This document shows positions 1-64,000 of a stretch of DNA of 64,000 bases, one piece after another. The stretch is from Verrucomicrobiia bacterium (lineage in GTDB: Bacteria > Verrucomicrobiota > Verrucomicrobiia > JABWAM01). Below the pieces are notes generated by a model that saw only the letters and a program-made list of their open reading frames with translations, had not been told where the DNA came from and ran no database searches. Location: positions 1-64,000 of the forward strand of contig JADZFN010000055.1 in assembly GCA_020849895.1 (NCBI GenBank). Reading direction: 5' to 3'. Each line of letters opens with the position of its first letter. The first letter of the stretch is position 1. A program made the translations under genes and the position numbers.

Positions 1-1
1 C

Positions 2-133
2 CGATTCGGATTGCGGACCCGCGGGGGCATGAGCTACAGCCTTCGCCAGGCGAGGAAACGCGTGGAGGAGGATCGCGCCCTGCAAAGGAAGTGGAGAGCC
101 CTCCTCCATCATGAAACCCGGACTGACCCCTAG
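2..133 (+). other. Open frame cut by left edge, end of an unidentified gene or array leader
   Basis: A frame open from the left edge ends at a TAG at 131-133, 19 bases before the first CRISPR repeat. An internal ATG at 29 would give a 34-residue Arg/Lys-rich peptide (MSYSLRQARKRVEED...). It could be the C-terminus of a cas or other gene entering from the left, or non-coding leader read by chance. Too little is visible to name it. Confidence 0.2.
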
Positions 134-152
134 ATTGATCGCGTACCGCCAG

Positions 153-477
153 CTTTCCGCGGCTCATGAGCCGCGGCCCCATTGAAGCTGCATGGCGCGG
201 GACTTCACCGCCCCGGAGAGTTCGCTTTCCGCGGCTCATGAGCCGCGGCCCCCTTGAAGCAGCAACCTCGGAACCCAGAAGTCCTCGACGGGGGCGCCTT
301 TCCGCGGCTCATGAGCCGCGGCCCCATTGAAGCGGCTGGAAAGTCATCGGCGCAACCAACGTAATCGGTCTTTCCGCGGCTCATGAGCCGCGGCCCCATT
401 GAAGCGCTGGCTGGCGTTCGGTCTCGGCCTGGTGACTGCGACTTTCCGCGGCTCATGAGCCGCGGCCCCATTGAAGC
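153..477 (+). CRISPR. CRISPR array, five 36-bp repeats
   Basis: Five copies of a 36-bp repeat lie at 153-188, 225-260, 298-333, 370-405 and 442-477, separated by four unrelated spacers of 36, 37, 36 and 36 bases. Each repeat begins CTTTCC, holds the perfect 20-nt palindrome CCGCGGCTCATGAGCCGCGG and ends ATTGAAGC. Copy 2 carries one change (CTTGAAGC). The ATTGAAGC end resembles the ATTGAAAC end common in type I and III repeats, so the plus orientation is inferred from it. No cas gene is visible; any would lie left of the window. The minus-strand frame across the array (205-1584) is translated repeat and not a gene. Confidence 0.95.
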
Positions 478-621
478 TTGCTCGCGCCCGGGACGATGGC
501 TGGCCCCCCCTCGCCACCGGGGACCTCCGGAGGCTGGGTTTCCTTGACTCCGCCCGTGCTGGTCTGGCGCCGCGGCGTTTTGCGACCCGATTGCGCCGTT
601 GAAACCGGCGGCAGATTCTTT

Positions 622-1602
622 ATGGATAGAGAGATGCGAAGACCCCGGGTTTTGATCTTCAACGATGGGTTCGCGCGCGAAGATCTTGCGGACGCCGCCG
701 GCGACGCCTTGGAGCTCGAGTTCGTGCCCCGGGGGACGCGCGCGCAACTGCTCGAAAAGATCGGAGCCGCCGACGTCTATGTGCCCACGCTGCGGATCCG
801 GGTGGACGCCGAGGTGCTCGCCGCGGCGCGAAGCCTGAAGCTGGTGGCCACCGCAACGACCGGCACCGACCATCTCGATCTCGCATTGCTGGAGCAGCGC
901 GGGATCCCCGTCTTCAGTCTCCAAAAGGATCGGGAGCTGCTCGATCGCATCACTTCCACGGCCGAGATGGCGTTTGCGCTGCTGCTGACCTGCGCCCGCC
1001 ATCTGCCTGAATGTTTCGACGCCTCCCGTCAGGGCTACTGGGGGCGCGACCGCTTCGCCGGCACCCAGCTCAGCGGGAAGACGCTGGGGATCGTCGGCGT
1101 TGGAAGGTTGGGGGCCATGATGTGTCGCTACGGGCGCGCCTTCGGGATGCAGGTCCTCGGATGCGATCCGCATCCGGAACGAATTCCCGAAGGCGTGACG
1201 TCGAGGGATCTCGATGGCCTTCTGGCCGAATCGGATTTCGTTTCCCTCCACGTCCATCTCACGGAGGCGACGCGTCATTTGCTGGATGCCTCGCGCCTCG
1301 CGCGGATGAAGCGCGGCGCCTGCCTGATCAACACCTCGCGCGGGGGGTTGATTGACGAAGCCGCCCTGATCCGGGAGATGGAATCGGGACGTCTTGCGGC
1401 CGTCGGCCTCGATGTGATTGACGGCGAATGGATCGAGAACAAGTTCGATCATCCGCTCATCGCGTATTCCCGGAAGAACCGGAGGCTGTATATCACGCCG
1501 CATGTCGCCGGCGCCAGTCCGGACGCGGTGCGGATGACGGCCCGGTTCAACCTCGAAAAGGTGCGCCGCTTTTTCGAGGCGCATCCCCTTCCGCCTCGAT
1601 GA
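622..1602 (+). CDS. D-isomer-specific 2-hydroxyacid dehydrogenase (phosphoglycerate dehydrogenase-like)
   Basis: A 326-residue NAD-dependent dehydrogenase of the SerA/formate dehydrogenase-like family, cytosolic, interconverting a 2-hydroxyacid and a 2-oxoacid. The Rossmann motif GIVGVGRLG is mid-protein. The catalytic Arg lies in NTSRGGLID, the Glu in LDVIDGEW (usual proline replaced by Trp) and the His in TPHVAG. It lacks the C-terminal ACT domain of long SerA proteins, so the substrate is open; phosphoglycerate, erythronate-4-phosphate or another hydroxyacid are possible. The track ORF starts at 478 immediately after the CRISPR array; ATG 622 (MDREMRRPRV) is preferred because homology starts there. 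ATG 634 is an alternative. Confidence 0.85.
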   Translation: MDREMRRPRVLIFNDGFAREDLADAAGDALELEFVPRGTRAQLLEKIGAADVYVPTLRIRVDAEVLAAARSLKLVATATTGTDHLDLALLEQRGIPVFSLQKDRELLDRITSTAEMAFALLLTCARHLPECFDASRQGYWGRDRFAGTQLSGKTLGIVGVGRLGAMMCRYGRAFGMQVLGCDPHPERIPEGVTSRDLDGLLAESDFVSLHVHLTEATRHLLDASRLARMKRGACLINTSRGGLIDEAALIREMESGRLAAVGLDVIDGEWIENKFDHPLIAYSRKNRRLYITPHVAGASPDAVRMTARFNLEKVRRFFEAHPLPPR

Positions 1603-1629
1603 GACGCGCCGCGTCTCGCGAGGAGCGGG

Positions 1630-2505
1630 TCAGGGCGGACCGCCGATCAGGCCGTGCAGGTAGCGGGCATACTCGGTTTTCCCAAGACTGTCGGCGAGGC
1701 GGCGGAGCGCGGCGTCGTCAATCCACCCCTGTTCGTGAGCGATCTCCTCGAGGCAGGCGATCTTGAGGCCCTGCCGCGCCTGGATCGCCTGGATGAAGCT
1801 GCTCGCCTGGAGGAGCGCGTCGGCGTTGCCGGTGTCGAGCCAGGCGATCCCGCGGCCGAAGGCGATCACCTCGAGTTCTCCATCGCGGAGATAGGAAAGG
1901 TTCAGGTCGGTGATTTCGAGTTCGCCCCGTTTCGAGGGCGTGAGCTTTTTCGCGCGCGCGACCACGGTCGCGTCGTAGAAGTAGAGGCCCGGCACCGCGC
2001 AGTTCGATCGGGGTTTCGCGGGTTTTTCCTCGATGGACAGCGCCCGTCCTTCGGGCGAGAACTCGACGACGCCGTAGTCGGCGGGGTTGGCGACCTTGTA
2101 GGCGAAGATGGTGGCGCCGCGGACCCGGGCGTTCGCCTGCGCGAGGTGGCGGGTGAGATCGTGGCCATAGAACACGTTGTCTCCCAGCACCAGCGCCGCG
2201 GGGGCGCCGCCGAGGAAATCCTCCCCGATGAGGAAGGCTTGCGACAATCCCCCGGGGTGCGGTTGTTCGGCGTAGGCGATCTTCAGGCCGAGCGAGGCGC
2301 CGTCGCCCAGGAGCTTGCGAAACTGCGGAAGGTCGTGAGGGGTGGAGATCAGGAGGATCTCCCGGATCCCCGCGAGCATCAGGACCGAAAGCGGGTAGTA
2401 CACCATCGGCTTGTCGTAGACCGGCAGGAGCTGTTTGCTGACACTCCGAGTTATGGGGTGCAGCCGGGTGCCGGCGCCGCCGGCAAGAAGGATGCCTTTG
2501 CGCAT
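1630..2505 (-). CDS. rmlA: Glucose-1-phosphate thymidylyltransferase
   Basis: RmlA/RfbA joins glucose-1-phosphate and dTTP to make dTDP-glucose, the first step toward dTDP-L-rhamnose for surface polysaccharide. The 291 residues match the family's usual length. The N-terminal nucleotide-binding signature is [16 protein letters not shown], followed by [20 protein letters not shown], and later VLGDNVFYG and [10 protein letters not shown]. The rmlBCD genes are not beside it, so the sugar pathway must be completed elsewhere. It faces the dehydrogenase convergently (27-base gap) and the esterase divergently. Confidence 0.95.
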
Positions 2506-2745
2506 GAGGCGAGTCTAGCAGGTCGCCGCGCAAAGGGGGAGCTCCGGAGAGGCGGCGGCGTGGGACGCGGGCTTCCTTGCTTCGATCGTTCAATTTCTTG
2601 CTTCTCCGAAGGGGCCGTCTCCGGCAGCCTTGATGCCGTCTCATGCGGGAGCGGTTGGGCTCCATTTTCGCATGGCCGCCCTCTCTCCGCGCCACTTTCC
2701 AAAAACGAATTGTTTTCGGCGCGCGGCTGCTCTTGTATCCGGCCC

Positions 2746-3705
2746 ATGCCTCTCATTGATCTCCCGCTCGCTCAACTGAAAACATATCTGGGGGTGAATC
2801 CCTGTCCGAAGGACTTGGACGCCTTCTGGGATCGGGCGCTCGCCGAGATGCATGCGCTCGATCCGCAGGTCGAACTTCGACCCGCGGCCTTTTCGGCGTC
2901 CGCCGCCGAATGCTTTCATCTCTTTTTCACGGGGGTGGGCGGCTCGCGCGTGCATGCGAAATTCCTCCGCCCGAAGGGCGCTCGGGGGAAGCTCCCCGCC
3001 GTGCTCCTCTTCCACGGCTACAGCGGCAGCTCGGGCGACTGGTTCGACAAGCTCGCCTGGGTGTCGCAGGGGTTCGCGGTCGCCGCGCTCGACTGCCGCG
3101 GCCAGGGCGGGCTTTCGGAAGACCTCGGCTCGGTGAAAGGCACCACGTTCCGCGGCCACATCGTACGCGGCCTGGACGATGCTCCGGAGAAGCTGGCCCT
3201 TCGCCAGATCTTCCTCGATACCGCGCAGCTCGCGCGGGTCGTGATGGCGATGCCCGAGGTGGACCCCGAGCGCATCGGGGCCATGGGTAGCTCCCAGGGC
3301 GGCGGGCTCACGCTCGCCTGCGCCGCGCTCGAGCCTTCGGTCCGCCTCGCGGCGTCCGTCTTTCCGTTTCTCTGCGACTACCGCCGCGTGTGGAACATGG
3401 ACCTCGCGAAGGACGCCTACCAGGAGCTCTGCGATTTTCTTCGCAAGTTCGATCCACGCCACGAGCGGGAGGAGGAGATCTGGGCGCGCCTCGGCTACGT
3501 GGATTGCCAGCACCTCGCGAAGCGCATCCGCGCCGAGGTGCTCATGTTTACGGGCCTCATGGACACGGTCTGTCCGCCTTCGACCCAGTTCGCCGCCTAC
3601 AACAAGATCACCTCGAAGAAAGACATGGTGATCTATCCCGACTTCGGCCATGAAGGCCTGCCGGGAATGGTTGATCTCGCCTTCAGGTTCATGTCGAAAT
3701 TATGA
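2746..3705 (+). CDS. CE7-family acetyl xylan esterase / cephalosporin-C deacetylase-like
   Basis: A 319-residue alpha/beta hydrolase of carbohydrate esterase family 7, which removes acetyl groups from acetylated xylo-oligosaccharides and similar small esters. The family markers are visible in order: RGQGG (about 118-122), the nucleophile in GSSQGG (Ser183), the acid in GLMDTVCPPST (Asp273) and the base in GHEGLP (His302). No signal peptide is present, so a cytosolic role on imported acetylated sugars is likely. The start ATG 2746 (MPLIDLPLAQ) is chosen over the longer track ORF, whose 5' part is antisense to rmlA. The stop overlaps the cutA start (ATGA), suggesting co-transcription. Confidence 0.9.
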   Translation: MPLIDLPLAQLKTYLGVNPCPKDLDAFWDRALAEMHALDPQVELRPAAFSASAAECFHLFFTGVGGSRVHAKFLRPKGARGKLPAVLLFHGYSGSSGDWFDKLAWVSQGFAVAALDCRGQGGLSEDLGSVKGTTFRGHIVRGLDDAPEKLALRQIFLDTAQLARVVMAMPEVDPERIGAMGSSQGGGLTLACAALEPSVRLAASVFPFLCDYRRVWNMDLAKDAYQELCDFLRKFDPRHEREEEIWARLGYVDCQHLAKRIRAEVLMFTGLMDTVCPPSTQFAAYNKITSKKDMVIYPDFGHEGLPGMVDLAFRFMSKL

Positions 3706-4034
3706 AGGCGGAGGGAGTCAGCCTCGTCCTGACGACCGCACCCTCGATCACGGTGGCGCGGCGGATTGTCCGTGCGGTACTCGCGAAGCGCCTCGCCGCC
3801 TGCATCCATCTTTCGGCGTGCGGCGAATCGCACTACTGGTGGAACGGGCGAATCGAGAAGGCCGAGGAGATCGCGATGACGTTCAAGACCTCCCGCCCGC
3901 GCGTCGAAGCCCTGTTCACGGCGATCCGGGCCGCGCATCCGTACAAAATTCCCGAGTTGCTGGAGCTCCGTGCGGACGGCGGTTCGGCCGCCTACTTGCG
4001 CTGGATCGGGCGGGAAACGCGTCTGCGGAGATAG
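3702..4034 (+). CDS. cutA: Divalent cation tolerance protein CutA
   Basis: A 110-residue CutA1-family protein, a small ferredoxin-fold trimer implicated in metal tolerance with a PII-like architecture. Diagnostic features are the N-terminal LVLTTAPS strand, LAKRLAACIHLS, the YWWNGRIEKAEEIAMTFKT segment and the conserved HPYKIPELL near residue 83. Its length is normal. It overlaps the upstream esterase by four bases (ATGA), indicating translational coupling, although no functional link between the two is known. Confidence 0.93.
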   Translation: MKAEGVSLVLTTAPSITVARRIVRAVLAKRLAACIHLSACGESHYWWNGRIEKAEEIAMTFKTSRPRVEALFTAIRAAHPYKIPELLELRADGGSAAYLRWIGRETRLRR

Positions 4035-4094
4035 CGTCGCGCGACGGGGCACTCGGCGCTCGACACGCCCCGCGTCTTTCCGTGGAATGTCGGC

Positions 4095-4847
4095 ATGGCC
4101 GGACATTCCAAGTGGTCGAAGGTGAAGCACTTCAAGGGGAAAGTGGACGCGGCGCGTTCGCGTGCCTTTTCGCGTTGCGCCAAGGAGATCGCCATCGCGG
4201 CGCGCGCGGGGGGAGGCGACCCCAACTTCAATCCGCGGCTCCGGGCGGCCATCGCCAACGCGAAGGCGGAGAACATGCCGAACGACAACATCGAGCGCGC
4301 GACGAAGCGCGGCACCGGCGAGATCGAGGGGATCACTTACGAGGAGATCGTCTATGAAGGCTATGGGCCCGCGGGCGAGGCGTTTCTGATCGAGGTGACC
4401 ACCGACAACAAGAATCGCGCGGCGGCCGACCTCCGCAGCATCCTCAATAAAAACGGGGGCAAGTTCGCGGCGCCGGGCTCGGTGGCGCACCGTTTTCAGC
4501 GCAAGGGGCAGATCCTGATTCCCAAGGCCCAAATCGGCGAGGAAGAACTCATGGGGCTGGCCCTCGACGCCGGCGCCGAGGATTTGAAGTCGGATGAAGA
4601 TCGCTGGGAAATCCTCACGCCGGTGGAGGCCTTCGACGCCGTGCTCGATGCGGCGAAGAAACGGAATCTCGAGCCGTCGAGCGCGCGCCTTACGTTCGTG
4701 CCGCTCCTGACGGCGACGGTGACGGAGGAATCGCTTGCGAGAAAGGCGCTTCATCTCCTCGAGGCGCTCGACGAGCACGACGACGTCCAGCGGGTGCACT
4801 CGAACTTCGACGTCCCCGACAGCCTTCTGGCGAAGCTGCAGGAATAG
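4095..4847 (+). CDS. yebC: YebC/PmpR-family regulatory or translation-assisting protein
   Basis: A 250-residue YebC/TACO1-family protein. Members are annotated as transcriptional regulators, and more recent work on the family links them to relief of ribosome stalling. The N-terminus MAGHSKWSKVKHFKGKVDA is diagnostic, as are AAIANAKAENMPNDNIERA, the EGYGPAG loop and TTDNKNRAAADLRSIL. Length is typical. It follows cutA after 60 bases. In many genomes yebC precedes ruvC; that partner is not here. It ends convergently 36 bases from the M16 protease gene, over a GC-rich palindromic stretch. Confidence 0.95.
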   Translation: MAGHSKWSKVKHFKGKVDAARSRAFSRCAKEIAIAARAGGGDPNFNPRLRAAIANAKAENMPNDNIERATKRGTGEIEGITYEEIVYEGYGPAGEAFLIEVTTDNKNRAAADLRSILNKNGGKFAAPGSVAHRFQRKGQILIPKAQIGEEELMGLALDAGAEDLKSDEDRWEILTPVEAFDAVLDAAKKRNLEPSSARLTFVPLLTATVTEESLARKALHLLEALDEHDDVQRVHSNFDVPDSLLAKLQE

Positions 4848-4883
4848 AGAGGACGCGGAGGCGGCGGCGCGCCGCGCGGCGCT

Positions 4884-7484
4884 TCAGCGGGCGCCGTTCG
4901 AAGCGGGAGGCGGCGCGGCTTGGGCGAGGGGGCGGACCACCGAAACCACCGGTGGGACGGAGAACAGCCGGTCGGCGAGCGCGCGGACCTGGTCGGGAGC
5001 GATGTTCTTCAAGGCGGCGTCGAGGCGGTCGGCGTAGTCGTGCCCGAGGCCGTAGAGTTCGTCGAGCGCAGACGAAAGGGCGTATCCGCCGGGGTCTTGG
5101 CGCGAGAGGTGGTGTTCCCCGAGGAGCCCGGCGCGCGCGCGTGTGATTTCCTCGCCCTCCACGCCCTCGCGCCGGAGGCGCGCCACTTCGGCCAACATCT
5201 CGCGCTCGGCGTCCGCCGCCTTCGCGGGGTCGGTCCCGATGTAAAACCAGAGGAAGCCGCGTTCGAGCCCGAGCATGTCCGCGACGCCGACGTAGTAGCA
5301 GAGCGCCAGTTCGTCGCGCAGGCGAACGAAGAGGCGCGAGCCCATGCCGGAGAGCGCGGCGGTCAGGAGCTCCAGCGTCGGACGGTCGGGGCTGCTCAGG
5401 TCGAGACCCGGAAACGCGGCCACGACGACCGCCTGCTCCTTGTCGCACGCCTCCTCCACGCGATTCGCCCTGCCGAAGGGGGGTTTGGCGGTGATCGCCG
5501 ACGGAGGGACGCCGCGCGGCAGCGCCCCGAAGCGCGCCCGCACGAGACGGCGGACCTCCGCGGGCTGGAGATCGCCGAAAACGGCGAGCGCCATGTTCGA
5601 AGGGACGGCGAGACGCCGCCAGAAGGCGAGGAGGTCTTCGCGGGAGAGCGCCGCAATGCTCTTCTCGGTGCCCATCGGCGGCAGGCCGTAGGGGTGCGCG
5701 CCGAAGAGGCGGGTGCGCGCGTTTTGGAGGGCGACGCGCATCGGTTGTTCGCGCTCCCGGCGAAGGTCGGCGAGCTGCGCCTCGCGCTCCCGCTCGATGG
5801 ATGTCGGCGCGAAGGCAGGGTTCTCCACGAGGTCGGCGAGCACCTCCAGGGCGAGCGGGAGATCGGGTTTCAGCACCTCGAGGCAAAGGCCCAGGCTGTT
5901 GCTTCCGCTGTACGTGGAGATCGTGCCGCCGACCGATTCGATCTCGCGGGCGATCCGCTCGGCGCTGCGGCGTTTCGTGCCCTTGAGCAGAAGGCGCGCC
6001 ACGAGGTTGCTGACCCCGTTGATATGGCCGTCCTCGAAGAGGAGGCCGGATTTCATGACGAGCCGGAGGTTCACGAACGGCAGCCGACGGTCCTCGCGCA
6101 TGAGCAGCGTCAGGCCGTTGGAGAGGTCCTCCCGCCGGGTCTGGGTCTCGACGCGGGAAACGGGCGCCGCTCCGGCGCGGCGGAGGCTTCCTTTCGGATG
6201 AACGGCCGTCCGCGTCAGGCGGTTGCCGCGGAGGACGTCGCCGGCGACCCTCTGGAGGTCGGAGGGCGCGACCTCCCGCAGTCGTTCGAGGTATTGATCG
6301 AAGAACGCGAGATCGCCCGCCACGAGCTCGCCCCGGGCCAGCTCCGCGGCGATGCCGTGCATCGTCTTGCGCGCGCCGAGGTGGCCGCTCATGGCCTGTT
6401 TCAGCGCGCGGGAAAGCTCGGCGCGGGTCACTGGCCGGTGCGCGAAGCGTTCCATCTCCATCAGAATCGCCTCGCGCGCGGCGTTGACCTTTGCGTGCTC
6501 GACGAGCGCGCTGGCGCCGAGCAGCCCCGTCCACGCGGGGAGGTGGGTCCATGCGTCCACGGAATGCACGAGCGCCTTCTTTTCGCGCAAGGTCTGATAG
6601 AGACGCGAGCTGCGGCCGTGCCCCGCGATCATGGCGAGCGCTTCCAAGGCTGGCGCGTCGGCGTGGCGGAAATCGAATGCCTGCCAGGCGACGTGGAGGC
6701 GCGTCTGTTCCGCGGCGGTGCGGCTCTCCTCTTCCACTTCGCGCGGCGCGATCTGCGCCGGTTCGTCGGGCAGATGTTCAGAGGCCAACGGGCGGCGCGC
6801 CCAGCCTCCCGCAAGTTCCTCCACCCGTGTGCGGACTCGCGCGGGATCGAAGTCTCCCGCCACGATGAGCAGGGCATGGTTCGGCGCGTAACGCGCGCGA
6901 TACCAGGCGATCAGGTCCTCGCGGGTGAGGGCGCGGAAGAGGTCTTCGTGGCCGATCACGGGATGGCGCGAGGGATGCACGGCATAGGCCGTGGCGAAAA
7001 GCAGTTCCGAGGCCTGGCTGTCCGGACTGTCGCGATACATGGCCATTTCGCGCAGGATGACCTCCCGCTCCTTGGCGAACTCCTCTTCCGGCAGCGTCGA
7101 GTGCCTCGCCGCATCGAGCAGGACGTCGAGGGCCTTTTCGACGCCCGCCCCTGAGGCGGAGCAGCCGCCGTCCGACGGACCGTCCACATAATAGACGGTG
7201 CGATCCCAGCCCGTATACGCGTTGACGCTCCCGCCCGCAGCCTCCACTTCGCGCGCGAGATCGCCGACGCCCCGCGTCGCCGTGCCTTTGAAGAGCATGT
7301 GTTCGAGAAAATGGGAGATCCCCGAGCCGAGCCGGTCGCCTTCGTGCATCGAGCCGGTGCGAAACCAGACCTGCGCGGAGATCACGGGCGCCCGGCGGTC
7401 TTCGCAGAGGATCACGAGGAGGTCGTTCGGGAGGCGGAAACGCGAGGAGCGGGCCGCGGGGCTGTCGGCGGGGAAACAGGGCAT
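4884..7484 (-). CDS. Fused two-domain M16 zinc peptidase (insulinase/pitrilysin family)
   Basis: An 866-residue metallopeptidase made of two tandem M16 halves. The N-terminal half carries the inverted zinc motif in SHFLEHMLFKG (His58, Glu61, His62), with candidate third-ligand glutamates about 77 residues later in EEEFAKEREVILREM. The C-terminal half starts near DLSNGLTLLMREDRRLPFV and has no HxxEH, as expected for the non-catalytic half of the clamshell. In many bacteria the halves are separate genes (PqqL/YmxG-type). The track start at 7553 is a TTG; ATG 7484 (MPCFPADS) is preferred because homology begins soon after. No clear signal peptide is seen. Confidence 0.9.
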   Translation of the reverse strand: MPCFPADSPAARSSRFRLPNDLLVILCEDRRAPVISAQVWFRTGSMHEGDRLGSGISHFLEHMLFKGTATRGVGDLAREVEAAGGSVNAYTGWDRTVYYVDGPSDGGCSASGAGVEKALDVLLDAARHSTLPEEEFAKEREVILREMAMYRDSPDSQASELLFATAYAVHPSRHPVIGHEDLFRALTREDLIAWYRARYAPNHALLIVAGDFDPARVRTRVEELAGGWARRPLASEHLPDEPAQIAPREVEEESRTAAEQTRLHVAWQAFDFRHADAPALEALAMIAGHGRSSRLYQTLREKKALVHSVDAWTHLPAWTGLLGASALVEHAKVNAAREAILMEMERFAHRPVTRAELSRALKQAMSGHLGARKTMHGIAAELARGELVAGDLAFFDQYLERLREVAPSDLQRVAGDVLRGNRLTRTAVHPKGSLRRAGAAPVSRVETQTRREDLSNGLTLLMREDRRLPFVNLRLVMKSGLLFEDGHINGVSNLVARLLLKGTKRRSAERIAREIESVGGTISTYSGSNSLGLCLEVLKPDLPLALEVLADLVENPAFAPTSIEREREAQLADLRREREQPMRVALQNARTRLFGAHPYGLPPMGTEKSIAALSREDLLAFWRRLAVPSNMALAVFGDLQPAEVRRLVRARFGALPRGVPPSAITAKPPFGRANRVEEACDKEQAVVVAAFPGLDLSSPDRPTLELLTAALSGMGSRLFVRLRDELALCYYVGVADMLGLERGFLWFYIGTDPAKAADAEREMLAEVARLRREGVEGEEITRARAGLLGEHHLSRQDPGGYALSSALDELYGLGHDYADRLDAALKNIAPDQVRALADRLFSVPPVVSVVRPLAQAAPPPASNGAR

Positions 7485-7597
7485 GGCGCCGCAGTCTTGC
7501 AGCGCGCAGCCCTCGTGCCAAGCATTGGGAATTTCCGGCGGGAATCGGGACAAAATTTGAGACTCGACAACGGGCGAAGAAAGATTAGGTTTCCGGC

Positions 7598-7921
7598 GTG
7601 ATCAAAGCTTGGCTGCTGTTTGGCGTCGGCATGTGCCTCGGGATCTTCTTCGGGGCGGTGGGGGCCGGATTTTTCCTTTACGATGACGTGACGCATCCGG
7701 CGGCCTCCTTCTCGAAGGCGACAGCCACCGTGTCCAGACCCGCGGCACGACTTCGTCCCGCGGCGGTCCCGCCGGTCGAGGCAGTGACGACCGTTGAGGC
7801 CCGACCAACAGCGATTTCCGCACAGGCGGTGGACCTCTCCGCCCTGTCCGACGTGGAGGCGGGCGTCATTTCCACCGTGCGGCAAGACGTCCCGCTGCGG
7901 GCGGTTCCGCCGGCACCCTGA
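7598..7921 (+). CDS. Small membrane-anchored protein of unknown function
   Basis: A 107-residue ORF starting with GTG. One hydrophobic segment (about residues 4-27, WLLFGVGMCLGIFFGAVGAGFFLY) is followed by a low-complexity Ala/Pro/Val-rich tail, giving a single-pass anchored protein with a periplasmic or cytosolic tail. I recognise no family. It starts 114 bases from the divergent protease gene and ends 9 bases before the acyltransferase, so co-expression with the envelope block is likely. Confidence 0.55.
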   Translation: MIKAWLLFGVGMCLGIFFGAVGAGFFLYDDVTHPAASFSKATATVSRPAARLRPAAVPPVEAVTTVEARPTAISAQAVDLSALSDVEAGVISTVRQDVPLRAVPPAP

Positions 7922-7930
7922 TCTCCCGCC

Positions 7931-8926
7931 TTGGGCGGTCTCTCCCAGACCTCCGGGTGGAAGCGCGCCCGCCGCCGCGCGGAAGCCGTGCTCTGCGCAA
8001 TCGGGTTCGCGGTTTCTCCGAAAATTCCGTATCCTTGGCTCGTCGGCCTTTCCCGCGTCGCGGGGCGGCTCGGCTATCATCTGGCTCGGAAAGAACGCCG
8101 CGTTGCGCTCGCCAACCTCGAACTCGCCTTTGGAAGCGCGCTTTCCACGTCCGCCCGCCGGCGCGTGGCGCGGCGGTCGTTCCAATCCTTCGCGCGCACG
8201 ACGCTGGAATCGCTTGCCTCGGAGCGGTTGCTCCGGGACGGTTTGGCGCGGCGGTTCGCGTTCGAGCCGGGCTCGCTGGAGCTGCTGCGTGAGCTGACGA
8301 GACGCGGCCGGGGAGTGATCGCCCTGACCTTTCATTTCGGGAACTGGGAATGGCTCAGCCTTGCGTGGGGCATGGCGGGCTTCCCGTTGCTCGGCGTCTC
8401 GCAGCCGATCAAGAACCCGTGGGTCGAGACCCGTTTCCGCCTCCACCGCGAGCGGTGCGGGCACCGCCTCATCCATCGCGCGCGCGCCGCCCCGGCCCTT
8501 TATCGCGAGCTGAAAAAAGGCGGAATCATCGGCTTGCTCGCGGACCTCAACTCCTCGGTGGAAGAAGGAGGGCGCTTTTTCGATTTCTTCGGCGTGCCGG
8601 CCCTGACCACGCGGGCGGTCGGTTTCCTCGCGATGCGCACGGGGGCGGCCGTCGTCTGCACGTCCGCCTGGCCGGACGAATGCGGGCGCTACCGCGCGGC
8701 GATCGGGCCCGAGATCGCCTACGATCGCTGCGCCGATCCCGAGGCCGAAGGCGACCGCATCACGCGGGCATGGCTGGCCGAGTGCGAGCGTGTCGTCCGC
8801 CGCCGTCCCGGCGCCTGGATGTGGAGCTACAAGCGCTGGAAGACGCGTCCGACGCCCGATCCGCGCGGCTATCCGTTTTATTCGTTTCACGAGCCGGGCG
8901 CGTCCCGGGCGCTTGCGCGCCCCTGA
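7931..8926 (+). CDS. LpxL/HtrB-family lipid A acyltransferase
   Basis: A 331-residue member of the lysophospholipid/lipid A acyltransferase family, which adds a secondary acyl chain to lipid A (or a similar lipid) at the inner membrane. The catalytic H-x4-E motif is HFGNWE (His135, Glu140). Downstream landmarks are PIKNPWVETRFRLHRERCGHRLI and LADLNSSVEEGGRFFDFFG, the latter matching the usual D/N-rich substrate motif. It indicates a Gram-negative outer membrane. The TTG start at 7931 comes from the longest frame; a GTG near residue 20 is possible. Neighbours suggest an envelope-assembly block. Confidence 0.87.
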   Translation: MGGLSQTSGWKRARRRAEAVLCAIGFAVSPKIPYPWLVGLSRVAGRLGYHLARKERRVALANLELAFGSALSTSARRRVARRSFQSFARTTLESLASERLLRDGLARRFAFEPGSLELLRELTRRGRGVIALTFHFGNWEWLSLAWGMAGFPLLGVSQPIKNPWVETRFRLHRERCGHRLIHRARAAPALYRELKKGGIIGLLADLNSSVEEGGRFFDFFGVPALTTRAVGFLAMRTGAAVVCTSAWPDECGRYRAAIGPEIAYDRCADPEAEGDRITRAWLAECERVVRRRPGAWMWSYKRWKTRPTPDPRGYPFYSFHEPGASRALARP

Positions 8927-8947
8927 GTTTTTCGTTACAACGACGGC

Positions 8948-11900
8948 ATGGCTTTTTTCCGCGGCCTCCGGATCCTTCTCGCGGCGCTGGCCCTCGGCGG
9001 CGCGATCGCGCGGGGGCAGGGAACGGACGACGCCGCGAACGCGCTTCTGATCCAGGCGGAGGAGGCGCTGACCGCCGAGAACTACAAGAAGGCGATCGAG
9101 ATCTACGAGAGCCTCATCGCCAACTACAAGAGCTTCCAGGGCATCTGGGCCGCGAGATACAACCTCGGCTACGCCTGCTACATCGGGCACAATTACCCAC
9201 GGGCCGTGGAAGTGCTCCGTGAGCTGATCGATCCGAAGAAGAACCCCGACGCGGCCTTGCGCGAGCAGGCGTACTCGCTGCTCGTCAGCGCGCTCTCGGC
9301 GCAGGGGGCCTCGCTCCAGAAGGAGGAGGAACGCAAGGCGGCCTTCGCCGCGGCCATCGCCGCGGCCGACGGCTATCTGAAAGACTTTCCGCAGGGAAAA
9401 CTCCGCGCCGACGCGCTCTATGGGAAGGCCGCGGCCCAGCTGCAAAACCTCCAGCCGGACGACGCCGAGAAAACCCTGAACCTTTTCTCGCGCGACTTCG
9501 CGCAGTCCGCCCTCGTGTCCGACGCGACGTATCTCATGGCGCGGGTCTACGGCGCGCAGGCGCGCGTCGCGCGCGAGCGCCATCGCGACGCTGACGCCGG
9601 CCGCAAGGTGGAGGAGGCTCGCAAGCTCTTCGATCAGGTCAGCGCTCAGGCGAAGGACCTCGTGCTGGCGAACCAAGCCCTCTACTCGGCAGGGGATTGC
9701 CTCCTTGGCGCCGGCGCGTATCGCGAGGCGTTCGGCTATTTTCGCAAGGTGCGCCCCTCGGTGGCCCTCGAGCAGCAGTCGGCGCAGGCGGTGGAGCAGG
9801 CGCGCGCGGCCTACACCGCCGCGATCCGCGGCAGCGACAAACCGCGCCAAACGGAAACGAAGAAGCAGCTCGACACCGCGCTCCGCCGCGCGGCCGCCAC
9901 GCGCGAAAGCGGCGGGCTCTACCTGGCCGCCCAGCAGCAGATTGCGCGCTGCCTCTACGAACTCAGGAAGTTCGACGAGGCGATCCTCCTGATTCGCCAC
10001 TGCCTCCCGCACTTCGCGCCGGATCAAAAGAAACGCGCCGAGTATCTGGAGGTGAAGGCGCTCATCGAGAAAAAGGACATGGCGCGCGCGCTCAAGGCCT
10101 ACGAGGCCTTCAAGACGGCTTATCCCGGCGACAAGATCGGCGAGGACCTGCCGGTGTCCTTCGCGGAGAACAGCCTGAGGACCGGAAAATACGACGAGGC
10201 GCTCAAATGGGCCGATGACTACGAGACGACCTATCCGAACGGCGCGTTCCTCGAGCAGACCTACTTCCTCGCCGCCAGTGCGGCCACCCAGTCCGGGAAC
10301 ACGGCGGAGGCCGACCGCCGCAACGAGCGTTTCCGCACGAAGTTTCCGAAGAGCTCGATGGCGGGTTCCGCGATTTTCAACAAGGCCTACACCAGCTACC
10401 AGAAAAAGGATTACGCCGCCGCGATTCCGGACTTCCGTGCTTACGTCGAGAAGTTCCCCGATACGGAGGCCGCCGAGAACGCGGCCTTCTTCATCGGCAT
10501 CTCGCTCTTCGAGATGAAGAAAACGGACGACGCGCTCAAGGAGCTTCAGGCCTTCGAGAGGAAATATCCGAAAAGCAAACTGCTCCCGAGCGCGGTCTAT
10601 CAGCTCGCCAAGGCCTTCGAGGAAAAGAAGGACTCCGCCGCCGCGCTCGCGGCCCACGCCCGGGTGGTGAAGGAGTTCCCGGAGGAAAACGTTGCCCCGT
10701 ATTCTCAGATGGACCTTGCGCTCATCAACCTCGGGCTGGGTCCCAAATCCTATCCGGCGGCCTTGCAGGCGTTCGAGGACTTCCTGCGGCTTTTCCCGTC
10801 GCACCCCCTCGCGCCGAACGCGGCGCTCTACCGCGCGGAAATCCTGCGCAACCAGAACAAGCCTGCGGAAGCCGAGGAGGCTTATCGCCAGGTCGTCGCG
10901 AAATTTCCAGAATCCGAAGCGGCTCCGGAAGCGCAATACACCCTCGGGGAAATGATCTTCCATCGCGCCGGCCGAATGGCGGCGAAACCCGAGAAGCTCG
11001 CGCCCGAGAAGCAGGCCGAATACAAGGACCTCGTCCGTAAAGCCTCGGAAGTGTTCGAGGAGATCCTGACGCGTTATCCGCGCAGCCCGGCCGTGGATAA
11101 GGCCCTCTCCCAGCTCAGTGCGATCTGGCAGGCCCAGGTCGTCGCGGGTTTCGCCAAGAAGGAAGAGGCCCGCAAACATTTCGAAAAACTCGGCGCGAAA
11201 GGAGACGACCTCGGTCCGAAAGTCGCTTTTGCCCTCGGGGGATTGCTGAGCCTCCTCCGCGATCGCGACGCCGCGCTCGCGGTGCTCAGCGAGGCGTTCG
11301 ACAAGGCCGGCGCGACCTCGCTGCCGAACGCGGGCTACCGCCAGTATCGCAACGCGCTCATGGACGCGAAGCAATACGACCGCGCCCTCCAGGTTTCCGA
11401 ACGCCAGCTCCGGGAGAAGAAAGAGGCCAATGACGAAGCGGGATCGGCCGAGGCGCTCCTCGGCCTCGGGGGGGCATACTTCGAAAAGGGAGATTCCGTG
11501 AATGCCGCGAAACAGTTCGATGCCGTTCTTGCGAATCCGTGGGCGGGCGATTCCGGGCCCGAAGCCGAATTTTACAAAATCTGGATCGAGGAAAAACGCA
11601 AGAACTACGACGAAGCCATCAAGCTTTACACCACCCTGCTCGCCAAGGCGCGCGATCCCGAGCTCAAAGTTCGGATCTTCATGCGTCTGGGACACGCCTG
11701 GCTGGGCAAGGCCGAGGCGGCGGTTCAACCCAAGGTGAAGGAGGAATGCACCCGGGAAGCGCTCGGATTGTTTGCCCGCGTCGGCATGACCTATCAGACC
11801 TTCCCCGCGCTCGCTGCGGAAGGCCTGTTCCGCGGCGGCGCCGCCTATGAAGCCATGGCGGCGCTGCAGGGCGCCGATCCCAGAAAACGCACGGAGGCCC

Positions 11901-12013
11901 TCCAGAACGCCATGAAGTTCTTCAAGCGGTGCATCGAGGAATATCCCGACAGCGAGTGGGTCTCGAAGTGCCGCGAACGCCTGGCCGCCCTCGGCGCGCC
12001 TCCGTCGAAATAA
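8948..12013 (+). CDS. Large exported tetratricopeptide-repeat protein
   Basis: A 1021-residue protein with a signal peptide (MAFFRGLRILLAALALGGAIARG) and, apart from this, almost wholly alpha-helical TPR-like repeats. Recurrent units have the form A-x-Y-x-L/A-G...F-P-x-S, for example YDEALKWADDYETTYPNG, YAAAIPDFRAYVEKFPDTEAAENA and YPAALQAFEDFLRLFPSHPLAPNA, resembling YbgF/CpoB and BamD-type repeats. It likely acts as a periplasmic or outer-membrane scaffold. It begins 21 bases after the acyltransferase. Partners are unknown. The 1438-residue frame on the opposite strand is its antisense shadow. Confidence 0.85.
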   Translation: MAFFRGLRILLAALALGGAIARGQGTDDAANALLIQAEEALTAENYKKAIEIYESLIANYKSFQGIWAARYNLGYACYIGHNYPRAVEVLRELIDPKKNPDAALREQAYSLLVSALSAQGASLQKEEERKAAFAAAIAAADGYLKDFPQGKLRADALYGKAAAQLQNLQPDDAEKTLNLFSRDFAQSALVSDATYLMARVYGAQARVARERHRDADAGRKVEEARKLFDQVSAQAKDLVLANQALYSAGDCLLGAGAYREAFGYFRKVRPSVALEQQSAQAVEQARAAYTAAIRGSDKPRQTETKKQLDTALRRAAATRESGGLYLAAQQQIARCLYELRKFDEAILLIRHCLPHFAPDQKKRAEYLEVKALIEKKDMARALKAYEAFKTAYPGDKIGEDLPVSFAENSLRTGKYDEALKWADDYETTYPNGAFLEQTYFLAASAATQSGNTAEADRRNERFRTKFPKSSMAGSAIFNKAYTSYQKKDYAAAIPDFRAYVEKFPDTEAAENAAFFIGISLFEMKKTDDALKELQAFERKYPKSKLLPSAVYQLAKAFEEKKDSAAALAAHARVVKEFPEENVAPYSQMDLALINLGLGPKSYPAALQAFEDFLRLFPSHPLAPNAALYRAEILRNQNKPAEAEEAYRQVVAKFPESEAAPEAQYTLGEMIFHRAGRMAAKPEKLAPEKQAEYKDLVRKASEVFEEILTRYPRSPAVDKALSQLSAIWQAQVVAGFAKKEEARKHFEKLGAKGDDLGPKVAFALGGLLSLLRDRDAALAVLSEAFDKAGATSLPNAGYRQYRNALMDAKQYDRALQVSERQLREKKEANDEAGSAEALLGLGGAYFEKGDSVNAAKQFDAVLANPWAGDSGPEAEFYKIWIEEKRKNYDEAIKLYTTLLAKARDPELKVRIFMRLGHAWLGKAEAAVQPKVKEECTREALGLFARVGMTYQTFPALAAEGLFRGGAAYEAMAALQGADPRKRTEALQNAMKFFKRCIEEYPDSEWVSKCRERLAALGAPPSK

Positions 12014-12020
12014 CGACGGA
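12001..12020 (+). terminator. Stem-loop at the end of the TPR gene
   Basis: TCCGTCG at 12001-12007 and CGACGGA at 12014-12020 form a perfect 7-bp stem with a 6-base loop containing the TAA stop. AAAATG and not a U-tract follows, so it is at best a weak terminator or an mRNA-stabilising hairpin. It sits before the promoter-like sequence of the lipoprotein gene, supporting a unit boundary. Confidence 0.35.
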
Positions 12021-12036
12021 AAATGAAATGTATGGA

Positions 12037-12066
12037 TTGACGTTTTTCAACATCTTATGCTACAAC
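12037..12066 (+). promoter_or_regulatory. Candidate sigma70-type promoter for the lipoprotein gene
   Basis: TTGACG (12037-12042) and TACAAC (12061-12066), 18 bases apart, lie in a locally AT-rich gap and would place the transcript start about 15 bases before ATG 12087. Spacing and the -35 box fit; the -10 box is only a 4/6 match. Confidence 0.35.
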
Positions 12067-12086
12067 GACTTTCCACGTTTTTCTTT

Positions 12087-12641
12087 ATGAGCCCGTCTTC
12101 CCGCTTTTTGTGGATTCCCGTGGCGGCCTTCGGTTTGGCCCTTGCGGGTTGCGAAACCCCCGAAGCGCCGAGAACCTTCATCTCGGAGGAGAACCTGGCC
12201 GGCACCAAGGAGGAGGCGCTCGCGCTCGCCGGAGCGCTGCCTTCCGCCGAGGAAATCGTCTCGCCTGCCGTGCGGCGCGAAGCGCCGGCACCCAGGGCCG
12301 CCGAGCCCACGCCCTACGTGGCGTCGGACGCTCTGCGCGAGGTCCCGCACGCGACGCCGTCGCCCAAGCCCCCTCCGCCGCCTCCGACCCCCTCGCGCGT
12401 GGCGCCCTCCCCGGCCCCCGATTCGTCCTTTGAAGGCGTGGTGGTGATACTGAACCTTCAGAAGGGTTTTGTGATCGTGGATTTCTCAAACAGCAAGCTT
12501 CCTCCGCCGCGCTCCGAACTGGGCGTTTATCGGGACGGCGTCTTCGTGGGAACCGTGCGCATCACCCCCCCCATCAAACCGCCCTTCGTCTCGGCGGACA
12601 TCCTGAGCGGGACGTTGCGCCGTGGGGATCGTGTCCGTTAG
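12087..12641 (+). CDS. Proline-rich lipoprotein of unknown function
   Basis: A 184-residue protein starting at ATG 12087 (MSPSSRFLW). It has a lipoprotein signal ending in the lipobox LALAGC, so Cys is predicted to be lipidated. A Pro/Ala-rich linker (SPKPPPPPPTPSRVAPSP) leads to a compact C-terminal beta-rich domain (GVVVILNLQKGFVIVDF...RRGDRVR). This C-terminal layout recurs in envelope proteins and may fold as a small beta-barrel; the function is unknown. The track ORF start at 12057 would bury the signal peptide. It sits between two TPR proteins, suggesting a shared envelope complex. Confidence 0.75.
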   Translation: MSPSSRFLWIPVAAFGLALAGCETPEAPRTFISEENLAGTKEEALALAGALPSAEEIVSPAVRREAPAPRAAEPTPYVASDALREVPHATPSPKPPPPPPTPSRVAPSPAPDSSFEGVVVILNLQKGFVIVDFSNSKLPPPRSELGVYRDGVFVGTVRITPPIKPPFVSADILSGTLRRGDRVR

Positions 12642-12689
12642 GCCGTCGCTCCATCCTTCCCCTCTCCGAACTCAGTCCCCGTTGATCCC

Positions 12690-14387
12690 ATGCGTCTCCT
12701 GATTCTCCTCGCCGCCGCGGCAGTCCTTTTCGTCGGAGCGCCTGGCCTTCGTGCCGAGACGGCGGACGACTTCCTCAAAGCTTACTTCCTCGTTCAGGAC
12801 GGCGATGCGGCCGACAAGGGCGGTGACACGGCGAAGGCTGTGGAGAAATATTCCGCGGCGCTCAAGATCCTCCGTGAGATCAAGCGGACGAGTCCGGACT
12901 GGAATCCGAACATCATTGCTTACCGCACCAAGTATTGCTCAGACCGCATCCTCAAGGCCGGCGGGCGTTTGGAGCCTGAAGACTCCGGGGCGTCCTCCGC
13001 TTCCGCGCCTGCGGCGGCGGCGACCCCTACGGTCGAGGTCTCCACGCCGGTCAACACCGTGCCGAAGGACGCCAAGCCCGCCGCTCCCGAAGAAGCGGGC
13101 GCGACGCCGCGCACGTCGGATCGCATCGCCGATTTGGAACGAGAGCTCGAACGCGCGCGGCAGGAGATCAGCAAACTCCATCGGGAAAAGGGCGATCTCG
13201 AAAGCCGCCTGAAGAAGGCTGAGGACGACCTCCGTTCCGCGGGCGCATCCGGCGATGAACGTGTTCAGAAGCTGGTCCAGGAGAACGACGCCCTCAAGCA
13301 GCGCCTCGCCGACGCCGAGTCGCGCCTCAAAGGGGTCGGATCGAACGCCGGCGAAATCGCCGCCGTTCGGACGGAACTTGCGAAGGCGCAGGAGGCCATC
13401 GAGAAACTGCGCGGCGAGAACGAACAGCTCAAGACCGCAAACGCCGGTCTCAAGGGAGAACTCGAGGAGGTCCGCGGACAGCTTCGCACCGCCACAGCCA
13501 GCCCCGCGAGCGAGCTCGCGCCGGAGGTCCTCCAGACGCTGCAGAAGGAGAACGCCCTCCTGCGCGCCATCGTGGACCGCCAGTATCAGGAGGATTCCCG
13601 CCGGATGCAGGCCCGCGACACGCTGGGCAAAGAGCTCGAAGAGCTCGGCAACCGCACCGAGGCCATCCGCCGGCAGATCCAGGTGCTCGCCACGCCTCTT
13701 TCACCGCTCTCCGACGACGAGCGCACGCTGCTGAAGACTCCCGCCGCGATTCCGCGCGAAGACCCCACCAAGCTCAGCGGAACGATCACTTCCCGCAAGG
13801 GCGCTTCCGGCGATACGACGCCGAAGCTCAGCGGCGACAACGCCCTCCTTGCGAGCGACGCGAAGCGCCTCTTCGCCAAGGGGGACCTGGAGGGCGCCGC
13901 GACGAAGTACGAGGCCATCCTGAAAACGGAGCCGAACAACGTGTTCGCTCTCTCGAACCTGGGCGTCATCCGTTTCCGTCAGGACCACATCGAGGAAGCC
14001 GAAAAGGCCCTCCAAGGGGCGCTCGCGGCAGATCCGCAGGACGCCTTCTCCCTCTCGGTGCTCGGGATCGTCCACTATCGCCAGGGGCGTTACGACGACG
14101 CGATCAGCGTGCTGACGCGTGCCATTTCGATCAATCCGAACAACCACGAGACCCACAACTACCTCGGAATCACGTATAGTCAGAAGGGATATCAGGAAGC
14201 GGCCGAAAAGGAGCTTTTGAAGGCCATCGAGCTCAAGACAGATTACGCGGACGCGCACTTCAACCTTGCAGTCGTTTACGCATCGCAAACCCCGCCGTCT
14301 CTCGAACTCGCCCGCAAGCATTACCGCCGTGCCGTCGAGCTCGGAATGCAGAAGGACCCCGAGTTGGAGAAACTGCTCGCCCGATAA
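12690..14387 (+). CDS. Exported coiled-coil and TPR protein
   Basis: A 565-residue protein with a signal peptide (MRLLILLAAAAVLFVGAPGLRA), a first TPR-like helix pair (KGGDTAKAVEKYSAALKILREI), an Ala/Pro linker, a long coiled coil (about residues 140-350, rich in ELERARQEISKLHREKG heptads) and four C-terminal TPRs with classic signatures such as NVFALSNLGVIRFRQDHIEEAEKAL and NNHETHNYLGITYSQKGYQEAAEKEL. It is probably a periplasmic assembly or scaffold protein acting with the upstream lipoprotein (48-base gap). No closer family is recognised. Confidence 0.82.
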   Translation: MRLLILLAAAAVLFVGAPGLRAETADDFLKAYFLVQDGDAADKGGDTAKAVEKYSAALKILREIKRTSPDWNPNIIAYRTKYCSDRILKAGGRLEPEDSGASSASAPAAAATPTVEVSTPVNTVPKDAKPAAPEEAGATPRTSDRIADLERELERARQEISKLHREKGDLESRLKKAEDDLRSAGASGDERVQKLVQENDALKQRLADAESRLKGVGSNAGEIAAVRTELAKAQEAIEKLRGENEQLKTANAGLKGELEEVRGQLRTATASPASELAPEVLQTLQKENALLRAIVDRQYQEDSRRMQARDTLGKELEELGNRTEAIRRQIQVLATPLSPLSDDERTLLKTPAAIPREDPTKLSGTITSRKGASGDTTPKLSGDNALLASDAKRLFAKGDLEGAATKYEAILKTEPNNVFALSNLGVIRFRQDHIEEAEKALQGALAADPQDAFSLSVLGIVHYRQGRYDDAISVLTRAISINPNNHETHNYLGITYSQKGYQEAAEKELLKAIELKTDYADAHFNLAVVYASQTPPSLELARKHYRRAVELGMQKDPELEKLLAR

Positions 14388-14518
14388 CCTCCGGAAGCGC
14401 CCGCGGAGCGGAAGCCGCGAAGGAACAGGACGAAACTTCGGAAGCTTTCGCGGCTGGCTGCGTTGTCCCCCTCCATTTCTTGTCCGGCTCCGCGGGAATC
14501 GAGGCGATTTCAGAGGGT

Positions 14519-14547
14519 TTGACAGCGGAATATCTGCCGCCTACGTT
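14519..14547 (+). promoter_or_regulatory. Candidate sigma70 promoter of the feo operon
   Basis: TTGACA at 14519-14524 is followed after exactly 17 bases by TACGTT at 14542-14547, about 50 bases before the first feoA start. The -35 box is a perfect consensus match and the spacing is ideal; the -10 box is a 4/6 match. I could not recognise a convincing Fur box. Confidence 0.5.
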
Positions 14548-14594
14548 GCGGCATGCGCGCTCGCTTCGCATCTTTCCTCCGTGGAGGCCGCTCC

Positions 14595-14900
14595 ATGTTC
14601 TGTCGGAGGCGGCGCCCCGGCTGTTCCGAGCGAAGGCTGGAGCGCGCGTGTCCGCGCCCCCTTTGTCCGAAAGGTTTGTTTGCGCTGGCGGGATTACCCT
14701 GCGGCGTCTGTTGCGTGGTGAGGTCCATCGAACTGGCTCATGAGAAGGCCGAAGCCCTCCGTCGCGTCGGCATCCGCGAAGGATGCAGCGTCTCGCTCCT
14801 CGGAGCCGGAGACCCCGTGGTCGTGATGGTGGACCACACGCGCATCGCCCTCAGCCGTCGTCTCGCCGGCTCCGTAACGGTCGAGGCGACCTCCCGCTGA
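14595..14900 (+). CDS. feoA: FeoA-domain protein with Cys-rich N-terminus
   Basis: A 101-residue protein. Residues about 28-100 form an SH3-like FeoA domain (LAGLPCGVCCVVRSIE, then ALRRVGIREGCSVSLLG and IALSRRLAGSVTVEA). FeoA associates with FeoB in ferrous iron uptake. ATG 14595 is chosen because GGAGG lies seven bases upstream. The resulting N-terminus is Arg-rich with cysteines at 3, 10, 19 and 24, and more at 36, 39 and 40, which could bind metal. An alternative TTG at 14676 would remove this extension. It opens a four-gene feo operon. Confidence 0.75.
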   Translation: MFCRRRRPGCSERRLERACPRPLCPKGLFALAGLPCGVCCVVRSIELAHEKAEALRRVGIREGCSVSLLGAGDPVVVMVDHTRIALSRRLAGSVTVEATSR

Positions 14901-14916
14901 AGGGGCGCCTCGCGCC

Positions 14917-15153
14917 ATGGAAACGCTTGCGGAACTCGGCATTGGCGCAGAGGCGCGAATCGCCCGGCTCGAGGCGCCCCCTTCCGACGCCCTGCGCCTC
15001 ATGGAAATGGGACTGACCCCCGACGCGCAGGTTCGCGTGGTCCGTCAGGCGCCTCTGGGCGATCCCCTCGAGGTTCTCGTGCGCGGATGCCGCATCAGCA
15101 TCCGCCGCGCCGACGCGCGGGCCGTCATCCTGTCTTCCGACGCCCATGCCTGA
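14917..15153 (+). CDS. feoA: FeoA-family ferrous iron transport protein
   Basis: A compact 78-residue FeoA with the canonical features: LAELGIGAEARIARLEA, the LMEMGLTPDAQVRVVRQAPLGDPLEV core and the RGCRISIRRADA strand. It is more canonical than the first feoA copy 16 bases upstream. It overlaps feoB by eight bases, so the two are translationally coupled. Two consecutive feoA genes before feoB is a known arrangement and may give two regulatory partners for FeoB. Confidence 0.93.
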   Translation: METLAELGIGAEARIARLEAPPSDALRLMEMGLTPDAQVRVVRQAPLGDPLEVLVRGCRISIRRADARAVILSSDAHA

Positions 15154-17266
15154 TTCGAACCTGCCCGGCGACGAGGACGGCGTCCCGCACATCGCCCTCG
15201 TCGGAAACCCGAACAGCGGAAAGTCCACCCTCTTCAACCTCCTCACGGGGCTGCGGCAAAAGGTCGCCAACTATCCGGGCGTCACCGTCGAGAAGAAGGA
15301 GGGGGTATTCGCGCTTCCGGGATTCCCGGAAATTCACGCGGTGGACCTGCCGGGGACCTATTCGCTCAACCCGCGTTCCCCCGATGAAGAGGTCGCCCAC
15401 GACGTGGTGCTGGGTCTGCGCGCCGACACGCGTCCGCCGGATCTCCTCGTGGCCGTGGTGGACGCCGGCAACCTGGAGCGGAACCTTTTCTTCGCCTCCC
15501 AACTCTTCGGCGTGGGGCGCCCGCTGATCATCGCCCTGAACATGATGGACATGGCGCGCGCGGCGGGAATCGTGATTGACGTGCCCGCCCTGCGCGCCGA
15601 GCTCGGGGTGCCGGTGATCGCCATGTCGGCGAACCGAGGGGAAGGCCTCGCCGAGTTGCGCGCCGCGATCGCGGCCCAGTTGAAGACGCCGTCCGTGGCC
15701 CGGGAACGCATCCCGCTCGCGCCTCCTCTCGCCGCGGTGGTGGACGCCGCCGGCGAGGCGCTGGTCGCCGCCGGCCTCGCGCATCCCGACTGGGTGCGGG
15801 GAGAGAGTTTGCGCCTCATCAGTTCCCAGAAAGCCCTGGCGCACCGCCGCCTGGCCGGCGCGACGGGCGTCCATGCGGCGGTGGAAAAGGCGCGCGACGC
15901 CCTCGCCGCCCAAGGGGTCGTCTGGCATTCGCTCGAAGCCACGATGCGTTACCGCTGGATCGAAGCGATCCTGCGGCGCGCACACCGCCGGCGCGAGGCG
16001 TCGGAAACCGTCACGGACCGTCTCGATCGCGTCCTGACGCACCGCGTTTGGGGCCCCGCGATCCTGCTGCTCGTCGTCTTCGCGGTTTTCGCCACGATCT
16101 TTTCCCTCGCCGAGGTTCCGATGGCTGCGATCGAGGGGGTCTTCAGCGGGATCGGTCGTGCGGTCGCCTGGATGCTGCCGGAGGGGCTGCTCCGGGACCT
16201 CCTCACCGATGGCATCCTCGCCGGCGTCGGGAGCGTCCTCGTTTTCCTTCCCCAGATCATGCTCCTATTCCTGTTCCTGGGCATCCTCGAGGATTCGGGC
16301 TACATGGCGCGCGTCGCCTTCATCATGGACCGTGTGATGGGACGGGTGGGCCTTCACGGCAAGGCGTTCATCCCGCTCGTGTCGAGCTTTGCGTGCGCCA
16401 TCCCCGGCGTGATGGCCACGCGCACCATCGAGAACGCACGGGACCGCCTGGTGACGATTCTCGTGGCGCCCCTGATGTGCTGTTCGGCAAGATGGCCCGT
16501 CTATTTCCTGCTCGCAGGCGCCTTCATTCCTCCAGTGAAAGTGCTCGGTGCGTTCCCGCTGCCGGCGGTGCTGATTTTTACGATGGTCGTGCTCGGCGCG
16601 GTCGCCGCGGTGCTCGCGGCGGGCGTCTTTCGTCGCACCCTCGCACGGGGCGAAAGCCCGTCGCTGATCCTCGAGCTTCCGCCCTATCGGATCCCCGCGT
16701 TCGGAGCGGTCGTCCGGGTGATGGTCGAGCGCGGCTGGGTTTTCGTGAAGAACGCGGGCACGATCATCCTCGCGATTTCGGTGCTGCTTTGGGCGCTGAG
16801 CGCCTTTCCGCGTCGCGAGGGAGTCTCGCCCTCCGAACAGGTCCGCCAGAGTTACGCCGGGAAGATCGGGCACTTCCTCGAGCCGGTGATTCGCCCCCTC
16901 GGGTTCGATTGGAAAATCGGCATCGCGATCGTCGCGAGCTTCGCCGCGCGCGAGGTCTTCGTCAGCTCCATGGGGACGATCTACGGGGTGGAGGCCGCCG
17001 ACGCGGATCATCCCGCAGACCTGCGGGAACGGCTGCGCGCCGAGAAGGACTCCGCCACCGGTCAGCCGTTCTTCACCCCCTTGCGCGCGGTGAGCCTGAT
17101 GGTCTATTACGTGCTCGCCATGCAGTGCATGAGCACCGTTGCCGTCGTGCGGCGCGAGACTGGAGGCTGGAAGTGGCCCATCTTCCAGATCGTCTACATG
17201 AGCGGGCTGGCGTGGATCGCTTCCTTTCTGGTCTGGCACGTCGGCCATTGGATGGGCTACTCCTGA
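15146..17266 (+). CDS. feoB: Ferrous iron transporter FeoB
   Basis: A 706-residue inner-membrane Fe(II) transporter. The N-terminal G domain (about 15-190) shows G1 GNPNSGKST, switch region NYPGVTVEKKEG, G3 DLPGTYSL and the G4-like NMMD. The C-terminal membrane part has repeated hydrophobic segments and the Gate motifs FIPLVSSFACAIPGVMATRT and AREVFVSSMGTIYG. CCSARWPVYFLLAGAF carries the conserved Cys pair of the family. The length is typical. Its presence implies access to reduced iron, in line with anaerobic or micro-oxic growth. Confidence 0.97.
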   Translation: MPDSNLPGDEDGVPHIALVGNPNSGKSTLFNLLTGLRQKVANYPGVTVEKKEGVFALPGFPEIHAVDLPGTYSLNPRSPDEEVAHDVVLGLRADTRPPDLLVAVVDAGNLERNLFFASQLFGVGRPLIIALNMMDMARAAGIVIDVPALRAELGVPVIAMSANRGEGLAELRAAIAAQLKTPSVARERIPLAPPLAAVVDAAGEALVAAGLAHPDWVRGESLRLISSQKALAHRRLAGATGVHAAVEKARDALAAQGVVWHSLEATMRYRWIEAILRRAHRRREASETVTDRLDRVLTHRVWGPAILLLVVFAVFATIFSLAEVPMAAIEGVFSGIGRAVAWMLPEGLLRDLLTDGILAGVGSVLVFLPQIMLLFLFLGILEDSGYMARVAFIMDRVMGRVGLHGKAFIPLVSSFACAIPGVMATRTIENARDRLVTILVAPLMCCSARWPVYFLLAGAFIPPVKVLGAFPLPAVLIFTMVVLGAVAAVLAAGVFRRTLARGESPSLILELPPYRIPAFGAVVRVMVERGWVFVKNAGTIILAISVLLWALSAFPRREGVSPSEQVRQSYAGKIGHFLEPVIRPLGFDWKIGIAIVASFAAREVFVSSMGTIYGVEAADADHPADLRERLRAEKDSATGQPFFTPLRAVSLMVYYVLAMQCMSTVAVVRRETGGWKWPIFQIVYMSGLAWIASFLVWHVGHWMGYS

Positions 17267-17301
17267 TTTTGCGTTCCGGCGCTTCTGGGCGAGGTTGAGC
17301 C

Positions 17302-17505
17302 ATGCAGGAAATCCTCGTGGGACTGATCGTGGGCGCTGCAGCTGTCTGGCTTGTCCGCCGCGTCCTGCGCTCGCGTCATTCCTCCTGTGGAAGCTGCTCC
17401 GGCTGCGGCACGCCTTCCCAAAAGGAGGAGGCGTGCCTCCGCCCGAGATCAAGCGACAAAAGGCTTTTCTTTTGGAAGGAACGGCCTAGGGTTTCCCGCC
17501 TGTGA
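17302..17505 (+). CDS. FeoB-associated Cys-rich membrane protein
   Basis: A 67-residue protein with one N-terminal membrane helix (EILVGLIVGAAAVWLVRRVLR) followed by a cysteine cluster, SSCGSCSGCGTP, and one more cysteine (EEACL). This matches the small Cys-rich protein commonly encoded right after feoB, proposed to take the place of FeoC or to handle Fe(II). It lies 35 bases after feoB and is the likely last gene of the operon. Confidence 0.85.
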   Translation: MQEILVGLIVGAAAVWLVRRVLRSRHSSCGSCSGCGTPSQKEEACLRPRSSDKRLFFWKERPRVSRL

Positions 17506-17557
17506 CGCGCCTCTGCCCGGATGAAGGCGGGAAGGCGTCTTCTTCCCAAGAATTTTT

Positions 17558-18619
17558 ATGAAATCAACGACTCCTTCAAGTCGTCCGATTGCGGCGACGA
17601 CTCTGGATAAAAACGAACGGATCCTGGTCGCCGGCGCCGGCGGATTCATCGGCGGCGCGTTGGTGAAGCGTTTCCACGAACAGGGGTTCACCCGCATCCG
17701 CGCCGTGGACAAAAAACCGCTCCCGCGCTGGTACCAGCGCACCCCGGGCGTGGAGAACCTCTGCCTCGACCTGAGTGATGAGGCGAACTGCAGGAAGGCG
17801 GTCGAAGGCGCCGCCGAGATTTACAACCTCGCCGCCGACATGGGAGGCATGGGTTTCATCGAGCGCTTTCGCGTGGAGTGTTTGCGCAGCATCCTGATCA
17901 ATACGCACCTTGTCGAGCACGCCTGGCGCGCCGGCGCGCGGCGTTACTTCTTCAGCTCCTCGGCCTGCGCCTACAACATCCAGCTCCAGCAGGACCCCAA
18001 GTGCCGGGCCCTCAAGGAGTCGGACGCCTATCCCGCGTTCGCCGAACGCGGCTACGGCTGGGAGAAGCTCGTCTCCGAAATGTTCTGCCAGGAATACTGG
18101 GCGGAACGGAAACTCAAGACGGCCATCGCGCGGTTTCACAATGTCTACGGGCCGTGGGGCACCTGGGACGGCGGACGCGAGAAGGCGCCCGCCGCGATCT
18201 GCCGCAAGGTGATCGAGGCGAAACACAGCGGAGCCCTCGAGATCGAAATCTGGGGCGACGGCACGCAGACCCGCAGCTTCATGTACATTGACGACTGCCT
18301 CGACGGCATTGACATGATCATGCACAGCGAGAAACTCATCGCCACGCCGATCAATCTCGGCTCCAGCGAGCTGATCGCGATTAACGGTTTGGTGGACCTT
18401 GCCGAAGCGATCGGAGGCGTGAAGTTGAAACGAAAGTACAAGCTCGATGCCCCGCGCGGGGTCGCTGGACGAAACAGCGACAATGCCTTCATTAAAAAGA
18501 TGTTGGGCTGGGAGCCTTCCACCTCTTTCCGCGAAGGCCTGGCAAAGACCTACGCCTGGATCGAGGAGCAATATCTTGGTCGTAAGGCGGGGAAAGAGAC
18601 CGTCAGCGACGCGTTCTGA
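17558..18619 (+). CDS. GDP-mannose 3,5-epimerase-like NAD-dependent epimerase
   Basis: A 353-residue extended short-chain dehydrogenase. GAGGFIGGAL is the NAD-binding motif. Features characteristic of GDP-mannose 3,5-epimerases are NLAADMGGMGFIE, SSSACAYN (active-site Cys retained), YGWEKL (catalytic Tyr and Lys) and NVYGPWGTWDGGREKAPAA, followed by GDGTQTRSFMYIDDC. The enzyme would make GDP-L-galactose/gulose from GDP-mannose, presumably for surface polysaccharide. It is monocistronic here, followed by a 159-base gap. Confidence 0.88.
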   Translation: MKSTTPSSRPIAATTLDKNERILVAGAGGFIGGALVKRFHEQGFTRIRAVDKKPLPRWYQRTPGVENLCLDLSDEANCRKAVEGAAEIYNLAADMGGMGFIERFRVECLRSILINTHLVEHAWRAGARRYFFSSSACAYNIQLQQDPKCRALKESDAYPAFAERGYGWEKLVSEMFCQEYWAERKLKTAIARFHNVYGPWGTWDGGREKAPAAICRKVIEAKHSGALEIEIWGDGTQTRSFMYIDDCLDGIDMIMHSEKLIATPINLGSSELIAINGLVDLAEAIGGVKLKRKYKLDAPRGVAGRNSDNAFIKKMLGWEPSTSFREGLAKTYAWIEEQYLGRKAGKETVSDAF

Positions 18620-18732
18620 GCGTGTGCGCGTCCGGAGTCTGAAGCGGAGGCCCGCGAACGGACGGACGCCCTCTCCTTCCTTCAGCGCGACACGTTCTTA
18701 ATTACGCGAGAATTCAGGTCGAAATAACCAAG

Positions 18733-18760
18733 TTGACTTTGGGGGATTTTTGGATAAGGT
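18733..18760 (+). promoter_or_regulatory. Weak promoter candidate before the PEP-CTERM-like gene
   Basis: TTGACT (18733-18738) and TAAGGT (18755-18760) are 16 bases apart in an AT-rich stretch directly before ATG 18779. The -10 box is poor; the call rests mainly on position and local base composition. Confidence 0.25.
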
Positions 18761-18778
18761 GTTCCCAAGGCAATTTCC

Positions 18779-19573
18779 ATGATCGTTCATCCTCACAAGT
18801 GGCGGATTGCCGTCTTGGCGGCGGCCCTGCTTTTTGTCGTCCAGCCTTCGCGTGGGCTGGTCATGGACTGGTCTTCGGTGTCGTGGACGCCGGGATCGCT
18901 CACGAACTCCTACGACATTGATTCCAACAATCCTGGCAACGACATCACCATTGCCTTCAGCGGCAACACTTGGGCGCTGACAAACTACTGGGGGGAAAAC
19001 TCGCCCTTTATCACGACCACCAATCAGGGCGGTTATCAAAACGATTCGGCGCTGATGTTTGCGATGGATTACACGGCCAAATACCAGGGGATCACGGTCA
19101 CCGTGACCTTCAACTACTCGAACGGAGTCTATCTCGACAGCTTTCAGCTCTTCGATATTGATCGCGGAGCGAGTGTCGGCGGCGGTCGGTATTACTGGAC
19201 CGACTGGATTCGAAATATCTGGGGGACGACGACGAACGGCACGATCGTTGCTGCCACGTTGACCAATCTGGGCACCTATGTGCAGCGAATCGGCACGGGC
19301 ACCAACGCGAGTCTGATCGGGACCGGTACCGCCAACAACACGTCCGATCAGGGCAACGCGACCATCGTCTTCAATCAAGTGGGGATCCAGTCCTTCCAAT
19401 ACACCTATACGACCTACTCCAATTCTCAGTCCAATCCGTCCGAGCAGCACGTCCAGCTTTACGACTTCAACTATCGTCCCGTTCCCGAGATCGGCGTGGC
19501 TTGGGCGCCGCTTGGGGTTCTCGCGGTCGGTCTGGCGGTCCATCAGTGGCGCCGCCGTCGCGCGGCGGCTTGA
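18779..19573 (+). CDS. Exported protein with PEP-CTERM-like sorting signal
   Basis: A 264-residue protein with a signal peptide (about 1-26), a Thr/Asn/Ser/Tyr-rich beta-type middle and a C-terminal tripartite tail: VPEIG, a hydrophobic helix (WAPLGVLAVGLAVHQW) and a basic end RRRRAAA. This is the plan of PEP-CTERM proteins, which an exosortase processes in bacteria that make exopolysaccharide. No exosortase is in the window. Its codon use looks less GC-biased than its neighbours, usual for such surface proteins but also compatible with transfer. It is alone in its transcription unit. Confidence 0.75.
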   Translation: MIVHPHKWRIAVLAAALLFVVQPSRGLVMDWSSVSWTPGSLTNSYDIDSNNPGNDITIAFSGNTWALTNYWGENSPFITTTNQGGYQNDSALMFAMDYTAKYQGITVTVTFNYSNGVYLDSFQLFDIDRGASVGGGRYYWTDWIRNIWGTTTNGTIVAATLTNLGTYVQRIGTGTNASLIGTGTANNTSDQGNATIVFNQVGIQSFQYTYTTYSNSQSNPSEQHVQLYDFNYRPVPEIGVAWAPLGVLAVGLAVHQWRRRRAAA

Positions 19574-19615
19574 GATTTTCTTCGGGCGCAAGGGGCGACT
19601 TGTGGAGGAGGGCGT

Positions 19616-19641
19616 GAAGCGCCCCCGGGAGGGAGCGCTTC
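19616..19641. terminator. Candidate bidirectional terminator hairpin
   Basis: GAAGCGC (19616-19622) and GCGCTTC (19635-19641) form a 7-bp stem around a GC-rich loop in the 75-base gap between two convergent genes. Only a short TTGG follows, so efficiency is uncertain, but placement fits a shared terminator. Confidence 0.45.
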
Positions 19642-19648
19642 TTGGATT

Positions 19649-21385
19649 TCAACCGAAGAGGTTTCCCATGCGCCGGCCGAGGACGTGGTTGGCGAGGAAG
19701 AACGCCGCGAAGAGGAGGAGCATCCCGAGCACGCCGAGCGCGCTGGCGACAGCGCCTGCGCCCGGCTCGATCCGCCCCATGAGCGCCCAGATCGTTTTCG
19801 TGACCGGATAAAACTCTTCCTTCATCGCGAGGATGAGGCTGTCGCTCACCTCGAGGAAAGCGAAGGCAAAGGTCAGCGCCGCGCCCGCAATCACGTTCCC
19901 CCGCACGAGCGGCAGCACGATCCTCCGAACGGTCGCCGCCGGACCCGCTCCGAGGTTGCGCGACGCTTCTTCGAGCGAGACGCTCATCTGTCGCAGGCCT
20001 GCGTGGACCGAGCGCACGAGGAACGGCAGGCGCCGCACGCTGTAGCTGACCACGAGAAGCAGCATCGGATTCTCGCGCGGGTTCACCACGGCGCGGAGCC
20101 CGCTGAGATCGAACCCGCGCCACGAAGCCGGCACGTCGAACGCCATCACGTAGCCGAAGGCGAGCACGATGCCGGGAAGCGCGAGCGGGAGCACGGTAAG
20201 CGCGTCGAGCAGCGCCTTGCCCGCGAACTCCTTCCGCGCGAGCCACCAGGCGATCGTCACGCCCAGGCCCACGTCCACCAGCGCGGAGAGACTCGAATAA
20301 AAGAGGCTGTTGCGCAGGCCTGAAACGGTCTGCGGCAGGGTGAAGACCTCGCGGTAGGGTTCGAGCGTCCATCGTTCCGGCAGCGCGCTCATGAACCACC
20401 GGTCGCTCAGCGACTGGAGCAGCACGCTCGCGTGCGGGAGCAGCGCGAGGAAGCTGATGAGCGCCAGCCCGGCCGTCGCCGCCGCCAGCCCCCGGCCGCG
20501 CAGCGGTTCGAGGTCGTCGCGCGCGGAGGCCTTTCCCTGCGTCACGTAGTCCTGCCGTGCGAGGAGCCGCCGCGAGGCGAGGAAAAGGACCGTCGTCGTC
20601 GCGAGGACCACGATCACGAGGGCGTAACCGAAGGGGTTGAAGCCCGCTTCGGTGACCTTGTCGAAGATCTGGACGGCGACGACATTGGAGTAGCCGAAAA
20701 TGAGCGGCGTGCCGAGATCGGTGAACGCCCAGACGAAGACGAGGATCGCGCCTGCGAAAAATCCCGGCGCGAGGAGCGGCAGCGTCACCGTGCGGAAGAC
20801 GCGCCACGGTCCCGCGCCGAGGCCGCGCGCCGCTTCGCGCGCGGCGGGATTGATGTTCGCCATCGCGGCGGTCAGGTTCAGGAACAGGATCGGGAAGAGG
20901 TGGAGCGACTGCATCGCCACGATTCCCGCGAATCCTCCCGCGCCGAGCCAATCCACCGGGTGCGGGTCCGCGACGCCCGGTCCCACCAGGCCGAGCCAAT
21001 GGTTCAACGCGCCGAAGCGCGCGAAGATCTGCTGCACGCCGATGGCGCCGACGAACGGCGGCAGGATCAACGGGCCCATGAGAAGGGCCTGCCAGAACGT
21101 TTTGCCCGGGAAATCGCGCCGCGCGAAGAGTTGCGCCAGCGGCAACGAGATCGCCGTGCATACCGCGGTGCTGCATGCGGCCAGCGCGAGGCTGTTCAGC
21201 AGGCAGGCCCACATGAACGGGCTTTGCGCGAAGAGGCGGAAGAAGACCAGCGTGAACCGCATCCGCCCTTCCTGCTCGATCCAAACGCTCTCCCGCACCA
21301 CGTAGACCATCGGCCAGACGAGGAAGAGCGCGAGAAACGCGAACACCAGCGCCAGCGCCGTGCGGAATTTCCAGCGGTTCTTCAT
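19649..21385 (-). CDS. Fe(III)-type ABC transporter, fused permease
   Basis: A 578-residue inner-membrane protein with two tandem ABC permease domains (FbpB/SfuB/ThiP-like, COG1178-type). Each half carries an EAA-type loop: AAREAARGLGAGPWRVFRTV in the first and EEASRNLGAGPAATVRRIVL in the second. The start ATG 21385 (MKNRWKFRTALALVFAF) begins with the first membrane helix; the track's longer frame adds sequence antisense to nothing useful. The ATPase stop and this start overlap (TGATG). Substrate could be ferric iron, thiamine or a phosphonate; family resemblance favours iron. No periplasmic binding protein gene is adjacent. Confidence 0.88.
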   Translation of the reverse strand: MKNRWKFRTALALVFAFLALFLVWPMVYVVRESVWIEQEGRMRFTLVFFRLFAQSPFMWACLLNSLALAACSTAVCTAISLPLAQLFARRDFPGKTFWQALLMGPLILPPFVGAIGVQQIFARFGALNHWLGLVGPGVADPHPVDWLGAGGFAGIVAMQSLHLFPILFLNLTAAMANINPAAREAARGLGAGPWRVFRTVTLPLLAPGFFAGAILVFVWAFTDLGTPLIFGYSNVVAVQIFDKVTEAGFNPFGYALVIVVLATTTVLFLASRRLLARQDYVTQGKASARDDLEPLRGRGLAAATAGLALISFLALLPHASVLLQSLSDRWFMSALPERWTLEPYREVFTLPQTVSGLRNSLFYSSLSALVDVGLGVTIAWWLARKEFAGKALLDALTVLPLALPGIVLAFGYVMAFDVPASWRGFDLSGLRAVVNPRENPMLLLVVSYSVRRLPFLVRSVHAGLRQMSVSLEEASRNLGAGPAATVRRIVLPLVRGNVIAGAALTFAFAFLEVSDSLILAMKEEFYPVTKTIWALMGRIEPGAGAVASALGVLGMLLLFAAFFLANHVLGRRMGNLFG

Positions 21386-22434
21386 CAGTCGGGAAGCGCC
21401 ACGGCGTCCGACGCGGCCACCGCGAGCCGCACCGCTTCGCCCGGGGCGCGGGCCTGCCGCGGATTGCTCTCGATCCACTGGATTTCGAGGCCGTCCGCGG
21501 TGCGCATGCGGAGCCTTTGCGTGGGGCCGCCGTATTGTGCGGAGGCGACGCGCATCTCGAACTCCCACCCTTCTCCGGCGCTGCCCTCGAGGCGAAGGGC
21601 GGCGGGGCGGAAACCGAGAAGCGCGGGATCTCCCGGCTTGAGCGACGGATGCCGATAGCCGGGGAACGCCTCGCCCCACGGGGTCGCCACTTTTCCGTCG
21701 GCCGAAACGACGCCGGAAATCCAGTTCATTGCGCCCATGAATTCCGCCACGAAACGGTCGCCCGGCTTCGTGTAGATCTCCCTCGGCGATCCCACCTGTC
21801 GCACCGTGCCGCGCTCCATCACCGCGATCCGCGTCGCGAGGGTCATCGCCTCTTCCTGATCGTGGGTGACGTAGATCGCGGTGAAAGGGCGGCGGCGGTG
21901 GATCTCGCGGAGTTCGTCGCGCATCTCGAGGCGCAGTTTTGCGTCGAGGTTGGAGAGCGGTTCGTCGAAGAGCAGCGCAGGCGGGTCCACGGCGAGCGCG
22001 CGGGAGATCGCCACCCGCTGTTGTTGTCCGCCGGAGAGCTGGTTGGGGGCGCGCGCCGCGTAATCGCCCATCCGCGTCGCCTCAAGCGCCTCGCCGACGC
22101 GCCGGCGGATTTCCCTTTCGGGCATCTTTTTGACGCGCAGGCCGTAGGCGACGTTCTCGAACACGCTCAGATGCGGCCAGAGCGCATAGCTCTGGAAGAC
22201 CATCGGCGTCTGCCGCGCTTCGGGAGGAAGGCCGTTCACGCGTTGTCCGTCGAAAAAAATCTCGCCCGAGTCGGATTCGGTGAACCCCGCGATCATCCGC
22301 AGGAGCGTCGTCTTTCCGCAGCCCGAAGGGCCAAGGAGGAAAAACATTTCCCCTTCCTCAACGACGAGGGAGACGCCGGCGATCACCGTCGTTCCTCCGA
22401 ACGATTTGCGAAGGTTCTGGGTCGTGATTCGCAT
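21385..22434 (-). CDS. Fe(III)/spermidine-type ABC transporter ATP-binding protein
   Basis: A 349-residue ABC ATPase. Walker A is GPSGCGKTT, the Q-loop MVFQSYALWPHLSVFENV, the signature LSGGQQQR, Walker B ALLFDEPLSNLDAKLR and the switch His in VTHDQEEAM. A C-terminal TOBE-like regulatory region (about 240-349) places it with FbpC/PotA-type importers. ATG 22434 (MRITTQNLRKSF) is the sensible start; the track extension is the divergent promoter region. It is coupled to the permease through an overlapping stop and start. Confidence 0.92.
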   Translation of the reverse strand: MRITTQNLRKSFGGTTVIAGVSLVVEEGEMFFLLGPSGCGKTTLLRMIAGFTESDSGEIFFDGQRVNGLPPEARQTPMVFQSYALWPHLSVFENVAYGLRVKKMPEREIRRRVGEALEATRMGDYAARAPNQLSGGQQQRVAISRALAVDPPALLFDEPLSNLDAKLRLEMRDELREIHRRRPFTAIYVTHDQEEAMTLATRIAVMERGTVRQVGSPREIYTKPGDRFVAEFMGAMNWISGVVSADGKVATPWGEAFPGYRHPSLKPGDPALLGFRPAALRLEGSAGEGWEFEMRVASAQYGGPTQRLRMRTADGLEIQWIESNPRQARAPGEAVRLAVAASDAVALPD

Positions 22435-22546
22435 GCCGGACCGCTCCCGACTACCACCCCGGCCCGTGGAGCGCAATCTCGCGAATGAGGCTTTTCCCCA
22501 AGCGGCGCTTGGGATAGCTTGGGCAATCCGTCGAGACGCCTCTTCC

Positions 22547-24523
22547 ATGCGCCCGTCGTTTTTTCAGTCCCTCGGATTTTCGCGTCCATCCCGTTTCGGC
22601 GGCGCCCGCGGAGCGTCGGAGAGCGCGTTCGGCTTGATTTTCTGGGAAAACGATGCGGCGAGCGGACGCTGCCTCGCCGTCAACGCGCACGCGGAAGCGG
22701 TCCTCGGCTATCCCGTCAACGCGTGGAAGGAGAGCCCGACTTTCTGGAGGGATCATCTCCATCCGGACGATCGCGAGACGACCGTGGCGTTTCGCGAGGC
22801 GGCGATCGCTGAGGGAAAACCGTTCCGTCAGGAGTACCGGATGCTGACCGCCCAGGGGCGTGTCGTCTGGCTCCGCGATTGCGCCCAGATCGTGGAAGGC
22901 GCGCGCGGCCGCCGCCTCGTGGTCGGAGTGTCCTTCGATGTGACCGAGCAACACGAAACGGAGGAGGCCCTCCGCGAATCCGTGCGCCGCTATCGGGAGA
23001 TGCTCGAAAACGCCCGCCTGATCGCTGTGAGCCTCGATCCGCAGGGCACGATCACCTTCTGCAATGATTTCCTGCTCGGTCTCACCGGATGGGAGCGTCG
23101 AGAGGTGATCGGGAGAGACTGGTTCGATCTCTTTGCACCGACGGAAGGGCGGGAGTCCCGCCGCCGGAGGTTCCTCGGTTGGATGCGCGACGGCAGCCTC
23201 CCGCTCCACGTCAAAACGGACCTCCTCACACGATCCGGTCGCCGGCGGATGATTGCGTGGAACCATGGAATCCTCCGGGATACGCGCGGCGGCATCAGCG
23301 GCTGCACCTCGATCGGCGAGGACGTCACCGAACGCAACGAACTCCAACTCCAGGTCATCCACGCACAGAAGATGGAAGCGCTCGGACGGATTACCGGCGG
23401 CGTGGCGCATGACTTCAATAACCTCCTCACCGCGATCTCGGGCTACAGCGAGCTGCTCCAGATGCGCCTCCCTGAGGGCGATTCTCAACGAAAGTTGGCC
23501 GAGGAGATCGAGAAGGTGGTGGACCGTGCTTCCGAACTCACCCGACGCCTGCTCGCTTTCAGCCGGAAGCAGCCCGGAAAACCGCGCCGGCTCAACCTCA
23601 ATGACATCGTCGCGAACATGGACGGCATGCTCCGCCGCGTGATCGGGGAAAACATCGCGCTTCGCGTCGTGTTCGACAAAGACCTCCACCTTGTGGAAGC
23701 CGATCCCGGACAGCTCGAGATGATGGTGATGAACTTTGCTGCGAACGCGCGCGACGCCATGCCCAAGGGCGGCACGCTGACCCTCGAAACCGCGAACCTG
23801 GACCGCGTGCAGGCCGGCGCCGTCGCCGCTTTGCGCAGTTTATCCTCGGGCGAGTGGGTGGCCCTGACGGTTCGGGATACGGGGATCGGCATGGATGAAA
23901 CCATGCTCTCCCGTATGTTCGAACCGTTTTTCACGACGAAAGAGATGGGCAAAGGCACCGGCTTGGGGCTCTCCACCATCTACGGAATCGTCCGCCAAAG
24001 CGGCGGTGCCATCGAGGTTCAAAGCCGTGTGGGCGAAGGCACAGAGTTTTGCGTTTACCTTCCGCAAGCGACGGGACCTCAAGAGCCCGAGAAAGCGGAG
24101 GAGACGCCGACGCGCGCCTCCCGCCGAGGCGGCGAAACCCTGCTCCTCGCCGAGGACGAATCTTCCGTGCGCGACCTCTTGACGAACGTTCTGACCTCCG
24201 AGGGATACCGCGTGATCCACGCGAACGACGGAAACGACGCCCTCGTCAAGGCGCGTAACGAGAAAGAAACGATCCATCTGCTCCTTACCGACATCGTGAT
24301 GCCCGGTTTATCGGGCGCCGATCTCGCGAAGCAGCTCGTCGCGGAACGTCCGAACCTTCGCGTGCTCTTCATGAGCGGGCATACGGGAGCGATCGCGATA
24401 AAACCCGATCTGCTCCCGGTGCCCAGCGCCTTTCTTCAGAAGCCCTTCTCGATGGCCACCCTTTTCCAAAGGGTGCGCGACCTGCTGGCGGAAGAGGCGG
24501 CGCCGCCGGCTAGACGGTCATGA
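22547..24523 (+). CDS. PAS-containing hybrid sensor histidine kinase
   Basis: A 658-residue cytosolic sensor without membrane helices. Order: PAS/PAC 1 (about 25-135, ending VGVSFDVTEQHE), PAS/PAC 2 (about 145-265, ending SIGEDVTERNE), a HisKA domain with phospho-acceptor His288 in VAHDFNNLLTAISGY, a HATPase with N-box NFAANARDAMPKGG and G-boxes DTGIGM and GKGTGLGLST, then a C-terminal receiver (about 530-650) with the acceptor Asp in LLLTDIVMPG and Lys in LQKPFS. The receiver at the C-terminus marks a hybrid kinase. The stimulus is unknown. Its 3' end overlaps frr by 14 bases, tail to tail. Confidence 0.93.
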   Translation: MRPSFFQSLGFSRPSRFGGARGASESAFGLIFWENDAASGRCLAVNAHAEAVLGYPVNAWKESPTFWRDHLHPDDRETTVAFREAAIAEGKPFRQEYRMLTAQGRVVWLRDCAQIVEGARGRRLVVGVSFDVTEQHETEEALRESVRRYREMLENARLIAVSLDPQGTITFCNDFLLGLTGWERREVIGRDWFDLFAPTEGRESRRRRFLGWMRDGSLPLHVKTDLLTRSGRRRMIAWNHGILRDTRGGISGCTSIGEDVTERNELQLQVIHAQKMEALGRITGGVAHDFNNLLTAISGYSELLQMRLPEGDSQRKLAEEIEKVVDRASELTRRLLAFSRKQPGKPRRLNLNDIVANMDGMLRRVIGENIALRVVFDKDLHLVEADPGQLEMMVMNFAANARDAMPKGGTLTLETANLDRVQAGAVAALRSLSSGEWVALTVRDTGIGMDETMLSRMFEPFFTTKEMGKGTGLGLSTIYGIVRQSGGAIEVQSRVGEGTEFCVYLPQATGPQEPEKAEETPTRASRRGGETLLLAEDESSVRDLLTNVLTSEGYRVIHANDGNDALVKARNEKETIHLLLTDIVMPGLSGADLAKQLVAERPNLRVLFMSGHTGAIAIKPDLLPVPSAFLQKPFSMATLFQRVRDLLAEEAAPPARRS

Positions 24524-25070
24524 TGTCTTTTTCCTTTGCCGCCAGGATTTTATCAATCTCCACGATGTACTGGTCCGTCAGTTTCTGAATCTCCGCCTCG
24601 CCGCGCTGGAGTTCGTCTTCGCCGATCTCGCTGCCTTTTTGAAGCTTCTTGACCGCGTCCATCGCGTCGCGGCGAACGTGGCGGACCGCCACGCGACCGT
24701 CCTCGGCCATTTTCTTGATGAGTTTGCCCAGCTCGCGGCGGCGTTCTTCGCTGAGCTCGGGGATCGGCAGGCGGATCACCTTGCCCTCCACGATCGGAGA
24801 GACGCCCAGCTTCGATTCGCGGATCGCCTTCTCAATTGCGGTGACGTTGCCCGGATCAAAAGCCTGCAGCACGATCAGCCGCGGTTCGGGCGTGGTGATT
24901 CCCGCGAGTTGTTTGAGGCTCATCTGAACGCCGTAGGCGTCCACCATGATGTTTTCCACGAGCGCGGAGGAGGCGCGCCCGGTGCGAATCGAGGAAAACT
25001 CGTGCTGCACCACCTCGGTGGTCTTCAGCATCTTTTCCTCGGCTTCCAAGAGCGCGTCGTCGAGTGCCAT
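24510..25070 (-). CDS. frr: Ribosome recycling factor
   Basis: A 186-residue RRF, which with EF-G splits post-termination ribosomes. Diagnostic stretches are SSIRTGRASSALVENI, ITTPEPRLIVLQAFDPGNVTAIEKAI, VIRLPIPELSEERRREL and the VRHVRRDAMDAVKKLQKG helix. Length is standard. In many bacteria frr follows rpsB-tsf-pyrH; here it stands alone between a histidine kinase (convergent) and the glycine cleavage operon (divergent). Confidence 0.97.
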   Translation of the reverse strand: MALDDALLEAEEKMLKTTEVVQHEFSSIRTGRASSALVENIMVDAYGVQMSLKQLAGITTPEPRLIVLQAFDPGNVTAIEKAIRESKLGVSPIVEGKVIRLPIPELSEERRRELGKLIKKMAEDGRVAVRHVRRDAMDAVKKLQKGSEIGEDELQRGEAEIQKLTDQYIVEIDKILAAKEKDIMTV

Positions 25071-25161
25071 GACAGTCTTTTAGCCCAAATCCTTCTTTCC
25101 GCGAGGAAATATTTTTGACTCCCCCGAAACCCCGAAGCATCCTGCCCGCGTCTTCAACACC

Positions 25162-26367
25162 ATGGAGTCCCTCCTCGCCACCCCTCTTAAGGCGCGCCAT
25201 GAGGCGTTCGGCGCGAAGATGGTCGAGTTCGGCGGCTGGTGGATGCCCATCCAGTATCGCGAAGGGATCGTCGCTGAACACCTCGCCACGCGCCGAGGCG
25301 CGGGCCTGTTCGACGTTTCCCATATGGGGCGTTTTAGCGTCTCCGGGGCAAACGCGCTCCCCTTCCTGCAGCACGCGCTTACGAACGACGCCTCAATCCT
25401 TCCCGTCGGCCGCGCCCAGTATACGATGATCCCGGACGACGCGGGCGGCGCCGTGGACGACGCCTATCTCTATCGCTTCCGCAAAGAGGCGTATCTCCTG
25501 GTCGTCAACGCCGCGAATCGTGCCAAGGATTGGGACTGCCTCACCGCACTCGCCGGCGCCTTCGGCCATGTGGAGTTGTGCGACGACTCCGCGAAAACGG
25601 CCATGCTGGCGCTGCAAGGGCCCGATTCCGAGAAGATCCTTGTCCGCCTGGTGAGCCGTGGGACGCTTCCCGAACCTCGGCGCAATGCCGTGGGTGAGGT
25701 GCGTTTGCTGGACTTTCCGGTTGCTGTCGCGCGCACCGGATATACGGGCGAACCGCTCGGATTTGAGCTTCTCGTCCCCGCGGAAGGCGCCGTCGTCCTT
25801 TGGGACCGCCTCCTCGAGGAAGGCGCCGCGCCGGTCGGCCTGGGCGCCCGCGACACGCTTCGCCTCGAAGCAGGGCTCCCGCTTTACGGCCACGAGCTTG
25901 GGACGGGCCCCGACGGGCAGCCGATCCCGATCTTTGCGTGTCCGCTTGCCCGTTTCGCGGTCAGCCTCGCGCCCGCCAAAGGGGATTTCATCGGCCGCGC
26001 CGCGCTCTCCCGCCAGCGGGAAGCGCAAGATCTCCTCCTCGCGGGCGATTTCTCGCGCCTCACGGACCTTCCGCGGCGCCTCGTGTCCTTGACGCTCGAA
26101 GGGCAGGGCATCGCCCGCGCCGGCGCGCCGGTGTTTCATCAGGAGTCGGCGGCCGGGTGGGTCACGAGCGGAACCATGGTCCCTTACGCGGCGCCAGGCA
26201 AACCCGGCGCCCACATGTTCCGCCCGCTCGCTCTGGCGCTCGTGGACAGCCGCCTTCGCGAGAACGACACGGTCGAGATCGAGGTGCGCGGAAAACGATT
26301 GTCCGCTCGTCTTGTGCGTCGCCATTTGGACTCTCGCACTCCACCTTTTTCCAAACCTCTTTTGTAA
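25162..26367 (+). CDS. gcvT: Glycine cleavage system T protein (aminomethyltransferase)
   Basis: A 401-residue T-protein, moving the aminomethyl methylene from lipoylated H-protein to tetrahydrofolate and releasing ammonia. N-terminal marks are MVEFGGWWMPIQYREGIVAEH and GLFDVSHMGRFSVSG, and later RTGYTGEPLGFELLVP and GARDTLRLEAGLPLYGHEL. It opens the gcvT-H-PA-PB cluster 91 bases from divergent frr. I see no glycine riboswitch in that gap. Confidence 0.96.
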   Translation: MESLLATPLKARHEAFGAKMVEFGGWWMPIQYREGIVAEHLATRRGAGLFDVSHMGRFSVSGANALPFLQHALTNDASILPVGRAQYTMIPDDAGGAVDDAYLYRFRKEAYLLVVNAANRAKDWDCLTALAGAFGHVELCDDSAKTAMLALQGPDSEKILVRLVSRGTLPEPRRNAVGEVRLLDFPVAVARTGYTGEPLGFELLVPAEGAVVLWDRLLEEGAAPVGLGARDTLRLEAGLPLYGHELGTGPDGQPIPIFACPLARFAVSLAPAKGDFIGRAALSRQREAQDLLLAGDFSRLTDLPRRLVSLTLEGQGIARAGAPVFHQESAAGWVTSGTMVPYAAPGKPGAHMFRPLALALVDSRLRENDTVEIEVRGKRLSARLVRRHLDSRTPPFSKPLL

Positions 26368-26447
26368 AATTGCGGAATTTCCGCTACATCGAAGACGACT
26401 TTTTCCTTCAACCGATTCAACCTTCCACCCTGCGAAACCAAACTCCG

Positions 26448-26840
26448 ATGATTCTCGAAAATCTCAAGTACTCGAAAACGCACGAATGGGTTCGCCTCGA
26501 CGAGGGAAACTTCGCGGTCATGGGAATCACGGATTACGCCGTCCAACAACTGGGTGACATTGTTTTTCTCGATCTTCCCAAGATTGGTGCGAAGGTGACC
26601 GAAGGCCAACCTCTCGGCGTCATCGAATCCGTCAAGGCCGCTGTGGACCTCTACTCGCCGGTGACGGGCGAGGTCGTGGAGGTCAACGCTCCGCTGGCAA
26701 ACGACTTCGAGACGCTCGCCAAGGACCCCTACAGCGCGGGCTGGATGGCGAAGATCCGAGTCGCCGGCGCCGACGCCCTGAAACATCTGCTCTCCGCCGC
26801 GGAATATCAGAAACTCGCGGAAGGCGAAGCGAAGCCCTAG
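26448..26840 (+). CDS. gcvH: Glycine cleavage system H protein
   Basis: A 130-residue lipoyl carrier that shuttles the aminomethyl group between P and T proteins. The lipoylated lysine is Lys63 in GVIESVKAAVDLYSPVTGEV. N-terminal KYSKTHEWVRL and GITDYAVQQLGDIVFLDLP are typical. The track ORF extends upstream as far as 25800 only because the frame lacks stops; ATG 26448 is the family start. Spacing is 80 bases after gcvT and 52 before gcvPA. Confidence 0.97.
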   Translation: MILENLKYSKTHEWVRLDEGNFAVMGITDYAVQQLGDIVFLDLPKIGAKVTEGQPLGVIESVKAAVDLYSPVTGEVVEVNAPLANDFETLAKDPYSAGWMAKIRVAGADALKHLLSAAEYQKLAEGEAKP

Positions 26841-26892
26841 AGGAAGGTTTCCGGGTTCCACTCTCGGAACCGCTGGGTCTTTCCAACCGCTC

Positions 26893-28224
26893 ATGCCCTA
26901 CATCGCGAACACGCCGGAGCAGCAAACCGAGATGCTCCGCGCCATCGGCACGGACCTCGAAGGCCTCTTTGCGGACATTCCCTCCGCGCTCCGTTGCGCC
27001 GGGCTGAAGGTGGCGTCGGGGCTGCCGGAGCAGGACGTCCGCCGTCGCATGGCCGTCGTCGCGGACCGAAACCGCGCGGACCTCGTCGGGTTTCTTGGCG
27101 GAGGTTTTTACGATCACTTCGTTCCGGCGGCGGTCTCCGCGATCGTTTCCCGGAGCGAGTTCGCCACCTCGTACACTCCGTATCAGCCTGAGATTTCACA
27201 GGGGGTGCTTCAGGCGATCTATGAGTATCAGTCGGCGATTTGCCGCCTCACGGGGATGGAGGTTTCCAACGCCAGCCTCTACGACGGCGGCACGGCGCTT
27301 TACGAGGCGATCATGATGGCGTTGCGCGTCACGGGACGCCGCCGGGTGGTGGTGGACGATTCGGTCAGTCCGATCTATCGCACCATGGTGCGCACCTATA
27401 CGCGCAACCTCGGCATCGAACTGGTCGAAACCTCCTCGCGTATCGGGCTTGCAGACCGCGAGGCCCTCGCGCGGGTGATCAACGACCAAACCGCCGCCGT
27501 GGCGGTGCAGAACCCGAACTTCTTCGGCTGCCTCGATGATTTCTCCGATGTGGCGGAGCTGGCCCATCGGCACGGCGCGCTGCTCATCGCCTCCGCCTAC
27601 CCGGTTTCGCTCGGCATCGTGAAGACGCCGGGCGCGATGGGCGCCGACCTCGTGGTCGGCGAAGGGCAGAGCCTCGGCATGCCTCTTTCCTTCGGCGGCC
27701 CGTATCTCGGCTTCATGGCCGCGCGGAAGGAGCATGTCCGCAAGATGCCGGGACGCATCGCCGGCCGCACGGTGGACGCCCAGGGACGCCAGGGATTCGT
27801 CCTCACGCTCCAGGCCCGCGAGCAGCACATTCGCCGAGAGAAAGCCACGTCGAACATCTGCACGAATCAGGGGCTTTGCGCCCTGACGGCGCTGGTCTTC
27901 ATGAGCCTTCTCGGCAAGCAAGGGTTTCGCGAGCTCGCCCTCTCCTGCGCCGAGAAGGCTTCCTATGCGGCGCAGCGCCTTCAGGCGATTCCGGAAGTCC
28001 GAATGCGTTTTGGGAAACGATGGTTCTTCAACGAGTTCGTCCTGGAACTCCCCGTCGCGGCCGACCGCGTCATCCGCCGCCTGCTCGAAAAAGGTTTCGC
28101 CGCGGGTTTCCCACTGGGGCGCTACTATCCGCATATGGAGAAGAGCCTCCTCGTCGCCGTCACCGAGAAGCGCACGAAGGAAGAAATTGACCTCTTCGCC
28201 CACACGCTGGAGGTTTCTTTGTGA
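26893..28224 (+). CDS. gcvPA: Glycine dehydrogenase (decarboxylating) subunit 1
   Basis: A 443-residue N-terminal half of split glycine decarboxylase (P-protein). It starts YIANTPEQQTEMLRAIG and contains the usual LGGGFYDHFVPAAVSAI, SEFATSYTPYQPEISQGVLQ, SLYDGGTALYEAIMMA and the glycine-rich VGEGQSLGMPLSFGGPYLGFMA. It lacks the PLP lysine, which resides in subunit 2. The two-gene P-protein is common outside enterobacteria. Confidence 0.96.
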   Translation: MPYIANTPEQQTEMLRAIGTDLEGLFADIPSALRCAGLKVASGLPEQDVRRRMAVVADRNRADLVGFLGGGFYDHFVPAAVSAIVSRSEFATSYTPYQPEISQGVLQAIYEYQSAICRLTGMEVSNASLYDGGTALYEAIMMALRVTGRRRVVVDDSVSPIYRTMVRTYTRNLGIELVETSSRIGLADREALARVINDQTAAVAVQNPNFFGCLDDFSDVAELAHRHGALLIASAYPVSLGIVKTPGAMGADLVVGEGQSLGMPLSFGGPYLGFMAARKEHVRKMPGRIAGRTVDAQGRQGFVLTLQAREQHIRREKATSNICTNQGLCALTALVFMSLLGKQGFRELALSCAEKASYAAQRLQAIPEVRMRFGKRWFFNEFVLELPVAADRVIRRLLEKGFAAGFPLGRYYPHMEKSLLVAVTEKRTKEEIDLFAHTLEVSL

Positions 28225-28270
28225 GAAGGCGGGAGGATCCCACGGTTCACGGTTCGAAGGCGGACACGAG

Positions 28271-28423
28271 ATGAGAAAAGAATGGATCGAAAACCTTCGT
28301 GAGGTCTTGAACGACGGATGTGGCGGCAAGGGAGAGTTTCAAAAAATGTACGAACCGACCCATCGAATTCGAAAACAAGGAGACGCCCAGCCCAAGCTCG
28401 CGTCGAATCCTCCTCCTCGTTGA
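28271..28423 (+). CDS. Possible 50-residue peptide between gcvPA and gcvPB
   Basis: An ATG at 28271 opens a 50-codon frame (MRKEWIENLREVLNDG...) ending 14 bases before gcvPB. It is hydrophilic and its codons look less GC-biased than those of neighbours. There is no clear Shine-Dalgarno site and no family is recognised. The 213-base spacer is much larger than other gaps in this cluster, so it may be an inserted fragment, a leader peptide, or chance. Confidence 0.25.
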   Translation: MRKEWIENLREVLNDGCGGKGEFQKMYEPTHRIRKQGDAQPKLASNPPPR

Positions 28424-28437
28424 ATCCCGGCTTTCCC

Positions 28438-29886
28438 ATGCGCGTGATCTTCGACAAAAGCGTTCCCGGACGCATAGGGGTGCGCCCCTCCCGTCAAACG
28501 GGTTGTCCCCCGCCTCATATTGAACCCAAGCTCCTTCGGGAACAGCCCGCCGCGCTGCCCGAACTTTCCGAGATGGATGTCGTTCGCCATTTCACCGGCC
28601 TGTCCCGGCGAAACTTCGGGCTCGACCTCGGTTTCTATCCCCTCGGGTCGTGCACGATGAAGTACAACCCGAAGTTGAACGAACGCGTCGCGGCGTTGCC
28701 CGGGTTCGCCGAGCTCCACCCTTTGCTCCCCCAGTTGCCCACGGGGGAGAGGCTCGTGCAGGGCGCCCTCGCCGTGCTCCACGACATGGACCGTCTGCTG
28801 TCGGAAATCTGCGGCATGGCGGCCTTCACGCTGCAGCCTCTTGCCGGCGCGCACGGAGAACTTACCGGGGTGATGATGATCGCCGCCTACCACAAGGAGC
28901 GCGGCAACCGGAAGACCACGCTCCTTATCCCCGACAGCGCGCACGGCACCAACCCAGCCTCCGCCGCCATCGCGGGTTACGAAGTGCGCGCCATTCCCTC
29001 GGACGCGGATGGGCGGATGGACGTGGCGGCGCTCAAGGACGCCCTCGACGCCAGCGTCGCGGGGCTGATGATGACCAACCCCAACACGCTCGGCCTTTTC
29101 GAACCGCGCGTCCGCGAGATCGCCGATCTCGTCCATTCGGTGGACGGGCTGATGTACTACGATGGCGCGAATCTCAACCCGCTCCTCGGACGCTGCCGTC
29201 CCGGCGACATGGGCTTCGACCTCGTCCACATCAACCTGCACAAGACCTTCAGCACCCCGCACGGCGGCGGCGGTCCCGGCGCAGGCCCGGTGGGAGTGAG
29301 CGCAAAGCTCGTGGATTTCCTGCCGGTCTCGCTGGTCAAGGAGCGCCCGGATGGCTCGTTTTTCCTGGATTACGACTGTCCGAAATCCATCGGATACATC
29401 GCGCCGTTCTACGGCAACTTCGGGATCGTCCTCCGCGCCTATGCGTATTTGCTGTCGCTCGGAAAAGAGGGTCTGCTGCGGGTCTCGGAGCACGCGACCC
29501 TCAACGCCAACTATCTCAAGGAACGTCTGAAGCCGTTCTACGACCTTCCGAAGCCCGGCGTCTGCAAGCACGAGTGTGTGTTCTCCGCGAAGCGCCAGGT
29601 TGTCCACGGCGTGCATGCGCTCGATCTCGCCAAGGCGCTCATTGACCGAGGGTTCCATCCGCCCACGGTGTATTTTCCGATCACGATCCCCGAGGCGATC
29701 ATGATCGAACCGACGGAGACTGAGTCGAAGGAAACCCTCGATGCCTTCATCGAGGCGATGATCGAGATCGCGAAGCTGGCCGAAACGAATCCGGAAGAGA
29801 TCGTTTCCTGCCCGAAAACCACGGTGGTCGGGCGCCTCGACGAAACCCGCGCCGCCCGCCAGCCCGACCTCGCCAGCCTGGATTGA
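28438..29886 (+). CDS. gcvPB: Glycine dehydrogenase (decarboxylating) subunit 2
   Basis: A 482-residue C-terminal half of split glycine decarboxylase. The PLP lysine lies in HINLHKTFSTPHGGGGPGAG. Other family marks are FYPLGSCTMKYNPKLNE, PDSAHGTNPASAAIAGYEV, MMTNPNTLGLFE and YYDGANLNPLLGRCRPGDMG. ATG 28438 is preferred to the track start at 28318, which runs through the spacer. With gcvT, gcvH and gcvPA it completes the specific parts of the complex; the L-protein (lipoamide dehydrogenase) is not in the window. Confidence 0.97.
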   Translation: MRVIFDKSVPGRIGVRPSRQTGCPPPHIEPKLLREQPAALPELSEMDVVRHFTGLSRRNFGLDLGFYPLGSCTMKYNPKLNERVAALPGFAELHPLLPQLPTGERLVQGALAVLHDMDRLLSEICGMAAFTLQPLAGAHGELTGVMMIAAYHKERGNRKTTLLIPDSAHGTNPASAAIAGYEVRAIPSDADGRMDVAALKDALDASVAGLMMTNPNTLGLFEPRVREIADLVHSVDGLMYYDGANLNPLLGRCRPGDMGFDLVHINLHKTFSTPHGGGGPGAGPVGVSAKLVDFLPVSLVKERPDGSFFLDYDCPKSIGYIAPFYGNFGIVLRAYAYLLSLGKEGLLRVSEHATLNANYLKERLKPFYDLPKPGVCKHECVFSAKRQVVHGVHALDLAKALIDRGFHPPTVYFPITIPEAIMIEPTETESKETLDAFIEAMIEIAKLAETNPEEIVSCPKTTVVGRLDETRAARQPDLASLD

Positions 29887-29909
29887 CGTCCCTCCGGCGC
29901 GCAGGCGTC

Positions 29910-31616
29910 TTACTTGCCGTTTGCGGTCTTCGCGGAGGGGGTGTTCGTGACGCCGGGCGAAGGAGGGACGAGGTTGCGGAAGAACTCGGCGTCCTTGGGG
30001 CGGTTTGCGCCGAGCGCGGCGCGCATGGCTTCGTCGCAGATCGCCCGCAGGGCGAAGGGCCTCGGCGTATCGGTCGCCAGCGCGCGGTAGAACTCCAGCG
30101 CATCGTCCCAGAACCGCGCCTGTGCGCAGGAGCGCGCCGCGAACCACAAGGTCCCTGCGCGCGTTTCGCGATCGGCGCCCGTGGCGACCGCCGCCTTGGC
30201 GGCCTCGGCTGCGCGCTTCAGGTCGTTTGCCGCGAGGTAGAGGTTCGCGAGGCCGACCCAGAGGGTCCGCTCTTGGAGGCGCGTCGCCTGCTCGTAGCAA
30301 CCACGCAACGCCTCCTGCTGTTGCCCGGCGAGAAACATTCGGCGGAACCGCAAGCGCCAGGCCCAGGCAAGGGCGTCGCGCTCGAGGGGCGTCAGCGCGT
30401 CGAGCCGCGCCTCGAATGCCGCGATGCGATCGTCGTTCGATATGGCGAAAGGGCGATAGAGCGGATCTCCGACCACCGTGTTCATCCACGAGAGGAACTG
30501 TTGCGAGGACCATGCCGCCTCGCCCCACGTCGCCCCTGCGAACAGCTTCTCGAAGAGCACGTCGACGTTCGGCGTCATTTGCAGATACGGCTCGTAGACG
30601 CACCCCATCGTCGCCGCCGCGCCGTGCGCGACGAGCGGTCCGGCCCAGTTGACCGTGGGCGAGCGCAGCGTCCCCGCGCTCCAGGAATGGATGTGATAGG
30701 CCACGGCGCCCGGGCGAAAGCGGAAGCCGGCGGCGGCGAACGGCCCGCAGATCGAATGGGCGTACCATCCGGCGTAAAGGGCGCAGCTCGTCGCGTCCAT
30801 ATCGTCTCCAAAAGCGCCTTCCTGTTCGTCGAAAACAACTTCCCACCCCTGGCCGATCGCCGCTTGGCGCGCACCGTAAATCCAGTCGTCGCCGAGCTTG
30901 TAGCCCGCATTGGAATTCGGAATGCCGCGCGCGTCGAGAAATGCGCGCCCGTACAGTCCGAGTCGCTCGCCGCCGAGCGCACCCGTCACGAGCCCTTTCG
31001 CCAGATCGGCCGTCGGGCCGTCGAGCCGTGACACGAGCACCATGCCGAGGTTCCACCTTCGGACGTCCTTCGGCAATTTCTTGTAGAGCGGGTTCGGAAG
31101 GAAGCCGGTGATCGGCGCTTGCGGCTGGGGCAGCAGGGCGAGCTCGCCGTCCACGGCGGCGGCGTTGTTCTGGAACTCGGGGCGCGTGCCCTTGAGGGCG
31201 GCGGGCAGCATCTGGTTCGGGTCATGGGCGATCTTGACCGGCACCCCGTAGCAAAGGACGACGTATTTCAGCCGGTTCGTGGTGGCGCCGATATACTCGC
31301 GTCCCGCGCCGAGATCGCGGATGCCTTGATACGTGATCAGGTCGTGCGCCTGGGCCCATTCACGGATGGGGCGGATCACGGCGTGATCGTATTCGGCGCG
31401 GGAGATCTCCTCCTGGACGGAACACTCGATCGGGCAGAGATTCTTCTCGGGGATGCCACGTTTTTCGGCGTAATCGCGCGCGACTTCGATGCTCTGCGGC
31501 GCTTTCGTGTTGTAGACGACCAGCGTCGCCCCCGCGTCGGGATGCGGCGCGGCCGCCGCCGCGGCCGCCCATCCGGCAAACAGGCCGCACAACATCCGCG
31601 TGAGTCGAGTTGGCAT
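29910..31616 (-). CDS. TIGR03790-family exported protein
   Basis: A 568-residue protein starting at ATG 31616 with a signal peptide (RLTRMLCGLFAGWAAAAAAA). The N-terminal half fits the TIGR03790 family: TLVVYNTKAPQSIEVARDYA, KNLCPIEC, ITYQGIRDL-type segments, YVVLCYGVPVKI and HIHSWSAGTL. The family is found in PVC and some other bacteria and its biochemical function is unknown. The C-terminal part (about 430-568) is helical and TPR-like (LAWAWRLRFRRMFLAGQQQEALRG onward). Met at 31640 is an alternative start. It is transcribed alone, divergent from the DegT gene. Confidence 0.82.
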   Translation of the reverse strand: MPTRLTRMLCGLFAGWAAAAAAAPHPDAGATLVVYNTKAPQSIEVARDYAEKRGIPEKNLCPIECSVQEEISRAEYDHAVIRPIREWAQAHDLITYQGIRDLGAGREYIGATTNRLKYVVLCYGVPVKIAHDPNQMLPAALKGTRPEFQNNAAAVDGELALLPQPQAPITGFLPNPLYKKLPKDVRRWNLGMVLVSRLDGPTADLAKGLVTGALGGERLGLYGRAFLDARGIPNSNAGYKLGDDWIYGARQAAIGQGWEVVFDEQEGAFGDDMDATSCALYAGWYAHSICGPFAAAGFRFRPGAVAYHIHSWSAGTLRSPTVNWAGPLVAHGAAATMGCVYEPYLQMTPNVDVLFEKLFAGATWGEAAWSSQQFLSWMNTVVGDPLYRPFAISNDDRIAAFEARLDALTPLERDALAWAWRLRFRRMFLAGQQQEALRGCYEQATRLQERTLWVGLANLYLAANDLKRAAEAAKAAVATGADRETRAGTLWFAARSCAQARFWDDALEFYRALATDTPRPFALRAICDEAMRAALGANRPKDAEFFRNLVPPSPGVTNTPSAKTANGK

Positions 31617-32056
31617 GCGTGAAGGAACACGGTCCTCCATCTTCCAGGCTTGTCTCGAAAATGCGGACAGTGATTGAAGGATGAGCAAAGACTAGATGCT
31701 TTGATTTTCGAAGTCCACCGACGACTGATCGTAGGAGCCGTTCTGGGTGCGAGCGTTGAGAAAATGCGTTCCAGCCGCCCCGGATGAGGCGAGCCCGAAA
31801 CTGGAGGAAACGGCAGTCCTCTCTTTCGGAGAAGCAAGAAGCGCGATGCCGGAAGCGGGAAGGCGGCCGCTTCGAGAAATCTTCGAGGCGACTCCCGGAT
31901 TCGCAATTGGAGAGCCCGCGTTCCCGCGAGCCATCCGACCGCTCGTTTTTCGCTGTTTCCAGGCGGCGACCGGAAAATCTGCCGGTATCCGAGCCGCCCC
32001 GTTTTCGGCTTCGTTCTTGCTGCCTGCCCCGCTGTGCGGGCACAATCCGGCCGCGC
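31617..32056. other. 440-base divergent intergenic region
   Basis: It separates the divergent TIGR03790 and DegT genes. It must hold both promoters, but I could not single out a convincing -35/-10 pair. The section 31680-31760 is visibly less GC-rich than the surroundings. A minus-strand frame (31692-32045) ends ...NARTQNGSYDQSSVDFENQSI, which reads like protein at its end but has a low-complexity start and no recognisable family; it may be a remnant or chance. Confidence 0.4.
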
Positions 32057-33166
32057 ATGAAAATCCCTTTCGTGGACCTCAAGACCCAGTATCGTTCGAT
32101 CCAGGCGGAGGTGGACGCCGCGATCCGCGACGTGGTCGAAAACACCGCCTTCATCGAGGGGCCCCGCCTCGAGGCCTTCGAGAAGGATTTCGCCGCCTTC
32201 TGCCGTGCCTCTCATTGCGCGGGAGTCGGTTCTGGCACCGACGCCCTTTACCTCGCCCTCAAGGCGATGGGGGTCGGTCCGGGCGACGAAGTGATTACCG
32301 TCTCGCACACCTATATCGCCACCGCCGAGGCGATCTCCTTTGCGAGCGCCACGCCCGTGTTCGTGGACATCGAGTCGGACACGATGCTCATGGACGCCCG
32401 GCGGATCGAGGCGGCGATCACTTCTCGCACGAAGGCGATCCTCCCCGTTCATCTCTACGGTCAGCTCGCGGACATGGACACCGTTCTCGACATTGCGAAG
32501 AAGCGCGGGCTCCTCGTGCTCGAGGACTGCGCCCAGGCGCACGCCGCCGAACTCGGCGGCCGCCGCAGCCCGATCGGCCCCGTCGCCGCCTTCAGCTTCT
32601 ATCCCGGCAAAAACCTTGGCGCCTACGGCGACGCCGGCGGCGTCGTCACGCACGACCCGGCGATCCACCGCTACGTCACCGAAATCCGCAACCACGGCCG
32701 CGAGAAGAAGGCCAAGTACGAGCACGCCCGGCTCGGCTTCGGCTTTCGCATGGACACCCTGCAGGCGGCGATCCTTCGAGCGAAGCTTCCGCATCTCGAA
32801 GACTGGACGGAGAAGCGCCGCGCGCATGCGCGCCATTACAGTGAACGCCTCAAGGGCGTGGTCGAGTTGCCCGTCGAGCGTCCCGGTCGACGCCACGTAT
32901 TCCACATCTACCCGGTCCGCACCGACCAATCCTCCGCCCTCCGCGCGCACCTCGAATCCTCCGGCGTCTCCACGAACTGTCATTATCCGATTCCCGTCCA
33001 CCTCCAGCCTGCCTATGCCTCGCTCGGGATCAAGCGGGGCGCCCTGCCCATCACCGAAACCTGCACGGAGCGTCTCCTCTCGCTGCCGATGTATCCCGAC
33101 CTCACGCCGGACCAGGTGGATTACGTCTGCGACCGCGTCCTCGCATTCTTCGGCCGAAAGGGCTGA
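32057..33166 (+). CDS. DegT/DnrJ/EryC1-family PLP sugar aminotransferase
   Basis: A 369-residue aminotransferase that typically aminates nucleotide-bound keto sugars for surface glycans. The PLP lysine is Lys185 in SFYPGKNLGAYGDAGG. Other landmarks are IPFVDLKTQYRSIQAEVDAA, GVGSGTDALYLALKA, VSHTYIATAEAI and the EDCAQAHAAELGGRR cofactor site. C-terminal CHYPIPVHLQPAY and SLPMYPDLT are typical. ATG 32057 is the family start. With rmlA, GDP-mannose epimerase and glycosyltransferases in the window it points to polysaccharide synthesis, though these genes are dispersed. Confidence 0.93.
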   Translation: MKIPFVDLKTQYRSIQAEVDAAIRDVVENTAFIEGPRLEAFEKDFAAFCRASHCAGVGSGTDALYLALKAMGVGPGDEVITVSHTYIATAEAISFASATPVFVDIESDTMLMDARRIEAAITSRTKAILPVHLYGQLADMDTVLDIAKKRGLLVLEDCAQAHAAELGGRRSPIGPVAAFSFYPGKNLGAYGDAGGVVTHDPAIHRYVTEIRNHGREKKAKYEHARLGFGFRMDTLQAAILRAKLPHLEDWTEKRRAHARHYSERLKGVVELPVERPGRRHVFHIYPVRTDQSSALRAHLESSGVSTNCHYPIPVHLQPAYASLGIKRGALPITETCTERLLSLPMYPDLTPDQVDYVCDRVLAFFGRKG

Positions 33167-33392
33167 AGGCTTCCGAAGGCCATTGCGCGAGGCGTTTTTC
33201 GCGCGCGCTGCGTCACGAGCGGAGGATTCCGGAAATTGCTCGTCCCGTTCATCCCTCGCACAAAAGCTGAATTTGAAACGATTGGGAAACGCCTCCGCCG
33301 CCGCGTGAGGCGATTTTCGATCGGAGCGGATGCCTCCGCTCGAAAGAAGCGGAATCCCGAATGAAGGATTTGTTTTTCTTCTCGAACGCGTC

Positions 33393-34190
33393 TCAGCGAC
33401 GGTAGCACCCAGCCCAGCCTTTCCGCGCGACGCGGCGGGCCATTGCCAAGGCACCGAGAAGACGAACGCTCCACGGAAGGGCGGTGAACGGCGCGCCACC
33501 ATGTTCGCGGGAGAGGTATTCGAGTTGAACGGCGCGCGCCTCTTGAACACCTCGGGAAAGATCTCTCATCGTTTTGCTTTCCCCATGCAAACGGTAGCAC
33601 GCCAGAAAGCGGCGTAAATGACCGAACTTCGCCGTCGCCGAAACGCGCAAGAAGAGCTCGAAGTCCATCGAGTGATGCAGGTCTTTCCTCGGTCCACCAT
33701 GGCGCTCGAGCGTTTCTTGACGAAAAAACGTCGCCGCATTCGCCAGGGTGCTTTTCCCCGCGTAGAGATAGACGGCGCGATCGAAGGCCACTTCACGCCG
33801 AGAACAAACGATCCGCCCCTTCTCGTCCACGAAACGATAGTCGCCAGTGAGGACGTCGAGCGACGGGTCGCGCGCAAAGGCCTCGCGCGCCGCCGCGAAG
33901 ACGCCCGGATAATAGAAGTCGTCCGAATTGATCCAGCCCACGAACCTTCCGGTGGCGAGCGCCAACGCCTTGCCGACGGCATCGGATTGTCCCTCGTCCT
34001 TCTCCGAACGCCAGATCACGTGCGGATAGCGTTTCAGAACCTCGACCGTTTCATCGGTTGAACCGCCATCCATGACGATATGCTCGAAATTTGGATCGTT
34101 TTGCGCGAGGACGCTCTCAATGAGATCGCCCAGATAACGCCCCTGGTTGAAAGAGGGCGTAACGATGGAAATGCGCGGAGGAGGGATCAC
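33393..34190 (-). CDS. Family 2 glycosyltransferase
   Basis: A 265-residue GT-A fold transferase starting with GTG at 34190. The N-terminal ISIVTPSFNQGRYLGDLIESVLAQ and EHIVMDGGSTDETVEVL are the nucleotide-sugar binding signature; WINSDDFYYPG carries the DXD-type metal site. KDLHHSMDFELFLRV and FLACYRLHGESKT follow. The donor and acceptor cannot be told. A C-terminal basic tail may associate with the membrane. It lies 24 bases after nadE on the same strand and ends convergently with the DegT gene. Confidence 0.9.
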   Translation of the reverse strand: MIPPPRISIVTPSFNQGRYLGDLIESVLAQNDPNFEHIVMDGGSTDETVEVLKRYPHVIWRSEKDEGQSDAVGKALALATGRFVGWINSDDFYYPGVFAAAREAFARDPSLDVLTGDYRFVDEKGRIVCSRREVAFDRAVYLYAGKSTLANAATFFRQETLERHGGPRKDLHHSMDFELFLRVSATAKFGHLRRFLACYRLHGESKTMRDLSRGVQEARAVQLEYLSREHGGAPFTALPWSVRLLGALAMARRVARKGWAGCYRR

Positions 34191-34214
34191 CAGAGAGGAA
34201 CCGATGGAGTGAAG

Positions 34215-35846
34215 CTAAAAGCCGCAACGATGGGCGATCGGCATGCGGCGTCCCAGGCCAAAGGCCTTCGAGGTCACCTTCAGCCCCGGTGCCGCCTGGC
34301 GGCGTTTGTACTCGGCTGCGTCAATCAGATGCACCACGCGGTCAACCGTCGTCTTCTCAAAACCTGCATTTACAATTTCGTCGCGCGACTTCCCCTCCTC
34401 GACGTACGCCAATAGGATTGCATCGAGGACCTCGTAGGGAGGCAGCGAGTCCTGGTCGGTCTGGTTCGGACGGAGCTCGGCCGAGGGCGCCTTCGTGATG
34501 GACGACGAGGGGATCACTTCCCGTTCTCGATTGATCCATTTCGCAAGACGGTACACCATGGTCTTGGGCACGTCGCTGATCACTGCGAGTCCGCCGCACA
34601 TGTCTCCGTAGAGGGTGCAGTATCCCACGGCGATCTCGCTCTTGTTGCCCGTGGTCAGCAGCATCGCGCCGGACTTGTTGGACAACGCCATGAGGAGGAG
34701 TCCCCGGAGGCGCGCCTGGAGGTTTTCTTCGGTCGTGTCCTCGGGCCGCCCGGCGAACGCGACGCGGAGCTGTTGAAGAGAAGCCTCGAAGATCGGCTGG
34801 ATCGGGATCGTGTCGCAGAGGATTCCCAGGTTTTCTGAAAGCTTTCGCGCATCGTCCAGGCTCCCCTTCGAGGAATACTGCGAAGGCAGCGAGACCCCGC
34901 GAACGTTCTCTCTCCCGAGGGCCTCCGCGGCGATCGCCGCCACGAGGGCCGAATCAATGCCGCCGCTCAGGCCAAGGAGCGCGGAGCGAAAACCGCATTT
35001 GTGGAGGTAATCATGCAGGCCGATCGTGAGCGCGCGAAAGAGCTTTTCTTCGTCGCACAGCGCGGGCGCTGCGGCCGGCGCGTCGTGCGTCTCGAAGACG
35101 ATCAGGTCCTCGCGAAACATTTCGCCGCCGGCGATCCGTCGTCCGCGCGCATCGAACACCGCGCTCCCCCCGTCGAACACCAGCTCGTCGTTTCCGCCCA
35201 CGGCGTTGCAATACACCAGGAGGCGGCCGAGCCCGGCGGCCAGTTGGGAGAGCATTCGCTCGCGCACCGCCTCTTTCCCGAGGTGCCAGGGGGACGCCGA
35301 GAGGTTAAAAAGGATTTCCGCGCCCGCGTCGGCCAGCTCGCGCGCAGGATCGCGGTGGTAGCGGCGGTTGCCCCAAAAGCCTTCGTCGTTCCAGACATCT
35401 TCGCAGATCGTGATTCCGATCTTGTGTCCCTTGAATTCCACAACGGGATTTTCGCGAGCCGGCTCGAAGTAGCGGTCCTCGTCGAACACGTCGTAGGTCG
35501 GCAGCAGCGACTTGGCGCGCGTCGCCAGAATTTTTCCGCGATGCAAGAGCGCTGCGGCGTTCATGGTCTCGCGTCCCGGACGGGCTTCGTTCCTTCCCGC
35601 GTATCCCACGAGCATCGCCGTTTCCTCCGTTGCCGCCGCCAACCGATCGAGAGTCGCTAGGTTGCCTTGGATGAATCCAGTTCGGTGCAAGAGATCGCGC
35701 GGGGGATAACCGGTGATGGCCAGCTCGGGAAAAACCACGATCTCCGCGCCCGCGGCGACACCGGCGCGATAGGCGGCGAGGATCTTCGCCTCGTTGCCTC
35801 GGAGGTCGCCGACGATGGAGTTGATCTGGGCGAGCGCGATCTTCAT
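34215..35846 (-). CDS. nadE: Glutamine-dependent NAD+ synthetase
   Basis: A 543-residue two-domain NadE. The N-terminal nitrilase-like glutaminase (about 1-255) shows the Glu-Lys-Cys triad in FPELAITGY, RAKSLLPTYDVFDE and ITICEDVWND. The C-terminal synthetase (about 270-543) has the PP-loop LGLSGGIDSALVAAI and TTGNKSEIAVGYCTLYGDM. It makes NAD+ from deamido-NAD+, ATP and glutamine. Start ATG 35846 gives MKIALAQINSIVGDLRGN, the family N-terminus. Confidence 0.97.
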   Translation of the reverse strand: MKIALAQINSIVGDLRGNEAKILAAYRAGVAAGAEIVVFPELAITGYPPRDLLHRTGFIQGNLATLDRLAAATEETAMLVGYAGRNEARPGRETMNAAALLHRGKILATRAKSLLPTYDVFDEDRYFEPARENPVVEFKGHKIGITICEDVWNDEGFWGNRRYHRDPARELADAGAEILFNLSASPWHLGKEAVRERMLSQLAAGLGRLLVYCNAVGGNDELVFDGGSAVFDARGRRIAGGEMFREDLIVFETHDAPAAAPALCDEEKLFRALTIGLHDYLHKCGFRSALLGLSGGIDSALVAAIAAEALGRENVRGVSLPSQYSSKGSLDDARKLSENLGILCDTIPIQPIFEASLQQLRVAFAGRPEDTTEENLQARLRGLLLMALSNKSGAMLLTTGNKSEIAVGYCTLYGDMCGGLAVISDVPKTMVYRLAKWINREREVIPSSSITKAPSAELRPNQTDQDSLPPYEVLDAILLAYVEEGKSRDEIVNAGFEKTTVDRVVHLIDAAEYKRRQAAPGLKVTSKAFGLGRRMPIAHRCGF

Positions 35847-35873
35847 CCTGCTGCAGTTCGTGCGTCGGGGGAT

Positions 35874-36149
35874 TCAGGCACGACGGTCTTTCGATTCCGA
35901 AGGCGAGCCATCGGAGGAGTCGAGCCGGATCGCCACGCTGTCGGTCATCAGTTTGCTGAGCACGAGGATCTCGCCGACTTTCGCGTCGCGAAGGCTTGTG
36001 TAGTCGAGCAAGAATTTTTTCATCGCCGCCATCACGAGGCCCTTGAGCCTTCGGAGGGACGCGGTCAGCGCCAGGGAGGCGATGAGGAAGATTCCACTCC
36101 ATGCCGCCGCGCCGATCAGGCGCCGAGGATCGAACAGTTCGGAATGCAT
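35874..36149 (-). CDS. Small membrane protein, perhaps a truncated MscS-type N-terminus
   Basis: A 91-residue ORF with one clear membrane helix (GAAAWSGIFLIASLALTASL) followed by a basic stretch and a short soluble tail. Its start, MHSELFDPRRLIGAAAWSGIF, recalls the N-terminus of some mechanosensitive channel family proteins, but the conserved channel domain is missing and no continuation is seen downstream, where nadE begins 27 bases on. It may be a complete small protein or a remnant. Function is unknown. Confidence 0.45.
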   Translation of the reverse strand: MHSELFDPRRLIGAAAWSGIFLIASLALTASLRRLKGLVMAAMKKFLLDYTSLRDAKVGEILVLSKLMTDSVAIRLDSSDGSPSESKDRRA

Positions 36150-36302
36150 GGCGTGAGGAGAGAGAATTCCGAACGCCCAGCCTAACGCGGTTCACGCGCG
36201 GTTTTCCACGCCAATCTTGCGTAGAGCTTCGCCGGGATGCGCGCCGCTCGATTTTTTCCACGCAACGACGCGTCTGCTTCGTTGCGGCACGAGGACCAAA
36301 AC

Positions 36303-37718
36303 CTAGGCGCGGGATTTGCGTGCGACGCGCGTGGCGCGGGCGGCGGTTTCGACGGCGTAAGCGACCCGATGAGCGACCTGCTTATTGAAGAGACTGGGGA
36401 CGACGCACTCTTCGCCGAGCTCCTCCGGAGCGACGCAGCCGGCGATCGCGTGCGCGGCGGCAAGGTTCATCGCGTCGTTGATCTCGCGGGCTCGGGCGTC
36501 GAGCGCGCCGCGAAAGACGCCGGGAAAGGCGAGGACGTTATTGATCTGATTGGGGTAATCGCTGCGTCCGGTGGCGACGATGCGCGCGTAACGTCCGGCT
36601 TCCTCGGGTAGAATTTCAGGCACGGGATTGGCGAGGGCGAAAACGACCGGGTCCTTCGCCATCCGTTTCAGCGCGCGCACGGGAAAAATTCCCGGACCGC
36701 TCACGCCGATGAAAAGATCCGCGCCGCGCGCGGCTTCTTCGATCGAGCCGCGGAGATTGTCGGGATTGGTGTGGCGCGCCAGCCACGCCTTGCTGAAATC
36801 AAGGTCGGGCAGGCGGTGGCGTCCGACGAGGCCTTTGCGGTCGCAGCAGAGGATGTGGCGCGCGCCAGCCGAGCGGAGGATGCGAACCGTGGCCACGCCG
36901 GCGGCGCCGGCGCCGGCGATGAGGATTTTAACGTCGCGAAGCCTTTTTCGGACGACCTTGAGCGCGTTCAGCGTTGCCGCGAGCACGACGATGGCGGTGC
37001 CATGCTGGTCGTCGTGAAAGACGGGGATGTCGAGCGATTTCCGGAGTTCTTCTTCGATCTGGAAGCAGCGCGGGGCGCTGATGTCCTCGAGATTGATCCC
37101 GCCAAAACCGGTCGCCATCCAGCGCACGGCGCGAACGATCTCCTCGGCGTCCTGGGTCTTCAGGCAGAGCGGCCAAGCGTCAATGTCGGCGAACTCCTTG
37201 AAGAGCATCGCCTTTCCCTCCATCACCGGCATGGCGGCCTCGGGACCGATGTTGCCGAGGCCGAGCACGGACGAACCGTCGCTGACGACGGCGACGGAGT
37301 TGCGCTTGATGGTGAACACGTCGGCTTTGCCCTTGTCTTCGGCGATGGCGAGACAGACGCGCGCGACTCCCGGCGTGTAGGCCATCGAGAGCGTGTCGCG
37401 CGTGGCGAGAGGAAAGCGGTTCTGGACGCGGATTTTGCCGCCGAGGTGCATGAGGAAGACGCGGTCGGAGACATGGAGCACCTCGACGCCCCGGAGTTCG
37501 CCAATCGCGCGGTGGATCTGCTCGGCGTGCGCTTCGTCCCGGGCGCTCACGGTGAGGTCGCGCGTCTTGAAGTTTCGATCGCCCCGCACGAGGTCCACGG
37601 CGCCGGGGTCGCCGCGTCGTGCGGCGATGACGCCCAGCACGCGGGCGAGCATCCCCGGCTTGTTTCGGATCCTGAGGCGGAGGGTAAAGCTGTAACTGAC
37701 GCTTGGGGCGGGATTCAT
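36303..37718 (-). CDS. Malic enzyme with N-terminal ACT domain
   Basis: A 471-residue NAD(P)-dependent malic enzyme, converting malate to pyruvate and CO2. An ACT domain (about 8-90, RIRNKPGMLARVLGVIAARR) suggests allosteric control by an amino acid or similar ligand. The catalytic part shows MAYTPGVARVCLAI, KRNSVAVVSDGSSVLGLGNIGPEAAMPV, VFHDDQHGTAIVVLA (metal site), the Rossmann GAGAAGVAT and ATGRSDYPNQINNVLAFPG. It follows echF by six bases on the same strand, so it is likely co-transcribed and may supply pyruvate and reductant to the same fermentative module. Confidence 0.93.
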   Translation of the reverse strand: MNPAPSVSYSFTLRLRIRNKPGMLARVLGVIAARRGDPGAVDLVRGDRNFKTRDLTVSARDEAHAEQIHRAIGELRGVEVLHVSDRVFLMHLGGKIRVQNRFPLATRDTLSMAYTPGVARVCLAIAEDKGKADVFTIKRNSVAVVSDGSSVLGLGNIGPEAAMPVMEGKAMLFKEFADIDAWPLCLKTQDAEEIVRAVRWMATGFGGINLEDISAPRCFQIEEELRKSLDIPVFHDDQHGTAIVVLAATLNALKVVRKRLRDVKILIAGAGAAGVATVRILRSAGARHILCCDRKGLVGRHRLPDLDFSKAWLARHTNPDNLRGSIEEAARGADLFIGVSGPGIFPVRALKRMAKDPVVFALANPVPEILPEEAGRYARIVATGRSDYPNQINNVLAFPGVFRGALDARAREINDAMNLAAAHAIAGCVAPEELGEECVVPSLFNKQVAHRVAYAVETAARATRVARKSRA

Positions 37719-37724
37719 GGAAGT

Positions 37725-38093
37725 TCAGGTTGGATCCGAAGCGGCGGGCTTCGGCTTCTGGACATGGGTTTCGATCTTCTTGGCGACGAACGCGGTGGCG
37801 TGTTCGCCCTCCATGGCGAGACAGTCCTTGGGACAGATTTCGACGCACTCGCCGCAGACGATGCATTTGAGGCGATCCAACTCCCAGGTCTTGTCGGTGC
37901 GCTTCACCGCGATCGCGCGCGTGGGGCATTTCTTGCCGCAGACGCCGCAGAAGACGCAGGTCTCGATCTGTTTCATGACCAGCCGGCCGCGCGCGCCCTT
38001 CGGCGGCGCGCGTTTCTCGGCGGGATAAAGCCGTGTGGAAGGCTTTCTGGCCGCGCTCTTCGTCAGCAGTTTGGCGATCACGAGGTGAGGCAT
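37725..38093 (-). CDS. echF: Ech-type hydrogenase 2x[4Fe-4S] ferredoxin subunit
   Basis: A 122-residue polyferredoxin subunit (NuoI/EchF-like). Two cluster motifs are present: CVFCGVCGKKCP and CIVCGECVEICP. It would pass electrons from soluble reduced ferredoxin toward the catalytic small subunit. ATG 38093 (MPHLVIAKLLTKSAARK) is preferred over the longer track frame, which runs through the 127-base spacer after echE. It is last in the echA-F order, with malic enzyme six bases after. Confidence 0.9.
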   Translation of the reverse strand: MPHLVIAKLLTKSAARKPSTRLYPAEKRAPPKGARGRLVMKQIETCVFCGVCGKKCPTRAIAVKRTDKTWELDRLKCIVCGECVEICPKDCLAMEGEHATAFVAKKIETHVQKPKPAASDPT

Positions 38094-38220
38094 GGGGAGA
38101 AAAGCTCGAAAGTCGAAGCTCGAAAAGATTTGAATCGGGAAAATGAGGGGGAGGGAAGGGCGCCGGATTTTTGAGGAGAAGATCGTCTGCGAGTTGCGGG
38201 TGGCGGTTTCTTCCGGGAGG

Positions 38221-39300
38221 TCAGCGTTCGGCGCAGGAGATGCAGGGGTCAATGGTCAGCACGATCACCGGCACGTCGGAGAGCTCGCAGCCCTGCAGGA
38301 TCTTCAGCAGCGGAGGAAGGTTGGCGAACGTGGGCGTCCGCACGCGGAAGCGCTGGAGGTTTTTTGTTCCATTCCCCTTCACGTAATACACCACCTCGCC
38401 GCGTGGCTGCTCGAGGCGGGCGAAATACTCGCCGCGCGGGTTGCCCGGGACCTTTACGGCGACAGGGCCGTCCGAGATTTTCCCGGCCGCCTGGCGGATG
38501 AGGTCGAAGGACTGGAAAATTTCGCGGATGCGTACGAGGCATCGGGCCTGGCAATCGCCCGCTTCCTCGGTGATCGGCGCCCAATCCAACTCGCCGTAGA
38601 CGGCATACTGGAGGCGGCGCGCGTCCCATGCCACGCCGCTTCCGCGGAGAGTGGGACCGACCGCGCCGAGGGCGCGGGCGTCTTCTTTCGGCAGCACGCC
38701 GATGCCGGTCATCCGACGTTTCACAGAGGCGTCGCGGGAGAAGACCCCGGCGATCTCGCGGTACTCCGCCTCGAGCGCAGCCAGCGCCTCGAGGGCGCGA
38801 CGGAGCGTCTCGGCGTCCACGTCGCGACGAACGCCACCGACTTTGCAGACGCCGAAGATTACGCGGCCGCCTGAGGTTTCCTCGATCAGGTCGAGGAGCT
38901 TTTCACGGACGCGCCAGGAGTGCATGAAGAGGCTCTCGAAACCGAAGGCGTCGGCGGTCAGCCCGAGCCAGAGGAGATGGCTGTGGATTCGCGACATTTC
39001 GCTCCAGATCACGCGGAGGTATTCGGCGCGCTTCGGGATTTCGAGCTTGAGGAGCGCCTCGATCGCCTGGCAGTAGCCCATCGAATGGATGAAGCTGCAG
39101 ATGCCGCAGATCCTCTCGGCGATATACGCCATTTCCTGAAAGTCCTTTTTCTCCGCCATCTTCTCGAGGCCGCGGTGGATGAAGCCGATCGAAGGGATGG
39201 CTTCAACGACCTTCTCGTCTTCCATCACGAGATCGAGGTGGATCGGCTCGGGAAGGACCGGGTGCTGCGGACCGAAGGGGATGATCGTGCGTTGGCCCAT
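38221..39300 (-). CDS. echE: Group 4 [NiFe]-hydrogenase large subunit
   Basis: A 359-residue catalytic subunit. Both NiFe-binding pairs are present: the N-terminal L1 in ERICGICSFIHSMG and the C-terminal L2 in DPCISCAER. This distinguishes it from NuoD of complex I, which lost these cysteines. FGPQHPVLPEPIHLDL and GFIHRGLEKM are shared by the family. The protein ends just after L2, with no long cleavable extension, as in Ech enzymes that are not processed by an endopeptidase. The subunit lies on the cytoplasmic face. Confidence 0.95.
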   Translation of the reverse strand: MGQRTIIPFGPQHPVLPEPIHLDLVMEDEKVVEAIPSIGFIHRGLEKMAEKKDFQEMAYIAERICGICSFIHSMGYCQAIEALLKLEIPKRAEYLRVIWSEMSRIHSHLLWLGLTADAFGFESLFMHSWRVREKLLDLIEETSGGRVIFGVCKVGGVRRDVDAETLRRALEALAALEAEYREIAGVFSRDASVKRRMTGIGVLPKEDARALGAVGPTLRGSGVAWDARRLQYAVYGELDWAPITEEAGDCQARCLVRIREIFQSFDLIRQAAGKISDGPVAVKVPGNPRGEYFARLEQPRGEVVYYVKGNGTKNLQRFRVRTPTFANLPPLLKILQGCELSDVPVIVLTIDPCISCAER

Positions 39301-39330
39301 GGGAAAATCAGGAAGGCTGATGGGGAGGAG

Positions 39331-39717
39331 TCATGACGAAACGCCCCCCGGCGCCGGCGCGACGGCGGGTGGGGTGTCGAGAAACGGATTCTTTTTCGCG
39401 AGGCGATAAAAGTTCCCGTTGAAGTTCAGCTTCAGGCCCGTGAGCTTGAGACCGAAGAGGTCCTGCATCTCGTTCTCGTAAGAGAACGCCCCAAAGTAGC
39501 TCTCCGTGATGCTCGGGAGGACGGGATCGTCCTTCGAAAAGGCGACGCGGAGGCTCAGGAAACGATCGTCCTTGTCGAAGCTGTAGAGAATCTCAAAGGC
39601 TTCGTGACAGGAGCCGCAGATCTGCACGAGGCGCCAGCCTTCCTTCGCGAGTGTGCCGACGCGCGCGGGGAGCGCGGCACGATCAAGGGTTTCCCAGAAT
39701 TGTTCTTCGATCATCAT
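39331..39717 (-). CDS. echD: Ech-type hydrogenase NuoC-like subunit
   Basis: A 128-residue subunit related to the 30-kDa NuoC protein. Recognisable parts are EILYSFDKDDRFLSLRVAF, LPSITESYFGAFSYENEMQDLFGLKL and the C-terminal YRLAKKNPF. It is structural within the peripheral arm and carries no cluster. It overlaps echC by four bases (ATGA) and precedes echE by 30 bases. Confidence 0.9.
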   Translation of the reverse strand: MMIEEQFWETLDRAALPARVGTLAKEGWRLVQICGSCHEAFEILYSFDKDDRFLSLRVAFSKDDPVLPSITESYFGAFSYENEMQDLFGLKLTGLKLNFNGNFYRLAKKNPFLDTPPAVAPAPGGVSS

Positions 39718-40175
39718 GACGGTTTCTCCGGCTCTCCCGATCCGCCTCGACGCTTCAACTCGGCGGCCTTCCTTTCGAGGATGGCGAGGGATTGGACCAC
39801 TCCGTCAATGATCGCCTCGGGGCGGACGGCGCAGCCGGGGACGTAGACGTCCACGGGGATGACCTTGTCAATGCCGCCGAGGACGTTATAGCTGTCCTGG
39901 AAGACGCCGCCGCTCATCGCGCAGGCGCCGGCGGCGACGACGACCTTGGGATCGGGCATCTGGCCGTAGAGATTGCGGACGATCTCTTCGTTTTGCACGT
40001 TGACGGCGCCGGTGATGAGGAGGATGTCGGCGTGTTTGGGGTTGCCGGTGTTGACGATCCCGAAGCGTTCGACGTCGTAGATCGGCGTGAGGCAGGCGAG
40101 CACCTCGATGTCGCATCCGTTGCAGCTGGAGGCGTCGTAGTGAAGCAGCCAGGGCGATTTTTTGAAGAAGGCCAT
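39714..40175 (-). CDS. echC: Ech-type hydrogenase small subunit (NuoB-like)
   Basis: A 153-residue small subunit holding the proximal [4Fe-4S] cluster. Cysteine ligands are in SSCNGCDIEVLACLTP, AAGACAMSGGVF and VPGCAVRPEAIIDG. It transfers electrons from EchF to the NiFe centre of EchE. ATG 40175 (MAFFKKSPWLLHYD) is the family-like start; the track extension overlaps echB. It begins 17 bases after echB and overlaps echD by four bases. Confidence 0.94.
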   Translation of the reverse strand: MAFFKKSPWLLHYDASSCNGCDIEVLACLTPIYDVERFGIVNTGNPKHADILLITGAVNVQNEEIVRNLYGQMPDPKVVVAAGACAMSGGVFQDSYNVLGGIDKVIPVDVYVPGCAVRPEAIIDGVVQSLAILERKAAELKRRGGSGEPEKPS

Positions 40176-40192
40176 GAAGACAAACCCTTCGG

Positions 40193-41050
40193 TCAGCGGA
40201 GGAGAAGTTTGACGACGGCGAGGTTGGTCGCGCCGAGGATCGCGGCGGCGATCCACGCGGCGCGGACGGTGACCTTCCAGGTGAGGCGGGCGTAGGCGTT
40301 GTCCACGACGACCTCAAGGAAATAGACGGCGAGGGCGGCGGCGACGCCGAGCGCGGGGTTGAAGGCGAAGAAGAGCCAAACGAATCCGAGGAGGAGGACG
40401 TTTTCGTACCAGTGGGCGATTTCGAACAGCGCGAGACTGCGTCCCGAATACTCGGTGGTGATCCCTCGGACGAGCTCTTGATGGGCGTGATGAGAGGCGG
40501 AAAGGTCGAAAGGGGATTTCCTCAGCTTGATCGTGAGGATCAAGAGAAAACCGAGAAAGACACCGGGCAGTTGGAGCACGAGCGGGATACCGGAGGAGGC
40601 GAGGGCGTTCACATGGAAGCTTCGGCCGGCGAGATACATCCCGACGGCGGCGAGGAGGAGCATCGGCTCGTAGGCCATCATCTGGAGGATTTCGCGTTCG
40701 GCGCCGACGTGGCTGTAGGGGGAGTGCGTGGACCACGCGCCGAGAGCGAGCATCACGCCGGCGAGGGTGAGCGCAAAAATCACGAGAAGGAGGTCGCCGC
40801 CCGCGAAGAAGATCGCGCCGCTCGCCAAAACGAAGGCAAAGAAAGCGACCATGTAGAAGTTCTGGAACCGGTTCACGACGCCTCCCCGTTTGTCCCAGAG
40901 CTTGAGCGCGTCGTAGAACGGCTGGAGGAGCGGCGGACCGACGCGCCCCTGCAGGCGGGCGGAAAGGATGCGGTCGGCGCCCGCGAGCAGTCCGCCGACG
41001 AGCGGGGCGGCGATGAGCCAGAGGACGACGCCGAGGAGCGCGGTTTTCAT
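40193..41050 (-). CDS. echB: Ech-type hydrogenase membrane subunit (NuoH-like)
   Basis: A 285-residue integral membrane protein of the NuoH/HyfC/EchB family with about eight hydrophobic segments. Key stretches are RLQGRVGPPLLQPFYDALKLW (the quinone-site helix region of NuoH, here the interface with the hydrogenase module), GAEREILQMMAYEPMLLLAA and SPFDLSASHHAHQELVRGITTEYSG with conserved acidic residues. It anchors the peripheral arm and couples electron transfer to ion movement. It overlaps echA by four bases. Confidence 0.94.
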   Translation of the reverse strand: MKTALLGVVLWLIAAPLVGGLLAGADRILSARLQGRVGPPLLQPFYDALKLWDKRGGVVNRFQNFYMVAFFAFVLASGAIFFAGGDLLLVIFALTLAGVMLALGAWSTHSPYSHVGAEREILQMMAYEPMLLLAAVGMYLAGRSFHVNALASSGIPLVLQLPGVFLGFLLILTIKLRKSPFDLSASHHAHQELVRGITTEYSGRSLALFEIAHWYENVLLLGFVWLFFAFNPALGVAAALAVYFLEVVVDNAYARLTWKVTVRAAWIAAAILGATNLAVVKLLLR

Positions 41051-42942
41051 GCGAGAGCGAGCATCCCGACGGTGAGGAGGAGGGCGAGGCCCGTGGCGGT
41101 GCGGACGATGGCGTTTTCCTCGAAGAAGTCGGCGAGATAATAGTTGCGGAGGGAGACTGCGTGCGTGGCCCCGAGAGCGCCGGTGAAGGCGTCGCCGCCT
41201 GCGTTCGCGCCCGCAAGATAGGGAGGGACGCGCCGGGGCTCGCGCGGCTGGAGGAAGGAGATCGCGGGGAGGATCACGAGCATTCCGAGCATCGCGGCCA
41301 TGATCAGGAGATTGCTGCGAGTGAGGAGGGCGAGAGGCGCGCCGAAGAGGCCGAGGATCCATGGATCCACGAACCAGGCCGCCGCGAGCGGAAAAAGACC
41401 GCAGGCGCCCGCCGTGAGCAGGACGAGCACGGAGAGCGCGAGGCGTTCATCGCCCACCACGTCGTCGCTCGCGCGGGCGCCGGACGGCACGCTGATGAGC
41501 TTGCCCAGCCACTTCGTCCAGAAGAAGAGGGTGGGTCCGCTTCCGAAGGCGAGCAGGACTGCGAGGAGGAGGTTGTGGTCGGCAAGCGCCTTGAGGCAGG
41601 CCCACTTGCTGATGAGCATGCCGAAGGGGGCGAGGAACATTCCGAGGATGCCGACAATCATCGCGATCGCGAGACGCGGGCGTGTGGCGATCAGGCCGCC
41701 CATGTCCTCGATGTCGCGGCTGCCGACGCGGTGTTCGATCGCGCCGACGCCGAGAAAGAGGAGCGCCTTGGCGACCGCGTGGAAGAGGATGAGCATCGCC
41801 GCCGCCCAGAGGGTCTCGGGCGTGCCGACGCCAGCGCAGGCCACGATCAAGCCGAGGTTGGAGACCGTGGACCACGCGAGCACGCGCTTGGCGTGGCTCT
41901 GGGTGACCGCGAGGAGCGCCGCTGCGAGGAAAGTCGTCCCGCCGACGAGCGCGAGGAGGAAGCCTGTACGGGTGCCGTGCAGAGCGGGGGCGAGCTTCAC
42001 CACCACGAACACGCCCGCCTTCACCATCGTGCTCGAATGGAGCAGGGCGGAGACGGGCGTGGGGGCGACCATCGCCCCGAGCAGCCAGGAGGAAAAGGGG
42101 AGCTGGGCGGATTTGGTGAGCCCCGCGAAGGCGAGGAGCGCCGCGGGGAGGAGCGCCGCGCCGGGCGCGGCGACCCGCGCAAACTCGAGGGTTGGCGCGG
42201 AGGAGGAGGTCCCCGCGAGGACGATCGCGAGCGCGAAAGCCAGCCCACCGAGGGCGTTCATCCCGAGCGCGCGAAAGGCGTTGCGTGTCGCCTCTTCCGT
42301 GCCCGTGTAGCCGATCATCAGGAAGGAACAGAGGGTGGTGATCTCCCAGAAAAAATAGAGCCAGAGCAGATGATTCGCGAAGACCACGCCGAACATCGCC
42401 GAGAGGAAAAGGAAGATCAGGAAAAAGAACCCCCGGCGGCGGTCCTTTTCCTCGGGATGCCGGCGGTGGTGGTCCGCCATGTAGCCCGGCGAGTAGAGGG
42501 CGATCAGTCCACCCACGATTCCGATGATCGCCGCCATCAGCGCCGAAAAGGGGTCCACGTAAAGCGGCGTGGCGACCGGCGGGAGGTCCCTCCCGAATTC
42601 GGCCCAGCCGAGGAGGAGCCCTTGCGCGGCGATCACGACCGGAATCCATGCCTCGCGACGGCGGATGCGACGGCAGGCCGCCAGGAGGAAGAGCGTGACG
42701 ACGATTTCCCCGACGATCACCGCCTGATCGGCGAAGGGAGAGGCGAAGGCGATCCAGAGAGTTTCCCCGGAGGGCAAGACGGCGGCGAGAGCGACCGATG
42801 CCGCCGCGGTCGCCGCCGCGCCCGCGCCGACGAGGAGGCGGCGGAAACCCGCTCCGCGAACCGCGGCGAGCAGGAGCGCGGGTCCGAGCGGGAAGAGAAG
42901 GAGAAAGATGACGAGGTGTTGCGCTTTCAAAGGCGTTTCCAA
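41047..42942 (-). CDS. echA: Ech-type hydrogenase antiporter-like membrane subunit (NuoL-like)
   Basis: A 631-residue polytopic protein of the NuoL/MrpA/HyfB family with about 15 predicted helices; it is the ion-pumping module. Markers are VDPFSALMAAIIGIVGGLIALYS, WEITTLCSFLMIGYTG (conserved Glu), TKSAQLPFSSWLLGAMVAPTPVSALLHSSTMVKAG (key Lys and His) and FHAVAKALLFLGVGAIEHR. The proposed TTG start at 42942 lacks a clear ribosome site; a TTG at 42930 is an alternative. It is the first ech gene, 305 bases after korB. Confidence 0.93.
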   Translation of the reverse strand: METPLKAQHLVIFLLLFPLGPALLLAAVRGAGFRRLLVGAGAAATAAASVALAAVLPSGETLWIAFASPFADQAVIVGEIVVTLFLLAACRRIRRREAWIPVVIAAQGLLLGWAEFGRDLPPVATPLYVDPFSALMAAIIGIVGGLIALYSPGYMADHHRRHPEEKDRRRGFFFLIFLFLSAMFGVVFANHLLWLYFFWEITTLCSFLMIGYTGTEEATRNAFRALGMNALGGLAFALAIVLAGTSSSAPTLEFARVAAPGAALLPAALLAFAGLTKSAQLPFSSWLLGAMVAPTPVSALLHSSTMVKAGVFVVVKLAPALHGTRTGFLLALVGGTTFLAAALLAVTQSHAKRVLAWSTVSNLGLIVACAGVGTPETLWAAAMLILFHAVAKALLFLGVGAIEHRVGSRDIEDMGGLIATRPRLAIAMIVGILGMFLAPFGMLISKWACLKALADHNLLLAVLLAFGSGPTLFFWTKWLGKLISVPSGARASDDVVGDERLALSVLVLLTAGACGLFPLAAAWFVDPWILGLFGAPLALLTRSNLLIMAAMLGMLVILPAISFLQPREPRRVPPYLAGANAGGDAFTGALGATHAVSLRNYYLADFFEENAIVRTATGLALLLTVGMLALA

Positions 42943-43247
42943 GATTGAGAAACCCGCCTTTACTGGACAACAGAAGAGTTAACAATGAAAGCAAAAAGTA
43001 TAAGTTTCTTTGAAAGAGGAAAGCTGCAGGCGCAAGGCCGCCCTTGCGGCGCTGCGCGGCGGTTCTTTGTTCGGCGCACGGAAGTGCGGCGAAAGCGCCA
43101 TCGCTCGCAGGGGGGGCAGCGGTGCAGGGTCGCCGCGAACGCCTCGGAGGAGCCGCCGTCTCCATGCCGCGGCCGATGGCCCTCCGAGGCGGGCGGACCG
43201 TCGGGGCAGAACGATTCCGGAAGCGCGGGAATCCCCGGCCGCCAGGC
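42943..43247. other. 305-base spacer between korB and echA with inverted repeat
   Basis: Next to echA (42950-43020) the spacer is AT-rich and contains TATACT on the minus strand (42997-43002), a possible -10 box without a good -35. Further upstream, CGCCTCGGAGG (43140-43150) and CCTCCGAGGCG (43181-43191) form a perfect 11-bp inverted repeat around a GC-rich 30-base loop, 57-108 bases after the korB stop. It may be a terminator or processing site separating kor from ech transcripts. No ORF here looks real. Confidence 0.5.
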
Positions 43248-44159
43248 TTACATCAGCTCCTTGCGCAGCGCCTCGGCCTGCTCGGCGCTGATCCGCGCCG
43301 TACGATGAGCCAGCGGGCCGCCGTCGGCGAGTACCGGCTCGCAGTCTTCCAGCGCAGGGAGGTCCTCACGTTTCCAGAACAGGCCGATCGGGATGACGTC
43401 ACCCCATTGATATCCGCGCTCCATCGCCGCGTGGAAATCGCCCGGGTCGTGCTGGAGTTCGTCCAGCATCTTCACCCGTTTGTTGAACCAGAGGTAGGTA
43501 TTGTCTTTATTGAACGTCACGCAGGGGCTGAAGACGTCCACGAGGGCAAACCCTTTGTGAAGGATCGCCCCTTTGATCATCTCGACGAGGTGTTTCTGTT
43601 TCGCGCTGTAGCCGCGCGCCACGTAGGTTGCGCCCGCAACGATCGCGAGCGGTACGGGCATGATCGGATTTTCGACGTTTCCGAACGGCGTGCTCTTCGT
43701 CTTCATCCCCTTCACGCTCGTGGGCGAGGTCTGCCCCGTCGTCAGCCCGTAGATCTGATTGTCCATGACGATGTAGGTCAGGTTCGCATTCCTCCGCGCG
43801 GTGTGGAGGAAGTGGGCGCTGCCGATGCCGTAACCGTCGCCGTCGCCACCAGTGACGATGACGGTCATCTCGTGGTTGCCCAGCTTGAGGCCCGTCGCCA
43901 CGGGGAGGGCGCGCCCGTGCAGCGTGTGCATCCCGTAGCAGTTGATGTAGCCGGGGAGGTTTGAGGAACAGCCGATCCCGCTCACGACGGCGACTTTGTG
44001 CGCCGGCACGTTCAGTTCGCCGAGCGCCGTTTGGATCGCGGCGAGCACGCTGAAATCGCCGCAGCCGGGGCACCAATCGGGGTGGATGCGGTGCTTGAAG
44101 TCCTTGGTTGTCGCCGCGGCGGGCTGGGCGGAAGACTCGGTCGGAGTTGAAGAACTCAT
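43248..44159 (-). CDS. korB: 2-oxoacid:ferredoxin oxidoreductase beta subunit
   Basis: A 303-residue TPP-binding subunit. WCPGCGDFSVLAAIQTAL begins the domain with CxxC, VSGIGCSSNLPGY follows, and the TPP/Mg motif is GGDGDGYGIG...DNQIYGLTTGQTSPTS. The conserved cysteines suit a [4Fe-4S] cluster that passes electrons to ferredoxin. With the alpha/gamma subunit it oxidises a 2-oxoacid with CoA to an acyl-CoA and CO2. Two-subunit enzymes of this type act on 2-oxoglutarate or more broadly; substrate is inferred. Confidence 0.95.
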   Translation of the reverse strand: MSSSTPTESSAQPAAATTKDFKHRIHPDWCPGCGDFSVLAAIQTALGELNVPAHKVAVVSGIGCSSNLPGYINCYGMHTLHGRALPVATGLKLGNHEMTVIVTGGDGDGYGIGSAHFLHTARRNANLTYIVMDNQIYGLTTGQTSPTSVKGMKTKSTPFGNVENPIMPVPLAIVAGATYVARGYSAKQKHLVEMIKGAILHKGFALVDVFSPCVTFNKDNTYLWFNKRVKMLDELQHDPGDFHAAMERGYQWGDVIPIGLFWKREDLPALEDCEPVLADGGPLAHRTARISAEQAEALRKELM

Positions 44160-44210
44160 GGAGGAAGAAAGGAAAGGGGGAGGGGGAAGGCTTCGGGTTT
44201 CGGTTTATCG

Positions 44211-46013
44211 TCAGACGGAGATTTCGTGTTCGGGGACGGAGAGGGTCGTCTTCCCCGCGAGCTGCTCTTTCACGGCGGCGACGAGTTGGCGCGGAGTGAA
44301 GGGTTCGCCGTCGTATTTGCGAATATGCCCGTGCGCGGAGAATCCGGTTTCGGAACGCAGATAGCGCGCGAACTGGCCGCTGATGCTGTTTTCCACGATC
44401 ACCGCCCGTTTGGCTTGGACGAGTGCGTCGAGGATCTCCTTCGCATGGAACGGGACGAGCCACTTGATGTGGAGGTGATTGGCGATGATTTTCTCCTCCG
44501 TGGCCAGGCGGGCGATCGCCTCCCGGATCACTCCGAGCGTCGAGCCCCAACCCACGAGAGTGACCTCCGCGTTCGCGGCGCCAAAAAGGCGGGGCGGAGC
44601 GACCGCGCGGAGCATCCCCTCCACTTTGCGCATGCGTTTTTCATGCATCGCCCGCCGCTTTTTCGGGTTTGTGAACTCGTCACTGATAAGCACGCCGTCC
44701 TCGTCGTGCTCGTCGCTCGCCACCACGTGCAGGTGTCCGGGCGTGCCGGGCACCGCGCGCGGAGAGACGCCGCTCTCGGTGATCTTGTAGCGGAGATAGG
44801 CGCGGTCGTTGGAGCCGCTCGTGGGATTCACGTCCGCGGGGACGTCCTTCGGGAAGAGGATGGGGCCGCGATCAATGGGCCCATTGAACTTCAGCGCCGC
44901 GGGGTCCACGCTCGACGTGCCTTCGGAGACGAGGAGGTCGCTCAGGATGATCCCCGGGCAATGGAAGCGGTCCAGGAGATTGAATAGCTCCGGCACGGTG
45001 TCGAACGCGTCCTGTGAGCTGGACACCGACACGATCGCGCGCGGGTAGTCGCCCTGACCGGCGCCGAGCATCTGCCAGAGGTCGCCCTGCTCCGTCTTGG
45101 TCGGCACTCCCGTCGCGGGGCCCGCGCGCTGCACGTCAATGCCGACGACGGGGATCTCCATCATCGCGGCGGCGCCGAAGGCCTCCGTCATCAGGGCGAA
45201 GCCTCCGCCCGAGGTGGCGCACATCGCGCGGCAGCCGGCGTGTCCGGCGCCGATGATCATGTTCGCGACGCTGATTTCATCCTCGACCTGGCGGACCATG
45301 ATCCCGAGCTCGCGCGCGTGTTTCGCAAACCACACGAGCACGCCTGTGGCCGGACTCATCGGGTAAGCGGCGTAGAAGTTCACTCCCGCGGCGGCGCCAC
45401 CCATGGCGAGGGCTTCGTTCCCGGTGATCACTCCGAATTCCCGTCCCGTCTTCGGAAGCGGGCGCGGCCAGGGCTTGAAGTGCGCGGCGGCGTATTCGTA
45501 GCCGCCCCTTGCGGCGCCGACGTTTTCGGCGATCACCGCGTCGCCCTTCTTTCGGAACTGAACGGTGAGGATCTCCTCAAGGAACGAGAATTCGATGCCG
45601 AGCATGTTGAGCGTCGCGCCGAGGGCGACCGTGTTGCCGAGCAGGCGGTTCGGGGTGATCTGTTTCGCGGGGATCGCGCACAGTTGGACGCCGTCCGCCG
45701 CCGTGCCGGGTTTCACTTTCTCCGAATCGAAAAGGACCGAACTCCCCGCCTTCATCAGGCGGAGATGGCGGTCCATCGTGTCCTGATTCAGGCAGAGGAG
45801 TGCGTCGAGGCGGTCTCCGTGGCAGAGGACCTCCTCTTCGCTTGCGCGCAGGGTCAGGAAGGTATGCCCTCCGCGGATGATGGACTGATAGGCGTTGTAG
45901 GCGAAGAAGTGCAGGCCGCGGCGGGCGAAGATGCGCGCGAGGACATTCCCCGAGGTCGCGATCCCTTGCCCGTTCTCGCCGCCGATACCGATGGCAAAGT
46001 CAACGTGGGACAT
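44211..46013 (-). CDS. korA: 2-oxoacid:ferredoxin oxidoreductase alpha subunit (gamma-alpha fusion)
   Basis: A 600-residue fusion. Residues about 1-185 are the gamma domain (GIGGENGQGIATSGNVLARI, YQSIIRGGHTFLTLR) and about 190-600 the alpha domain (NEALAMGGAAAGVNFYAAYPMSPATGVL, VEDEISVANMIIGAGHAGCRAMCATSGGGFALM, VQRAGPATGVPTKTEQGDL). No ferredoxin-type delta domain is attached, so a separate ferredoxin accepts electrons. It is 51 bases upstream of korB and 68 downstream of glnB. Confidence 0.95.
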   Translation of the reverse strand: MSHVDFAIGIGGENGQGIATSGNVLARIFARRGLHFFAYNAYQSIIRGGHTFLTLRASEEEVLCHGDRLDALLCLNQDTMDRHLRLMKAGSSVLFDSEKVKPGTAADGVQLCAIPAKQITPNRLLGNTVALGATLNMLGIEFSFLEEILTVQFRKKGDAVIAENVGAARGGYEYAAAHFKPWPRPLPKTGREFGVITGNEALAMGGAAAGVNFYAAYPMSPATGVLVWFAKHARELGIMVRQVEDEISVANMIIGAGHAGCRAMCATSGGGFALMTEAFGAAAMMEIPVVGIDVQRAGPATGVPTKTEQGDLWQMLGAGQGDYPRAIVSVSSSQDAFDTVPELFNLLDRFHCPGIILSDLLVSEGTSSVDPAALKFNGPIDRGPILFPKDVPADVNPTSGSNDRAYLRYKITESGVSPRAVPGTPGHLHVVASDEHDEDGVLISDEFTNPKKRRAMHEKRMRKVEGMLRAVAPPRLFGAANAEVTLVGWGSTLGVIREAIARLATEEKIIANHLHIKWLVPFHAKEILDALVQAKRAVIVENSISGQFARYLRSETGFSAHGHIRKYDGEPFTPRQLVAAVKEQLAGKTTLSVPEHEISV

Positions 46014-46081
46014 GAGGCGCTCACTCTAACTCAACATCCTCCGTTCGCAAGCAGCCCTTCGCCGCCGCGAGAACGCCTGGA

Positions 46082-46447
<366 letters not shown>

Positions 46448-46520
46448 TCATACGGAATCGGCGGGAGACTGTCCACTTTAATCTTGTGCCCTAGCAGAGA
46501 TTGCTCTACCGCCAAACACC

Positions 46521-47654
46521 GTGAAATCCATTCGTCTCGGCGTCCTCGGCGTCGGTGGCATGGGCGCCCACCATGCGAAAACCGTTCTCGATGGCAAGGT
46601 CCACGGCCTCGAGCTGGCCGCCGTATGCGACCTCAACGTCGCCGCGTTCAAGCTCGCGCCCGACCTTCCCCGCTTCACCGATTCGGAGGCCTTGCTGGAC
46701 GCGGGCCTTGTGGACGCCGTCCTCATCGCCACGCCGCATTACGCGCACACCACGCTCGGCATCGCCGCGCTGAAACGCGGTCTCCACGTCCTCGTTGAAA
46801 AGCCGATTTCCGTCCACAAGATGGACGCCGAACGCCTCGTCGCCGCGCACCGTGGGAAGAAGCAGGTTTTTGCCGCGATGTTCAATCAGCGCACCGACGC
46901 CCAGTTCATGAAGGTGCGCGAGCTCGTTTGCAACGGATCCCTCGGAGAGATCCGCCGTATGAGCTGGATCGTCACCGACTGGTTCCGTTCGGACGCCTAC
47001 TACGCGTCCGGATCCTGGCGTGCCACCTGGGAAGGCGAAGGCGGCGGCGTGCTCCTCAACCAGTGCCCGCACCAGCTCGATCTCCTCCAATGGATTTTCG
47101 GGATGCCCGCGCGCGTGCGCGCCTTCTGCCGCTTCGGGCGCTACCACAGGATCGCCGTCGAGGACGACGTTACGGCGTATCTCGAGTTTCCGAATGGGGC
47201 GACCGGCGTCTTCGTGACCACCACCGGCGAACTGCCGGGGACCAATCGCCTCGAAATCGCCGCCGAGAACGGGCGGCTCATCCTCGAAGGCGGCAAGATC
47301 GAATTTCTCCGCAACGAAATTCCCACGACGAAGTACTGCCGCACGACGGCGCGCCTCATGGGTGCGCCGCCGACCTGGAACATCGCCATCCCCGTGTCGA
47401 GCGCCATGTGGGGCGGACAGCACCAGCTCGTGCTCCAGAACTTCGCCGACGCCATTCTCGAAGGGAAACCGCTCATCGCGCCCGCCTCGGAAGGGGGCCG
47501 CTCGGTCGAGCTCGGCAACGCGATGCTCCTTTCGACCTGGCTCGATCGCACGATCGAACTGCCGATGGATGGACGCCTCTTCGCGCGCGAACTTCAGAAA
47601 CGCATCCGCGCCGAGCGCGCCACGAAGAAAAAGGGCAGAGGTCCCCGCCGCTGA
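46521..47654 (+). CDS. Gfo/Idh/MocA-family oxidoreductase
   Basis: A 377-residue NAD(P)-dependent sugar or cyclitol dehydrogenase. The Rossmann motif is GVLGVGGMGAHHAK and the catalytic lysine lies in HVLVEKPISVH. GGGVLLNQCPHQLDLLQWIFG is the typical C-terminal-domain segment with the conserved histidine. The N-terminal start fits well (MKSIRLGVLGVGG). Substrate unknown. It is divergent from glnB and ends in front of an intrinsic terminator; another family member lies convergent. Confidence 0.92.
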   Translation: MKSIRLGVLGVGGMGAHHAKTVLDGKVHGLELAAVCDLNVAAFKLAPDLPRFTDSEALLDAGLVDAVLIATPHYAHTTLGIAALKRGLHVLVEKPISVHKMDAERLVAAHRGKKQVFAAMFNQRTDAQFMKVRELVCNGSLGEIRRMSWIVTDWFRSDAYYASGSWRATWEGEGGGVLLNQCPHQLDLLQWIFGMPARVRAFCRFGRYHRIAVEDDVTAYLEFPNGATGVFVTTTGELPGTNRLEIAAENGRLILEGGKIEFLRNEIPTTKYCRTTARLMGAPPTWNIAIPVSSAMWGGQHQLVLQNFADAILEGKPLIAPASEGGRSVELGNAMLLSTWLDRTIELPMDGRLFARELQKRIRAERATKKKGRGPRR

Positions 47655-47685
47655 TTCTCCGGCGTCTTCCGTGCGCGGAGGCGAC

Positions 47686-47709
47686 GGGCCGCGATCTTCG
47701 GCCCTTTTT
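47686..47709 (+). terminator. Intrinsic terminator
   Basis: GGGCCG (47686-47691) and CGGCCC (47699-47704) form a 6-bp GC stem around a 7-base loop and are followed directly by TTTTT (47705-47709). This is a textbook rho-independent terminator for the upstream plus-strand oxidoreductase, between two convergent genes. Confidence 0.8.
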
Positions 47710-47719
47710 CCTGGGCGCT

Positions 47720-49003
47720 TCAGCCCCGCAGTTCGCTCAGCTCCACGGTCCGTCCTTCGCGCCGGGACTTTTCCGCTGCGAAGACCACGGTGTGCGAGCG
47801 CAGGGATTCCTGTGCGTTGGTGAGAATGAGCCCGGCTTTTTTCTCCCGGATCGCCCTCAACCACGCGCGGACCACCCGGTCGTCACCGCCGCCGTGGCCC
47901 CCTTCCTCTTCCTTCACGAGGATCTCTTCGGTATTCCCGCTCGCGAAGGGGCGGACCACAATCCGGTTCTCGAAAAACTCCATTTCCCCCTCGGTGCCGT
48001 GCAGACGGATCTTGCGGCCGCCGGTTTGCGTGAAGGCCGTCATCGTGAAGGTGGCGGTGATCCCTCCCTTAAATTCCATGGCGACGACCTGGTGGTCCAC
48101 CACGTCGTTGCCCGCGCGCCAGACGCAGCGGCCGTAGGGGCCTTTGCGGATCGCCTCGAGGTGCGCCGCGTGCGAGTGGTCGGGGGAAACCGCGGTCGCA
48201 GGCCAGATCTCGCGGTTGCCGTTCACGTAGTGGCGGATCGCCGAGTAGGGGCAGGTCTCCTCGACGGCGCAGCCGTCCGTGCAGCGTTCCGTGCTCCCTT
48301 TTGGGGCGTGTTCAGGGCGGAAATAAGACAGCGATCCGAACGAGCTCACTCGCAGGCATGGCGCGCCGACAAGGTGGCAGATGTAATCCACATCGTGGCA
48401 GCTCTTTGCCATGAGCATGAAGGTGGACTCCGCCTCGCGTCCCCAGTTGCCGCGCACGAAGCTGTGCGCCTGATGCAAGAAGGCCACCGCTTCGAGCTGG
48501 TCGAGCGACACGAGCTTCCCAATCCGCCCTTCATCGAGCAGGTTTTTCAGCGTTGCGAACGCCTTGTGGTAACGGAGCGAATGGCACACGGCCACGGCCC
48601 TCTTCGAGCGGCGTTGCGCCGCTTCGATCGCGCGGCAGTCCTCGATCGTCACCGCCATCGGTTTCTCGAGGAGGAGGTCGTAGCCCTGATCGAGCGCCGC
48701 CACCGACGGCTCGACGTGCTCCCGGTCCATGGTGGCGACGATCACCGCGTCGCACGACTTCGGACGCGCAAGGAACTCCCGCCAATCCTTGAAAACCGCG
48801 CCTTCACCCAGCCCGTGTTTTTTCGCGAATGCCTCGCGATATGCCGCGCGCGGTTCCGCCACGGCCGCCACCCTCGTCTGCGTTGGTATCTTTGCGAGGA
48901 GCTCGCCGAAGTGGACGCCCCTCCCACCCGCGCCGAAGACGGCCACGGCAAGCGGCTTTGAGGAGGCGCGGGAGATGGAGCGGGAGGGGAGAGACTTGGA
49001 CAT
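47720..49003 (-). CDS. Gfo/Idh/MocA-family oxidoreductase
   Basis: A 427-residue member of the same superfamily as its convergent neighbour but clearly divergent. The Rossmann motif is AVFGAGGRGVHFGELL and the catalytic-lysine motif DLLLEKPMAVTIEDC. A cysteine-rich insertion (CTDGCAVEETCPYSAIRHYV, about 245-265) is seen in one subgroup of PVC oxidoreductases. The MAKSCHDVDYICHLVG segment holds the conserved histidine region. Substrate unknown. It lies 9 bases after thyX on the minus strand. Confidence 0.9.
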   Translation of the reverse strand: MSKSLPSRSISRASSKPLAVAVFGAGGRGVHFGELLAKIPTQTRVAAVAEPRAAYREAFAKKHGLGEGAVFKDWREFLARPKSCDAVIVATMDREHVEPSVAALDQGYDLLLEKPMAVTIEDCRAIEAAQRRSKRAVAVCHSLRYHKAFATLKNLLDEGRIGKLVSLDQLEAVAFLHQAHSFVRGNWGREAESTFMLMAKSCHDVDYICHLVGAPCLRVSSFGSLSYFRPEHAPKGSTERCTDGCAVEETCPYSAIRHYVNGNREIWPATAVSPDHSHAAHLEAIRKGPYGRCVWRAGNDVVDHQVVAMEFKGGITATFTMTAFTQTGGRKIRLHGTEGEMEFFENRIVVRPFASGNTEEILVKEEEGGHGGGDDRVVRAWLRAIREKKAGLILTNAQESLRSHTVVFAAEKSRREGRTVELSELRG

Positions 49004-49012
49004 GCGTCCACT

Positions 49013-50584
49013 TCAAATTAATCGGGCGTAATCGTCAAGGTTCAAGCGCCATACGGGAATCCCGCAGTAGCGCTCCCCTTCGGGGCAGATCGGCCTCTGC
49101 CCGGCGCGGTCGCGCAGGCCGCAGGGCGGCAGAAGAAACTTTCCGATGCGCGGGTTCACCTCGCGCACCTGGCGGGCTTCGTCCAGCGCTGCGAGCCAGA
49201 TTTCCTCCTGCGCGTTGTAACAGAGCCGCATTGCGCACTTGTGGCGGAGGCTCATCAGATCGGCCGATTCGGTGAAGCGGATCGCCACGGCGTTCGGGAG
49301 CGCGTAGGCGGCGAACTCGTCCGGAGCGCCCGCCGCGCGCAGTGCCGTGAGCCCCTCCCACGCGCGCGCCATCGCCCGTTCGTAGAGCGCACGGCATTTC
49401 GCGTCGGCCCGCACCACCGCCGGGGTGATGTAGTCCGGGTCGCGCGTCAGATAGGCCGCGAGACAGGGACGCGACCCCGGCGTCATGCGGTGGCGCTGGT
49501 CCTGGGAATCGGCCGTATGACTGAGTTTTTTGCGAAAGGTCCATGCGGGATGGAAGAGGGCGCGCGCCACCTTCGAAAGGCTCGTGAGGTTCATCGCTTC
49601 TCCGAGGAGGCGGTTGCGCGCGGGATCGAGCGCCAGGGCGATCGCGTCGTCGTCTTCCAAGTCGGCACGCGGCGCGCCGAGGACCTCGCGTACGGCGTCG
49701 GCCAGCAGCTTTTCGTTGTTCACCTTGTGGTCCACGAGCAGGGAAACCCGTCCGCCGAGGTCCACGTCGAATTCGTGGATGAACTGCGCCTGGGCGCGGG
49801 CGTCCGCCGCGCCGACGGCTTCCCGGAAGAAACGGTGCTCCGCGGTTTCCTCGAGGGGGATCGGTTCTTCGAGCACCGCCCGGTATCCGGGTGCGACGCG
49901 GAGAAGCTCCTCCACCATCGCGCCGACCACGAGCGCCTGTTCCGCCGGCGCATCCATCTGGCGGCAGCAGCGGTGGTAGCGCATCAGGGTGATGCCGCTC
50001 ACCGTATGGTAGAGGTTGGTGAACGTGCCGATCGGAAGCGCGTAGCGCGCCGCCTCCATGCAGCGTTTTCTGATGGCGTCGCGCGTCGTTTTTTCCTCGG
50101 GGTTTTTTGCGCGCCCCTTGAAGCGCGCGAAGTATTCCTCGGCCACCGGTGGTTCGAGCGCCGCTGCCAGCTCCCGATAGGCTTCGAACTGCCCCTCCGT
50201 CGTCCGGCGGTACACTTCGAGCGCCCGCCCCTCCAGGGGCGGCACCGCGCAGGTGTCGGGCTTCACCTCCACATATCGCTGGCTCACCTGCTCCGAGTTA
50301 TAGAACGGATGGCTGTGCAGGAACGTCCAGACGAACTGGCGCGAGACGTTCGCCAGGGCGAACTGGAAGTGGGCATGTTGGAAGACCGTATGATGCCCTC
50401 CCAGGTAAAGGCTTCGCGCCAGGTCGTCGCGGCGCGGCCAGCCCGCCACTTCTTCCGCAGTCACGATCCCCTTCGCCGAGTAGCAGGTGCGCGCCGCGGC
50501 CACAGCGTTGTCGAAGGCGTTCGAAAAAGCCCCCGTGAGACGGACGACGGGCGGCGCGGAGAGGAATCGGAGAGGAACGCTCAT
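49013..50584 (-). CDS. thyX: Two-domain FAD-dependent thymidylate synthase (ThyX)
   Basis: A 523-residue protein, over twice the usual ThyX length, made of two ThyX-like halves. The N-terminal half has NSEQVSQRYVEV, the second part of the ThyX signature, but the RHR positions read HSH. The C-terminal half has an intact RHR (SQDQRHRMTPGSRP) but a degraded second part. ThyX makes dTMP from dUMP using methylene-THF and FAD. Long duplicated forms are known in some bacteria; whether this one is catalytic should depend on complementary halves. ATG 50584 (MSVPLRFLSAPPVV) is preferred over the longer frame. Confidence 0.85.
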   Translation of the reverse strand: MSVPLRFLSAPPVVRLTGAFSNAFDNAVAAARTCYSAKGIVTAEEVAGWPRRDDLARSLYLGGHHTVFQHAHFQFALANVSRQFVWTFLHSHPFYNSEQVSQRYVEVKPDTCAVPPLEGRALEVYRRTTEGQFEAYRELAAALEPPVAEEYFARFKGRAKNPEEKTTRDAIRKRCMEAARYALPIGTFTNLYHTVSGITLMRYHRCCRQMDAPAEQALVVGAMVEELLRVAPGYRAVLEEPIPLEETAEHRFFREAVGAADARAQAQFIHEFDVDLGGRVSLLVDHKVNNEKLLADAVREVLGAPRADLEDDDAIALALDPARNRLLGEAMNLTSLSKVARALFHPAWTFRKKLSHTADSQDQRHRMTPGSRPCLAAYLTRDPDYITPAVVRADAKCRALYERAMARAWEGLTALRAAGAPDEFAAYALPNAVAIRFTESADLMSLRHKCAMRLCYNAQEEIWLAALDEARQVREVNPRIGKFLLPPCGLRDRAGQRPICPEGERYCGIPVWRLNLDDYARLI

Positions 50585-50669
50585 GCGTGAGGTCTTGCGG
50601 ATTTCGCGTCGAGCCTTTACCTTGGCGCAACTCGCGTCCGGTGTCCACGCCCCGAGCGCGCTCCCCGCC

Positions 50670-51368
50670 ATGCCGACCATCCTTCTAGTGGACGACGAAC
50701 CCGCCAACCTCGAAGTGGGCGCCGAACTGGTGGCCGTCGAGGGCTACAAGGCGATCACCGCCGGCGACGGCGAACAGGCCCTTCGCGCCGTGCAGGACTA
50801 TCGCCCCGACCTCGCCATCCTCGACATCGTGATGCCGAAGATGAACGGCATCGAGCTCTGTCGCCGCATCAAGACCAACCCCCTCAGCTACGCGATGCCG
50901 GTGATCATGATCACCGCGCTCACTTCGCAGGAGGACAAGCTCAAGGCGATCCGCGCCGGCGCCGACGATTTTCTCACCAAGCCCTTCGACCGCATCGAGC
51001 TCGCGGCGCGCCTGCGCTCCCTGCTCCGCCTCAAGGCGATCCACGACCGCCTCGAATCCAGCCTCGCCACCCTCCGCGAGATGCAGCAGGCGCGCGAGCA
51101 GCTCCTCCTCCGCGCCGCCCGCGACGTGAACGGTCCGCTCAACGCGATTTCCGACTGCCTCCAATCCGTCGCCTCCGGGCAGCATCTCCTGCCGCCCGAC
51201 GTCTCCCAGAAGATCGAGCCCGCGCTCTTCTGCGTGGACATGGTGGGCTCGATGGTCGGCGATTTCGCGAACATCATGCGCCTCGAACAGGACAAGCTCC
51301 AGATCGCCTATGAATCGCTCAAGGCCGAACAGGCCGCCAACGCCAGGCAGCAGGAACAGCAGAAGTAG
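50670..51368 (+). CDS. Response regulator with degenerate histidine-kinase-like tail
   Basis: A 232-residue protein. Residues 1-120 form a receiver with the acidic pair in LLVDDEPAN, acceptor Asp52 in AILDIVMPKMNG and Lys in FLTKPFDR. Residues about 125-232 form two long helices; EQLLLRAARDVNGPLNAISD resembles a HisKA H-box (SHELRTPLNAI) in which the phospho-histidine is replaced by Arg. No ATPase domain follows. It may dimerise or bind a kinase rather than act on DNA. ATG 50670 is the start; it is divergent from thyX. Confidence 0.85.
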   Translation: MPTILLVDDEPANLEVGAELVAVEGYKAITAGDGEQALRAVQDYRPDLAILDIVMPKMNGIELCRRIKTNPLSYAMPVIMITALTSQEDKLKAIRAGADDFLTKPFDRIELAARLRSLLRLKAIHDRLESSLATLREMQQAREQLLLRAARDVNGPLNAISDCLQSVASGQHLLPPDVSQKIEPALFCVDMVGSMVGDFANIMRLEQDKLQIAYESLKAEQAANARQQEQQK

Positions 51369-51394
51369 GCGCTGTCCGACGCGGCTTTTCGAGC

Positions 51395-51916
51395 ATGGAA
51401 GAATGGAAAATCCAGCCGCGCGGCAGCGCCTGCTCCGTCTGCCGCCGCCCCTTCGAGGCCAGGGAGACCTGCCACACGGTGCTGACCCTTCGCGCCGGGC
51501 AGTTCCTCCGCGAGGACCTATGCGCCCCCTGCTGGCAGGGACAGGGCGGAGGCGAGGTCCGCGCGCGCGTCGGCGTGGTGTCGCTCTGGCAGGGGGGCTT
51601 CGAGCCTCCCGAAGCGCCTCCGCCCGATCCGCTGCCTCACCAGGACGCCGAGTCCATCCTCCGCCGCATGATGGAGCGCAACTCGCCTGAGGAAGCCGAG
51701 GCGCGTTATCTCCTGGCCGTCATGCTCGAACGCAAGCGCGTCTTCCGCCATCGTGAGACCCGGCAGGGCGAGACGCCTCTCCTCGTCTACGAACACGCCG
51801 GCACCGGTGAGGCGTTCCTGATCCACGATCCGCGCCTCCGTTTGGACCAGCTCGACGCCGTGCAGCAACGCGTCTCCGCCATGCTCGACGGTGGAGGTGT
51901 CGGCGCGAAGGCATGA
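51395..51916 (+). CDS. Zinc-ribbon protein of unknown function
   Basis: A 173-residue protein with an N-terminal CxxC...CxxC module (Cys13, Cys16, Cys43, Cys46, plus Cys26) likely to bind zinc. A Pro-rich linker and a helical middle (SPEEAEARYLLAVMLERKRVF) lead to a beta segment (ETPLLVYEHAGTGEAFLIHDPRL). I recognise no named family, though it reads as a conserved protein and not as a chance frame. It is 26 bases downstream of the response regulator and likely co-transcribed. Confidence 0.65.
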   Translation: MEEWKIQPRGSACSVCRRPFEARETCHTVLTLRAGQFLREDLCAPCWQGQGGGEVRARVGVVSLWQGGFEPPEAPPPDPLPHQDAESILRRMMERNSPEEAEARYLLAVMLERKRVFRHRETRQGETPLLVYEHAGTGEAFLIHDPRLRLDQLDAVQQRVSAMLDGGGVGAKA

Positions 51917-51967
51917 GAGGGTGTTTGAAAATTCAACAGAGGGCAGGCCAATTTTCAAACACCCTCT
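51916..51967. terminator. Long perfect inverted repeat between convergent genes
   Basis: AGAGGGTGTTTGAAAATT (51916-51933) and AATTTTCAAACACCCTCT (51950-51967) form a perfect 18-bp stem with a 16-base loop, filling the 56-base gap between convergent stops. AT-rich inner ends and placement suggest a bidirectional terminator; there is no external T-tract. A small repeat-element origin is also possible. Confidence 0.7.
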
Positions 51968-51972
51968 GAGAG

Positions 51973-54003
51973 TTATTTCACGTCCTTCACCCGGAACAAC
52001 TCGCCGACGGACACTCCATAAAGGTCGTGCCCGACCCAGAGGACCGGCGACCACGCCTTCGGCAGCATGCCGACGGGTGTGAGGTCCAGCGTGTTCACAT
52101 CGAGGCGGCAGAGAGTCGTCCCCTTGATGAGCCACCATGTGCCGTCCGCGCGGCGGGGGAAAACGCTTCCCGAGACCGACGCATCCAGGTCCACCCATTT
52201 GACAACGGCCTTTCGGCTGAGATCGTAAAGGTAGAGCGCATCCTTCGCCTCGCCTTCCACGCGTCCAAGAAAGATCGGATCCCGGCCGATGTCGGCGACG
52301 AAGCCGGTGGCGGCAAGGCCTTCCTTCACCGTGAGCCGCTCCACCGGCTTGAGATCGAGGTCGTAGACGCGCAGTTGGGCGGTCGCGCCTTTCGCCCCGT
52401 CGTGCACGCGGCCGGAGACGACGACGCGTTGCGATTTGGGGAGCAGGACGAACCCCTGCGGATCGAGGTCTTTCATCTCTTCGCGGAGGCCGAATTTCGT
52501 GTCGGTGGCGGGCTCGTAATATCCGAGGCCGGTTCCCGTGCTCCAGCGTTCGCGCAGGCCGAGCAGATAAAGGCGTCCGTTCGGGCCGGGCAGGATTTCC
52601 CGCGCGTGATGTGCTTCGGTGATGCCCTGGCCGAAGAAGCCGATGAGCCGCGGGTTGTCGCCGGGGCTGCCCGCCTGAGGCTGCTGGGGCGCTTTCCAGG
52701 GCAGGTTGGGGTCGTAGACCGAGAGGTTCACGTTCGGATAGCCGAGGTACCACGCTTTGCCATCCATCATGGTGATCCGCGGACTGCTCGGACCCGCCTT
52801 GCCGAAATACTCGATCTTCGCGGTTTTCGGGTGATACCGGAAGAAGCCGAGATATTGCGCCACGCTCCCGAAGAGGTCGCCATCGGGCAGCTCAACGAGC
52901 GAAACGATCTTCTGCGGCGCGGCGTTCTTCAGACGAAAACGGACCGTCTTAAACTCCTCGTTCGAACCTGCGGGGCGCCAGCGTACGTGGGACAACCCTT
53001 CCGCGTCTATTTCGCCGAGCCCCTTTTCCTCCAGCTCGGGAGGCGTCCCGGCAGGCAGGGGTTTCGTCATCTTCCAGGGGATGTGGGGATAGGTTTTGGT
53101 CGAGAGCTTCGCGGAATCGGGAGGCGCGCTCTCCATGAGCTTTCCATCCACGCACCACGCGATTTTCTTGACGCCGCCTTCGATCAGTTCGGCGACGACA
53201 AAATCCTTGTTCTCCGAGACGACCACTCGCGCGCCTTCGCCCTTGCACTCTGCGAGGAGGCGTTTCTCCCCGGTCTCCACGTTGAGCGCCATGAGCTCCC
53301 AGTCGCCCTGGCCGACGCTGACGTAGGCCCAGGGCAGATCGAGCGCGAGATAGTAGCCGTAGGTCAATCCCGCGGGACGATGCGCCCCGAGATCGGGAAA
53401 AATCTTCCACTCGAGCGTGTCGGGATTGATTCGCACCACAGCGCTCTTGCCGCTGTAGGATTGGGTGGTGGCATAGAGACATCCATCCTTGCCGGCGATG
53501 AATTTAATGAAGAAACGGTCGTTGGTGAAGGGCTTCCATTCGGCGAGCTCGCCGAGGATCTTGATCGTGTCCTCGACAGGGTCGTAATACCACATCTGCA
53601 TGAAATCCACGAAGTAGAAGACCCGTCCGTTTTCGGCGCGAACCCCGAAGCGTCCGTGGAATCCGGGGAGTTCCACGGTCCGGGTTTTTCCGCCGGCGAG
53701 ATCGGCGATCACCCATTCGGAGTCGGGACGCTGCTGCGGGTCTTCGAAGGCCACGAAGTTGCGGTTTGTGCCCTCGACCTTCTTGCGCACGTACTTGAAA
53801 TCGGAGGTCCCGAGGTAGGTCATGAACTGGCCGATCCAGCGCCATTCGCCGCGCGCGTTCTGGACCAGTGAGCTCACAAACGCCCGCGAGGCGGTCACCG
53901 GCGCGCCGAGGTTTTCTACCGGAAGCGTCGGCGGTTCGGCGAATGCCAGGGTCAGGGTTCCGAACAGGACGGAGAGCAGTGTGGCGGGGAGTTTGCGTTT
54001 CAT
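51973..54003 (-). CDS. Exported beta-propeller-like protein
   Basis: A 676-residue protein with a signal peptide (MKRKLPATLLSVLFGTLTLAFA) and repeated beta-blades resembling PQQ/WD-type propellers, for example YDPVEDTIKILGELAEW, RINPDTLEWKIFPDLGAH and YHPKTAKIEYFGKAG. No catalytic motif is evident; a carbohydrate- or protein-binding role outside the cytoplasm is plausible. A paralog lies at 54926-57028 on the other strand and shares the GYPNVNLSVYD / GYPGARVLVYD type of motif. It starts four bases after the pseudopilin gene, so both are co-transcribed. Confidence 0.75.
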   Translation of the reverse strand: MKRKLPATLLSVLFGTLTLAFAEPPTLPVENLGAPVTASRAFVSSLVQNARGEWRWIGQFMTYLGTSDFKYVRKKVEGTNRNFVAFEDPQQRPDSEWVIADLAGGKTRTVELPGFHGRFGVRAENGRVFYFVDFMQMWYYDPVEDTIKILGELAEWKPFTNDRFFIKFIAGKDGCLYATTQSYSGKSAVVRINPDTLEWKIFPDLGAHRPAGLTYGYYLALDLPWAYVSVGQGDWELMALNVETGEKRLLAECKGEGARVVVSENKDFVVAELIEGGVKKIAWCVDGKLMESAPPDSAKLSTKTYPHIPWKMTKPLPAGTPPELEEKGLGEIDAEGLSHVRWRPAGSNEEFKTVRFRLKNAAPQKIVSLVELPDGDLFGSVAQYLGFFRYHPKTAKIEYFGKAGPSSPRITMMDGKAWYLGYPNVNLSVYDPNLPWKAPQQPQAGSPGDNPRLIGFFGQGITEAHHAREILPGPNGRLYLLGLRERWSTGTGLGYYEPATDTKFGLREEMKDLDPQGFVLLPKSQRVVVSGRVHDGAKGATAQLRVYDLDLKPVERLTVKEGLAATGFVADIGRDPIFLGRVEGEAKDALYLYDLSRKAVVKWVDLDASVSGSVFPRRADGTWWLIKGTTLCRLDVNTLDLTPVGMLPKAWSPVLWVGHDLYGVSVGELFRVKDVK

Positions 54004-54007
54004 AAAA

Positions 54008-54745
54008 TCACGGAGGCGGCGCAGGAAGGTCCGCGTCGATGAAGGCTTCGACAAAACGATCCGGGAGGACGGCATCCACGTGTCCATCCACAAAAACCAT
54101 TTGAATCCGGTTGAAGTGATAGGCTGCACGGCGACCACGTATCAAACCTTCCGCTTCCGTCGTGATATTGTATTCGAGTCGGTCGCCGGTGTCTTCATAA
54201 CCGGCATCCATCACCAACAGGACACTGTCCTGTCTCGGAATCGAACTGAGCTTGCGTTGCCAATCTGCGAGAGGAGAAGGCGGATCCATGCCGGAGATGC
54301 AGGCATTGATACAGTACATCGTAGGGCGGGCGATCTTGTCTTTCGGTCGAGGATTGAGTCGGCAGCGCATTACGGGACTGATCTCCTCCGCGCTCGTGAA
54401 GTCATTGGTGACTGAACTTCCGAGATAGGGACCGAATCGCTGGCTCCAATAATTGGGGTGGCTGCCCGACCAATAACAGGGCAGATGATCGTCGTTGTCC
54501 TGAGCGTAAAGCATGCTGGCCTGACCGATCTGACGCAGATTGTTCATGCACTCCACTCCGCGCGCACGATTCCGCGCCGATTTCAGCGCGGGCAACAGCA
54601 GCGCGGCGAGGATGGCAATGATCGCGATGACCACCAAAAGTTCGATGAGGGTGAAGCTGGAGCGGGGCGTTCTCCTTCGAACGCGACGGAGACGCGAAGA
54701 GGTGAGCGATCGGGATGGAGAAGGTCCACGAGAAACGTTGGTCAT
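54008..54745 (-). CDS. Type II/IV-like pseudopilin with H-X9-DG motif
   Basis: A 245-residue prepilin-type protein. An Arg/Ser-rich leader precedes the class III cleavage motif and helix [26 protein letters not shown] (Glu at +5 after the cleaved residue). The C-terminus contains [12 protein letters not shown], the H-X9-DG domain common in Planctomycetes, Verrucomicrobia and Lentisphaerae. GGAGA six bases before ATG 54745 supports that start over 54772. A prepilin peptidase is not in the window. Large sets of such genes of unknown role are a lineage trait. Confidence 0.92.
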
Positions 54746-54925
54746 GGACAATCTCCAGAGAGGATTCATCAAGAAGGCCAGACGCGCGAGGGATATTCTA
54801 CTCGAAAAATGTTTTCTGAAAATAGATAAAACCTAGAAAGATATGGAGAATTCCGAGATTTAAAAAATGGAGGCGGCACGAAATTGAGTTGGCCAAACCG
54901 TCGGCCGGCTTGCATGCTGGCGGCC

Positions 54926-57028
54926 ATGAAATCCCTCCGCTGCCGGTTCCTTGCCTCGTTTCTCCTCCTTTCCGCGGGACTGCTTGCGCTCGATGTCGCG
55001 CGCAGCCGCGCCTCGGCCGTTGCGGCGGAGCCTTCGCCCGAGGAGGGGGAACCGCTCGATGTCCGCGATGCGCTTGTTCTCGACACGGAGCCGATCGGCA
55101 TCCCGACGGGCGGAGCGATGTTCCGCCTCCTTCCTCCGGGAAAGGCGAACGACGCGTCTCCGTGGAAGCAGTTGCTCTGGTTCAAGAAGACCGAACGCAC
55201 AGTGCGAAAATCGTACTTCGCCTCCTTGGATTTCGCCAAGGGAACCGTCCGCGAATTCCCCAACGAGATTCCCTCCATCCTGGCCTGGAGCCAGATGTGG
55301 CTGGACGGAAAGCTCTACGTCACGATGCACGTGATGCCGCGCCTTGCGGTCTACGATCCTGCCGCCGACACGCTCACCGATCTCGGCAATCCTTTTCCGG
55401 AAGCGGCGCCACCGGAGAAGCCGACGTTGAGCCTCTACAGCATCGCGGCGTCGCCTGACGGCGCGATCGCCCTCGGCGGTGGCAACGGCACCGATCTCGC
55501 CGTCTACGATCCGAAGACGGGCAAGTTCACTTCGTATGGGCAGATCGGTCCGCCGGGCCAGGAAGGCTACGTGTATTACGTTTCGATGGATGAAAAGTTC
55601 ATCTACTGCGCCCTCCGCCACACCGGACCGTGTCAGCTGGTCGCCGTGAACCGCGCGACGAAGGAGCGCAAGGTGCTCGCCACCCGGTCGCCTGAAGGCT
55701 TCATCAGCGTGGACGGCAACCGCGCGGAATTGATTGACGAAAACAAAAACAAGGTCTGGATCCATCTTGAAAACGGGACCGCCGAAGAGGTCACGCCCGA
55801 GGAAAGCCGGAGGCGTCTCGACGAGCATCTTCGCCCAGGTTTTACGGAGGTCCGGGAGGAGGAGTTGCCCAAGGCGTATGTGGACGATTCCCTGATCGAA
55901 AAGGGGGAGCTTGCGATCCGCGTCCTTGTGCCCGATCCCTCGGTCCAGGGGAAGTTCAATGAAAAAAAATTGGAGGCAGGGCTTTCCACGGAAGGCATTC
56001 TGGATATTGCCGCTCTGCCGGACGGACGGATCGCCGCGGTCGCCCGAGGCTACGGTCCCACCGTCATTGCGGATCCGACGGGGAAACGGAACGAACTTGT
56101 TCAAACCCGGACGAGTTGTTATTCGGTCGCCGCGGTCGGGAAGATGCTCTTTGTCGGCGGCTATCCCGGCGCACGGGTGCTTGTCTACGACACGAGCAAG
56201 CCGCAGACCTCGACGATCGAGCTGCCCGATCGCCCCGCCGTCCCGATCGAAAGTCCGGAAGCCAACCCGCGCCAGGTGGCGTCGTTCCTGGCAGCCACCG
56301 ACGGCGGACACATCGCCTGTTGCCTGACGCCCGCCTCGGACGGACGGGTGTATTTCATCGCGCGGCGCCATCGTTTCCATTACGGTTTCGCGCTCGTCTG
56401 GTGCGATGGCGAAGGCAAGGAGACCGGGATCATTGATGATCAGGGCGCCTTCAATCATTACCAGATCGGCTGGATGTCGCCCGCCAATCAGGGCGGTCAG
56501 CTGCTCATCGCCACGAGCGTCCAGTACAACGAGCAAATTCCCGGCACGGCGGCGGAAGATGGCGCGCTCTTCGTCTTCGACGTGAAGACGCGGAAGATCC
56601 TTGCAAAACACACCCCGCTTCCGAAGGTGAAAGCCCTCCTTGGCGTGGTCCAAACGGGGCCGGACACGGTGGTGGGCGTAGGACAACTCGAAAGCGGTTC
56701 GAGCGTGCTCTACCGGTTCAATCTGAAGACCGGAAAGACGGAACAGACGCGAACCCTGCAGACGACGGTTTGCGGGCCGGCCTACGGATCGCTTTCGGTG
56801 CCGGTGCGCAGCAACGCCTTTGTCTTGGGACCCGATGGCCAGGTTTGGGCGGGAGCGTGCGACAAGGACGGCGGTGCACCGACGCTGTTCTTCCGGATCG
56901 ATCCGAAGGATTTGGCCTGCCAGATCGTGGGAAAAATCGAGGACAACCGCAACCGCCTGCTCTTCAGCGGCGGCGAACTTTACACGACCGGAAGCGCTCA
57001 CGTGATTCGGCTCAAGGGTTGGAAGTAA
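54926..57028 (+). CDS. Exported beta-propeller-like protein (paralog)
   Basis: A 700-residue protein starting at ATG 54926 with a signal peptide (CRFLASFLLLSAGLLALDVA). Blade-like repeats include DIAALPDGRIAAVARGYGPTVI, VGGYPGARVLVYDTSKPQTSTIELPD and GSSVLYRFNLKTGKTEQT. It is a divergent paralog of the minus-strand propeller protein with the pseudopilin between them. No enzymatic motif is seen. The 180-base divergent gap (54746-54925) is AT-rich and probably holds promoters for both directions. Confidence 0.75.
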   Translation: MKSLRCRFLASFLLLSAGLLALDVARSRASAVAAEPSPEEGEPLDVRDALVLDTEPIGIPTGGAMFRLLPPGKANDASPWKQLLWFKKTERTVRKSYFASLDFAKGTVREFPNEIPSILAWSQMWLDGKLYVTMHVMPRLAVYDPAADTLTDLGNPFPEAAPPEKPTLSLYSIAASPDGAIALGGGNGTDLAVYDPKTGKFTSYGQIGPPGQEGYVYYVSMDEKFIYCALRHTGPCQLVAVNRATKERKVLATRSPEGFISVDGNRAELIDENKNKVWIHLENGTAEEVTPEESRRRLDEHLRPGFTEVREEELPKAYVDDSLIEKGELAIRVLVPDPSVQGKFNEKKLEAGLSTEGILDIAALPDGRIAAVARGYGPTVIADPTGKRNELVQTRTSCYSVAAVGKMLFVGGYPGARVLVYDTSKPQTSTIELPDRPAVPIESPEANPRQVASFLAATDGGHIACCLTPASDGRVYFIARRHRFHYGFALVWCDGEGKETGIIDDQGAFNHYQIGWMSPANQGGQLLIATSVQYNEQIPGTAAEDGALFVFDVKTRKILAKHTPLPKVKALLGVVQTGPDTVVGVGQLESGSSVLYRFNLKTGKTEQTRTLQTTVCGPAYGSLSVPVRSNAFVLGPDGQVWAGACDKDGGAPTLFFRIDPKDLACQIVGKIEDNRNRLLFSGGELYTTGSAHVIRLKGWK

Positions 57029-57122
57029 AACGCGCGTCCGCGGAAGAGGGCGCCGGGAGCTGAAAGCCCGAAGCAGGGCGCCGGCGGTTGCACCGAGGGC
57101 ACGGGAGTGCTAATCGCAGGGC

Positions 57123-57716
57123 ATGCGTGTGATTGCCGGGTCGGCCAAGGGATTCGGGTTGAGCGCTCCGAAACACCTCGGTCTGCGCCCGACGCCGGAG
57201 CGGGTGAAGGAGGCCGTCTTCTCGAGCCTCGCGGAGCGCATCCCCGGCGCGCGGGTCCTCGACCTGTTCGCCGGAACAGGCGCCTTTGGGATCGAAGCGC
57301 TCAGCCGGGGCGCTGCCTCCGCCGTTTTCGTGGAGAAGGACGGACGCGCAATGGCGCTTGTGGCCGAGAACCTTCGCAAGACGCGCCTCGGAGAACGCGC
57401 GCGAATGTTTCGCGACGACGCCCGCCACGCGCTCGAGGTCCTTGTGCGGGAGAGGGCCGTCTTCGATCTCGTCTTTGCCGATCCGCCTTACTTCAAACCG
57501 GACGAAGCCGCACGGGGAGGGTCTCGCCGCGCGCCGTTTTCCTGGACCCAATTTCTGCTCGACTCCGAACTCCTGCCGCTGCTTGTGGCGCCGGGAGGCG
57601 TCTTTCTCCTTGAACATTTTGTCAAGGACCTCGATCTCGAAACCGAGTTTTACGCGACGGGAAAAACGCTCGGCTTCGGCGACACTCGGGTGCAGGTGTT
57701 CACGCCGCGTGCCTGA
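57123..57716 (+). CDS. rsmD: 16S rRNA (guanine966-N2)-methyltransferase
   Basis: A 197-residue RsmD, methylating G966 of 16S rRNA. MRVIAGSAKGFGL and RPTPERVKEAVFSSL are the family N-terminus; VLDLFAGTGAFGIEALSRGA is the AdoMet motif I and FADPPYFKPD the catalytic DPPY. Length is standard. coaD, its frequent neighbour, is not next to it. Confidence 0.95.
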   Translation: MRVIAGSAKGFGLSAPKHLGLRPTPERVKEAVFSSLAERIPGARVLDLFAGTGAFGIEALSRGAASAVFVEKDGRAMALVAENLRKTRLGERARMFRDDARHALEVLVRERAVFDLVFADPPYFKPDEAARGGSRRAPFSWTQFLLDSELLPLLVAPGGVFLLEHFVKDLDLETEFYATGKTLGFGDTRVQVFTPRA

Positions 57717-57809
57717 CGGATGGCGAAGACGGAACACGGTCACCTCCCTGCAGAGCCTGGAGCGGAAGGAGCGATCTTCGCGCCGCAACGGCGGCGGCGC
57801 ATCGTTTTT

Positions 57810-58370
57810 CTACGACAAAATCGCCACCGTCAGGCCGACGCGACCGGAGCGACGCGCTTCATCCCGAATGCGCGCGACGAGATCCTCTCGGATCCGTTCG
57901 CAGCGCGCGCTCCAACGCCGCGTTCCGGCGAGGAATTGGGCGCATCGGCGCACACCCGTAAGGCGCAGCGCGCCCTCCACCGTCGCGCCTTCGGACGCGT
58001 GCGCAAGAAACCGTCGGATTTCCGCGAGGAGCTGGAGTTCGAGGCCTGCGCCCATGGCCCGCGCTTTTTCGAAGAGGTCCATCTGGCGGGGCGGCGCAGA
58101 CGGCACAGTGCGGCGCGCGCTGCTCGCGTAGCCGAACACGAGCCATTTCGCGAGAGCGAGGACTTCCTCCTCGGAGACCTCCGGTTTCACGCGCGTTTTG
58201 TGGTAGTGGCGGAGCAGGGTGTCGGCGACAGTTTCGAGCACCCAGCGTGGAAGCGCTGCGCCACCGATTTCGGGGTCGGAGACGAACCGCGCGGCGAGCC
58301 CCTCGAGGTCCAGCGATTCGAGACGTCCGTCCGCGTGGCGCAAAGGAAGACAATGGCAGGCGAGATGCAT
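57810..58370 (-). CDS. Unknown protein following nrdR
   Basis: A 186-residue mainly helical, basic protein starting at ATG 58370, four bases after the nrdR stop. Segments such as EIGGAALPRWVLETVADTLLRHYHKTRVKPEVSEEEVLALAKWLVFGYAS and the Arg-rich C-terminus do not match a family I know. Tight linkage to nrdR suggests a role tied to ribonucleotide reductase control or DNA metabolism, but nothing in the sequence proves it. Confidence 0.6.
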   Translation of the reverse strand: MHLACHCLPLRHADGRLESLDLEGLAARFVSDPEIGGAALPRWVLETVADTLLRHYHKTRVKPEVSEEEVLALAKWLVFGYASSARRTVPSAPPRQMDLFEKARAMGAGLELQLLAEIRRFLAHASEGATVEGALRLTGVRRCAQFLAGTRRWSARCERIREDLVARIRDEARRSGRVGLTVAILS

Positions 58371-58374
58371 CGGA

Positions 58375-58827
58375 TCAGCCGGCGCGGAGCGAGGCGGTTT
58401 CCGCATCAAAATCCTCGGGCTGCATGAAACGGCGAAAGACCGAGGCGTAACGTACGGCGGCGACCTGATCCTCGACGCGCAGACGCGCGAGGGCTTTCTC
58501 CCCGATCACGCGGGAAGGAATTTCGGCAAGACGCAAGGCTTCGATCTCCGCCGCGAGCGCCTCCGCCATGAGCGCGATCCGTTCCTCTGTCACCGGTCGC
58601 TTGGCGCAGGCCCGCCGAATTCCCTGTTCCAACTTCGCGCGGGCAAACGGCTCCCGGCGGCCGTCGCGTTTGAGGACCGTGAAATTTTCCGCGCAGATTT
58701 CTTCATGCGTGGTGAAACGATAGCCGCACTTTCGGCAGACGCGACGGCGACGCACTGCGAATCCCTTCTTCGCCACACGCGAATCCATCACCTGCCCCTT
58801 CGGAGAACGGCACTTCGGGCAGAGCAT
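58375..58827 (-). CDS. nrdR: Transcriptional repressor NrdR
   Basis: A 150-residue repressor of ribonucleotide reductase genes. It has a zinc ribbon (Cys3, Cys6, Cys31, Cys34 in MLCPKC and VCRKCGYRFTTHEE) that binds NrdR boxes, and an ATP-cone (FTVLKRDGRREPFARAKLEQGI) that senses ATP/dATP. Length is typical. The 227-base gap upstream is less GC-rich than average and should carry its promoter; I could not define the boxes. Confidence 0.95.
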   Translation of the reverse strand: MLCPKCRSPKGQVMDSRVAKKGFAVRRRRVCRKCGYRFTTHEEICAENFTVLKRDGRREPFARAKLEQGIRRACAKRPVTEERIALMAEALAAEIEALRLAEIPSRVIGEKALARLRVEDQVAAVRYASVFRRFMQPEDFDAETASLRAG

Positions 58828-59054
58828 GATCGAAAGAATGCACGACCGGTATGGTTAGGTCAACCGATCTCATCCTTCATGTATGCGTCAAGATAATTTA
58901 TTCTTAGAAAGCCCGCGCAAAAGTTGTTTTTGGAAAGGAAGCTCTTCCCTAAAATCTCCATGAAGGTCCCTCTTGTTCGCGCCAGAAAAGGCGACCGCGG
59001 AACGTCTTGTTCGAAGGATCGCTATTCGCCGATTTAAAAAAATGGGAGGAGAGA

Positions 59055-59894
59055 CTACTGGAGCATCCGTTGCGCGAGGAGGCCCGCGATGGCGACCGCG
59101 TTGAAGCCGGCGTGGATGACGATGCTGGCGACGAGGTTGCCGCTCCACTCGTAAGCCAGTGCGAGGGCAACGGCCAGCACGAACAGTGGCGCGAGGCTCG
59201 GCAGATGCAGATGAAATCCGGCAAACGCCAGCGCCCCGAGGGCAAGGCCGAAGGAGGAGCCGAAGCGCGCCGTCAGGAACGGGTGAAGAATTCCTCGAAA
59301 AAACACCTCTTCAGCCACCGGCGCGGCGACGACGGCGAGGACCACGAGGCCCGCGAGGAGGCGCGGATCCTGAATCTTGAAAAACCATTCGATTACGGGT
59401 TGCGGCTCAACGGAGAACCCGACGAATTGGAGCAGCGCGTGCCAACCGATGCCGGCGACGACCGCCGGCACGAACACCGCGAGCCCCAGAGCCACCGCAG
59501 CGCCTGCGACCAGGCCCTTTCCCGCAGAGGAAAGACCGAAGGCGTGTTTCCATGCGATCCAGGTCCCCCCGAGGAGGCGGTGGATCAGGAGAAGCAGCAG
59601 CGGATAGACGATCCAGAATGTCGCCAGGGCGAACGTCACCTGGCCTTCCAACGAGGTGAGGAGCGTGTGTCGTCGCGCGAGAAGGCCCAGGGCGTTCATG
59701 AGGAGCACAGCGGCGAGCGCGGCAACGCCGAGCTGCAGGAGGCCCTTACGGCTGAGGGGACAACGAGGCGTTTCGGCGGGACGCATCCGCCAGAGCCGAC
59801 GGGCGAACAGGACGAGGGAAAGGAGCGCGGCGAAGCTGAGGCCGGCGAGCGTCGTAAGGACCACCCCCAAAAAGAGGCTAGTGTGGGAGCGCAT
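59055..59894 (-). CDS. CPBP-family intramembrane metalloprotease
   Basis: A 279-residue polytopic membrane protein (CAAX protease and bacteriocin-processing family). Active-site motifs are EEVFFRGIL (Glu-Glu...Arg), FAGFHLHL and VASIVIHAGFNAVA. Eight or so hydrophobic segments are visible. ATG 59894 (MRSHTSLFLGVVLTTL) is preferred; the longer track frame lies inside coaB. It overlaps the coaB 3' end by 17 bases. Substrate unknown. Confidence 0.88.
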   Translation of the reverse strand: MRSHTSLFLGVVLTTLAGLSFAALLSLVLFARRLWRMRPAETPRCPLSRKGLLQLGVAALAAVLLMNALGLLARRHTLLTSLEGQVTFALATFWIVYPLLLLLIHRLLGGTWIAWKHAFGLSSAGKGLVAGAAVALGLAVFVPAVVAGIGWHALLQFVGFSVEPQPVIEWFFKIQDPRLLAGLVVLAVVAAPVAEEVFFRGILHPFLTARFGSSFGLALGALAFAGFHLHLPSLAPLFVLAVALALAYEWSGNLVASIVIHAGFNAVAIAGLLAQRMLQ

Positions 59895-60525
59895 CGAGGA
59901 AGATCCGCATGAGGCGGCGCGCGAGGATTTTCTTCCGCAGCCGGGGGAACGCGCGCGTCTCGCCTCCGCGGGAAAGGAGCGTTGCGCGATTGTGGGAGGA
60001 CTCGAAGCCCGAACCCGGGCGTCCCACGAGATTCGCGACAAGAAAGTCGAGATTTTTGCGAGTCAGTTTTTCTCTCGCATTGCGGAGGAGATTGCGGGTT
60101 TCAGCCGCAAAACCGACAAGGGTTTGGCCGCGCCGCTTGCGGCGTCCGAGTTCCACAAGGATGTCCTGCGTCTTCTCGAGACGCAGGACGAGGCGGGAGG
60201 TCCGTTTCTTGATTTTCTGTCGCGAAGACGTTGCGGGGCGGTAGTCCGCCACCGCAGCCGCCATGATCACGAGGTCTGCGCGGCGCGCCTCGCGAAGCGC
60301 GGCGCGCCGCATCTGTTCCGCGGTCTCGACGCGGAGGAGACGCACGCCACGGGGAGAGGGGATCGCGACGGGTCCGCTCACCAGCGTGACGCGGCCTCCG
60401 GCACGCAGGGCGGCTTCGGCGAGCGCGTAGCCCATCCGTCCTGAAGAACGGTTCGAGAGGAAACGCACCGGATCGAGCGGTTCGCGCGTCGGACCGGCGG
60501 TGATGAGGCATCGCGGAGCGCGCAC
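59878..60525 (-). CDS. coaB: Phosphopantothenate-cysteine ligase, stand-alone CoaB
   Basis: A 215-residue CoaB domain starting with GTG at 60525. CLITAGPTREPLDPVRFLSNRSSGRMGYALAEAAL is the typical opening, followed by VIMAAAVADYRP and LVGFAAET. It joins cysteine to 4'-phosphopantothenate in CoA synthesis. In most bacteria it is fused behind the CoaC decarboxylase (about 400 residues); here the CoaC half is missing and must be encoded elsewhere. The track frame beginning 61131 is antisense sequence upstream. Confidence 0.88.
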   Translation of the reverse strand: MRAPRCLITAGPTREPLDPVRFLSNRSSGRMGYALAEAALRAGGRVTLVSGPVAIPSPRGVRLLRVETAEQMRRAALREARRADLVIMAAAVADYRPATSSRQKIKKRTSRLVLRLEKTQDILVELGRRKRRGQTLVGFAAETRNLLRNAREKLTRKNLDFLVANLVGRPGSGFESSHNRATLLSRGGETRAFPRLRKKILARRLMRIFLDALPH

Positions 60526-60592
60526 GCGGGGAGCGTAGCAAACTCTTGAGAAAACGCGAGAGGTCGTGCGAAGGGGGCGCGCTCCGCCGGTT

Positions 60593-61843
60593 CTACAGAA
60601 ACAGTTGTGCGATTTCGTCGGCGACGAGCCATCCCCTGCGTGTGAGGCGAAGCGGCGGCGCCGGCGCCGCAAGACCTTCCTCAACGATCCGCGCGATTTC
60701 CCGGCGCCAATGCGCGCGGAGCGGAAATCCGAAGTCGCGGAGAAAGACCGCTTCGTCCACGCCCCGAAGGGTGCGCAACCCGAGCGCGATCCGCTCGGCA
60801 GCGAGGGTCGCGGGCGACAATTCCTCCCGCTCGGCGACCTCCCAGGAGCCGTCGCGCAGGATGGGTCCGTTGCGGGTGCGCACGGCGGCCACGGTGGAGA
60901 CGGCGCCCGGCCCGATGCCGACGTAATCGCGCCCCGCCCAGCCATCCAGGTTGTGGCGACACTCCGCGCCGGGGCGCGCGTAGTTCGACACCTCGTAATG
61001 GACGAACCCGGCCGCCCCGAGGGCCTCGTCGGCGATTTCAAACTGACGGCGCTCGAGGTCGGGCGCGGGGCGCATCTCGCCGCGCTGGAGGCGGCGGAAG
61101 AACTCCGTGTCCTCCTCGTACGTAAGGCCATAGCAGGAGAGGTGGTCGGGGGCCAGGTCGAGGGCGGCGCGGAGGGTGGCGCGCCACGATTCCTCCGACT
61201 GCCCCGGCACCCCGAAGATCAGGTCGAGGTTGATGCGCACGATGCCGGCGCGGCGGGCGGTCTCGACGCAGGCGCGGATGCAGGCGGGGGAATGGGTGCG
61301 GCCGAGCGCCCGCAGAACGGGCGGGTCGAAGGACTGTGCGCCGATCGAGAGGCGGTTCACGCCGAGATTGCGGAGGAGGTGGGCTTTCGAATCGGAAAGC
61401 GTGGACGGGTTGCATTCCATCGTGACCTCCGCCCCTTCCGCCGCGACCGGCAGGATCGGGGGCAGGAGCCGCTCCAGGGTCCGCTCGGAGAGCGCGGTCG
61501 GAGTACCGCCTCCGAAATAGAGGGTCACCGCGCGGCCATCGGGCCGCCTCCGCGCCCATTCTTCGAGCAGCCGCGGTTCGAAGGCTGCGGCAAGGGTTTT
61601 ATCCATCCGCACGACGGAAAAGGCGCAATACGGGCAGATCCTCGGACAGAACGGGATGTGGAAGTAGAGGTTCAGTGGGCGGTGAACAGTGAGCGGTGAG
61701 CCGTCAGCAGCCAGAAAGGGAGCAGACAGGAGGCGGAAGGCAGAATCCAGAGCGCTTTCGGCCCGCCTTGCTTTCGCGTTTTCAGGGTGCGAATCTGCGA
61801 AGCACTGGCTTCTTGATCGGCACTGCTTACTGCTCACTGTCAA
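60593..61843 (-). CDS. hemW: HemW-like radical SAM protein
   Basis: A radical SAM protein of the HemN/HemW family. LYFHIPFCPRICPYCAF holds the CxxxCxxC cluster motif; LYFGGGTPTAL, MECNPSTL, NRLSIGAQSFDPPVL and NLDLIFGVPGQSEESW follow. HemW acts as a heme chaperone and not as a true coproporphyrinogen dehydrogenase. The family start should lie near 61680 (about 360 residues), yet no ATG, GTG or TTG is found there; the nearest are TTG 61843 or GTG 61837 inside an inverted repeat. The true start is unresolved. Confidence 0.85.
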   Translation of the reverse strand: MTVSSKQCRSRSQCFADSHPENAKARRAESALDSAFRLLSAPFLAADGSPLTVHRPLNLYFHIPFCPRICPYCAFSVVRMDKTLAAAFEPRLLEEWARRRPDGRAVTLYFGGGTPTALSERTLERLLPPILPVAAEGAEVTMECNPSTLSDSKAHLLRNLGVNRLSIGAQSFDPPVLRALGRTHSPACIRACVETARRAGIVRINLDLIFGVPGQSEESWRATLRAALDLAPDHLSCYGLTYEEDTEFFRRLQRGEMRPAPDLERRQFEIADEALGAAGFVHYEVSNYARPGAECRHNLDGWAGRDYVGIGPGAVSTVAAVRTRNGPILRDGSWEVAEREELSPATLAAERIALGLRTLRGVDEAVFLRDFGFPLRAHWRREIARIVEEGLAAPAPPLRLTRRGWLVADEIAQLFL

Positions 61844-61851
61844 CTTCTCCC

Positions 61852-63009
61852 ATGTCCCGCATCGTCGAGCTTCTCCAGGAACTGGTCCGCATCCCCAGCG
61901 TGAACCCGCAGGGCGACGCGGGGACCCCCCACACCGGCGAGGGCGAGATCGCGATGTTCGTGGGGGATTTCCTCGTGGCGCTGGGGATGGAGGTGGAGAT
62001 GCAGTTTGTCGAGGAGGGGCGGCCGAACGTGATCGGCCGCCTCCGCTCGAAACATTCGCGCAGGCATCTCCTCCTCGGGCCGCACCTCGACACGGTGAGC
62101 GTGACCGGGATGAGCATCGAACCGTTCTCAGGCGAACTTCGCGACGGGCGCGTCTGGGGGCGAGGCGCGTGCGACACGAAGGGCCCGATGTCGGCGATGC
62201 TCGAGGCGCTGCGGCTCCTCGTCGAGGGGAAGCGGTTGCCCGCCGAAACCGACCTCTGGTTCACGGGGTTGATGGGCGAGGAGAGCGGCAACGACGGGAT
62301 CGAGTTCCTGATGAAGTCGGATTTTTTCGCGAAGCGCGGGGTGCGCCCGGATTTCGGGATCGCCGGCGAGCCCACCGACCTGCGCGTCGTCCATCGCCAC
62401 AAGGGGGCGTTCTGGTTCCGCGTCCGCGCCCGCGGGCGCGCGGCGCACGCCTCGCGGCCCGACCTGGGCGACAACGCCATCCTGAAGATGAGGAAGGCGC
62501 TGGACTACGTGCTCGGGGAGTTGCCCGCGCCCTATGCGCAGCTCCGCGACCCGACGCTGCAGCCGAGCGGGTTCAACGTCACGACGATCCGCGGAGGACA
62601 CAAGCTGAACATCATCCCGGACGCATGCGAGTTCGAGGTGGACCACCGTTCGCTGCCGCAGGAATCCCACGAGGAGATCCTCGCCCGGGTCCGCGCGGCG
62701 CTCCACGACTTCGAGGTGGAGGTGATCTCGGACCGTCCCGGCCTGGACACGCCGGCCGACAACCTCTGGATCGCCGGCCTCGTTGACATCCTTGGAGGCG
62801 CGGGCAAGCCGTTGAAAGAACGGTCGGGATTGCTCGTATCGGCCCCGTGGTTTGCGGACTGCTCGGTGATGGCGAAGTACGGAGTGCCGGCGGTGGCGTT
62901 CGGCCCAGGTTCGATTCTGCAGGCGCATACCAGGGACGAATACATCGAAGCGGAGGAATTAGAACGGGGGCTTGATGTTTTCCATCGGTGGTTTGCCGCT
63001 CTCCCTTGA
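61852..63009 (+). CDS. M20-family metallopeptidase/deacylase (ArgE/DapE-like)
   Basis: A 385-residue di-zinc hydrolase. Metal-site motifs are LLLGPHLDTVSV, GRGACDTKGPMSAML and the catalytic LMGEESGND, then GEPTDLRVVHRHKGAFWF opening the dimerisation lid, and C-terminal FGPGSILQAHTRDEYIE. Its substrate may be N-acetylornithine, succinyl-diaminopimelate or a peptide; the sequence does not settle it. ATG 61852 (MSRIVELLQELVRIPSVNPQG) is the family start; the upstream track extension is non-coding. Confidence 0.9.
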   Translation: MSRIVELLQELVRIPSVNPQGDAGTPHTGEGEIAMFVGDFLVALGMEVEMQFVEEGRPNVIGRLRSKHSRRHLLLGPHLDTVSVTGMSIEPFSGELRDGRVWGRGACDTKGPMSAMLEALRLLVEGKRLPAETDLWFTGLMGEESGNDGIEFLMKSDFFAKRGVRPDFGIAGEPTDLRVVHRHKGAFWFRVRARGRAAHASRPDLGDNAILKMRKALDYVLGELPAPYAQLRDPTLQPSGFNVTTIRGGHKLNIIPDACEFEVDHRSLPQESHEEILARVRAALHDFEVEVISDRPGLDTPADNLWIAGLVDILGGAGKPLKERSGLLVSAPWFADCSVMAKYGVPAVAFGPGSILQAHTRDEYIEAEELERGLDVFHRWFAALP

Positions 63010-63156
63010 CCTATGGAGCACGACTTCTTTTGTCATTTCCTGCGAAGCGGAAAAGCTTTGAATGGGGCGGACGAGAAGATCCTTCTTGTCGTGTTTGAGG
63101 GGATGACGGAGTGAGGGGTTAGAATATTGGAACGGTTTTCCAAGGAGTTCGTTCCG

Positions 63157-64000
63157 ATGGCCTTTGCTGAAAGCATTGCAACGCCGGCGACTGCTGGCGA
63201 AACAGGAAAGGTCTTGATCGTTCTTGCGTCGGGCCTTGGGGACACACTGATGTTCACTCCGGCGCTTCGGATACTTCGGGAGGCATGGCCGCGCGCTCGC
63301 CTGAGCGCGCTGGTCGTGCGCGAGGGAGAACGCGAAGCACTGGAGTGCAACCGCGATCTCGATGAGGTGCGTTTCGTGCCTTTTCTTCGGCTGGGGCTTT
63401 CGGAAGTCGTTCGAAAGATCCTCGCCCTTCGACGCGAGAAGTTCGATCTCGTTCTGTTGCCGTGTCCAGGGAATCGGATTCATTACAACCTTCTCGCGCG
63501 ACTGACCGGAGCGCCCCATCGGGCGGCGTTTCGATATCTCCAGCAGAGCAGATTCAATCTGGATTTCTTGAACACGTTGCTCGTTTCGCATCGCGATGAC
63601 GTCCATAACGCCGAGCACAATCTCCTCCTTGTCGAGCGGGTCACGGGCTTCCGCCGCGGAGAAATTAGGGCGGGATATCCGCCCATCAACCTACCTACGA
63701 CCGAAGCCGACCGGGAAGCTGCCGCGCGCCTGTTGACCGAACAGGGCGCCATGGCGGAGGGCTGGATCGGGCTTCATCTCTCCAGCAGCCGGGTTAAGGA
63801 GATGCATCGGAAATGCTGGCCCGTGGAACATTTCGTTTCCCTCGCGCAAAAACTGGTCGAATCCCATCCGGGTCTTGGATTTCTCGTCTTTTGCGGCGCA
63901 GATGACGAAATGGAATCGCGCCAATTCTTGGAGAAGCTGGGCGACCGGGCTCGGTTGGTCCGGCAGCTTCCGGTGCGCGTGGTCGCGGAAGCGATGCGTC
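63157..64000 (+). CDS. Family 9 glycosyltransferase (heptosyltransferase-like), cut by right edge
   Basis: At least 281 codons are open from ATG 63157 to the window end; the ORF track omits it because no stop is reached. AAGGAG nine bases upstream is a strong ribosome site. VLASGLGDTLMFTPALRIL is the GT9 N-terminal signature, and HLSSSRVKEMHRKCWPVEHFVSLAQKL is the nucleotide-sugar site seen in ADP-heptose:LPS heptosyltransferases. It fits lipopolysaccharide core synthesis, in line with the LpxL-like enzyme. The C-terminal third is missing. Confidence 0.87.
   Translation, partial: MAFAESIATPATAGETGKVLIVLASGLGDTLMFTPALRILREAWPRARLSALVVREGEREALECNRDLDEVRFVPFLRLGLSEVVRKILALRREKFDLVLLPCPGNRIHYNLLARLTGAPHRAAFRYLQQSRFNLDFLNTLLVSHRDDVHNAEHNLLLVERVTGFRRGEIRAGYPPINLPTTEADREAAARLLTEQGAMAEGWIGLHLSSSRVKEMHRKCWPVEHFVSLAQKLVESHPGLGFLVFCGADDEMESRQFLEKLGDRARLVRQLPVRVVAEAMR

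Follow-up and report, generated by a model that had tools for sequence, protein, structure and literature searches.

Can a protein built from two ThyX copies, each with a broken signature motif, serve as a flavin-dependent thymidylate synthase? This question was raised by one open reading frame in the window, the whole 64,000-nucleotide stretch of contig JADZFN010000055.1 analyzed here. Read on the minus strand from an ATG at 50584 to a stop at 49013, it encodes a protein of 523 amino acids (aa). The Pfam Thy1 profile (PF02511) matched this protein twice, with 96.6 and 71.4 bits at a cut-off of 24.8, in agreement with the initial annotation, which had described two ThyX copies in one protein; the ThyA profile PF00303 did not match it. 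The whole protein also passed the cut-off of the NCBIfam thyX equivalog TIGR02170 by a narrow margin, its 92.2 bits (versus 87.9) being a sum over two stretches. Each half was aligned to a reference profile of ordinary ThyX, led by the Thermotoga maritima sequence that was verified against PDB 1kq4, and the two halves barely matched each other in profile alignment. The layout of the gene and protein is as follows.

49013..50584, minus strand: tandem ThyX coding sequence, 523 aa plus stop (open reading frame call; Pfam and NCBIfam matches).
49856..50548, minus strand: N-terminal ThyX half, residues 13-243 (hhalign to ordinary ThyX, E 1.5e-16; Pfam, 96.6 bits).
49748..49855, minus strand: linker, residues 244-279, predicted to be largely helical (profile alignment and AF2 model).
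49115..49747, minus strand: C-terminal ThyX half, residues 280-490 (hhalign, E 6.7e-15; Pfam, 71.4 bits; matches ThyX structures when modelled alone).
49064..49123, minus strand: C-terminal cysteine tail, C488...C500PEG...C507G (cysteines in at least 99% of 82 tandem proteins).

Two genes for Gfo/Idh/MocA oxidoreductases (46521-47654, plus strand; 47720-49003, minus strand) and a divergent upstream response regulator gene (50661-51368, plus strand) flank the locus, and no evident functional link to the tandem ThyX was found among the adjoining genes.

The AF2 model of the tandem protein had a mean pLDDT of 87.4 and a pTM of 0.87. Foldseek comparison of this model with the PDB returned ThyX structures as all of the top matches, many of them with FAD and dUMP, and the C-half modelled by itself also matched ThyX structures. 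The predicted structures thus indicate a ThyX fold in both halves.

Active-site residues were compared using T. maritima ThyX numbering, which was checked, and a set of 104 ordinary ThyX proteins, which combined T. maritima ThyX with sequences from viral contigs, a Geoalkalibacter plasmid and genomes belonging to the phylum of the window. In this set, H53, H59, Q75, R78, H79, R80, S88, R90, R147 and R174 were invariant, and Y91 was present in 102 of the 104. Among these 11 positions, the N-half has lost Q75, R78, R80 and R174, and the C-half has lost H53, S88, R90, Y91 and R147; no position is missing from both halves, and each is kept at 100% in at least one of them. All 82 tandem proteins aligned retain H53 (H64), H59 (H70), H79 (H92), S88 (S101), R90 (R103), Y91 (Y104) and R147 (R180) in the N-half, and H59 (H345), Q75 (Q361), R78-H79-R80 (R364-H365-R366) and R174 (R453) in the C-half. 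The residues that distinguish the halves are located as follows.

50393..50395, minus strand: H64 (H53, the third-monomer residue), kept in the N-half and lost in the C-half (100% of 82).
50309..50317, minus strand: H90-S91-H92, degenerate RHR position of the N-half (profile alignment; H90 100%, H92 100%).
50273..50299, minus strand: N96-Y104 (NSEQVSQRY), intact substrate-recognition loop of the N-half, with S101, R103 and Y104 at S88, R90 and Y91 (100% of 82).
50045..50047, minus strand: R180 (R147, phosphate-binding), kept in the N-half (100% of 82).
49487..49504, minus strand: Q361-D-Q-R364-H365-R366, Q75 and the intact RHR, kept in the C-half (Q361, R364, H365 and R366 each in 100% of 82).
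49307..49309, minus strand: A426, R147 position lost in the C-half (Ala 37%, Leu 23%, Ser 20%, Gln 4%).
49226..49228, minus strand: R453 (R174, uracil-binding and activating), kept in the C-half, with C207 at this position in the N-half (100% of 82).

The initial annotation had read the N-terminal copy as keeping the SEQ...QRY part with HSH in place of RHR, and this description held: the loop N96-Y104 is intact, and residues 90-93 (HSHP) lie opposite RHR. A one-residue gap ambiguity leaves either HSH or SHP at that position, and both arginines are gone either way. The same half also keeps H53 and R147, beyond the motif residues named there. The C-terminal copy had been described as retaining RHR but losing the rest; its R364-H365-R366 indeed aligned with R78-H79-R80, but the claimed loss was too broad, as Q75 and R174 are kept too. 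An intact RHRxxSxxxxSxR motif occurred in none of the 82 tandem proteins, the window protein included, versus 83 of the 104 ordinary ThyX proteins. Because the residues in question are 100% conserved in 82 homologues and the intact motif is so unevenly distributed, the degenerate motifs are not a product of chance. Considered by itself, the partition gives modest P-values of 0.045 and 0.03, the former being the chance of zero overlap of losses given the loss counts. Of note, both halves depart from ordinary ThyX at some FAD-pocket positions, such as H178 (N457 in the C-half) and N169 (R202 in the N-half), which suggests that the tandem protein may hold FAD in a different mode from ordinary ThyX.

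The split was then compared with the published architecture of ThyX sites. The dUMP site of PolB, a ThyX homologue, is formed by two neighbouring monomers, of which one contributes F79, R82, H83, R86 and R193 and the other E94', S96', A97', R98' and R166' (PMC5003785); by constant offsets of 8 and 19, these residues correspond to F71, R74, Q75, R78 and R174, and to E86', S88', G89', R90' and R147', in T. maritima numbering. The R147 equivalent of PolB binds the dUMP phosphate (PMC5003785). PBCV-1 ThyX shows a matching division: monomer A holds Q75 and R182, the latter taken here to correspond to R174, and monomer B holds S88 and Q89 (PMC3498832). R174 of ThyX activates dUMP (PMC8316439), and H53 is supplied by a third monomer (PMC11940539). 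Since this published assignment matches the split, the C-half corresponds to the monomer-1 set and the N-half to the monomer-2 set plus H53.

We consider it very probable that the tandem protein works as a flavin-dependent thymidylate synthase whose two fused copies have the active-site residues divided between them and form composite sites between N- and C-halves. In the working site, the C-half would act as monomer 1 (Q75, R78-H79-R80 and R174), an N-half would act as monomer 2 (S88, R90, Y91 and R147), and H53 would come from an N-half in the place of monomer 3. The reciprocal sites, which would pair the N-half RHR position with the C-half loop, would be dead because key arginines and the serine are missing. 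Each chain would thus contribute one complete composite site, and a dimer would resemble the ThyX tetramer but have two live sites where the tetramer has four. This geometry is drawn from the literature structures, and we likewise infer that the tandem protein makes dTMP, binds FAD, assembles as a dimer and has dead reciprocal sites. The suggestion in the initial annotation that the fused halves may build composite sites gains support from a residue split that follows the monomer line published for ThyX and PolB.

The genome was searched for other thymidylate synthases with profiles. The own genome of the window (2.85 Mb, 94.4% complete and hence 5.6% incomplete) contained no ThyA (PF00303), no second ThyX (PF02511), no type-II thymidine kinase (PF00265) and no dihydrofolate reductase (DHFR; PF00186). 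DHFR is missing from many ThyX-dependent bacteria. The initial annotation had advised a search for thyA or a second thyX and had named a separate gene of either kind, together with a predicted fold lacking the FAD and dUMP pockets, as grounds against a synthase role; neither gene was detected in this genome, and both halves match ThyX folds. In each of 50 other tandem genomes, PF02511 matches above the cut-off fell only in the tandem open reading frame, with a single extra sub-cut-off match of 20 bits. PF00303 had no match in 45 of these genomes and weak partial matches (33-40 bits) in the remaining 5. We rejected the latter as ThyA, as they cover part of the model, whereas real ThyA scores above 300 bits over its full length; weak matches of the same kind also occurred in genomes with ordinary ThyX. 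The absence of another synthase from all 50 tandem genomes is hard to explain by assembly gaps, and the tandem protein is apparently the sole thymidylate synthase of this bacterium.

Two side observations were made in these searches. Weak PF00303 matches of about 20-80 bits, mostly over model positions 90-222, mark a ThyA-like paralogue family, clearly distinct from full-length ThyA, that is found in many genomes of the phylum and in some tandem genomes. Among 195 same-phylum genomes, for which the match lists were read by eye, none with a full-length ThyA also had a Thy1 match; roughly 20 genomes of the phylum had neither, for which incompleteness, reliance on salvage or synthases that have diverged still further might each account.

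Three other explanations were weighed against composite-site dTMP synthesis. PolB demonstrates that ThyX homologues can methylate UMP (PMC5003785), and the ThyX motif is broken in each half; the protein could thus descend from ThyX but have a different activity, for instance that of a PolB-like UMP/dUMP C5 methylase, with thymidine coming from salvage or from an unknown synthase. We regard this as improbable, because the dUMP-site residues all survive in the union of the halves, the tandem protein is the sole candidate synthase both in its own genome and in 50 further genomes, which span many phyla, and the own genome lacks a PF00265 thymidine kinase for salvage. Alternatively, dTMP might be made through homotypic contacts (N-N' or C-C'), or one half might be just an inert scaffold, a reading to which the ThyX fold and the retention of H59 and H79 in both halves would lend themselves. 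In known sites, however, RHR and S88/R90 come from different monomers, and R78, R80 and R174 would be missing from an N-N' site, and S88, R90 and R147 from a C-C' site, so that neither would be complete; such an arrangement is accordingly improbable as well.

The degenerate motif in each half could also be taken as the mark of a decaying, non-functional duplicate or a regulatory relic. Strict conservation contradicts this: about 110 positions, including all of the partitioned active-site residues, are at least 98% invariant across the 82 tandem homologues. Furthermore, relatives are encoded at 301 loci, and no other synthase was found in the own genome or in the 50 tandem genomes. We give the decay explanation hardly any credence, and an active synthase with composite N/C sites is the reading retained below.

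The domain-duplicated architecture itself has been known since 2009, when a ThyX carrying a domain duplication, one that "has not been characterized", was reported as the sole synthase of Chloroflexi other than Dehalococcoides (Valas & Bourne 2009, PMC3224940). The protein studied here is of that type, with two ThyX domains in one chain and no separate ThyA or ThyX found in the genome, and the Chloroflexi and Thermomicrobium roseum members found in this work fit the same description of a two-domain sole synthase. That report, however, contains no residue analysis or mechanism, whereas the present analysis adds the complementary split, the wide phylum range and the exclusivity within genomes. 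With ordinary ThyX (PF02511, TIGR02170; for example, T. maritima TM0449), the tandem protein shares the fold, the family scores, the union of invariant dUMP-, FAD- and folate-site residues and the sole-synthase role; it differs in its two fused copies, the lack of an intact RHRxxSxxxxSxR in either half, the reciprocal losses and the predicted two-chain pseudo-tetramer. PolB has the same fold and a two-monomer dUMP site, from which the residue assignment was taken, but is a single-domain tetramer that is encoded in an antibiotic (polyoxin biosynthesis) cluster and acts on UMP (PMC5003785). The Thy1 of Thermus thermophilus is also an enlarged ThyX, with an additional domain at its C-terminus (PDB 6j61), but its chain of only ~240-270 aa is too short for a second ThyX copy. 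A literature search that covered few subscription papers found no characterized tandem ThyX beyond the 2009 remark. The complementary-residue analysis, the proposed mechanism, the wide distribution, the sole-synthase evidence and the occurrence of the same split in diverged Opitutaceae-like and virus-borne versions appear to be new. In dozens of genomes spread over many phyla, the tandem ThyX seems to provide the sole path to dTMP. The division of residues between its halves, as subunits divide them in ordinary ThyX, would represent a clear example of gene fusion followed by complementary degeneration. This division would also make the multi-subunit active-site model directly testable, as each residue has one address and the subunit roles could be mutated separately without mixed-oligomer tricks.

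The relatives at 301 loci were found in a scan of one genome per species. Among the best 80 of these 301, record titles named Verrucomicrobia, Planctomycetes, Acidobacteria, Nitrospirae, Myxococcales, Chloroflexi/Anaerolineae, Armatimonadetes, Omnitrophota, Ignavibacteria/Kryptonia, Gemmatimonadales, Sumerlaeota and FCPU426, among others. An 85%-identical relative came from a record titled Verrucomicrobiia, and within the window's phylum the close tandem form is rare, with 2 of 388 genomes carrying it. The T. roseum copy WP_012643046, 44% identical and annotated as an FAD-dependent thymidylate synthase, showed by eye the same split, with the loop in the N-half and RHR in the C-half.

More diverged versions were also found. 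A family of the same class, taken here as Opitutaceae or a near relative and represented by 18 genomes, several of them ~100% complete on a single contig, had only a very diverged tandem form of 448 aa and no full-length ThyA in the 18 genomes. This protein matched Thy1 with 31-48 bits, with a second weak match in some genomes, and does not retain H59 and Q75. Inspection by eye identified 'GQESSTRY' and 'ARYFIP' in its N-half and 'NRHRT' and 'ELRT' in its C-half, that is, the same split of SxRY and RHR. The tandem HMM missed these Opitutaceae-like proteins with default filters and gave weak matches with --max. Profile comparison of the two tandem types linked their N-halves (73%, E 3e-5) but not their C-halves (0.5%), suggesting a possible common ancestry. 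Similarly, two putative viral contigs of 137 kb and 43 kb (IMGVR_UViG_3300043411_001170 and IMGVR_UViG_3300003154_000049, the latter also with a DNA polymerase) carried further diverged tandem copies with the same split by eye.

In a tree of the halves and ordinary ThyX, the N- and C-halves were not joined and the branches were long; the tandem protein may have arisen from the fusion of two different ThyX genes. More speculatively, a single ancient ThyX fusion might have converted the symmetric tetramer, with its four sites, into an enzyme that is obligately asymmetric and has two live composite sites and two dead ones, and that then spread by transfer across many phyla and viruses and replaced both ThyA and ordinary ThyX in those lineages. 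The dead sites might in that case have taken on a new role, such as oxygen shielding, NADPH entry or allostery; we hold this scenario as tentative and rather doubtful. The C-terminal cysteine triad is a possible metal site. Among ordinary ThyX proteins, a cysteine tail like that of the tandem C-half (C...CPEG...CG) was also observed in Geoalkalibacter and in 62 of 65 viral sequences.
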